Assembly: GCA_947475275.1 (NCBI GenBank)
Contig: CANJNE010000014.1
Location: 1 to 32,708 of the forward strand
Direction of reading: 5' to 3'
Length of the DNA: 32,708 nucleotides
Source of the DNA: Flavobacteriales bacterium
Lineage (GTDB): Bacteria; Bacteroidota; Bacteroidia; Flavobacteriales_D; Crocinitomicaceae
Notes under the pieces: model-generated
Database searches by the model: none
What the model saw: the letters and a program-made list of their open reading frames with translations, nothing else
What the model was told of the DNA's origin: nothing
Translations under genes and position numbers: made by a program
Shown: positions 1-32,708 of the stretch, piece after piece
How the letters are laid out: each line of letters opens with the position of its first letter
Position numbering within the stretch: the stretch's first letter is position 1

Positions 1-2153
1 GCGCATTTAATAAATTTAGGCGCATTATCGATGAGCATTTCCTCAGCATCTACGCCCCACTTTAATTTGATCAAGGCCGATTGTCCACCAATGGGATTTG
101 CAGAACCATGAAGAAGCTGAGCTGCAGTAACCCCTCCAGCAAGTTGGCGATAAATTGAAATATCTTCAGGATCAATTACGTCTCCAATACTCACCTCCGC
201 AGAAACGGACTGACCACCTTCATTTACACCTTTTGAAATAGCAATATGTGAATGCTCATCAATTATGCCGCATGTTAAATGCATTCCTGTTGCATCAATG
301 ATTTTTGAATTATAGGGAAAGGAATAATTACCTGTTCCAACTGAGGCGATTTTACCATCAACGACAATAACTGTAGCATTTTCAATAATGCCAGAGGTAG
401 TATTGGTCCAAACTGTGGCATTCTTAAAAACAAGGGTTTCCTTTTCTGGTTTTTCGTTTGGCAAATAACCGTAAGCCATATTTGGAAACCATAAATCCGC
501 TTCATTTTCTTCTGGTACCTTTTCAATATCAACAACTTTTTCCGTCTTTCCACTCTTTATTGCCATCCAATAGACCCAACGTCCATCTGCCAATAAGGCA
601 TCACCTTCAAAAATTGAATTATTGGCTTTTAACTTTCCATGTAAACTTATATTCCCTTTTAGGTTCTTGTCGTTAGAAACAAATTGCAAGGTGATATCGT
701 CACCATTCATATTTATAAAAGCACTTATAATGGTAGTGTCTGATGAAATTTTCTTTCCTGTTTTAACTTCTTTAATCTCCAATATTTTGGCAGAAAACGA
801 ACCATTATTTTCTTCGATTTGAAGATTAAAAGTGGAGTTTTCCATTTGAAGTGAATAGTTACCTACAACATTTTTGGATGCAGTAAAGGAATGCATGTGA
901 CGGCTACCTAATATCCAAGTTTCAAACAATACAGAAGGACCTTCAAAAGGATTTGAATCATAAATACTAAAACATGCTTTTTTCCCTTTTTCCAAGGTTC
1001 CCACTTTTGATGAAATATCGAGCATTTTTGCCGGTTCAACGGTCAAAGCAGCCAAAGCATCTTTTGGAGATAAGCCCGCGTTCATTGCCTTGTAAATGTT
1101 TTGCCAAAAACTTTCAGGATCTTTTTGACCATAAGATGAAATACAAACTGGAATTTGCTTTTCAACCAACTTTGCCGGATTTGTAGGAGCTAATTCCCAA
1201 TGCTTTAAATCAGCTAAAGCCAATTGCCTTGCTACATATGGATCCTTTACATCAAAAGGTCCGGGGAAATTTATTGGTAATATTATATGCCCATTGATTT
1301 TCTTTAAGGATTCAATTGCCTCATATTCATTTCCCGAACCAAAATAATTGAATTTAAACCCAAATTCATTAGCTATTTTTTCTGCCCTTAAAATTTCCCA
1401 TTTATCTTCAGTTGCAAATAAAAATGGTAAATCTTTTGTTTTTACTATGGCATCCAGTGACAAGTTTGTTTCATTAGCAGATGAAGATCCATACCAAAGC
1501 ATATCATAAAATGTCTGTCGCAATAGGGCAATTGATCCCATTTGGGAAGAAGGATAGGATTGCTGGGATGAACCTTTATCGAATGAGTAAAATTGAGCAA
1601 CTTGTTCTGAAATGATTGATTCACTTGTAGTTCCTGAACCCAAAGCCGACAATACTCCGGTGCCTCTTGCTATGCCATCTTGATGGTGACTAACAACAAG
1701 CCCAAAACCGTATTTCATCATTTGCTCATTAGTTGCAAAATCAGTTTGATATAAGGCGCTCGCATTTGTTTCCGATTTAACAGCCTCGTTCCAATTGTAA
1801 GCACCACTCTTCGATGACTCAAGTTGGGGATAAGGGCTCCAAGATTTTGATTCAACAGAAGGCAAACCTACTGAGGACCATGTTTCTATAAAGGATGGAA
1901 GAATGGTTTTACCAGAGCAGTCTATAACAAGTGCTTCATTCGGAATAAAAATGAGCTGACCAACTTCCAGTATACTGTCTCCTTGAATAATTATCGTTGC
2001 ATCATCAATAGTTTTTTCTGGACTTATAACGATTTTAGCATTCTTAAGCGCAACCATTTGTGGTTTTGAATCTTTTAAACCGTTAACAGGGACAATTTGC
2101 GCATCGTTTACTAATGAGATAAAAAACGATAAAAAGAAAAAAGCTTTTTTCAT
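1..2153 (-). CDS. secreted two-domain amidohydrolase (partial, C-terminus beyond left edge)
   Basis: The reading frame is open from the ATG at 2153 to the left edge (717 codons plus 2 nt), so the C-terminus is missing. The protein starts with a signal peptide (MKKAFFFLSFFISLVNDAQ) and looks like two amidohydrolase-like halves in tandem. In the first half, the position where the family normally carries an HxH metal motif after a 'GKTxLPGFID' strand reads PSFIETWSS (about residues 87-94), so the metal ligands are missing. The second half begins near residue 570 with a fresh composite beta domain (VFKNATVWTN...) and carries a proper HSH motif at His634 and His636 within GIIDEHSHIAISKG. Known relatives are imidazolonepropionase-like amidohydrolases of the metallo-dependent hydrolase superfamily, found in Bacteroidota as about 1000-residue exported proteins. 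The substrate cannot be told from sequence. It is divergent from the cytochrome-hflX genes. Confidence 0.8.
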   Translation of the reverse strand, partial: MKKAFFFLSFFISLVNDAQIVPVNGLKDSKPQMVALKNAKIVISPEKTIDDATIIIQGDSILEVGQLIFIPNEALVIDCSGKTILPSFIETWSSVGLPSVESKSWSPYPQLESSKSGAYNWNEAVKSETNASALYQTDFATNEQMMKYGFGLVVSHHQDGIARGTGVLSALGSGTTSESIISEQVAQFYSFDKGSSQQSYPSSQMGSIALLRQTFYDMLWYGSSSANETNLSLDAIVKTKDLPFLFATEDKWEILRAEKIANEFGFKFNYFGSGNEYEAIESLKKINGHIILPINFPGPFDVKDPYVARQLALADLKHWELAPTNPAKLVEKQIPVCISSYGQKDPESFWQNIYKAMNAGLSPKDALAALTVEPAKMLDISSKVGTLEKGKKACFSIYDSNPFEGPSVLFETWILGSRHMHSFTASKNVVGNYSLQMENSTFNLQIEENNGSFSAKILEIKEVKTGKKISSDTTIISAFINMNGDDITLQFVSNDKNLKGNISLHGKLKANNSIFEGDALLADGRWVYWMAIKSGKTEKVVDIEKVPEENEADLWFPNMAYGYLPNEKPEKETLVFKNATVWTNTTSGIIENATVIVVDGKIASVGTGNYSFPYNSKIIDATGMHLTCGIIDEHSHIAISKGVNEGGQSVSAEVSIGDVIDPEDISIYRQLAGGVTAAQLLHGSANPIGGQSALIKLKWGVDAEEMLIDNAPKFIKC

Positions 2154-2226
2154 ATATCAAAATGAGAAATGTGAAATTAGCTAAAATGACCGATTTATTT
2201 AATCATGATTTTCATTCTTTTTGATG

Positions 2227-2234
2227 TATTTTTG
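2227..2234 (+). promoter_or_regulatory. candidate Bacteroidota -7 element upstream of the membrane protein-cytochrome c-hflX operon
   Basis: TATTTTTG fits the Bacteroidota -7 consensus TAnnTTTG exactly. Transcription would start near 2241, about 20 nt before the ATG at 2260, which argues against the upstream in-frame ATG at 2224. No convincing -33 TTG is visible at the usual distance, so this is a single-element match in AT-rich DNA. Confidence 0.35.
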
Positions 2235-2259
2235 TACACAAATACAAAACAAAATAATT

Positions 2260-2700
2260 ATGCATGGTTTTCTAGTTCATTTGCATTCAGGTTTAAGGTG
2301 GGTAGCACTGATGTTATTGGTATATGCCATTCTTAATGCCGTTTCTGCGCGAAATAGCAACGAGTACACTAAGAAAGATAAAATGATAAACCTTTTTACA
2401 ATGGTTTCCTTACACTTACAACTTGTGCTGGGGTTCATTTTATATTTTACTTCACTAAAAGTTATCTTCTCCGAAGGGTGGATGAAAAACCCTTCGCAAA
2501 GATTTTATAATCTCGAACATATATCAATCATGATTCTCGCCATTGCTTTGGTAACCTTTGCAAGAGGAAAAGCAGAACGTTCCAATGATGTGGCTGCAAA
2601 ACACAAGAAAATCAGAATTTGGTATACCGTAGCACTCCTACTTATACTTATTTCTATTCCTTGGCCTTTTAGAGCGAATTTGGGCGGTGCATGGTTTTAA
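2260..2700 (+). CDS. four-helix membrane protein, possible cytochrome b-like partner
   Basis: This is a 146-residue integral membrane protein with four predicted helices at about 11-30, 44-63, 85-103 and 118-134. Histidines lie at or near helix ends (His7, His9, His52, His87 and His115), and the N-terminus reads HLHSGLRW. Similar short Bacteroidota proteins are sometimes labelled 'cytochrome B' because of such histidines, but heme binding is inference here. The ATG at 2260 was chosen over upstream in-frame starts because a -7-like element covers 2227-2234. Its stop overlaps the start of the cytochrome c gene by 10 nt, so the two are probably co-translated and may work together in electron transfer at the cytoplasmic membrane. 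Confidence 0.7.
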   Translation: MHGFLVHLHSGLRWVALMLLVYAILNAVSARNSNEYTKKDKMINLFTMVSLHLQLVLGFILYFTSLKVIFSEGWMKNPSQRFYNLEHISIMILAIALVTFARGKAERSNDVAAKHKKIRIWYTVALLLILISIPWPFRANLGGAWF

Positions 2701-3017
2701 AGTTAATCGTTATTCTGTCTATAGCTGCTCTAACACTTTCTTGTTCTAATCAAAACGGACAAAGCAACGGAAGTGTTTCCAGTTCGACAGGCAAAACATT
2801 GTATGAAACCAATTGTGCGCAATGTCATGGTAGTGATGGTAAACTTGGGAATTCTGGTGCTACAGATTTGAGCGTGTCGGTTTTATCTGACGATGAAAGT
2901 AAAAATCGAATAAAAAATGGTTTGAACGCAATGCCGCCAATGGCTGAACTACTGGGTTCTGAGGCAAATATTGATAGTGTAGTTCAATTCATTAAAACTT
3001 TGCGCACTAAAAAATGA
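2691..3017 (+). CDS. small lipoprotein cytochrome c
   Basis: This 108-residue protein has a lipoprotein signal peptide ending in the lipobox LTLSC (Cys18), then a short Ser/Asn/Gly linker. One covalent heme site follows, CAQCH at residues 42-46, with Met81 in NAMPPM as the likely distal ligand. It is a class I-type monoheme cytochrome c anchored by lipid on the periplasmic side. It overlaps the preceding membrane protein by 10 nt and shares an ATGA stop/start with hflX, so it is the middle gene of a tightly packed operon. The electron donor and acceptor are not evident. The heme motif, spacing and length make the family assignment secure. Confidence 0.9.
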   Translation: MVLKLIVILSIAALTLSCSNQNGQSNGSVSSSTGKTLYETNCAQCHGSDGKLGNSGATDLSVSVLSDDESKNRIKNGLNAMPPMAELLGSEANIDSVVQFIKTLRTKK

Positions 3018-4207
3018 GTTCAGGTCACGTTACAGTTGATGCAGTTGAAGAACGTTGCGTTCTAGTTGGTGTAATAAGTTCTGATATTACCGAAATAACC
3101 GCAAAAGAATATCTAGATGAACTTCAATTTTTAGCTGAAACAGCAGGCGCTTTAGCTGAAAAGAAGTTTCTTCAAAAATTACCTATGGCCAATCCTAGAA
3201 CTTATGTTGGGACAGGTAAATTGGAGGAGATTAAAACCTATGTGCAAGACAACAATATCGAACTTGTCATCTTTGACGATGAACTTTCTCCATCTCAATT
3301 GCGCAATATTGAAAGGGAATTAGCATGTAAGGTTTTGGACAGAACCATTCTAATTCTAGATATTTTCGCAAGCAGGGCAAGAACATCTCATGCAAGAACA
3401 CAAGTTGAATTGGCGCAGTTGCAATATATGTTACCAAGATTAACCAGGATGTGGACCCATCTTGAACGGCAAAAAGGTGGAATAGGATTGAGAGGTCCAG
3501 GAGAGTCTCAGATTGAAACAGACAGGCGTATCATTCAAACTCGGATTGCCCTGATGAAAGAACGTTTGAAAGAAATTGATAAGCAAATGGCCGTGCAACG
3601 AAGTAATCGAGGCCAATTGGTTCGTGTTGCTTTAGTTGGTTACACCAATGTAGGAAAAAGTACCTTGATGAATGTGCTTTCCAAATCTGATGTTTTTGCT
3701 GAAAATAAGTTGTTCGCCACTCTTGATACAACCGTTCGCAAAGTGGTTATCGAAAACTTACCTTTTCTCTTGACCGATACCGTTGGTTTCATTAGGAAAT
3801 TACCTCATCAATTGATAGAGTCATTTAAATCTACATTGGATGAAGTTCGAGAGGCTGATTTATTGGTGCATGTTCTCGATATATCACACCCCACCTTTGA
3901 GGATCAATATGAAGTGGTTAATGAGACCCTGAATGAACTTGACAAAACTGAAAAACCGGTTATTCTAGTGTTCAATAAAATTGATCAATACAAAGTTGCT
4001 GTTGAAGGCGATCAATTGACTACGGAGGAAAGAAATGTTGAATTGGAAGAGCTGAAACGCACTTGGATGGCCAAGTTGAACAATACCAAATGTGTGTTTA
4101 TTTCAGCCAGAGACAAGGACAACATTGAAGAACTCAAAAAGGTGGTATACGATGAAGTTCATCGTATTTTTAAAGTTAGGTATCCTTATAACAACTTTCT
4201 TTATTAA
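3014..4207 (+). CDS. hflX: ribosome-associated GTPase HflX
   Basis: This 397-residue GTPase has the HflX N-terminal domain, a helical linker with the family signature GGIGLRGPGESQIETDRR (about 155-172), and a G domain. The G motifs are G1 GYTNVGKST (209-217), G3 DTVGF (255-259), G4 NKID (321-324) and G5 SA (364-365). HflX binds the 50S subunit or 70S ribosome and is known in other bacteria to split stalled or heat-damaged ribosomes. Length and motif order are typical. Its ATG overlaps the TGA of the cytochrome c gene (ATGA), which implies translational coupling. It is the last gene of the run and is followed at about 30 nt by a terminator hairpin shared with the convergent gene. Confidence 0.97.
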   Translation: MSSGHVTVDAVEERCVLVGVISSDITEITAKEYLDELQFLAETAGALAEKKFLQKLPMANPRTYVGTGKLEEIKTYVQDNNIELVIFDDELSPSQLRNIERELACKVLDRTILILDIFASRARTSHARTQVELAQLQYMLPRLTRMWTHLERQKGGIGLRGPGESQIETDRRIIQTRIALMKERLKEIDKQMAVQRSNRGQLVRVALVGYTNVGKSTLMNVLSKSDVFAENKLFATLDTTVRKVVIENLPFLLTDTVGFIRKLPHQLIESFKSTLDEVREADLLVHVLDISHPTFEDQYEVVNETLNELDKTEKPVILVFNKIDQYKVAVEGDQLTTEERNVELEELKRTWMAKLNNTKCVFISARDKDNIEELKKVVYDEVHRIFKVRYPYNNFLY

Positions 4208-4230
4208 ACCCCTCTTAAGTTTTTAAGCAT

Positions 4231-4254
4231 AAAAAAAGGGCTTTTCAGCCCTTT
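4231..4254 (-). terminator. intrinsic terminator between convergent hflX and the T9SS type B protein
   Basis: A 7-bp perfect stem AAAGGGC/GCCCTTT (4235-4241 and 4248-4254) encloses a 6-nt loop. Read on the minus strand, the stem runs straight into a T-tract (complement of the A-run at 4231-4237), giving a classic intrinsic terminator for the minus-strand gene ending at 4276. On the plus strand it is followed by AAATATTTT, a poorer U-tract, so it may also help end hflX transcription. Confidence 0.8.
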
Positions 4255-4275
4255 AAATATTTTCAATTGCAATGA

Positions 4276-6522
4276 TTATCGAACCAAATGCAAGAAACCA
4301 TGGCCTTCAAGTACATTGTCAAGGTAACCCGTAACTTTATATTTGAAGAAATATACGCCATCTTCAGCGTCTACGCCATTATCAGCCTTACCATTCCATG
4401 CTGGATTAACACCGGTTCCTTCAAACATCACATTACCCCATCTATTAAGAATTGTTAACTCAACAGAAAGTGCATTTGTAGTAGTCAAAAAGAAGAAATC
4501 GTTATCTTGGTCACCGTTTGGAGAAAATACATTCGGTACATATACAGTTGGAATTGGAAATATACAACTTCCGTCATCTGTAGTAGCATTAGGATCAAAG
4601 TTCGTAGCTGACGGATCTGTACATCCACAAATAGAAATCACTACTGCTATTGATGCTTCATCAAAACAGTTTGGATCCTGGAAAGCTGTTAATTGGATAA
4701 CACTGCTCTCTGTAAAAGTCACCGTTTGTGCATCCATATTGTTGACATTGATTACCTGTCCATTTCCAAAATCCCACTCGAATGTCCCTGCATTTTGACT
4801 TGTATTGGTAAATGTCACCTGTAAAGGTGAGCATCCCACAATTGGATTGGCAGCTAATTGCGCAACAGGTGGATTTAAAATATCTACAAAAGCACTGTCA
4901 TTCGCCTCACATACATTATCCACTACGTTGATGTAATACCAACCTGAAGGTAAATCCTGAAACACCGAAGCATTAATGAAGTTGGGACTGTTCGGTCCAG
5001 GACCTGACCAAGTATATTGTGGCACACCTGTTTGACCGGAAATTTGAGCAGAAACGTAACCAACAGGTTGACAAGTCGCAGGTCCTACAAAAATTGTATC
5101 AATAGCCAATGTTTGATTCATTACAACCGTAACCGTATCTACAAAAGGCCCAAGACAAACATCTGTCACTGTCACCAAATAATTAAAAGTTCCATTTTGA
5201 TTAATCGAGACGACATCACTCGTAGAATCGGAGGCACTTGCCTGCCAATCATATGTGAAGGATTCAGAGCCACCACTTGCTGTTGCAGAAATCACAATTG
5301 AATCATTAAAACACTGAAGCGTTAAATCTGTTTCATTAATTACAACAGGCTCGATATCATTAATATATAAAGTTCCAGAAATGGTTTGAGAAACACCGTT
5401 AGCATCAACGTAATTCACCTGAATTACAATTGTTTCAGTGCCCTCAACAAGTGCATCAACTATAGGAATTATGTTAATCGCTGCAGTGTCTTGCCCCGGT
5501 AGAAGCGTAATAGGACTTGCTGCAATATTAAAATCAACACCATTTGAGGCTGTTCCTGTTACTGTGTAATCTACTACTAATGTATCAAGCGACTCACATG
5601 CACTTCTAATAAAAAGTACGTTTGCATCGACACAAGCTTCCGGAATGGTGTCACTTCCTGATGCTGTTTCCAAAGTTAAATCAACCGGAGGAGAAGTAAA
5701 TGAATCATTTTCAAGAAATACAGCTGTACTCAAATAATTATCCGCTACATCAGCAACGGCGAATTTGAAGTGATAAGTTTCACCACAAATTACATCAAAA
5801 GTAATCGGAATTGGTACGGTAAAACCATTCATTGTATGGGTCAAGCCACCAGCATTACTCACATAATATTGCGCATTCAAATTGGGATGGATTGTACTGA
5901 TAGTAATGGGACTGGTTGTTCCAGGAACAGTTGCTAGGTTAACTGATCCATTTGGGAAACCAGCAGGAGCGGAGTAAGGGCCCGTTATGCCAGGACCAGC
6001 AACGAAGAAACCAAAAATATCATTGAATTGCGTATTAACATAAGTTAAATATTCATCCGATGAGAATACGAAATTGAAACTTACCACATTTGAAATCGGA
6101 ACGAAATCAAACTCCAAAATAGCACCATCGGTTGCACTAATAGCAGAACCAATACCTAAAGATTGCAAATTAGCATTAGCAATGGTTAACATATCATTGA
6201 CTGTCGGATTCATGGTGTTTGATAAAGCGCTAACATTTACCTGTCCGGCAGTAGCCGTTGCAGCAGTTCCAACCAATTCAGTTGTTGCTCCTGAAGAAAG
6301 TACAACACCACCTGCTGGAAAACCGATGTTAGACGTCCCCCCAAAAGCCCCAATTTGTGCAGCATTTCCAGTGTATGTAACATTAGTAACACTAATTCCA
6401 GGTCCAACCAGATTATTTACATATTGAGCGGGAGTCAATACTCCAGAAGATATCGTCATTTGAGAACGTGCAATGCCAAAACAAGAAATGACAGACACAA
6501 AAAATAATGAAATTTTATTCAT
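4276..6522 (-). CDS. T9SS type B sorted surface protein with choice-of-anchor L, Calx-beta-like and PKD domains
   Basis: This is a roughly 748-residue exported protein. From the N-terminus it has a signal peptide (residues 1-21, ending GIARSQ), a choice-of-anchor L-type domain (about 25-270), a Calx-beta-like segment (GTASNGVDF...VEGTETIVIQV, about 320-390), Ig-like beta segments, a PKD-like domain (PLQVTFTNTSQNAGTFEWDFG, near 570), the Cys-rich motif CTDPSATNFDPNATTDDGSC, and a C-terminal gliding-motility-associated (CHU_C) T9SS type B sorting domain (VYVPNVFSPNGDQDNDFF to the end). Such proteins cross the outer membrane through T9SS and are surface-bound or secreted, often as adhesins. The ATG at 6522 is chosen because the signal peptide begins there; an in-frame ATG 8 codons upstream (6546) is possible. 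No PorP/SprF gene is adjacent. Confidence 0.88.
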   Translation of the reverse strand: MNKISLFFVSVISCFGIARSQMTISSGVLTPAQYVNNLVGPGISVTNVTYTGNAAQIGAFGGTSNIGFPAGGVVLSSGATTELVGTAATATAGQVNVSALSNTMNPTVNDMLTIANANLQSLGIGSAISATDGAILEFDFVPISNVVSFNFVFSSDEYLTYVNTQFNDIFGFFVAGPGITGPYSAPAGFPNGSVNLATVPGTTSPITISTIHPNLNAQYYVSNAGGLTHTMNGFTVPIPITFDVICGETYHFKFAVADVADNYLSTAVFLENDSFTSPPVDLTLETASGSDTIPEACVDANVLFIRSACESLDTLVVDYTVTGTASNGVDFNIAASPITLLPGQDTAAINIIPIVDALVEGTETIVIQVNYVDANGVSQTISGTLYINDIEPVVINETDLTLQCFNDSIVISATASGGSESFTYDWQASASDSTSDVVSINQNGTFNYLVTVTDVCLGPFVDTVTVVMNQTLAIDTIFVGPATCQPVGYVSAQISGQTGVPQYTWSGPGPNSPNFINASVFQDLPSGWYYINVVDNVCEANDSAFVDILNPPVAQLAANPIVGCSPLQVTFTNTSQNAGTFEWDFGNGQVINVNNMDAQTVTFTESSVIQLTAFQDPNCFDEASIAVVISICGCTDPSATNFDPNATTDDGSCIFPIPTVYVPNVFSPNGDQDNDFFFLTTTNALSVELTILNRWGNVMFEGTGVNPAWNGKADNGVDAEDGVYFFKYKVTGYLDNVLEGHGFLHLVR

Positions 6523-6570
6523 AGTAATTAGATGAAGTTTATTCAATCGATTCTAAAGACCTATTGAATT

Positions 6571-6578
6571 CAAAAATA
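6571..6578 (-). promoter_or_regulatory. candidate -7 element for the T9SS type B protein
   Basis: On the minus strand this reads TATTTTTG, an exact TAnnTTTG match. Transcription would start near 6564, leaving a leader of about 42 nt to the ATG at 6522 or 18 nt to the ATG at 6546. I do not see a clear -33 TTG at 17-23 nt. Confidence 0.35.
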
Positions 6579-6665
6579 GTTGCACGAATTTCGAAAAAAA
6601 ATAGTCGACTCACAATTTATTCAGACAATAATAACGAATTTTGATTCAAATCGAAATTTTTAAAC

Positions 6666-8057
6666 ATGGAAGCAACGCAACAATATATCGCAGGTTCTAA
6701 AGAAAAATTCCTTAATGAGTTAATGGATTTTTTGAAAATCCCTTCAATTTCAGCTGACCCGGCTTATTCAGATGCCGTTCATCAAACTGCTGAATTCGTT
6801 GCCAATCAATTGAAAAATATTGGTTTGGATGCCGTAGAAATTTGTCAAACTGCGGGATATCCAGTTGTTTACGGTGAAAAGATGATCGATGAAAATCTTC
6901 CTACGGTTTTGGTTTACGGACATTACGACGTGCAACCTGCGGATCCGATTGATTTGTGGACGAACCCGCCTTTCGAACCTGTTATCAAAACAACACCAAT
7001 ACATCCGCAAGGTGCCATATTCGCAAGAGGTGCTTGTGATGATAAAGGTCAGGCGTTTATGCATGTTAAAGCTGTTGAGGCGATGCTTGCTTCAGGTGAA
7101 CTCACGTGTAATGTAAAGTTCATGATCGAAGGAGAAGAAGAGGTAGGAAGTGAGAACCTTGCAATTTTTGTGAATGAAAATGTTGATCGACTCAAAGCAG
7201 ATATCATCTTAGTTTCCGATACTGGCATGTTGGCGAATGATGTTCCATCAATTACAACAGGTTTGCGTGGTTTAAGTTATGTTGAGGTAGAAGTAACGGG
7301 TCCAAATCGTGATTTACATTCCGGACTTTACGGTGGTTGCGTTGCCAATCCTATCAATATTCTTACGACAATGATTGCTTCAATGCATGATGAAAACAGA
7401 AAGATTACCATTCCAGGATTCTACGACAAAGTAATTGAGCTTTCAGCTGAGGAGCGCGCAGAAATGGCCAAAGCGCCTTTCTCTCATGAAAAATATTGTG
7501 AGGCTTTAGATATCGAAACCACTTTTGGTGAAACAGGGTATTCAACAATGGAAAGGGGTTCGATTCGTCCTACTTTGGATGTGAACGGCATTTGGGGAGG
7601 ATACACCGGTGAAGGTGCAAAAACGGTAATTCCTTCAAAAGCATACGCTAAAATTTCCATGCGTTTGGTACCGGATCAAAATCCTGATGAAATCACCAAC
7701 TTGTTTCAAACGCATTTTGAAAAAATTGCTCCTCAGGGGGTAAAAGTAAAGGTTAAACCGCATCACGGTGGTGAAGCAGCTGTAACGCCAATCGATTCTA
7801 TTGGTTATAAGGCAGCAGCATTGGCTTACGAATCCACTTTCGGAAAGAAACCCATTCCGGTAAGAAGTGGCGGAAGTATTCCCATTGTTGCCATGTTTGA
7901 AAAAGTTTTGGGATTGAAAACTATACTTATGGGATTTGGCTTGGACAGCGACGCGATTCACTCACCAAATGAGCATTATGGTTTGTTCAACTTTTACCGC
8001 GGAATTGAAACCATCCCCTACTTCTACAAGCATTTTGCTGAACTTTCAAAAGAATAA
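6666..8057 (+). CDS. M20 family dipeptidase (CNDP/PepV-like metallopeptidase)
   Basis: This 463-residue cytosolic metallopeptidase has the full M20 di-metal site: GHYDVQP (His86, catalytic Asp88), GACDDKG (bridging Asp125), EGEEEVGS (catalytic Glu158 and metal ligand Glu159), Asp185 in VSDTG, and a terminal His432 in AIHSPNEH. The lid-domain His218 (RDLHSG) is also present. There is no signal peptide. The family removes N-terminal residues from dipeptides and small peptides; the exact specificity is unknown. It is 4 nt upstream of a small lipoprotein gene, so the two probably form an operon. A weak -7-like element (GAATTTTG, 6636-6643) lies about 22 nt upstream of the start. Confidence 0.93.
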   Translation: MEATQQYIAGSKEKFLNELMDFLKIPSISADPAYSDAVHQTAEFVANQLKNIGLDAVEICQTAGYPVVYGEKMIDENLPTVLVYGHYDVQPADPIDLWTNPPFEPVIKTTPIHPQGAIFARGACDDKGQAFMHVKAVEAMLASGELTCNVKFMIEGEEEVGSENLAIFVNENVDRLKADIILVSDTGMLANDVPSITTGLRGLSYVEVEVTGPNRDLHSGLYGGCVANPINILTTMIASMHDENRKITIPGFYDKVIELSAEERAEMAKAPFSHEKYCEALDIETTFGETGYSTMERGSIRPTLDVNGIWGGYTGEGAKTVIPSKAYAKISMRLVPDQNPDEITNLFQTHFEKIAPQGVKVKVKPHHGGEAAVTPIDSIGYKAAALAYESTFGKKPIPVRSGGSIPIVAMFEKVLGLKTILMGFGLDSDAIHSPNEHYGLFNFYRGIETIPYFYKHFAELSKE

Positions 8058-8061
8058 TACA

Positions 8062-8532
8062 ATGAGATTTTTACTGCTATTTGGTTTTTCTTGCCTTTTT
8101 TTGTTGAACTCTTGTAAAGTTTTTGAAGAGCCTGAGTTTGTAAAAATGGGCGGTTATCAAATTGAAAGCATGGAAGGTTCAACGATCAACTTTTCGGTGA
8201 ATGCAGTTATTTCCAACCCCAATTGGTATGCACTGAAAGTGAAACCGTCCAAGCTCGACGTATACGCCGGAGATTTTTTCATGGGAACCGTCTTTCTTGA
8301 AGACAAACTCAAATTCAAAAAGAAAAAGGACAGTGAAATCAATGCTTCATTCCGCGCTGAATTGGCTGATGGTGCTTTATTGAAAGCGATGTCTTTTGGC
8401 GGTGAAGAAAATGTGAACTTAACGCTAAAAGGTAAGGTGAAAGCTGGCGTATTTTTCATTTACAAGAAATTCGATGTCAACGAAAGCCAGTCAATTAATG
8501 GCGGTTCTTTTGGTATTGGAGGGATGAATTAG
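8062..8532 (+). CDS. LEA type 2-like lipoprotein
   Basis: This 156-residue lipoprotein has a signal peptide ending in the lipobox LLNSC. The mature part is a single beta-rich domain resembling the LEA_2 (late embryogenesis abundant, WHy-type) fold: an alternating pattern around INFSVNAVISNPNWYALKVKPSKLDVY, followed by basic and hydrophobic strands and a Gly-rich tail. The first ATG after the dipeptidase stop, at 8062, is the natural start because it gives an immediate signal sequence; a longer in-frame extension into the dipeptidase is implausible. LEA_2-like lipoproteins are common in Bacteroidota and their role is not known. It converges on murF-alr with only 6 nt between stops and no visible terminator. 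Confidence 0.75.
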   Translation: MRFLLLFGFSCLFLLNSCKVFEEPEFVKMGGYQIESMEGSTINFSVNAVISNPNWYALKVKPSKLDVYAGDFFMGTVFLEDKLKFKKKKDSEINASFRAELADGALLKAMSFGGEENVNLTLKGKVKAGVFFIYKKFDVNESQSINGGSFGIGGMN

Positions 8533-8538
8533 GTTTTA

Positions 8539-10845
8539 CTAATCCTCCAAATATACACGGTGTACGCGTTTTGAAATGCCCGTCATAACCTCATATGGAA
8601 TGGTTTCCATCAATTGCGCTAACTTTTCAATAGGTTGGTGTTCTCCAATAATTTCAACACGATCGCCTTCCTGCACAGCTAAGCCTGTTACATCAACCAT
8701 GATCATGTCCATGCAAACGCGACCCAAGGTTGGACAGAATTGCCCTTTGATGAACACACCGCCTTTACCATTGCTCAAGCTGCGTCTGAAACCGTCTGCA
8801 TAACCAACAGGAATTACGGCGATTTTTCCTGGTTCCTTTGCTACAAATGTTCGGTTATATCCAACACTCTCTCCTTTTTGAATGGTTTTCACTTGTGAAA
8901 TGACACTCACCCAAGATAACACGGGTTTCAATTTTCTTTTTATCTGAGGATTTGAAGAAATGCCATACATTCCGATTCCGAGACGTACCATTTCATATTG
9001 CACTTCTTGGTAATTGGAAATGCCTTCTGAATTTAAAACATGTCTAAATATTGGATAATTCAAGGACTTGGATAAAAATTCGTACGCTTGATTGAAACGT
9101 GAAATTTGGAGATTCGTGAAACGACTATCCCTCAAATTATCGGATTCAGCCAAATGTGTGTACAAAGATTTAATACGAATTTCTGGTTGGCTTTTCAAAA
9201 TATCAGCCAATTGTTGCAACTGGTCTAATTCATAACCAAGGCGCTTCATGCCCGTATCTATTTTTATATGAACGGGGAAATTGGAAACTCCGGATATAAT
9301 CAATTCTTTGATAAAATTTTCCAATTGGCGGAATGAAAATATTGCAGGCTCTAAATGGTGTTGAATGCAATTTTCAAACCCTTCCTCCTCAGCATTCATT
9401 ACTAAAATTGGCGCTGTTATGCCTTCATTTCTGAGTTCAACGCCCTCGTCTGCATAAGCAACCCCAAAATAATCAATGCCTTGATTGCTTAGAAATGAAG
9501 CCATTTTTTCAACACCTGAACCATAAGATTGCGCTTTCACCATGGCCAAAAGTTTCACCCCTGGATTCAGACTATTCTTGAATACAGATAAGTTTTCTTT
9601 CAAATTCGTTAAATCAAATTCTACTAAAGTCTTATGACTCTTTAATCTGAACACTTTAACATACCGTTGCATGTTCATATTTCGAGTTCCTTTGAGTAGA
9701 ACTATGGAATTTTTAAAATTTACAGGTATTTCGTCCTTTTCTGATACAAGAAAATACTTGTCGGTATGGTAGGATTGTACTATTTTCTCAATCTCACTTT
9801 TCTTGAAAAAATTATCTTCATCTAAACCAATTATAACTACTCTAGGTCTATTTTCCGCAATAGTCAATTGATATTCGAGAGAATGCTTTAAAGCGTCGAG
9901 ATCTAAGTTGTAAGTGTCATTTATGATAGTATTGCCATGAATGCCCTCAAATAGTTCCATTCGTAGTGCCAATCTTGGTAAACTTTCAATCCTAGAAACT
10001 TGAATATTTTTTTCACCAATGATATGAGCAGCAGCAGCGATTGCAAGTGTTGCATTCTGCAAACTAATTTTATCTTGAAAAGGGCAATGCGGCAACATTT
10101 TTTTATAGCCGGACTGCATTGTTTTTTCGCCATGAATAGAAAGAATTTGAACTTTACTCAAGGCAATGGATTCCGGAAAAATGGTATAACCGCAATTTTT
10201 AAACAATGTTAATTTTTCTTCAAGATGCAGACTATTGGAAATAAAATTCTCTTCATGGGCACGACCAAAAGATGTGAAAATTCCAAAAGATGGTTTAACG
10301 ATAGGTTCCAATTTTCTCATTTCTCCTGGTCTGGAAATCCCAACCTCAATCAATGCTAAATCAGCATTTTCATGAAGCTCTAACAGCGATAATGGAACAC
10401 CAATTTGGGAATTGTAACTTTTGGGACTGCGAATTATTTTTTTGGAATCGGCTAGTAAATGGTACAACCATTCTTTTACCGTTGTTTTTCCGGCACTACC
10501 AGTAATTGCTATTACAGGATAAGTAAACTTTTGACGGTGGAATGCCGCAAGATCTTGCAAAGCTTGGGTAGTATCAGCAACTTCGATGAATGTCGCTCTG
10601 CCCAATAACTGTGCCTCGGGAAGTTCACTCACCACGAAATACTTAATTCCTTTTTCAATTGCTGATTCAATAAATTGATGTCCGTCGCGAAATTCACCTT
10701 TTAAAGCAAAAAAAACTGATGTTGCTGAATCTATGATTTTTCGGGTGTCGATGAGCACAACATCAATAGTCCCATGTATCGTTAAGCCATGCACTGTTCC
10801 ATGAACAGCTGCAGCAAACTCATTCAGTTCTAGATTTAGTTTCAA
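8539..10845 (-). CDS. murF-alr: bifunctional UDP-MurNAc-tripeptide:D-Ala-D-Ala ligase / alanine racemase
   Basis: This 768-residue fusion is typical of Bacteroidota. Residues 1 to about 400 form MurF, which adds D-Ala-D-Ala to the UDP-MurNAc-tripeptide. They include the ATP P-loop GSAGKTT (116-122), EVGISRPGEM (167-176) and the NDTYNLDLDAL motif near 309. Residues from about 405 to the end form a PLP-dependent alanine racemase: PLP lysine Lys437 in MVKAQSYGSG, catalytic Tyr663 in VGYNRTF, and RVCMDMIMVD (709-718). Both steps act in the cytoplasm in peptidoglycan precursor synthesis. The start is a TTG at 10845. An in-frame TAA lies only 15 nt upstream, so no other upstream start exists. The TTG overlaps the thymidine kinase TGA (TTGA), which indicates translational coupling. 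Confidence 0.95.
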   Translation of the reverse strand: MKLNLELNEFAAAVHGTVHGLTIHGTIDVVLIDTRKIIDSATSVFFALKGEFRDGHQFIESAIEKGIKYFVVSELPEAQLLGRATFIEVADTTQALQDLAAFHRQKFTYPVIAITGSAGKTTVKEWLYHLLADSKKIIRSPKSYNSQIGVPLSLLELHENADLALIEVGISRPGEMRKLEPIVKPSFGIFTSFGRAHEENFISNSLHLEEKLTLFKNCGYTIFPESIALSKVQILSIHGEKTMQSGYKKMLPHCPFQDKISLQNATLAIAAAAHIIGEKNIQVSRIESLPRLALRMELFEGIHGNTIINDTYNLDLDALKHSLEYQLTIAENRPRVVIIGLDEDNFFKKSEIEKIVQSYHTDKYFLVSEKDEIPVNFKNSIVLLKGTRNMNMQRYVKVFRLKSHKTLVEFDLTNLKENLSVFKNSLNPGVKLLAMVKAQSYGSGVEKMASFLSNQGIDYFGVAYADEGVELRNEGITAPILVMNAEEEGFENCIQHHLEPAIFSFRQLENFIKELIISGVSNFPVHIKIDTGMKRLGYELDQLQQLADILKSQPEIRIKSLYTHLAESDNLRDSRFTNLQISRFNQAYEFLSKSLNYPIFRHVLNSEGISNYQEVQYEMVRLGIGMYGISSNPQIKRKLKPVLSWVSVISQVKTIQKGESVGYNRTFVAKEPGKIAVIPVGYADGFRRSLSNGKGGVFIKGQFCPTLGRVCMDMIMVDVTGLAVQEGDRVEIIGEHQPIEKLAQLMETIPYEVMTGISKRVHRVYLED

Positions 10846-11417
10846 TGTGCTGTCTTATTGTAACAAGAACGACAAAGCGGCATGTATTTTTCAGTGGCTC
10901 CTACCAAAACTTGATCTTTTTCTTCTGCAGTTCGATGAGAGAACTGAGCGAGATTTCCGCAAGAAACACATATTGCATGTACTTTGGTAACATATTCCGC
11001 AATACAAAGCAATTTTGGCATAGGGCCAAAGGGAACACCCAAATAATCCATGTCTAAACCTGCCAGTATGACCCGAACACCCTTTTTAGCTAGGGTATTA
11101 GCCACTTCAACAACACCATCATCAAAGAATTGCGCTTCATCAATGGCAACAACACGTTCATTGGTCCAAATCTTTAGAATCTCGGCGGCATAATTAACCG
11201 GAGTAGCTTTTAAACTTGTACCTTGATGGCTTACCACATTTTCTTCATGGTATCGGTTATCGACAATAGGTTTGAACAAGAGTAGTTTTTGATTTGCGAA
11301 TTGAGCCCTCCTTAAGCGTCTTATCAACTCCTCTGTTTTACCTGAAAACATTGAGCCACAAACGACCTCAACCCATCCATTTTGACGACCTTCGGTAGGA
11401 AATTGTTCTAAAAACAT
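10842..11417 (-). CDS. tdk: thymidine kinase (type II, zinc-binding)
   Basis: This 191-residue type II thymidine kinase phosphorylates thymidine with ATP in the salvage pathway. It has the P-loop GSMFSGKT (21-28), the catalytic DEAQFF (Glu94), the lasso region near residues 120-140, and a four-Cys zinc site at Cys150/Cys153 and Cys182/Cys185. The ATG at 11417 is preferred over a TTG two codons upstream. Its TGA stop overlaps the TTG start of murF-alr, so the two genes form a coupled pair. A TAATTTTG element (11432-11425 on the minus strand) sits so close to the ATG that, if functional, the transcript would be almost leaderless. Confidence 0.95.
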   Translation of the reverse strand: MFLEQFPTEGRQNGWVEVVCGSMFSGKTEELIRRLRRAQFANQKLLLFKPIVDNRYHEENVVSHQGTSLKATPVNYAAEILKIWTNERVVAIDEAQFFDDGVVEVANTLAKKGVRVILAGLDMDYLGVPFGPMPKLLCIAEYVTKVHAICVSCGNLAQFSHRTAEEKDQVLVGATEKYMPLCRSCYNKTAH

Positions 11418-11596
11418 GTTCAAACAAAATTAAATATGTTATCAACAACTTATTTAAGAGAAAAACTCAAAGCAATGTTGATGAACTGATAAATCAATTG
11501 GTACTTTTACTTTCAAAAGTCGTTAATTTGAACCTTAATAGAAAGGTCAAGTTAGCAACTTCATTAAAATGTTGAAAAATTTCAAAACTACCCTAT

Positions 11597-12415
11597 ATGT
11601 CGCATGTTAAAAGTATTCATTCGTCCATAAAAATTATTCAGGAGACTTATCAAAAATTAGAATCGAGTGAGCTTACGATGGACGAACTCGATTTATTCGT
11701 CAATGCTGCACAAGAACTCCACGAGCGAGCTGTGATTTTGAGATATAAAGCCTATGAAAGTAAAATTGAAATCGCGCATACAAATTTAAATCAAGGAATT
11801 GAGTCAACAGAAAGATTGACACAGCCAATAAATATTGAAAAAGAAGAGGTCACGGAGGAGACAATGGAATTGGAACATACTGAAAATGACGTGCCCGAAC
11901 TGATTCAGCAAACGGATTATACTGAAAGTGAAAGCGTTGAGAGTTCTTTTTCTTTTGATCTTTTCAATGACAATGCTGAGGCAATCCGTGAAGATAATAT
12001 TGAGGAAGGCGCGGTTGAAAATATTAACATTACTTCAACCACTGAAGAGGAAGATGGTGTCTTAGAAGAGCATGTGGTAATGGAACAAGTCAAAAGAGTT
12101 CCAATTGAGGAAGAAAACAAGGAATTCATCGAATTGTATTCAGTGATTGAATCAGATTTATTCAACCAAATCGGGATGTCGCGTTTAGAAACCTTGAATA
12201 ATTGTTTCGGTTTGAATGAAAAATTTGTTTGTATCAATGAATTATTTAATGGTTCAAAAGATGAATTTAATGAAGCCATTTTAAAACTGGATAATGAAGC
12301 TTCTTATCATGAGGCACTTTTAACCGCTTCGGCATATGCGAACAAGTACAACTGGAACATTGAGGGTTCCACTGTCAAGGATTTTATTACCAAATTGAAA
12401 AGAAGGCATGGTTAA
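11597..12415 (+). CDS. conserved Bacteroidota protein of unknown function with acidic linker
   Basis: This 272-residue cytoplasmic-looking protein has no signal peptide. An N-terminal helical segment (about 1-65, e.g. ELDLFVNAAQELHERAVILR) is followed by a long, very acidic and probably disordered linker (about 75-185, rich in Glu, Asp, Thr and Ser). It ends in a compact C-terminal domain (about 190-272) containing LNNCFGLNEKFVCINELFNG and YNWNIEG...FITKLKRR. I recognise the C-terminal pattern (GLNEKF..INELF.G...FN.A) from unannotated Bacteroidota proteins but know no function. The ATG is at 11597. The gene overlaps the following M28 peptidase gene by 8 nt, so they are co-transcribed. The weak TTAATTTG at 11523-11530 could be a -7 element. 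Confidence 0.75.
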   Translation: MSHVKSIHSSIKIIQETYQKLESSELTMDELDLFVNAAQELHERAVILRYKAYESKIEIAHTNLNQGIESTERLTQPINIEKEEVTEETMELEHTENDVPELIQQTDYTESESVESSFSFDLFNDNAEAIREDNIEEGAVENINITSTTEEEDGVLEEHVVMEQVKRVPIEEENKEFIELYSVIESDLFNQIGMSRLETLNNCFGLNEKFVCINELFNGSKDEFNEAILKLDNEASYHEALLTASAYANKYNWNIEGSTVKDFITKLKRRHG

Positions 12416-13679
12416 ACAATGCTTTATTGTTTTAATTACAGTTGTTTCTACCACATATTTTAACGCACAAATCATCCAGATTAAGGAATTCGCGAAGGTA
12501 TTGTGCAGTAAAGAGTTTCATGGAAGAGGTTATGTGAATTCAGGAGACTCCATCGCGGCAGCATACATTCAGTCGGGTTTTGAAAAAAATGGAATTGCTC
12601 CCATCAATGGGAACTATTTACAATCGTTTTTCTTCAATGTAAATACTTTTCCTGGCAATATGGAAGTGATTCATAATGATAAAATCTTAAAACCAGGCAT
12701 TCATTTTATGGTTCACCCTTCGAGTAAGGGTGGGACAATTAATTTGGTTCCAAAAAAAATAGCTTCGGTTGAATTATTGGACAAAAAAATCCTTTCTTCG
12801 ATATTAGAAAACCTTTATGACGATTCTGTTTATAATGCGCTTCTTATTGATTACACCAATGTCTCCAATGACACGCTCAAACTGCTCCAGCCAATTTGTG
12901 AGCAATTAAGTTCTGCTTTTCCAGTAATTGAAATTACAAATAAAAAATTCACATGGTCGGTTTCAGATATTGAATTCAATAATCCATATATCCAAGTTCA
13001 AGATTCTATTTACGAAGCGAATGCGCCTTTTCAAATTGCTATTGATTCTAAATTGATTAAAAGACATAGGGCAAACAATGTAATAGGTATTGTACCAGCA
13101 AAAAAGAAATCTGACGAATTCATTGTTTTCACAGCACACTACGATCATCTTGGTCAAATGGGTGACTCAACATATTTTCCAGGTGCCAACGATAATGCAA
13201 GTGGAACAGCGCTACTTCTAGAAATGGCGAACAAAATCCAAAAAAAGCCATTAAAAATAAATGCCGTTTTTATTGCTTTTGCAGGGGAAGAAGCTGGATT
13301 AATAGGCTCCTATTATTTTGTAAACAACCCAATAATTGATTTAAAAAAAGTTCGTTTTTTAATAAACACAGATATTATGGGAAGTGGAGAAGATGGTGTT
13401 ACAGTGGTCAACGCCACTTTACATGATAAGGAGTTCCAAATCTTAAAAAATATCAACAATAAAAAATCTTACTTAAAGGAAATTAAGTCGCGAGGTCCCG
13501 CTGCCAACTCTGATCACTATTGGTTCTCAAACGAGGGTGTACCAAGCTTTTTTCTGTATACCATGGGACCCAATAAAAATTACCATGATGTATTCGACAC
13601 ATATGAAAACCTTTCTTTTTCAGCAACAGAAAATGTGTTTAATCTTCTTTATGATTTTGCAAAAAAAATCACTAAGTAA
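12408..13679 (+). CDS. secreted M28 family zinc aminopeptidase
   Basis: This 423-residue exported metallopeptidase has a signal peptide (about 1-20, ending TTYFNA). A poorly conserved N-terminal region holds a PA-like insert, and the M28 catalytic domain lies at about 220-423. Di-zinc ligands and catalytic residues are visible: His244 and Asp246 (AHYDHLG), Asp262 (GANDNASG), catalytic Glu294 and ligand Glu295 (FAGEEAGLIG), Asp322 (NTDIMG) and His393 (NYHDVFDT). The family removes N-terminal amino acids from peptides, here probably in the periplasm or outside the cell. No T9SS tail is present. The ATG overlaps the end of the preceding unknown gene by 8 nt. Confidence 0.93.
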   Translation: MVKQCFIVLITVVSTTYFNAQIIQIKEFAKVLCSKEFHGRGYVNSGDSIAAAYIQSGFEKNGIAPINGNYLQSFFFNVNTFPGNMEVIHNDKILKPGIHFMVHPSSKGGTINLVPKKIASVELLDKKILSSILENLYDDSVYNALLIDYTNVSNDTLKLLQPICEQLSSAFPVIEITNKKFTWSVSDIEFNNPYIQVQDSIYEANAPFQIAIDSKLIKRHRANNVIGIVPAKKKSDEFIVFTAHYDHLGQMGDSTYFPGANDNASGTALLLEMANKIQKKPLKINAVFIAFAGEEAGLIGSYYFVNNPIIDLKKVRFLINTDIMGSGEDGVTVVNATLHDKEFQILKNINNKKSYLKEIKSRGPAANSDHYWFSNEGVPSFFLYTMGPNKNYHDVFDTYENLSFSATENVFNLLYDFAKKITK

Positions 13680-13702
13680 AATAGGAGTATTGAAAACCTT
13701 AG

Positions 13703-13732
13703 TTGTGCATTAATTTAAAAACCTTAATTTCG
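13703..13732 (+). promoter_or_regulatory. candidate promoter upstream of the TTG-started membrane protein
   Basis: A TTG at 13703-13705 lies 19 nt before TAATTTCG (13725-13732), which is one mismatch from TAnnTTTG. The spacing agrees with the Bacteroidota -33/-7 layout. Transcription would start near 13739, about 35 nt before the TTG start codon at 13775. Confidence 0.35.
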
Positions 13733-13774
13733 CCTAAAAATTTAATTAATTCATTGAATTTTCTATACTAAAAG

Positions 13775-14998
13775 TTGGGAATAAAAAATTTTATACAACG
13801 CAAGTGGGTAAAAATTCCTTACCTTATCATAGTTCATGGTTTAGCAGGTTATGGACTATTTCTTTTGGCTGTTTATTTTGCAATGAAATTCAACTTGACA
13901 AATGAAGCGGGCGCTATTGATCCGAATAACCGCTACTTTCAAGACATGCATGACAAATACAATCAAAACTTCAAGATTGACAGCGTCTCCATAATGAAAA
14001 ATCGTTACGAGGTATTGAACAGAATACTCTTGCTCAATGATTTCTTTCCTCAAAATGCGGAAACAATCAGGAAAGTTTATGAAACCACAAAAGATGAAAA
14101 GCTTGCTTTGAGAATGTTGGATGCCGTTGATCTTCACTTAATAAAAAACAAAGCTTACCAAGAAGAAAAGGCAAAAGTTTTAGAAAAAAGCAAAAAAGAT
14201 CCTGTCGTTAATGGATTAAGCGCTTTTGAATGGATGAATGTGACTGAATGGAAATACTTCAAGCAAGCACTTCTTAAAGACAAAAAATGGATTGATTCTG
14301 CATCCAGAGCAACAGGTGTTGAAGCGAGAATTATCGTATGTTGTTTGGTAGGGGAGCAAGTTAGAATGTTCAATTCGCGAAGGGAAAAATTCAAGACTTT
14401 GGTCGCTCCCTTAAAATCTCTAGTTTTGGAGACCAATCAATCCTATGGTGTTACAGGAATTAAAGATCATACTGCTCGCAGAATTGAAGAAAATTTAAAG
14501 AATACAAATAGTCCATATTACTTAGGCTCAGCCTTCGAACATCTGCTTGAGTATGATTCAAGTGAATTAATTGCTATCAACAAATACAACGATTCCTTAA
14601 GTATTAGACTAAAGAGATTGGTTCAATACCAAAATCATTATTACTCTTATTTGTACGCTGCCTTGTTCGTTCGACAGATAAAGGAACAATGGGAAAAAGC
14701 AGGTTTCCCTATAGCCGATCGTCCAGAGATTTTTGCCTCTTTATTTAATTTGGGTTACAATAAATCAAAACCAAAAAAAGACCCTGCAGTAGGAGGTTCA
14801 AATTTCAAAATCAATGATACTGAACACACTTTTGGTTCCGTGGCCTTTGATTTTTATTATTCTGGTGAATTGGCTGATGAATTCCCATACCAAAAGGAAA
14901 AATTTGTTGGTCCAGCATCCAAGTCAATCAAAAAGCCCACTTCAAGCAAGTCGACTTCTCTGCCAAAAAGTGACACCACAAAGTTGAAAGTCAACTAA
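13775..14998 (+). CDS. membrane-anchored protein with lytic transglycosylase-like features
   Basis: This 407-residue protein has one N-terminal transmembrane helix (about 14-37) and a long extracytoplasmic part. A lysozyme-like pattern can be traced: a putative catalytic Glu194 in ATGVEARIIVCCLVGEQVRMF, then SYGVTGIKDHTARRI (223-237), matching the SLT 'SyGlmQi' step, and later FASLFNLGYNKS, resembling the SLT 'aYNaGpg' motif. The C-terminus is a Lys/Ser/Thr-rich tail. This suggests peptidoglycan cleavage, but the match is by eye and remote, so a DUF1402-like or other lysozyme-fold protein is equally possible. The start is TTG (13775): an in-frame TAA lies 6 nt upstream, and the next ATG lies at the end of the membrane helix. 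The 1342-residue T9SS cargo gene follows by 42 nt. Confidence 0.6.
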   Translation: MGIKNFIQRKWVKIPYLIIVHGLAGYGLFLLAVYFAMKFNLTNEAGAIDPNNRYFQDMHDKYNQNFKIDSVSIMKNRYEVLNRILLLNDFFPQNAETIRKVYETTKDEKLALRMLDAVDLHLIKNKAYQEEKAKVLEKSKKDPVVNGLSAFEWMNVTEWKYFKQALLKDKKWIDSASRATGVEARIIVCCLVGEQVRMFNSRREKFKTLVAPLKSLVLETNQSYGVTGIKDHTARRIEENLKNTNSPYYLGSAFEHLLEYDSSELIAINKYNDSLSIRLKRLVQYQNHYYSYLYAALFVRQIKEQWEKAGFPIADRPEIFASLFNLGYNKSKPKKDPAVGGSNFKINDTEHTFGSVAFDFYYSGELADEFPYQKEKFVGPASKSIKKPTSSKSTSLPKSDTTKLKVN

Positions 14999-15040
14999 CA
15001 AAGCGTATTTTTTATTATTATTGAATTCGAAATTAAAAGG

Positions 15041-18000
15041 ATGAAATATATTCTTTCGTTTTTACTTGTTTTAGCTTTCCAAAATTCATTTGGACAAGCC
15101 TATACAGGATCCGAAAAAGTTAAAGTGAAATCTTTTCCATCCAAAGCTGCACAATGCGCTCCTCCAACGACCACAACGTATCTTGAATTGAATAACGTGA
15201 GGGCAATGATTCATACGGCCGGTAACCTCTGGCAAATTCCCAATCAGAACCTATCACAATATGAAATCCCAAAAAATTCTGGCATCATGGCACTTTTTAC
15301 TGCAGCACTGTGGTTAGGGGGTACCGATGTAAACAATCAATTGAAACTTGCGGCATTAAGATATCGAGAAGGTCAAGATTATTGGACTGGACCACTTTCA
15401 AAAGTTATTGCTGAGACCAATTATGAAAATTGCAGCAAATACGACCGTCACTTCATTACTACGCAAGATGAAGTTAGAGAATTTGATGCTTGGTACAATG
15501 CTGGAATCGAGGATGCTCAGAATGGAACAACCAGCCAATCTGCTTTATTTCCAAATTATGAAGTTCCAAAAATTATAAAAGAATGGCCAGCACACGGTGA
15601 TTTATCCTTAGGACAAGATTATTATTTAGCCCCATTCTTCGACAGAAACGAAGACGGAAGTTACAATTGGCAAGACGGGGATTATCCGTTTCATGATATC
15701 AACAGAACTCGAGAATGCAATAATGACCGTCGCGTTTTGTTATACGGTGACCAAAATTTTTGGTGGGTAATGAATGATAAAGGTAACATTCATACGGAAA
15801 CTGGTGCTGATCCTATCGGAATGGAAATTCGCGCTCAAGCATTTGCATTTGCATCCAATGATGAAATCAATAACATGACCTTTTACAATTATGAATTGAT
15901 CAATCGTGGAACGCAAACCCTTTACAACACGTATTTCGGATTTTTCACAGATGGTGCTTTAGGTGACCCCTACGACGATTATGTTGGTTGTGATGTAAAC
16001 AGAGGCTTGGCCTATTATTACAATGGAGACAATGTCGATAGTGACAATTCCGGATACAAAGGATATGGTTCTACTCCACCTTCAGTGGGCGTTGATTTCT
16101 TCGAAGGACCTTATCAAGATAATGATGGAGCAGATAATGCTTATGGAATTGGTTTTAATGAAGCATTAAATGGAATTGGATACGGTGACGGTATTGTCGA
16201 TAATGAGCGTTTTGGGATGAGAAGATTTTTGTATTATTCCAATACAACCAATGGTGCCAATCCAAATCAAACGGATCCGATAAACGCATCTGATTATTAT
16301 AATTATTTAAGGGGCTATTGGAAGGATGGTTCACCTTTTTATTATGGAGGAAGTGGACATATTTCCGATAGTGAAGCGGACCCAAATGTACCATGCACAT
16401 TTATGTTTCCTGGTGATACTGATCCATTGGGTTGGGGAACAGGAGGAGTTCCACAAGCTCCTTGGACTGAACAAACAGCCAACAATACACCTAATGACAG
16501 ACGTTTCGTTGAATCAGCAGGACCTTTTATCTTAAAGCCCGGAGCAGTTAACAATATTACAGTTGGCGTTGTTTGGGCAAGAGCAAACAGCGGGGATCCT
16601 TTTGCCTCTGTCGATGTATTAAAAAGAGCCGATGACAAAGCACAAGCTTTATTCGAGAATTGTTTTAAGGTTCTTGAAGGCCCTCACGCTCCAGATTTAG
16701 AAATTCAAGAATTGGAAAACGAATTGATATTAACCATTTCAAATCCATCAAATTCAAACAATTACAACGAACAATATTCAGAATTCGATCCGTTCATTGT
16801 AACCAATGTACAAAATGCCGATAAAAATTACCATTTTCAAGGCTATCAAATCTTTCAGCTCAAAACCAAGGAAGGTTCCCTTTCTGACATTGGGAATCCT
16901 GCAAAAGCTAGATTGGTAGCCCAATGCGACATAAAAGATGGTGTTTCAAGAATTGTGAATTTTGAATTCGATGATGACCTTCAAGCCAGTATTCCTGTTG
17001 AAAAAGTTGATGGAGAAAATAAAGGTATTCAACATAGTTTTAGCGTAAAAGCAGACTTATTTGCTCAAGGAAATCCTCAATTGGTAAACTTTAAAAAGTA
17101 CTATTACATTGCGGTCGCATACGCATACAATAACTACAAAAATTACAATCCCGATGATCCATTGACATTGGACGGTCAAAAACGTCTTTATCTTAATAGC
17201 CGTAAAAAAGCCACTGGTGCTGTAAAATTGATTGAAGGGATTCCTCATAATCCTATGCCAGAATCTGGAGGTACGTTGCATTATTTAGAGTATGGTGTTA
17301 TGCCTGAAATTACAAGGATCGATGGATATGGAAATGGTAATTTAAATCTTGAACTGACTGATAATTCTTTATCTGAAATACTTTTTGAAGGTATAAAAGA
17401 TGAAATTACTTATGCTGCTAACAATGGTCCGATTAAGGTAAAAGTTGTTGATCCGTTGAATGTTGCTAACGGTTATTTTGAATGCAAGTTTCGAGATTAT
17501 GATGCGAGTGGAACAAATGGTGCTGATACTGCTTCATGGGTAATCTACAGGTATACAGCGGCAAATGGAACCTTGTTAGATTCTATTTCATCAGAACAAA
17601 CCATTTCAGTTTTAAATGAGCAATTGATTCCTGAATGGGGTGTTTCCGTTCAAATTAAGCAAGAAAACTACACTGGACCGGCAGGCAATGCTTCGGTTAA
17701 AACAACGGAAATGATTACTTCAAGCATTTCATTTGCTGATTCTTCAAAACCTTGGTTGTCTTTTATTGAAGATAACGATGCATTCTTCCCTACCAATTGG
17801 ATTCGTTCTGGAGATTATTCACCACAAGATCCAGAAGATTGTTTACCAAATGAATTGTCCTATTTGAATCCTTGTAATTACAAAGATGAATCTGGAATAG
17901 ATGACGAAAAGATTTATGCAAAACTACTTGGAGGAGGAATTGCACCGCATCGACTCGTTGGCTTTCAGGCAGATTACATGCCGCTCGCTTATTATAATTT

Positions 18001-19069
18001 AACGAGTCCAGGAAGCGCAAGAAACAACGCTTCAATTTCATTTTTACCTAGTGTAGATATTGTTTTAACCTCTGATAAAACAAAATGGACACGTTGTCCA
18101 ATCATTGAATTGGGAAGAGACGCCAATCTTAATATTGGTGGAGCAGATCCTGGGGGATTAAGAAAAAGTGCTAGCGTAGATAAAAACGGTAATCCCGATA
18201 ACAGCGGAACAATAGGAATGGGGTGGTTCCCGGGTTATGCCATAGACCTGGAAACAGGCGCAAGATTGTATATGGCATTCGGAGAAAACTCGTTTTTAGG
18301 TGCTGAAAATGGAGCTGATATGCTTTGGAATCCAACTGAGCGCTTGGTTGATGGTGTTGGAAATCCTTTAATGGGTGGCATGCATCCTATTTATGTGTTT
18401 AGTTGTAATCAAAAAACCATCAACAATTTTTCTTCAGGTTACGATTTTCCTGCCTATATTCCTTCGGTTGGTGAGTCCAATTCGAATGACGCATATCTTA
18501 AGTTTAAGGATATTGTTGATAACAACAGCAGCGCATCTAAACGAGAATTATACGGTAGTTTAAGTTGGATTGCATACCCAATGCTCACAGAAGATCAAAC
18601 ATTACTTTCTAACGATGTACATATTAAGTTGAGAATCAATAAGGAATATAAAAACTTTATAGCAACTGGACGAAACAACGGGCGGCCGATGTTTTCATGG
18701 AATCTAACTTCCCTTGGTACGGCATACAATAGCGAGGAAGCGCTTAGTGAAGCTTTGGAAATGATTAATGTGGTTCCCAATCCATATAATGCATTTTCAG
18801 AATATGAAACGATGAAATTGGATACGCGAATCAAGATAACCAACTTACCTGAATTGTGCACCATCCGTATCTATTCTACAAGCGGGAAATTGATCAAGTT
18901 AATCAAAAAAGACAGTCCGGTAACCTATCAAGACTGGACACTTACCAATCATGCGAATGTGCCAGTTTCTTCTGGAGTTTATCTCATCCATGTGGAGATT
19001 CCTGGTATTGGTGAACGTGTGCTCAAATCGTTCATCGCTATGCGCCAAGTCGATTTGCAAAATATGTGA
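15041..19069 (+). CDS. large T9SS type A sorted exported protein, unknown function
   Basis: This 1342-residue exported protein has a signal peptide (MKYILSFLLVLAFQNSFGQ). Its long beta-rich, Asn/Asp/Gly/Tyr-rich body matches no enzyme family I can name, and it ends in a T9SS type A sorting domain (about 1242-1342: VVPNPYNAF..., IRIYSTSGKLIK, SSGVYLIHVEIPG). A calcium-loop-like motif DRNEDGSYNWQDGD occurs at 201-214, with more Asp/Asn/Gly-rich loops around 303-335 and 358-366. Large cargo proteins of this architecture occur in Crocinitomicaceae-type genomes, usually annotated only by their sorting domain. The C-terminal domain directs secretion across the outer membrane and is normally removed. 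The gene is 42 nt downstream of the transglycosylase-like gene. Confidence 0.88.
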   Translation: MKYILSFLLVLAFQNSFGQAYTGSEKVKVKSFPSKAAQCAPPTTTTYLELNNVRAMIHTAGNLWQIPNQNLSQYEIPKNSGIMALFTAALWLGGTDVNNQLKLAALRYREGQDYWTGPLSKVIAETNYENCSKYDRHFITTQDEVREFDAWYNAGIEDAQNGTTSQSALFPNYEVPKIIKEWPAHGDLSLGQDYYLAPFFDRNEDGSYNWQDGDYPFHDINRTRECNNDRRVLLYGDQNFWWVMNDKGNIHTETGADPIGMEIRAQAFAFASNDEINNMTFYNYELINRGTQTLYNTYFGFFTDGALGDPYDDYVGCDVNRGLAYYYNGDNVDSDNSGYKGYGSTPPSVGVDFFEGPYQDNDGADNAYGIGFNEALNGIGYGDGIVDNERFGMRRFLYYSNTTNGANPNQTDPINASDYYNYLRGYWKDGSPFYYGGSGHISDSEADPNVPCTFMFPGDTDPLGWGTGGVPQAPWTEQTANNTPNDRRFVESAGPFILKPGAVNNITVGVVWARANSGDPFASVDVLKRADDKAQALFENCFKVLEGPHAPDLEIQELENELILTISNPSNSNNYNEQYSEFDPFIVTNVQNADKNYHFQGYQIFQLKTKEGSLSDIGNPAKARLVAQCDIKDGVSRIVNFEFDDDLQASIPVEKVDGENKGIQHSFSVKADLFAQGNPQLVNFKKYYYIAVAYAYNNYKNYNPDDPLTLDGQKRLYLNSRKKATGAVKLIEGIPHNPMPESGGTLHYLEYGVMPEITRIDGYGNGNLNLELTDNSLSEILFEGIKDEITYAANNGPIKVKVVDPLNVANGYFECKFRDYDASGTNGADTASWVIYRYTAANGTLLDSISSEQTISVLNEQLIPEWGVSVQIKQENYTGPAGNASVKTTEMITSSISFADSSKPWLSFIEDNDAFFPTNWIRSGDYSPQDPEDCLPNELSYLNPCNYKDESGIDDEKIYAKLLGGGIAPHRLVGFQADYMPLAYYNLTSPGSARNNASISFLPSVDIVLTSDKTKWTRCPIIELGRDANLNIGGADPGGLRKSASVDKNGNPDNSGTIGMGWFPGYAIDLETGARLYMAFGENSFLGAENGADMLWNPTERLVDGVGNPLMGGMHPIYVFSCNQKTINNFSSGYDFPAYIPSVGESNSNDAYLKFKDIVDNNSSASKRELYGSLSWIAYPMLTEDQTLLSNDVHIKLRINKEYKNFIATGRNNGRPMFSWNLTSLGTAYNSEEALSEALEMINVVPNPYNAFSEYETMKLDTRIKITNLPELCTIRIYSTSGKLIKLIKKDSPVTYQDWTLTNHANVPVSSGVYLIHVEIPGIGERVLKSFIAMRQVDLQNM

Positions 19070-19163
19070 TATTATTATCATGTTTAATGTTTTTGCTTTT
19101 TGAATATTTCTTTTTCTACTCGCAACCATTAATTTGATTTTTTCTTCGCTTAAAACAATTGGG

Positions 19164-19189
19164 CTATTCCCCATTTTAGCAGGGAATAG
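19164..19189. terminator. possible bidirectional terminator hairpin between convergent genes
   Basis: CTATTCCC (19164-19171) and GGGAATAG (19182-19189) form a perfect 8-bp stem around a 10-nt loop, midway between the converging stops at 19069 and 19219. There is no strong T-tract on either side, so it may be a weak or factor-assisted terminator or a 3'-end stabilising hairpin. Confidence 0.4.
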
Positions 19190-19218
19190 AACCAATCATC
19201 AATGCAAAGTTTTTCAAA

Positions 19219-22182
19219 CTATCTTTCTAAAACCAATTTCACAAATGTATAAAGTCTGTTTAAATCGTCATACAGTTCCAAATAGTAAGTGCCATTGGAT
19301 AAGGATTCCAAAGCAATAAGATCATTCGGATAAATTACACCATTCAATACCATCTGTCCATTTGAAGCATAAAGTCGATAATTAGTCTCTTGGGTTAATC
19401 CATCAACAACAAAACCATTAACCACCGGATTGGGCACTATTTTCAATTTAGGAATCTCAAGGTCTCCCGTATTTGCGATGTATCCACCAAATTGTTGACC
19501 ATCCGATGATTGATTTACAGTATGCTGCGCTGCATTGGAAACACGTAAAGAAAAATAATACCAATTATTAATTGCCGGAGTATTCAATAAATAATCAAAA
19601 ACAGTATCCAAACCAACCTGTGTCCAGGTTAAAATATCGGTGTTTCCTGATGTTGAACCTAGAGCCACTTCATATAACGAAATTCCTGATTCGGTATCGC
19701 TTGCTTGCCAGTTTACTGATAATAAATCCGTGTGAAAGGTATCAATATCTTGCATTAATCCATCAGCAATATCCACAATAACTGGAGGCGTCCAATCTAC
19801 TTTATAATTCGCAGATACGGGTAAAGACCAATTCCATTGTGAGTCAATACTGATTGCTTCAACTTTCCCAGTGGTAATAGCGTTTGTACTCAAGTAACGA
19901 AAATCTTCTTGTAATATCAAGGGTAGTGTAGTTCCCCTACTTTTGAAACATTTGAGATTGTCAAACGCAACTGCGCATCCGCCTGACCTGAAGGAAATCG
20001 AATTACCTGTTGTCAATGGTGCGGGATCTTTCCAAGATGCTACCAATTCTTGGTTTAAAAAAACACGAATCCAACCTGTTTGAGGGTCAAATATCACAGA
20101 ACAATGATAGGACACATTTTGCTGAATTGTAATTGTCTCAAAGTGTTGTAAAGTATAAACGTCATTGATTACAGAATAAATTTCAACCTTATTTTGTCCT
20201 TCTCTGAAATATACGAAATAGGAATTTCCTCGATTAGGTAATGTTGGTGCGCTACAAAAGAAATGTAAGCCGGCTCTTTGATTTAACCCACTAGATATAA
20301 ACTGCATATCCCATTCGTATAGAAATACCGACTGGTTACTTTGCGTCACCTCTATAAAGGCATTCGTATTTTCGTTTGTGGCATCTGTATTTTGTAATTT
20401 ACCTGCAGTATTTGCAAAACCAGAACTTTGAAGTGTCCAATTGTTTACTTCTTCAAAGGATTCCAAAGCATATCCTTTTTGACCGTTTCCATGCCATGAA
20501 GTTAGATTTGCCGGATGATCAGCAAAAATTCCGAATCGGTATAAAAGATTGTTTTCCGCGTCGATATCTGAAAAAGAAAAGTTTTGATTTTCCTTAATCC
20601 AATTAGCTGGATTTGTTAGAATTTGGGTCGTTGGGCCATTATTATCTATGATTTGTGAAACATACGTTGCTGTCCAACCTGCTGCTGCCGTTCCGCAGTC
20701 TGAACGAAATTCTAAAAGCAAAGAACCTGAAGTTGATGTTATTGTACCAGGAGTTTGATTTCCGGAATACATTCCAATTAGTGGTGCTTGCGGCGAATTG
20801 CCATCGTAAATGTAAAGAAAATCATAAGCAGGTTCTAATGCGAATTCGGTAAAATTAACTGATATATTTCCGGCATTGGTTGGTTGAATCAACCACAATT
20901 TCCGTTCGTCATCGCTATAATTACCTGTACCTCCTCCAGAATCATAAAGAGTACCAGATGCGCTATTTACGTTGATTATTGTTGGTTGATTGTTGATGAG
21001 TCTGTAGTACTTCTCCCAATTCCAATTTATCCCTGGGTCGGTATGGGTTTGGTTTGGATAATGCTGATGACCTTTGATTTTTATACAACCACCTAAGGTT
21101 TGAACTTGCGAAGAAGGCGAACCAAAATAGGTTCTGAGACCTAAAATTCCATAACCACTTCCGATTACATCGCGGCATAAGGCTGCTGACTGTTCATACA
21201 TAGGATCGGTATACCAGCTTGGGTCGTTAACATATCCCTCGTGTTCAATTCCAATGGTATAAGGATTCTCAGAGCCTACATGCCAAGCTTTATAAGTTTC
21301 ATCAACCATTTGTGTAATTTGTCCATCAGTACTTCGAACCACGTAATGATAGGATACTGAGGCATTGCAGTTTTGTGCCCACGAAATGGCGCCTGCATAG
21401 GTTCCTTGAATGGTATGAACAGTTACGGCTGAGATGTTTGTACCATTGCGTGAACTGAAATTACATGTTGCTGCAGGATTCCATAGTGCTGGTGCAAAAT
21501 CAATGCTTTTCTGAGCAGGTCTAATGTAAGCCAGATTTTCCGAATTGCTTACTGTATTGCTTCCGATTTTAATAAAATCAGATTCCAAAATTTCAGCATT
21601 ATTCGCCCCAAATACTTCATCAAAATCGATTGGATAAACCGAAAAGCCATATTCTAAAGCTTTTTGATTGTCAGATAGGAATTTAAAATAACCATAAATT
21701 TGAACGTCTTGAGCGAATGCATTGACGGCTCCATTATCAGGAATTTCGCTTAATATTTTCAAGGCTTCATAAAGTGCGATTACATCTTTTTTCTTAAAGT
21801 ATTCAAGTTTTATAGCAGTAATGGTCAGCTCTAAAGCCTTTGCATAAGCTAAAATTTGAATTAGATTATTGCCTTTTTGTTCAGCAACACTGATTCCGCT
21901 TTTCTTGGCAATTAAGTAGGCATTTTCATTAAAGTAGCCGTTTCCATGGTCAAAAATGCCCATAATTCCAAATGGTAAGGGCATTCCGCTACATGTTTCT
22001 GTATTAACAGGCGGAGGATTCATGTGTGTATTGCAATAAGCAACTGCTTCGAGAATCCCTTTCGGTAAAGATGGACATGCATTGTATGCTTCTGCAAACA
22101 TGTTGTTTTGTTGTGAATGTCCTTGAAAAGGACAAGATAAATACAGTGCAGCAACTACTGCACATCGGATCAGTTGTTTCAT
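19219..22182 (-). CDS. T9SS-secreted N-acetylmuramoyl-L-alanine amidase with CUB and LamG-like domains
   Basis: This 987-residue exported protein has, in order: a signal peptide (about 1-24), a roughly 200-residue N-terminal helical domain, and an Amidase_2 domain (about 245-395). Likely zinc ligands are His256 (VTVHTIQG), His372 or His374 (GHQHYP) and Asp382 (HTDPG). Then follow a CUB domain (about 404-508: YDSGGGTGNYSDDERKLWLI, FALEPAYDFLYIYDG), a LamG/concanavalin-like segment (about 550-740), an Fn3-like segment (about 770-880) and a T9SS type A sorting domain (913-987: LKIVPNPVVNGFVV...). Amidase_2 enzymes cut the bond between MurNAc and L-Ala of peptidoglycan. With T9SS export, the substrate may be walls of other cells. 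It faces the 1342-residue cargo gene tail to tail. Confidence 0.92.
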   Translation of the reverse strand: MKQLIRCAVVAALYLSCPFQGHSQQNNMFAEAYNACPSLPKGILEAVAYCNTHMNPPPVNTETCSGMPLPFGIMGIFDHGNGYFNENAYLIAKKSGISVAEQKGNNLIQILAYAKALELTITAIKLEYFKKKDVIALYEALKILSEIPDNGAVNAFAQDVQIYGYFKFLSDNQKALEYGFSVYPIDFDEVFGANNAEILESDFIKIGSNTVSNSENLAYIRPAQKSIDFAPALWNPAATCNFSSRNGTNISAVTVHTIQGTYAGAISWAQNCNASVSYHYVVRSTDGQITQMVDETYKAWHVGSENPYTIGIEHEGYVNDPSWYTDPMYEQSAALCRDVIGSGYGILGLRTYFGSPSSQVQTLGGCIKIKGHQHYPNQTHTDPGINWNWEKYYRLINNQPTIINVNSASGTLYDSGGGTGNYSDDERKLWLIQPTNAGNISVNFTEFALEPAYDFLYIYDGNSPQAPLIGMYSGNQTPGTITSTSGSLLLEFRSDCGTAAAGWTATYVSQIIDNNGPTTQILTNPANWIKENQNFSFSDIDAENNLLYRFGIFADHPANLTSWHGNGQKGYALESFEEVNNWTLQSSGFANTAGKLQNTDATNENTNAFIEVTQSNQSVFLYEWDMQFISSGLNQRAGLHFFCSAPTLPNRGNSYFVYFREGQNKVEIYSVINDVYTLQHFETITIQQNVSYHCSVIFDPQTGWIRVFLNQELVASWKDPAPLTTGNSISFRSGGCAVAFDNLKCFKSRGTTLPLILQEDFRYLSTNAITTGKVEAISIDSQWNWSLPVSANYKVDWTPPVIVDIADGLMQDIDTFHTDLLSVNWQASDTESGISLYEVALGSTSGNTDILTWTQVGLDTVFDYLLNTPAINNWYYFSLRVSNAAQHTVNQSSDGQQFGGYIANTGDLEIPKLKIVPNPVVNGFVVDGLTQETNYRLYASNGQMVLNGVIYPNDLIALESLSNGTYYLELYDDLNRLYTFVKLVLER

Positions 22183-22337
22183 AGTAAGGTATTTATAAGG
22201 TTAAAACCAAATTAAAACAAGCCGAAATGAAAACCGAATTTGCCGGTTGAAAATTATGGAAATTCAACGAATAGAAATATAAAGACTCGGCTGTATCATA
22301 AATCATCCGATGCAAATGCAAGAAGAGCTAACAGTTC

Positions 22338-22393
22338 AAGTTCAATGTTAAAAGTTCACCGTTTAACTTCATACCATTTTGAACTTTGAACTT
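22338..22393. repeat. intergenic imperfect inverted repeat (GTTCAA/TTGAAC type)
   Basis: The arms AAGTTCAATGTTAAAA (22338-22353) and the reverse complement of 22378-22393 (AAGTTCAAAGTTCAAA) match at 14 of 16 positions around a 24-nt spacer. A nested GTTAAA/TTTAAC pair (22347-22352 and 22362-22367) lies inside. It sits between the amidase start (22182) and the stop of the lipoprotein gene (22459), with no T-tract. The rest of this 276-nt gap shows only AT-rich sequence and a small AACCG/CGGTT hairpin. Confidence 0.6.
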
Positions 22394-22458
22394 CTCTGAA
22401 CGCATTAATTCTTAAATCGCAATACTGGTTAGTAGGATTTAGGAAAGAAGAAACATAA

Positions 22459-23058
22459 CTATTTAATCAATTGATTGAAAGATTTTATTGCTTTTGCCAT
22501 CATTTCGGCTATGTTTTTTTGATTAGCAGTAAATCCTTGGTCCCGACTTCTCAATTCATAGGTGATGCCATCAAGTATTTTTTCACCGTAAACATGATAG
22601 GTTGTATGATCCACCCCAACTTCAGGCGAAGCATTTTTATCTCCTTTAACAATGAGCTTTCTTTCGTAAAGAATGAGCTGAGGTTCATCTATCAAATATT
22701 TTATTTGAAAAAACTTATTTTGTTCGCTTAATTCTTTCTTTTTATTGACCATTCTATCTTTGTAATCACCAAAGTCCTCAATATGTAATTCAAATTTAGT
22801 TCCTGCAGTGATTTTCCAAAGAAAACTGTCATTGTGTTCAATTTCTGGTTTTGTCGATGCTCCTATATTAGCGCTAGCATCTGGGATCATTATTTGGGCA
22901 TTAAGTTCATGTTTGTCTAAAGTAATCAACTGAAATTCAGTATAGTCATTCATGTTGGAAGTAATCATTTGTTTATTTAATGTTTCTGGATCTTTACCTC
23001 CACAACTGGAAATAATAAACAAAATAAACATCAATGAAAACAAGGCGAAATTCTTCAT
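22459..23058 (-). CDS. lipoprotein of unknown function
   Basis: This 199-residue protein has a lipoprotein signal peptide ending at Cys19 (lipobox ISSC, then GGKDPE). The mature part is mixed alpha/beta with many charged residues, with a strand-rich middle (FLWKITAGTKFELHIEDFGDY, KLIVKGDKNASPEVGVDH) and a C-terminal helix (AEMMAKAIKSFNQLIK). I do not recognise the family. It is divergent from the MerR/cobalamin-type regulator gene, and the 152-nt shared upstream region holds repeats at 23092-23162. It is therefore a candidate target of that regulator, though this is inference. No downstream gene is close enough to suggest an operon. Confidence 0.7.
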   Translation of the reverse strand: MKNFALFSLMFILFIISSCGGKDPETLNKQMITSNMNDYTEFQLITLDKHELNAQIMIPDASANIGASTKPEIEHNDSFLWKITAGTKFELHIEDFGDYKDRMVNKKKELSEQNKFFQIKYLIDEPQLILYERKLIVKGDKNASPEVGVDHTTYHVYGEKILDGITYELRSRDQGFTANQKNIAEMMAKAIKSFNQLIK

Positions 23059-23091
23059 ATTTTGCTGAAGGTTGCTTCTAATTTATTTCTC

Positions 23092-23120
23092 TAAAATTAA
23101 GAATTTAATAAAATTAAGAA
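23092..23120. repeat. two perfect 12-bp direct repeats in a divergent regulatory region
   Basis: TAAAATTAAGAA occurs at 23092-23103 and again at 23109-23120, a 17-bp period. The pair lies 34-62 bp upstream of the lipoprotein ATG and about 90 bp upstream of the MerR-type regulator start. Tandem direct repeats are the known operator layout of CarH-type regulators, but AT-rich repeats also occur by chance. Confidence 0.5.
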
Positions 23121-23140
23121 CAAAAATATATTGCGCTTGT

Positions 23141-23162
23141 TTATGCTTATAAGAAAGCATAA
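23141..23162. repeat. 8-bp perfect inverted repeat upstream of the MerR-type regulator
   Basis: TTATGCTT (23141-23148) and AAGCATAA (23155-23162) form a perfect palindrome with a 6-nt spacer, about 50 bp before the regulator's ATG. It could be an operator for the regulator or a hairpin in a leader RNA. Confidence 0.45.
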
Positions 23163-23210
23163 TTTATTTTACACAAATCATTTAAACGCTTGCCCTAGTT
23201 AATTTGAGTC

Positions 23211-24086
23211 ATGGCCGAATACAAGATAAAAGATTTGGAAACCCTTACTGGTATAAAGGCACACACGATTCGTATTTGGGAGAAACGTTATAATTTTTTG
23301 TCTCCTGATAGAACTGATACTCAAATCAGAACCTACACAGATGAAGAGCTGACCCTTTTGCTCAATATTGCTATTCTGAATAAGAATGGTATTAAAATTT
23401 CGAAAATTGCTGATTTATCCTCACAACAAATAGCTCAAAAGGTATGGGAAATTCGAGGTAAACACACAGTAGATAACAGTACTGAGTTGCTCATTCTGTC
23501 TTTAATCGAATTAGACGAGCAGCTCTTCAATACAACACTACAAAAAATCATTAATGAACGCGGATTAACAGGTGCATTTATCAATTACCTCATTCCTTTT
23601 TTGGATAGAATAGGTGTGATGTGGTTGGTGGGTTCTATAAGCACGGCTCAGGAACATTTTATTTCTAATTTGATTCGTCAGAAAATAATTAGTGAAACTG
23701 ATAAATTGGATATTCCGGCTTCATTTGAAAACCCTGTAATGTTGTTTTTGCCTGAGCACGAATGGCATGAAATCAGCCTATTGTTTTATCATTTTATACT
23801 TCGAAGTAAAGGATTGCCTACTATTTATTTGGGGCAAAGTTTGCCTTATGAATCGATGTTAGAATGTGTTGAAAAGCTTAAGCCTCGTGTTTTAGTTACC
23901 TCATGGCTAACAGCCACAGATGAAAGGTTCATTCTGAATTATTTTGCAAACCTTATCAAGGATACCAAAGACCTACCGATATATGCAGGAGGATTTCAAA
24001 TTGAAACTTTTACTGGAAAACTTCCTAAAGAAATCAATCGCATTTCTGATATTACCGTTCTCGATCAGGTACTTAAAGCAATATAA
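23211..24086 (+). CDS. MerR family regulator with CarH/LitR-like cobalamin-binding domain
   Basis: This 291-residue protein has a MerR-type winged helix-turn-helix (about 4-72: YKIKDLETLTGIKAHTIRIWEKRY), a four-helix B12-binding cap (about 90-165) and a Rossmann-like B12-binding domain (about 173-291). The cap carries the Wx9EH signature of AdoCbl-dependent photoreceptors: Trp138, Glu148 and His149. The second domain has Glu184-Trp-His186-Glu, corresponding to the E-x-H of CarH whose His is the lower cobalt ligand. The residue after Trp138 is Leu139; in Thermus CarH it is His132, which binds cobalt after light. CarH/LitR proteins repress genes such as carotenoid biosynthesis in the dark, but no such gene is in the window. 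It probably acts on its own divergent region. The 3' end overlaps the convergent neighbour by 14 nt. Confidence 0.88.
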   Translation: MAEYKIKDLETLTGIKAHTIRIWEKRYNFLSPDRTDTQIRTYTDEELTLLLNIAILNKNGIKISKIADLSSQQIAQKVWEIRGKHTVDNSTELLILSLIELDEQLFNTTLQKIINERGLTGAFINYLIPFLDRIGVMWLVGSISTAQEHFISNLIRQKIISETDKLDIPASFENPVMLFLPEHEWHEISLLFYHFILRSKGLPTIYLGQSLPYESMLECVEKLKPRVLVTSWLTATDERFILNYFANLIKDTKDLPIYAGGFQIETFTGKLPKEINRISDITVLDQVLKAI

Positions 24087-24483
24087 CTCCAGTTGCGCCC
24101 AGTACAGGTATCGTTTTCATGCTTTTTTCTGTGATGGTTTCAGGAAGGAAAACGAACTTCTTATCATACATCACATCATTCACCCAAAAGCTCACCCAAT
24201 ATTCATTGGCCAAACCAAATACATCCTCCATAATGGGCTCAATCTTAGCTGCTTCATTGGGAAGTAAAATCTCTAAACAATGTCTCAGGGTTGATGTTCT
24301 AATGCGTTCTCCAGTATTGACATTTTCACCATATCCTGTACTTGTGATAATGATGCCCTCCATTATGTCATCTCGAAGATTCAACAAATATACATTATAG
24401 GCTTTTTCGTTGTTTTCGAGTAACTCTTGTACAACTGCAACACCAACATTTTCTACCTTAGGACCAAAAAGTTCTTCTCTCAT
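24073..24483 (-). CDS. conserved small protein of unknown function, last gene of the glmS operon
   Basis: This 136-residue soluble protein has no signal peptide or membrane segment. It appears to be one alpha/beta domain with strands around VGVAVVQELLENNEKAYNVY and GIIITSTGYGEN, an acidic helix IEPIMEDVFGL, and an aromatic strand EYWVSFWVNDVMYDKKFVF. I recognise it only as a conserved Bacteroidota hypothetical; I cannot give a function. It starts 30 nt after the glmS stop on the same strand, so it is probably co-transcribed with glmS. Its last 14 nt overlap the 3' end of the convergent regulator gene. Confidence 0.75.
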   Translation of the reverse strand: MREELFGPKVENVGVAVVQELLENNEKAYNVYLLNLRDDIMEGIIITSTGYGENVNTGERIRTSTLRHCLEILLPNEAAKIEPIMEDVFGLANEYWVSFWVNDVMYDKKFVFLPETITEKSMKTIPVLGATGVILL

Positions 24484-24513
24484 TTGGTAAATTCACTAAA
24501 ATTTAAGGGTAAT

Positions 24514-26358
24514 TTACTCTACCGTGACACTTTTCGCCAAGTTTCTGGGTTGATCTACGTTACAGCCGCGCATTACAGCGATATGATAAGAAAGCAATTG
24601 TAATGGAATCGTTGCCAATAATGGAACGAGATATTCATTGGTTTCAGGAATTTCAATATAATGATCTGCCATTTCTTTGACTGTAGTATCACCTTCAGTA
24701 ATAATGGCAATAATCTTTCCTTTCCTAGCCTTAACTTCTTGAATATTGGAAACAACTTTTTCATAAGAAGCACCCTGAGTGGCAATTACAAAAACGGGCA
24801 TTTCCTCGTCTATTAAGGCAATCGGACCGTGTTTCATTTCGGCTGCTGGATACCCTTCAGCGTGAATGTAAGATATTTCTTTTAGTTTCAGTGCACCTTC
24901 TAACGCAACAGGAAATGAACTTCCCCTACCCAAATAAAGTGCATTTCTTGCGTCTTTGTATTCTTTGGCTATAGCCTCAATTTTATCGTTTGCTTCAAGC
25001 ACGATTTTCACCTTTTCCGGAATGGCTTCAAGTTCTGCTAATAACATTCTGAAGTTGGTATCACTAATTGTACCTTTCTTTTGTGCTAGTGAAAGTGCCA
25101 TGAGGGTCAAAACAGTAACTTGTGCAGTGAAGGCTTTGGTTGATGCAACTCCGATTTCTGGACCTGCGTGGGTGTAGGATCCTGCATCAGTAATCCTTGA
25201 AATTGATGAACCAACAACATTACATATTCCTAATATTGTTGCACCTCTCGATTTTGCTAATTCCAATGCAGCAAGCGTGTCAGCTGTTTCCCCTGATTGA
25301 GAAATAGCGATTACTACATCATTTTCATTAACAATAGGATTGCGGTATCTGAATTCACTAGCGTATTCCACTTCTACATTGATTCGCGCAAGATCTTCGA
25401 TAAGGTATTCCCCAACCAATCCCGCATGCCAAGAAGTTCCGCATGCAATCATGATAAGCCTATTGGCTTGCATCATTTTTTGTTCATATTCTCTAATGCC
25501 TCCCAAAGAAACCCAACCTTCCTCTGCGTTCAGTCTACCTCGAAAACAATCGTGAATTGAACGTGGTTGTTCGTGTATTTCTTTCAGCATGAAATGCTCA
25601 TATCCACCCTTTTCAAGGGCTTCCAATTCCATTTCTAATTGCTGAAAGAATGGCGTTTTAGGTTGATCAGCGATATTGTATAATTTCAAACCTTCATTAA
25701 GGTCGATAACTGCAATTTCTTCATCGTCTAAATAAACCACCTTTTTAGTGTATTCTACAATAGGAGTGGCGTCAGAAGCTAAGTAGAAATCACCATCTGC
25801 ACCAACACCAACAACCAAAGGGCTACTTTTTCTAGCAGCAACCATTCGGTTAGGATATTTTTTTGAAATTGCAACAATTGCATATGCTCCAACAACATGA
25901 GATAAAGCCAAACGTAATGCTTCACCAAACCAAACGTTTTCTGTTTTACTGATGTGATCGGTTAAGTGAACCAAAACTTCGGTATCTGTTTCACTTTTAA
26001 AGATATATCCTTTGGATAACAATTCTTTTTTGAGAATGTCATAATTTTCAATGATACCGTTATGAATCAAAGCAATTTCTTCATCCATTGACAAATGCGG
26101 ATGCGCATTGATATCATTCGGAGCGCCATGAGTTGCCCAACGGGTATGACCAATACCGCAAAATCCACTCGTATCCAATTTACTAGCGAAATCTTCAAGA
26201 TTAGAAACTTTCCCCTGTTTTTTCAAAAGGGTAATGGCGTCATTTTGTATTAGCGCTATTCCGGCACTATCATAACCGCGATATTCTAATCTTTTAAGAC
26301 CTTTCAGTACAATCGGATAGGCCTCTTTTTTTCCAATGTAAGCTACAATTCCACACAT
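24514..26358 (-). CDS. glmS: glutamine--fructose-6-phosphate aminotransferase (isomerizing)
   Basis: This 614-residue enzyme makes glucosamine-6-phosphate from fructose-6-phosphate and glutamine, the first committed step to UDP-GlcNAc for peptidoglycan and lipid A. The N-terminal glutaminase domain begins MCGIVAYIG with nucleophile Cys2 and has HTRWATHG and the GDFYLASDATP segment. Two SIS domains follow (ACGTSWHAG...SQSGETADTL; LGRGSSFPVALEGALKLKEISYIHAEGYPAAEMKHGP). The C-terminus DQPRNLAKSVTVE is the conserved isomerase tail. Length is standard. It starts 2 nt after the DUF4270-like gene stop, inside an operon. No glmS ribozyme-like leader is possible in so short a gap. Confidence 0.98.
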   Translation of the reverse strand: MCGIVAYIGKKEAYPIVLKGLKRLEYRGYDSAGIALIQNDAITLLKKQGKVSNLEDFASKLDTSGFCGIGHTRWATHGAPNDINAHPHLSMDEEIALIHNGIIENYDILKKELLSKGYIFKSETDTEVLVHLTDHISKTENVWFGEALRLALSHVVGAYAIVAISKKYPNRMVAARKSSPLVVGVGADGDFYLASDATPIVEYTKKVVYLDDEEIAVIDLNEGLKLYNIADQPKTPFFQQLEMELEALEKGGYEHFMLKEIHEQPRSIHDCFRGRLNAEEGWVSLGGIREYEQKMMQANRLIMIACGTSWHAGLVGEYLIEDLARINVEVEYASEFRYRNPIVNENDVVIAISQSGETADTLAALELAKSRGATILGICNVVGSSISRITDAGSYTHAGPEIGVASTKAFTAQVTVLTLMALSLAQKKGTISDTNFRMLLAELEAIPEKVKIVLEANDKIEAIAKEYKDARNALYLGRGSSFPVALEGALKLKEISYIHAEGYPAAEMKHGPIALIDEEMPVFVIATQGASYEKVVSNIQEVKARKGKIIAIITEGDTTVKEMADHYIEIPETNEYLVPLLATIPLQLLSYHIAVMRGCNVDQPRNLAKSVTVE

Positions 26359-26360
26359 AC

Positions 26361-27674
26361 TTAAAATGAGGTGTAAGTAATTACTAATTTGGGTTTCATT
26401 TTATTAATCGTCTGTTGACCATTAAATACCACGCGTTCTGCGGCGTTGATAAAGAATCGAGGTGATAGGTAAAGTGTTGTGTTGTCGTAAAGTCCAGAAA
26501 CAAATGCTTGAACATAATTACGAATATCGACAGTATATTGCCTGTTAAAGAAGTCGAAGACACCGGTTGTTCCAATTCCCGCCAAACCACCATCTTCTGT
26601 TTTTGCTGTTACCGATAGTTCATCACTTGGGGTATAGTTAGAGCCAAGTTGGTATTGAATAGGCAATAGTAATTCTGCTTTGTGGACAATGGCATTAGAA
26701 GGAATATTTTTTAATCCCGGCATATCTATAGCCGCTCTAATCTTGAAAGATTGTGCATAAAATTCGCTCATCCCACTTATTGTATCATTTAAAACATTTT
26801 GCACTTGAGTTCCATTATTATTAATATCAACATGATTGAAATCAGCACATTCTGAATTAATTAAGAAATCAAAAGTTTTATTGATGCCGTTCTGGGTATA
26901 ATAAATGGTCATTTTTGAGAGCGGATCATTTAAATTAAAATAAAAAACACCACCTTTTCCGCTAGGTTGAGAACCATTGTTAACCCTAACATGCAGACCT
27001 TTAAAATAATTCAAGAAGTTTTCATTTGAGCTAAAATTTGATCCACCTGAGTTGGCTTCGATAATCATTTTTTTCGCAAAAACATTTTTAAGTCGAATTC
27101 GCATTTGCGTATCAACAGTATCACTACCTATGATTGTTGTACCTTCAGGATTTGGGGTAATGGTTCCATAACCAGGTTGAACAAGATTTTCAGTATAAGT
27201 TGTTGCTGTACTGAACGTGTAGTAGGTAGAATCGATATATAAGTTTTCCGACAACTCATAAACTTCTATGTTTTGTGGAGTTAAGTCACCAGTGTATCCT
27301 GCATATTCTAATCCAAGCATCATACTGTCAATAGTAACTGTTGATAAGTCTCCAAAATCTGGGTCAACGCCTGAAAGTCTGAATTGTGTATAAAAATTCG
27401 TATTTACAGTGCCAAATTTAGGATCATTGTAGGATCCTAGTACACCATATGCAGGATTGTCAGAAATTACGGAGTCTTCTTCTATAGAAAACGTTTGTAA
27501 CTCAAATGTGTCTACCTGTGACGAATTCAAAAGATCTTCGGGATTCAAAATATCTTTGCCAATATCTGAATTTTTCTTTTTACAGGCAATAATGAATGCT
27601 CCAATGAAAAAAACAGCGGAAAGCATACCTACCTTCCGCCAAATTCTTTGCTTATAATTTCCTTTATATTGCAA
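26361..27674 (-). CDS. DUF4270-like lipoprotein
   Basis: This protein of about 437 residues has a lipoprotein signal peptide ending in IIAC followed by KKKNSDIGKD. The body is beta-rich with the pattern of the Bacteroidota DUF4270 family: an early 'GSYNDPKFGTVNTNFYTQFRLS' block, the VTIDSMMLGLEY strand, and a C-terminal LYLSPRFFINAAERVVFNG...KPKLVITYTSF. Its function is unknown; it is probably on the outer membrane. The first possible start is a TTG at 27674, inside the upstream GT5 gene. It gives the basic stretch KQRIWRK before the hydrophobic core. The ATG at 27626 would leave no positive n-region, so TTG is favoured though not proven. The stop is 2 nt before glmS. Confidence 0.8.
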   Translation of the reverse strand: MQYKGNYKQRIWRKVGMLSAVFFIGAFIIACKKKNSDIGKDILNPEDLLNSSQVDTFELQTFSIEEDSVISDNPAYGVLGSYNDPKFGTVNTNFYTQFRLSGVDPDFGDLSTVTIDSMMLGLEYAGYTGDLTPQNIEVYELSENLYIDSTYYTFSTATTYTENLVQPGYGTITPNPEGTTIIGSDTVDTQMRIRLKNVFAKKMIIEANSGGSNFSSNENFLNYFKGLHVRVNNGSQPSGKGGVFYFNLNDPLSKMTIYYTQNGINKTFDFLINSECADFNHVDINNNGTQVQNVLNDTISGMSEFYAQSFKIRAAIDMPGLKNIPSNAIVHKAELLLPIQYQLGSNYTPSDELSVTAKTEDGGLAGIGTTGVFDFFNRQYTVDIRNYVQAFVSGLYDNTTLYLSPRFFINAAERVVFNGQQTINKMKPKLVITYTSF

Positions 27675-28485
27675 CGGACTCTTCGATTACTTTATTAAAA
27701 AAGTCTGATAAAACTTTCGCTTGTTGCTCTTCAGGCACGAAATCTTGCTTCAAGCAGGTCGCTTCATCAAAAATAGCTTTTAATTCAGGACTCAAGACTT
27801 CACTTGCTACATTTAAACCATCCGAAAAACCAATAACTGATTTTGTGATTCCTTCGCAGCTGGTATCTTTAAAACAATTTGTCACTTCCTCATCAAACCC
27901 ATCAAATTTAAGTTTTTCAGCAAATCTTGAATCCCAGTTTTTGTTAAAAGTATCATTGTAAAGAGAGTAAACCACCTTGGTGTCTGCAAAATGAGGATCT
28001 TTACTGTACAATTTTTTGACATAAAGTGCCATTGGCGCGGTCATCCAGCCATGACAGTGTATAACGTCCGGTTTCCACCCTAATTTTTTTACTGTTTCCA
28101 AAACTCCCCTGCAGAAAAACATTGCACGTTCGTCATTGTCTGCGTAAAACTCTCCTTTATCGTCGGCAACAGTATTTTTTCTTTTGAAAAACTCATCGTT
28201 GTCTATGAAATAAACCTGCATCCTAGCCGCTGCAATAGAAGCAACCTTAATGATTAGTGGATGATCGGTATCATCAATAACTAAGTTCATCCCAGACAAT
28301 CTAATAACCTCATGGAGCTGATGCCTTCTTTCATTTATACTACCAAATCTTGGTGTAAATACACGTATTTCCTTTCCCGCTTCCTGAATTCCTTGTGGCA
28401 ATTTTCTAGCCGTACTAGCAATATCAGATTTTGGGAGAAAAGGAAATATTTCCTGCGCCACAAAAAGTATTTTCTTTTTCTCCAT
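27664..28485 (-). CDS. half-length glycogen/starch synthase-like protein (GT5 N-terminal domain only)
   Basis: This 273-residue protein resembles the N-terminal Rossmann domain of GT5 glycogen/starch synthases: ILFVAQEIFPFLPKSD at the start, VFTPRFGSI, VYFIDNDEFFKR, and PDVIHCHGWMTAPMAL (about 139-152). It stops where the C-terminal GT-B domain should begin, so the nucleotide-sugar half (usual total about 480 residues) is absent. The KxGGL substrate motif is replaced by Lys19-Ser-Asp-Ile-Ala. It is therefore unlikely to act as a standalone synthase. Similar short proteins are annotated as glycogen synthase in many Bacteroidota, so this is probably a conserved form and not a recent truncation. 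It is first in the operon with the DUF4270-like gene, glmS and the small unknown, and divergent from panC. Confidence 0.85.
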   Translation of the reverse strand: MEKKKILFVAQEIFPFLPKSDIASTARKLPQGIQEAGKEIRVFTPRFGSINERRHQLHEVIRLSGMNLVIDDTDHPLIIKVASIAAARMQVYFIDNDEFFKRKNTVADDKGEFYADNDERAMFFCRGVLETVKKLGWKPDVIHCHGWMTAPMALYVKKLYSKDPHFADTKVVYSLYNDTFNKNWDSRFAEKLKFDGFDEEVTNCFKDTSCEGITKSVIGFSDGLNVASEVLSPELKAIFDEATCLKQDFVPEEQQAKVLSDFFNKVIEESVAI

Positions 28486-28510
28486 GTAATTGAGTTTCCT
28501 TAAACGAATG

Positions 28511-28541
28511 CAAAATTATCAAAAAAAAAGCGCAACATCAA
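28511..28541 (-). promoter_or_regulatory. candidate promoter of the GT5-DUF4270-glmS operon
   Basis: On the minus strand TAATTTTG (28518-28511) matches TAnnTTTG exactly. A TTG (28541-28539) lies 20 nt upstream of it, the expected -33 spacing. Transcription would start near 28504, giving a leader of about 19 nt to the ATG at 28485. It lies back to back with the panC candidate element. Confidence 0.55.
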
Positions 28542-28551
28542 CAAAAAGGAA

Positions 28552-28559
28552 TAGTTTTG
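28552..28559 (+). promoter_or_regulatory. candidate -7 element of panC
   Basis: TAGTTTTG matches TAnnTTTG exactly and would start transcription near 28566, about 19 nt before the panC ATG at 28585. A -33 TTG is not evident upstream on this strand. Confidence 0.4.
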
Positions 28560-28584
28560 TCGGCTAATTGCTTTCCAATCAAGG

Positions 28585-29424
28585 ATGTTTACCTATTCGA
28601 CCCGAGTTAGTTTAGAATCTGCGCTTCAAGAAGTTCGTAATCAAAATGGAACAATCGGCTTCGTTCCAACAATGGGAGCTCTGCATGAGGGCCACCTATC
28701 ACTTGTCCAAAAGGCTTCAAATGAATGTGATGCAGTTGTTGTGAGTATTTACGTAAATCCAACCCAATTCAACAACCAAGAAGATTTTTTAAAATATCCC
28801 AACACCTTGGAAAAGGACTTAGAACTTTTGAGTGAATTTCCGAAAATAAAGGTATTCGTGCCTTCCAGCGATGAGGTTTATCCTAAAGATGATAGTTATG
28901 AGCCAATTGATCTTGGTCAACTTGATTTGATTTTAGAAGGAAAATATAGGCCAGGACATTTTCAAGGTGTAGTTCACGTTGTGCGGAATTTATTACAAAT
29001 TGTCAACCCTCACCTTGCGTATTTTGGACTGAAAGATTTTCAGCAGTTAGCGGTGATTAGGAAATTCTCTATTCTAAATGGTGATGAAACGCAGATTATT
29101 CCTTGTGAAACACTCAGAGATTCTTCAGGATTGGCTTTGAGTAGCAGGAATTTAAGGCTTTCTGAAAAAGAGAAAGTGGATTCACTTATCATCTATCAAA
29201 CACTTTTAAAAATTAAAGAGTGGAGATTATTGCATAGTCCCGAGGAAGTTAAACAAATGGCCATTGATTTCTTTAATGATGGTGCTTTAAAGTTAGAATA
29301 TCTTGAAATTATTGATGGGACTCATTTCGTTACATTAAAGGACCAATGGACAACAAATGGCGTGTGCTGTATCGCTGCATACTGCGGAGAAGTGCGTCTG
29401 ATTGACAATATGTATTGCGAGTGA
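28585..29424 (+). CDS. panC: pantothenate synthetase
   Basis: This 279-residue enzyme joins pantoate and beta-alanine with ATP to make pantothenate. It is a class I nucleotidyl transferase with PTMGALHEGH (28-37, the HxGH motif), VSIYVNPTQFN, GKYRPGHFQGV (119-129), FGLKDFQQL (147-155) and RDSSGLALSSRN (178-189, the KMSKS-like loop). Length and motif order match the family. panD, which makes its beta-alanine substrate, follows downstream but seems to have its own promoter. panC is divergent from the GT5-glmS operon across a 99-nt region. Confidence 0.97.
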   Translation: MFTYSTRVSLESALQEVRNQNGTIGFVPTMGALHEGHLSLVQKASNECDAVVVSIYVNPTQFNNQEDFLKYPNTLEKDLELLSEFPKIKVFVPSSDEVYPKDDSYEPIDLGQLDLILEGKYRPGHFQGVVHVVRNLLQIVNPHLAYFGLKDFQQLAVIRKFSILNGDETQIIPCETLRDSSGLALSSRNLRLSEKEKVDSLIIYQTLLKIKEWRLLHSPEEVKQMAIDFFNDGALKLEYLEIIDGTHFVTLKDQWTTNGVCCIAAYCGEVRLIDNMYCE

Positions 29425-29449
29425 CCCAGGGTTTTTCTGTATGTTAATA

Positions 29450-29478
29450 TTTGCATTTAGCAAAATCAATTAACTTTG
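29450..29478 (+). promoter_or_regulatory. candidate promoter of panD, deciding its start codon
   Basis: TTTG (29450-29453) is followed after 17 nt by TAACTTTG (29471-29478), an exact TAnnTTTG match. Transcription would begin near 29485, which excludes the in-frame ATG at 29481 and leaves the ATG at 29496 as the panD start. Confidence 0.5.
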
Positions 29479-29495
29479 CAATGAATTCTGGTAAT

Positions 29496-29846
29496 ATGTT
29501 AATTCAAGTATTAAAATCGAAAATCCATCGTGTTCGCGTAACACAAGCTGATCTAAATTACATCGGCAGTATTACAATAGATGAACACTTGATGAATGCT
29601 GCCAATTTGATCGAAGGTGAGAAAGTTCAGGTTGTTAATTTGAATAATGGAGAGCGTTTGGAAACCTATGTTATTAAAGGTGAACCAAAATCAGGGACGA
29701 TTTGTTTGAATGGTCCAGCGGCAAGAAAGGTAGCTATGGGTGATATTATTATCATTATTGGATATGCCTACATGGATTTTGAAATTGCGAAAACTTTTAA
29801 GCCTCATCTTGTTTTCCCTAATGAGATTACAAATCATCTAGATTAA
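29496..29846 (+). CDS. panD: aspartate 1-decarboxylase (pyruvoyl enzyme precursor)
   Basis: This 116-residue proenzyme makes beta-alanine from L-aspartate for pantothenate synthesis. It self-cleaves between Gly24 and Ser25 (YIGSITID), and Ser25 becomes the pyruvoyl group. Starting at the ATG at 29496 gives the same Gly24/Ser25 numbering as the E. coli enzyme, and the sequence [16 protein letters not shown] aligns with it directly; the ATG at 29481 would add five residues. [25 protein letters not shown] and VGDIVIIA-like [12 protein letters not shown] are typical. The stop overlaps the next ATG by one base (TAATG), so the flippase-like gene is coupled. Confidence 0.97.
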
Positions 29847-30868
29847 TGAAGAAAAATCTTCTCTTTACAATAAAAACCGTATTACCTCTTCTCCTCGGTT
29901 GTTATTTGTTTTGGGTATTTTTTTCCAGCATGACACCTTCATCGAAAACATTATTCTATGATGCCATTTTAAGAGCAGACTATCTCTGGATTATTATCTC
30001 ATTAATTCTTGGAGTAATCGCCTATTTATCAAGAGCATACCGCTGGAAATATGTATTAGAACCTCTTGGCTATAAAACAAGTTTTTGGAACAGGTATCAT
30101 GCCGTCATGATTGGTTATTTGGTCAATTTAACAATTCCAAGAGCTGGAGAAGCATCGCGTTCTGGAATGCTATATAGATCTGATGGTGTTCCTTTCTCTT
30201 CGTCTTTCGGAACAATTATCGCAGAACGCGCCGTTGACTTCGCTGTTTTGTTAGGTATTGCTTTTTTAACAGCTTATATAGGATACGACGATTTTTTTGA
30301 AATTAAAGCGAGAATCGAAGCTGCATTCGGTGGTTCAGGATCAGATTCATCTGGTTTTTCATGGACGTGGATTATTTATGGAGTGGTACTTTTCTTGGGT
30401 CTTGTGTTCGCTTACCTATTTATCTTTCGTTCCACTTTTAGAATGAAATTTTTGAATTTTGCAAAAGATGTGTTGAAAGGGCTATTTTCTATTTTTAAAT
30501 CCAAACAACCCCTTTCATATATTTTTCATACTTGTTTAATCTGGTTCTGTTACCTTGCTATGTTTGCCTTGCCATTTCAAGCTTTGCCTGAAACAAGTGA
30601 AGTACCTGTTTCAGGTATGCTGCTTGGTTTTATTGCTGGTTCTCTGGGAATCACCTTCACCAATGGTGGAATTGGAACTTATCCTTTACTTGTTGGTTTG
30701 GTCGTAGCATATTATATAGGGAAAGATTATCCGCAAGATGCTCAAGGTATTGGTAATGCTCTTGGTATGTTAATTTGGGTTACTCAAACCATATTAATGA
30801 TTTTACTTGGCTTGCTATCCTTGGTACTTTTACCTAAAAATTATTCTAAAGAAAATGAAGCAAATTGA
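29846..30868 (+). CDS. flippase-like / LPG synthase TM-region family membrane protein
   Basis: This 340-residue polytopic membrane protein has about eight hydrophobic segments. It belongs to the lysylphosphatidylglycerol synthase transmembrane-region family (UPF0104/AglD-like), shown by SRAYRWKYVLEPLG, YLVNLTIPRAGEASRSGMLY (about 91-110), ERAVDFAVLLG and TFTNGGIGTYPLLVG (about 271-285). There is no soluble aminoacyl-transferase domain, so it is not a full MprF. Relatives are thought to move or bind lipids or lipid-linked glycans, but the substrate here is unknown. It is coupled to panD by TAATG and overlaps rfaE2 by 14 nt, so the three are co-transcribed. Confidence 0.85.
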   Translation: MKKNLLFTIKTVLPLLLGCYLFWVFFSSMTPSSKTLFYDAILRADYLWIIISLILGVIAYLSRAYRWKYVLEPLGYKTSFWNRYHAVMIGYLVNLTIPRAGEASRSGMLYRSDGVPFSSSFGTIIAERAVDFAVLLGIAFLTAYIGYDDFFEIKARIEAAFGGSGSDSSGFSWTWIIYGVVLFLGLVFAYLFIFRSTFRMKFLNFAKDVLKGLFSIFKSKQPLSYIFHTCLIWFCYLAMFALPFQALPETSEVPVSGMLLGFIAGSLGITFTNGGIGTYPLLVGLVVAYYIGKDYPQDAQGIGNALGMLIWVTQTILMILLGLLSLVLLPKNYSKENEAN

Positions 30869-31370
30869 GACTATACAAAACAAATTGCTCAATCTTGAGG
30901 ATTTACGTAGAGAAATCAAAGCTTTAAAATCAGAAGGTTCGCGTATTGTTTTTACTAATGGTTGTTTTGATATTCTTCATGTTGGGCATGCTACTTATCT
31001 ATCTGCTGCGAAAGATCTTGGAGATATTTTGGTGGTTGGGGTGAATACCGATGCCTCAGTTAAACAATTGGATAAAGGTTCGGATAGGCCTATAAATTCA
31101 GAAGAGGCTCGTATGTTTTTATTGGCGTCCTTATCAATGGTAGATTTTGTTGTATTATTTAACGATTCAACCCCTTTTCATCTAATTGAAACGCTAATTC
31201 CAGATGTTCTTGTCAAAGGTGGTGACTACGATCCAAATGAAATGGATATAAATTCAAAAAAATATATTATTGGCTCGGATGTAGTTCGAAAAAATGGAGG
31301 AAAGGTCTGTATAATAGATTTGGTAGAAGGATTCTCTACAACATCCATAGTTCAGAAAATCAAATCCTAG
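30855..31370 (+). CDS. rfaE2: D-glycero-beta-D-manno-heptose 1-phosphate adenylyltransferase-like
   Basis: This 171-residue nucleotidyltransferase corresponds to the C-terminal (HldE-C/RfaE2) domain that makes ADP-heptose. It has TNGCFDILHVGH (34-45, the HxGH motif), GVNTDASVKQLDKGSDRPI, VKGGDYDPNEM and GFSTTSIV (159-166). The kinase half found in E. coli HldE is absent, as is normal for the stand-alone form. The ATG at 30855 is used; a longer in-frame extension would run deep into the flippase gene. It overlaps that gene's end by 14 nt. A glycerol-3-phosphate cytidylyltransferase-type specificity cannot be excluded, but motif detail favours RfaE2. Product use in LPS or another surface glycan is inferred. 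Confidence 0.88.
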   Translation: MKQIETIQNKLLNLEDLRREIKALKSEGSRIVFTNGCFDILHVGHATYLSAAKDLGDILVVGVNTDASVKQLDKGSDRPINSEEARMFLLASLSMVDFVVLFNDSTPFHLIETLIPDVLVKGGDYDPNEMDINSKKYIIGSDVVRKNGGKVCIIDLVEGFSTTSIVQKIKS

Positions 31371-31371
31371 C

Positions 31372-32409
31372 TTACCATCTTCTAAAGCCAGTACCCTCAC
31401 CCATGTTGAAGCGCAAGAATAGCTCAAAACCACCTCTTGCTTGAGATACAGTTACCAAACTTGATATGTTAAAATCGTATGCAAATCCAACGGAGTATTG
31501 GTTGATTTCGAACATAGCTTTTGCTACCATTGCATCTTTGAAGCGGTTGAAAATACCAAAGTACATAGCTGCTGGTTTTTTTCTCATTGAATACAATGAA
31601 CCATCTTGAAGTATGTATTTGAAATAGGTGCCAAATAATATTTCCATTGAAGTTTTTTGCCTTTGAAAATACACTCCTGGTAAAATCGACCCTTTGGTGT
31701 TTGGAATACCGATATCAGCATTCATAAATGCCGACCAGCGCATAAACAGTTTTTCGTTTTCAATGGAAATAAGGGAATAATTAGGTCGATTCACATGGTA
31801 CAAAGCCAGTCCATAAGTGAATAAAAACTGATTGTTTTGCGTCATGTATCCTCCAGGTTTTTGATACTGGTATACCAATCCAGCTCCTGCATCGAAGTAG
31901 CTGTTTTTGGCATATATCAAGTTTTCACCATTGTTGAAATTAGGATTGTAAGCCATTCCATCGTACTGACTTCCCCAACGTGCACCATCAGAATCTACAT
32001 TTTGTTGTCCAAAACCGGTGTAAATTCCCAAACCCAAAGTGCTTGTTTTATCCAAAATCAAATGGTAGGCTAGGTGTAAGTTAACGTTTGTGGTTACCAG
32101 TCCTAAATCACCGGCTTTGTCATTGAAGAAATTAAGTCCACCTGCAATAATTCCAGATTTACCTCTTTGGTTTTCATTAAAACGACCATCAACGGAAGTG
32201 CCAATGGTTTGGTAGGGCACACCTACGCTGTTCCATTGGTTTCTGTAGTTCACGACACCTTGTAAAGGCGAATGCACACCGGCCATTGCGGGATTTAAGG
32301 TCAGCGGACTGAACTCCATATGCGAAAAGTGCACGTCTTGCGCCAAGACTTTCATACCAGAAACCAAGGTAATGCAAATAATCAGTGCGATTTTGAAATG
32401 CGTTTTCAT
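31372..32409 (-). CDS. PorP/SprF family type IX secretion system membrane protein
   Basis: This 345-residue outer-membrane beta-barrel-like protein has a signal peptide ending KVLAQ, followed by DVHFSHMEFSPLTLNPAMAGV, the family signature. It then has alternating strands (YRNQWNSVGVPYQTIGTSVDG, GGLNFFNDKAGDLG) and ends in an aromatic barrel strand (GGFELFLRFNMGEG...W). SprF-type proteins are known partners in secretion or attachment of the CHU_C-domain protein encoded just upstream, as with SprB. The ATG at 32409 is used; a TTG two codons earlier is unlikely. It starts 6 nt after the stop of the partial type B cargo gene, so they form an operon. It converges on rfaE2 with one base between stops. 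Confidence 0.95.
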   Translation of the reverse strand: MKTHFKIALIICITLVSGMKVLAQDVHFSHMEFSPLTLNPAMAGVHSPLQGVVNYRNQWNSVGVPYQTIGTSVDGRFNENQRGKSGIIAGGLNFFNDKAGDLGLVTTNVNLHLAYHLILDKTSTLGLGIYTGFGQQNVDSDGARWGSQYDGMAYNPNFNNGENLIYAKNSYFDAGAGLVYQYQKPGGYMTQNNQFLFTYGLALYHVNRPNYSLISIENEKLFMRWSAFMNADIGIPNTKGSILPGVYFQRQKTSMEILFGTYFKYILQDGSLYSMRKKPAAMYFGIFNRFKDAMVAKAMFEINQYSVGFAYDFNISSLVTVSQARGGFELFLRFNMGEGTGFRRW

Positions 32410-32415
32410 GGTCAA

Positions 32416-32708
32416 TTATTTTAGTAGGGTGATGTTTCCTGATTGTTCAATATTTTGTCCGTTGATCAGCGTTGCTTGAAGTTTGTATGCAAAAACACCT
32501 GGATTCATCGGTTTTCCTTTGTATGTTCCATCCCAGCAATTGGAAGGATCTTGAGTTTCGAATACCTTTTCTCCCCATCTATTGTAGATGCTATAAGTCA
32601 TGGTTTGGATACAGTTTCCATAAACACAAGCCATTCTGTTATCATCCTGTTGTGCTCCATTTGGAGAAAGTACAGTTGGAACGAAGACCTCACCGCAGAT
32701 AGGAATTA
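32416..32708 (-). CDS. C-terminal part of a T9SS type B (gliding-motility-associated) surface protein, cut by right edge
   Basis: The frame is open to the right edge, so only about the last 97 residues are seen. They form a CHU_C-type T9SS type B sorting domain: EVFVPTVLSPNGAQQDDNR, then CIQTMTYSIYNRWGEKVF, NCWDGTYKGKPMNPGVFAYK, and the terminal NGQNIEQSGNITLLK. Three Cys residues in this stretch are unusual but occur in the family. The protein probably is a large adhesin-like surface protein whose N-terminal part lies beyond the window. It is directly upstream (6 nt) of the PorP/SprF gene, the usual cargo-partner arrangement. Confidence 0.92.
   Translation of the reverse strand, partial: IPICGEVFVPTVLSPNGAQQDDNRMACVYGNCIQTMTYSIYNRWGEKVFETQDPSNCWDGTYKGKPMNPGVFAYKLQATLINGQNIEQSGNITLLK

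Follow-up and report, generated by a model that had tools for sequence, protein, structure and literature searches.

A CarH-like MerR regulator lacking the upper-ligand histidine and its predicted carotenoid and rhodopsin regulon in Bacteroidota

Introduction

The CarH proteins of Thermus (TtCarH) and Bacillus megaterium are the closest described systems to the regulator considered here. They combine a MerR helix-turn-helix (HTH) with a two-part B12 domain, carry a Wx9EH motif and a lower-ligand histidine, control carotenoid (crt) genes and recognise half-sites with a TnnACA core; all of these features recur in our system, the crt control and the half-sites as predictions. Known CarH operators are tandem 11-bp direct repeats of the form nnnnTnnACAn, and in TtCarH and 'many' myxobacterial CarH proteins the histidine that follows the tryptophan forms a bis-His light state (PMC9304148). 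In the TtCarH variant H132A, AdoCbl is bound, the dark tetramer is formed and photolysis gives a His177-Co-water state; the variant mostly remains a tetramer after light, and its authors cite an earlier report of disassembly (PMC10442372). Light-responsive CBDs with other residues at the His132 place are published: Arg in CtMerR of Chloracidobacterium thermophilum (PDB 8JBS/8JBT), and Gln or Tyr in the photocobilins SasPcob and AbDPcob (PMC11796333). The B12 domain of CtMerR resembles that of our regulator in fold (Z 18.0-18.1) but has 16% sequence identity to it in the structure comparison, and the photocobilins carry PDB labels of cobalamin-binding or GGDEF proteins rather than of MerR regulators. 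Class II LitR of Pseudomonas putida and P. mendocina is likewise MerR-type, with light-induced genes that include photolyase and cryptochrome-like ones, but is described as lacking a second B12-binding domain, and one such regulator works with a LOV protein (PMC9758184).

In Bacteroidota, a MerR-family gene before crtI was noticed earlier in the proteorhodopsin-bearing flavobacterium Sediminicola sp. YIK13, as an annotation, with no operator, B12 domain or target described in that part of the report (PMC4732338). MliR of Bizionia, described as having no effector domain (PMC9478572), is ruled out as the identity of our protein. The switch that governs carotenoid and rhodopsin genes in this phylum is stated to be open in the cited papers: regulation of proteorhodopsin (PR) expression is said to need further work (PMC3587595), and the discussion of another study raises a possibly new light-induced regulator (PMC7064467). 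Among the open-licence papers listed we found no description of the operator reported here or of a CarH-like control of rhodopsin, and one could exist elsewhere. We describe a palindrome and its likely reader, which make the question testable. The window, i.e. the whole stretch of DNA that was analysed, comprises 32,708 nucleotides of a Flavobacteriales bacterium (assembly GCA_947475275.1, contig CANJNE010000014.1).

The regulator, its fold and its predicted cobalamin pocket

The window (GC 37%) belongs to a 2.68-Mb draft genome that is 95% complete, and the features discussed are as follows.

22459..23058, minus strand: lipoprotein, divergent neighbour of the regulator (homologous frames; no Pfam match)
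23211..24086, plus strand: CarH/LitR-like MerR regulator with C-terminal B12-binding domains, 291 aa (Pfam, NCBIfam, phmmer, model)
23220..23423, plus strand: MerR winged helix-turn-helix, residues 4-71, with RIWEKRY recognition helix (Pfam MerR_1, 1.5e-14)
23490..23687, plus strand: four-helix bundle, B12-binding_2, residues 94-159 (Pfam, 1.2e-6; model helices)
23622..23627, plus strand: codons of Trp138 and Leu139, at the places of the TtCarH Ado-stacking Trp131 and light-state ligand His132 (alignment)
23652..23657, plus strand: codons of Glu148-His149, TtCarH Glu141-His142 (alignment)
23736..24083, plus strand: Rossmann B12-binding domain, residues 176-291 (weak Pfam match; model against the TtCarH CBD)
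23757..23768, plus strand: codons of His183-Glu184-Trp185-His186, His186 being the predicted lower cobalt ligand

The regulator frame opens with an ATG at 23211 and its stop ends at 24086. Some match at E <= 0.001 occurs in 127 of 150 family genomes, the nearest being intact frames with 50-66% identity, and we therefore regard the frame as a real gene; among named genomes, the best matches come from MAGs of Flavobacteriales, some of them named after lakes or ponds.

The sequence-only reading had placed this protein amongst CarH/LitR-like regulators, and that assignment holds. The recognition helix conforms to RxWE[RK]RY and is followed by C-terminal B12-binding domains, the best relatives found by phmmer among PDB sequences are Thermus CarH chains (E 1e-19), and the solved structures nearest to an AlphaFold2 model (mean pLDDT 91.1; input, the window protein and 79 loci from named genomes) are the CBDs of TtCarH (Z 19.8, rmsd 2.2 for 200 residues, over residues 84-291), with CtMerR and the photocobilin domains ranking next (Z 16.9-18.4). 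The Pfam B12-binding match (0.0036) falls under Pfam's cut-off, and the Rossmann domain is recognised by its fold match. With 94.6 bits against NCBIfam NF052513 (TransRegCarH), for which the cut-off is 400 bits, the regulator is CarH-like and stands outside the TransRegCarH equivalog. AdoCbl is plausible as its cofactor, since the same genome encodes an ATP:cob(I)alamin adenosyltransferase.

Direct reading and phmmer, which pairs W138 with W131, L139 with H132, E148-H149 with E141-H142 and H186 with H177 of Thermus CarH (numbered as in PMC10442372), agree with the earlier residue assignments: besides Gly135, the protein has an intact Trp138-x9-Glu148-His149, the lower-ligand E/DxH motif as Glu184-x-His186, and Leu139 where TtCarH has the His132 of its bis-His light state. 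Leu139 had been taken for a peculiarity of this one protein, which is not the case. In alignment A2 (80 sequences, comprising the window protein and 79 of 80 named Bacteroidota loci, L176 left out), position 139 is Gln in 41, Leu in 31, Ile in 3, Met in 2, and Thr, Arg and Val in one sequence each, and in an alignment of 69 relatives from family genomes (distinct sequences only) it is Leu in 29, Gln in 15 and any of ten other residues elsewhere. Histidine occupies this upper-ligand position in 0 of the 79 named homologues and in 0 of the 69 family relatives. As far as these alignments tell, the absence of a His after the Trp is a group trait of the sampled Bacteroidota homologues.

The remainder of the pocket is conserved. 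W138, E148, H149, H186, G135, G208 and P212 are kept in all 80 sequences of A2, and E148, H149 and H186 are invariant in the 69 family relatives, two of which have Tyr for Trp138. The SignatureFinder motifs of light-responsive CBDs are there as GxxW, EH and GxxxP, and GxxH reads HxxH. The Gly place of GxxH holds Gly in 36, Asn in 24 and His in 16 of the 80 A2 sequences, and Gly in 6 and His in 38 of the 69 family relatives. In the window protein this residue, His183, sits three positions N-terminal to the lower-ligand His186, at the Gly place of the CarH signature.

These observations bear on the possibility of a cobalamin-independent regulator, similar to CarA or class II LitR, that senses light or stress by another route, perhaps via a partner such as the neighbouring lipoprotein. 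Such a protein would agree with the weak Pfam B12-binding match, the replacement of the GxxH Gly by His183 and the B12-free action of class II LitR regulators (PMC9758184), but it is at odds with the invariance of the lower-ligand His and of Wx9EH in 80 of 80 sequences, all the more as loss of the Trp marks the B12-independent CarA relative to CarH (PMC9304148). Moreover, the spacing of the motif D/ExHx2G/P-x41-SxT/V-x22-27-GG is kept in the regulator, with deviations at Ser189 and Leu233. The sequence-only reading had offered three options, a changed photoproduct, a light-blind B12 sensor and a protein that no longer needs cobalamin; with Trp138, Glu148, His149 and His186 invariant, the last is the least likely of them and appears to us very improbable.

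The dimer contact has also changed. Trp185 and Ser210 of the regulator occupy the places of a TtCarH pair that, counting from His177, we take to be Arg176 and Asp201. This Arg/Asp pair acts as a salt bridge at the CarH dimer contact (PMC9304148). Arg was found at position 185 in 0 of the 80 A2 sequences; among the 69 family relatives, Arg occurs there once (partner Cys) and Lys twice (partner Ser), and in three the pair is turned round, as Glu-Arg or Glu-Lys. Judged by its residues, the window protein is unlike TtCarH in both its light-state ligand and its dimer contact and keeps the Ado pocket; on the same grounds, the dimer contact is still there in some relatives. Light-blindness does not follow from Leu139, since some published photoreceptors have Arg, Gln or Tyr there. 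By analogy with TtCarH, a changed photoproduct is expected, and as in its H132A variant, loss of the upper-ligand His can blunt the light output.

A candidate operator

Half-sites common to the promoters upstream of an ECF gene in the same genome and in related genomes define a candidate operator, the palindrome TTGTTTAA-N16-TTAAACAA, which stands there in tandem. Over 134 loci (1.55 Mb, overlapping loci removed), inverted pairs with <=1 mismatch numbered 104 at N16, 18 at N17 and 0-7 at every other spacing from 0 to 35, and everted pairs, which served as control, numbered 0-9 per spacing over the same range. With overlapping loci kept, there are 110 N16 and 20 N17 pairs, and 60 of 65 crt loci have a site. 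L094, L096 and L107, from other genomes sharing long identical stretches, were also dropped from the spacing and crt counts, which consequently err low.

The half-site includes TAAACA, which matches TnnACA and thus fits the CarH core. Its arrangement differs from the tandem 11-bp direct repeats of CarH operators, as the predicted operator, whose pairing with the regulator we infer, is an inverted repeat with N16. The inverted layout, together with the changed dimer contact, suggests another oligomer geometry. In the crt promoter of the same genome and at 16 other loci (17 of 88 site-bearing loci), the half-site abuts TAnnTTTG, which we take to be the Bacteroidota -7 promoter element; binding next to this element would block RNA polymerase, and this points to a repressor.

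The regulator gene itself has no good N16 operator, the nearest approach being a pair with 2 mismatches at spacing 24 (23137-23176), and autoregulation through the palindrome was dropped on this account. A perfect 8-bp inverted repeat, TTATGCTT-N6-AAGCATAA, lies just 5' of the regulator at 23141-23162 and is unlike the N16 operator; it was dropped as an operator because it was not seen by eye in the upstream regions of relatives. The ECF sigma factor was rejected as reader of the palindrome, given that, of 35 crt loci lacking an ECF gene, 32 have sites. No known RNA, cobalamin riboswitches included, reached the gathering threshold in a search of the window.

Predicted regulon

The target of the regulator had been left open in the sequence-only reading. 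The shared operator offers a predicted answer: a crt operon, the gene of a fasciclin protein and a rhodopsin gene, none of them on the regulator's contig. Four sites with <=1 mismatch occur in this genome (reversed control, 0). Two of them form the tandem pair before an ECF sigma-crtI-crtB-idi-PTPS operon (crtB at C39:1982-2707), a perfect site (C29:20488-20519) lies 8 nt upstream of the gene of a secreted fasciclin-domain protein bearing a T9SS tail, and a further perfect site (C116:5473-5504) lies 87 nt upstream of the rhodopsin gene. The photolyase gene of this genome (contig C4) was rejected as a target, its upstream region having no better than a pair at spacing 21 with 2 mismatches.

In 21 genomes of the same genus there are 48 sites (control 21). 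Gene reading covered 19 loci of these sites and placed 10 before ECF genes, 5 before fasciclin-like genes (Pfam check for two of the five proteins, that of the window's genome and L159) and 2 before rhodopsins, with 2 lacking a gene start within 350 nt. A <=1-mismatch site stands within 250 nt upstream of 17 of 30 family rhodopsin genes, compared with 0 of 30 in the everted control and 21 of 508 other genes; allowing 2 mismatches gives 21 of 30 (everted control 6 of 30), leaving 9 without. This set of 30 genes contains L122 twice and misses L138. In a separate count by locus, a <=2-mismatch site lies within 400 nt at 20 of 30 rhodopsin loci. PR expression in Dokdonia PRO95 is reported to be constitutive (PMC3587595), which may speak against control of rhodopsin by such a regulator.

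Three genomes of another genus carry 9-11 sites each, 31 in all (control 2). At the 15 loci read among these sites, the neighbours include the regulator itself, PTPS, glutathione peroxidase, a SOUL protein, a short-chain dehydrogenase, a flavin reductase, a TetR-like regulator, a TonB-plug protein and the gap between a rhodopsin and a beta-carotene dioxygenase; three sites lie 1.7, 2.3 and 3.0 kb away from photolyase/cryptochrome matches. The adenosyltransferase gene was rejected as a target in one genus, because in three genomes the sites lie 1.1-1.3 kb downstream of the match. The crt, ECF, photolyase and rhodopsin tags used throughout are short sequence motifs, with Pfam backing for the genes of the window's genome and for 9 of the 10 genes from other genomes that were run.

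The nature of these genes weighs on whether the regulator responds to light. Were it a light-blind, cobalamin-sensing repressor of the same regulon, AdoCbl alone would set DNA binding, as Leu139, the lack of His at 139 in the aligned homologues and the failure of most TtCarH H132A to come apart in light (PMC10442372) would allow. However, the predicted regulon is light-related, with crt and rhodopsin genes, a beta-carotene dioxygenase in a relative and sites near photolyase/cryptochrome matches, and photoreceptors with Arg, Gln or Tyr respond to light (PMC11796333), Gln being the commonest residue at position 139 (41 of 80). In addition, the crt genes of Chryseobacterium lacus are reported to be light-induced, its authors having found no car or lit operon (PMC7064467), and the order regulator-site-crtI-crtB occurs in a Chryseobacterium-labelled MAG (L220). 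On balance, we consider a light-blind regulator unlikely.

Co-occurrence of sites and regulator

In the family (G028, a fragment, and G085, an unrelated hit, excluded), the 125 regulator-bearing genomes have a mean of 3.23 sites (control 1.20) and the 23 genomes without the regulator 0.70 (control 0.91). In a sample of 118 genomes from the phylum, the corresponding means are 4.27 (control 0.68) for 22 genomes with the regulator and 0.33 (control 0.48) for 96 without, presence here meaning a best E < 1e-40, a threshold set after seeing the list. The p-values, 2e-9 and 8e-13 respectively, are optimistic, as the genomes are kin. At least one site is found in 20 of the 22 regulator-bearing and 25 of the 96 other phylum genomes (10 and 26 genomes, respectively, in the control). 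Lone one-mismatch sites can be chance and prove little, since the reversed control averages 1.2 per regulator-bearing family genome; the weight rests on the crt pair and on the recurring fasciclin and rhodopsin sites.

Where the genome has the regulator, 56 of 61 crt loci contain an N16 or N17 site with <=1 mismatch, and 60 of 61 do so when <=2 mismatches are allowed (1 and 10 of 61, respectively, for everted pairs); the sole locus without any site, L102, ends at a contig edge. Of the regulator-less crt loci (G013, G030, G033, G043, G048, G070 and G096, with G033 and G048 tagged by a crtB-like gene alone), 1 of 7 has a site, or 0 of 7 counting N16 alone; G101 (80% complete, with a perfect site) was dropped from this set, and so were G032 and G073, which are 84% and 73% complete, have cut contigs and show no site. 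The one exception, G043 (L114, 9821-9853), is 99% complete and yielded no regulator, and an N17 site with one mismatch stands before its ECF-crt operon; either the regulator was lost recently or its gene was missed.

Could the palindrome be read by another, co-occurring regulator, with the window protein controlling something else? The pairing of operator and protein is drawn indirectly, the window gene has no good site, and a few genomes have sites and no regulator match: in the phylum sample, G233 and G262 have 3 sites each (controls 1 and 2) with no regulator among the matches listed, G204 has 3 sites and a regulator match at 28% identity, and, conversely, no site was found in G161 and G225, although both carry the regulator. 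Nevertheless, sites track the presence and absence of the regulator in both family and phylum, the half-site has the CarH TnnACA core, and G030, G070 and G096, which lack the regulator between the lipoprotein and crtI, also lack a site in the 16 kb read. Sites often lie close to the regulator gene as well: 37 named loci out of 80 contain one, against 2 for everted pairs. Named loci show the orders regulator-site-crtI, regulator-site-ECF and regulator-site-ECF-photolyase. A separate reader thus seems highly improbable. In Ancylomarina, Labilibaculum and Bacteroidales loci (L203, L190 and L222), regulator, operator and ECF sigma gene follow one another, with no crt-tagged genes in the stretch read, so the switch may have uses beyond pigments.

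Proposed model

We propose that the window protein belongs to a Bacteroidota kind of CarH-like repressor that depends on AdoCbl, is probably released by light and controls carotenoid and rhodopsin genes, and consider this prediction likely. The residues, the fold match, the operator pattern, the genes downstream of the sites and the co-occurrence of sites with the regulator were observed directly; from these we infer DNA binding, AdoCbl binding and repression and, probably, release by light. In the dark, the regulator would bind AdoCbl with His186 as the lower ligand, Trp138 and Glu148 would hold the Ado group, and the AdoCbl-bound form would sit on its TTGTTTAA-N16-TTAAACAA operators. Light would cleave the Co-C bond and, without an upper-ligand His, the photoproduct would be an aquo/hydroxo-cobalamin instead of a bis-His state. 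Loss of Ado or movement of Glu148 would then alter the oligomer and free the DNA.

The predicted operator and regulon, rhodopsin included, are the new content of this study. We give about even chances to a wider reading, in which these proteins form a separate Bacteroidota branch with no bis-His state and an oligomer and operator geometry of its own, acting as the phylum's master light switch for crt, rhodopsin, photolyase-linked and fasciclin genes and, in relatives, beta-carotene dioxygenase. Under this wider reading, it would supply the regulator that has been missing for rhodopsin expression in part of the group. If our proposal is true, it would also show a B12 photoreceptor working without a bis-His state, which bears on CarH-based optogenetic tools.

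Genomic neighbourhood

A by-eye count gives 60 family genomes in which regulator and crtB are no more than about 7 kb apart; in its own genus, the regulator is mostly found elsewhere. Homologues of the divergent lipoprotein gene were found as 30 frames in 144 loci searched, 23 of which adjoin the regulator in the divergent orientation; in G030, G070 and G096, it lies 0.2-1.2 kb from crtI, and both regulator and operator are absent from the 16 kb read. Three genomes of the same genus, G074, G037 and G137 (L031-L033), carry a distant copy of the regulator with 36-45% identity, that of G137 beside crtB, and it is possible that these copies stand in for the orthologue of the window gene as a replacement.
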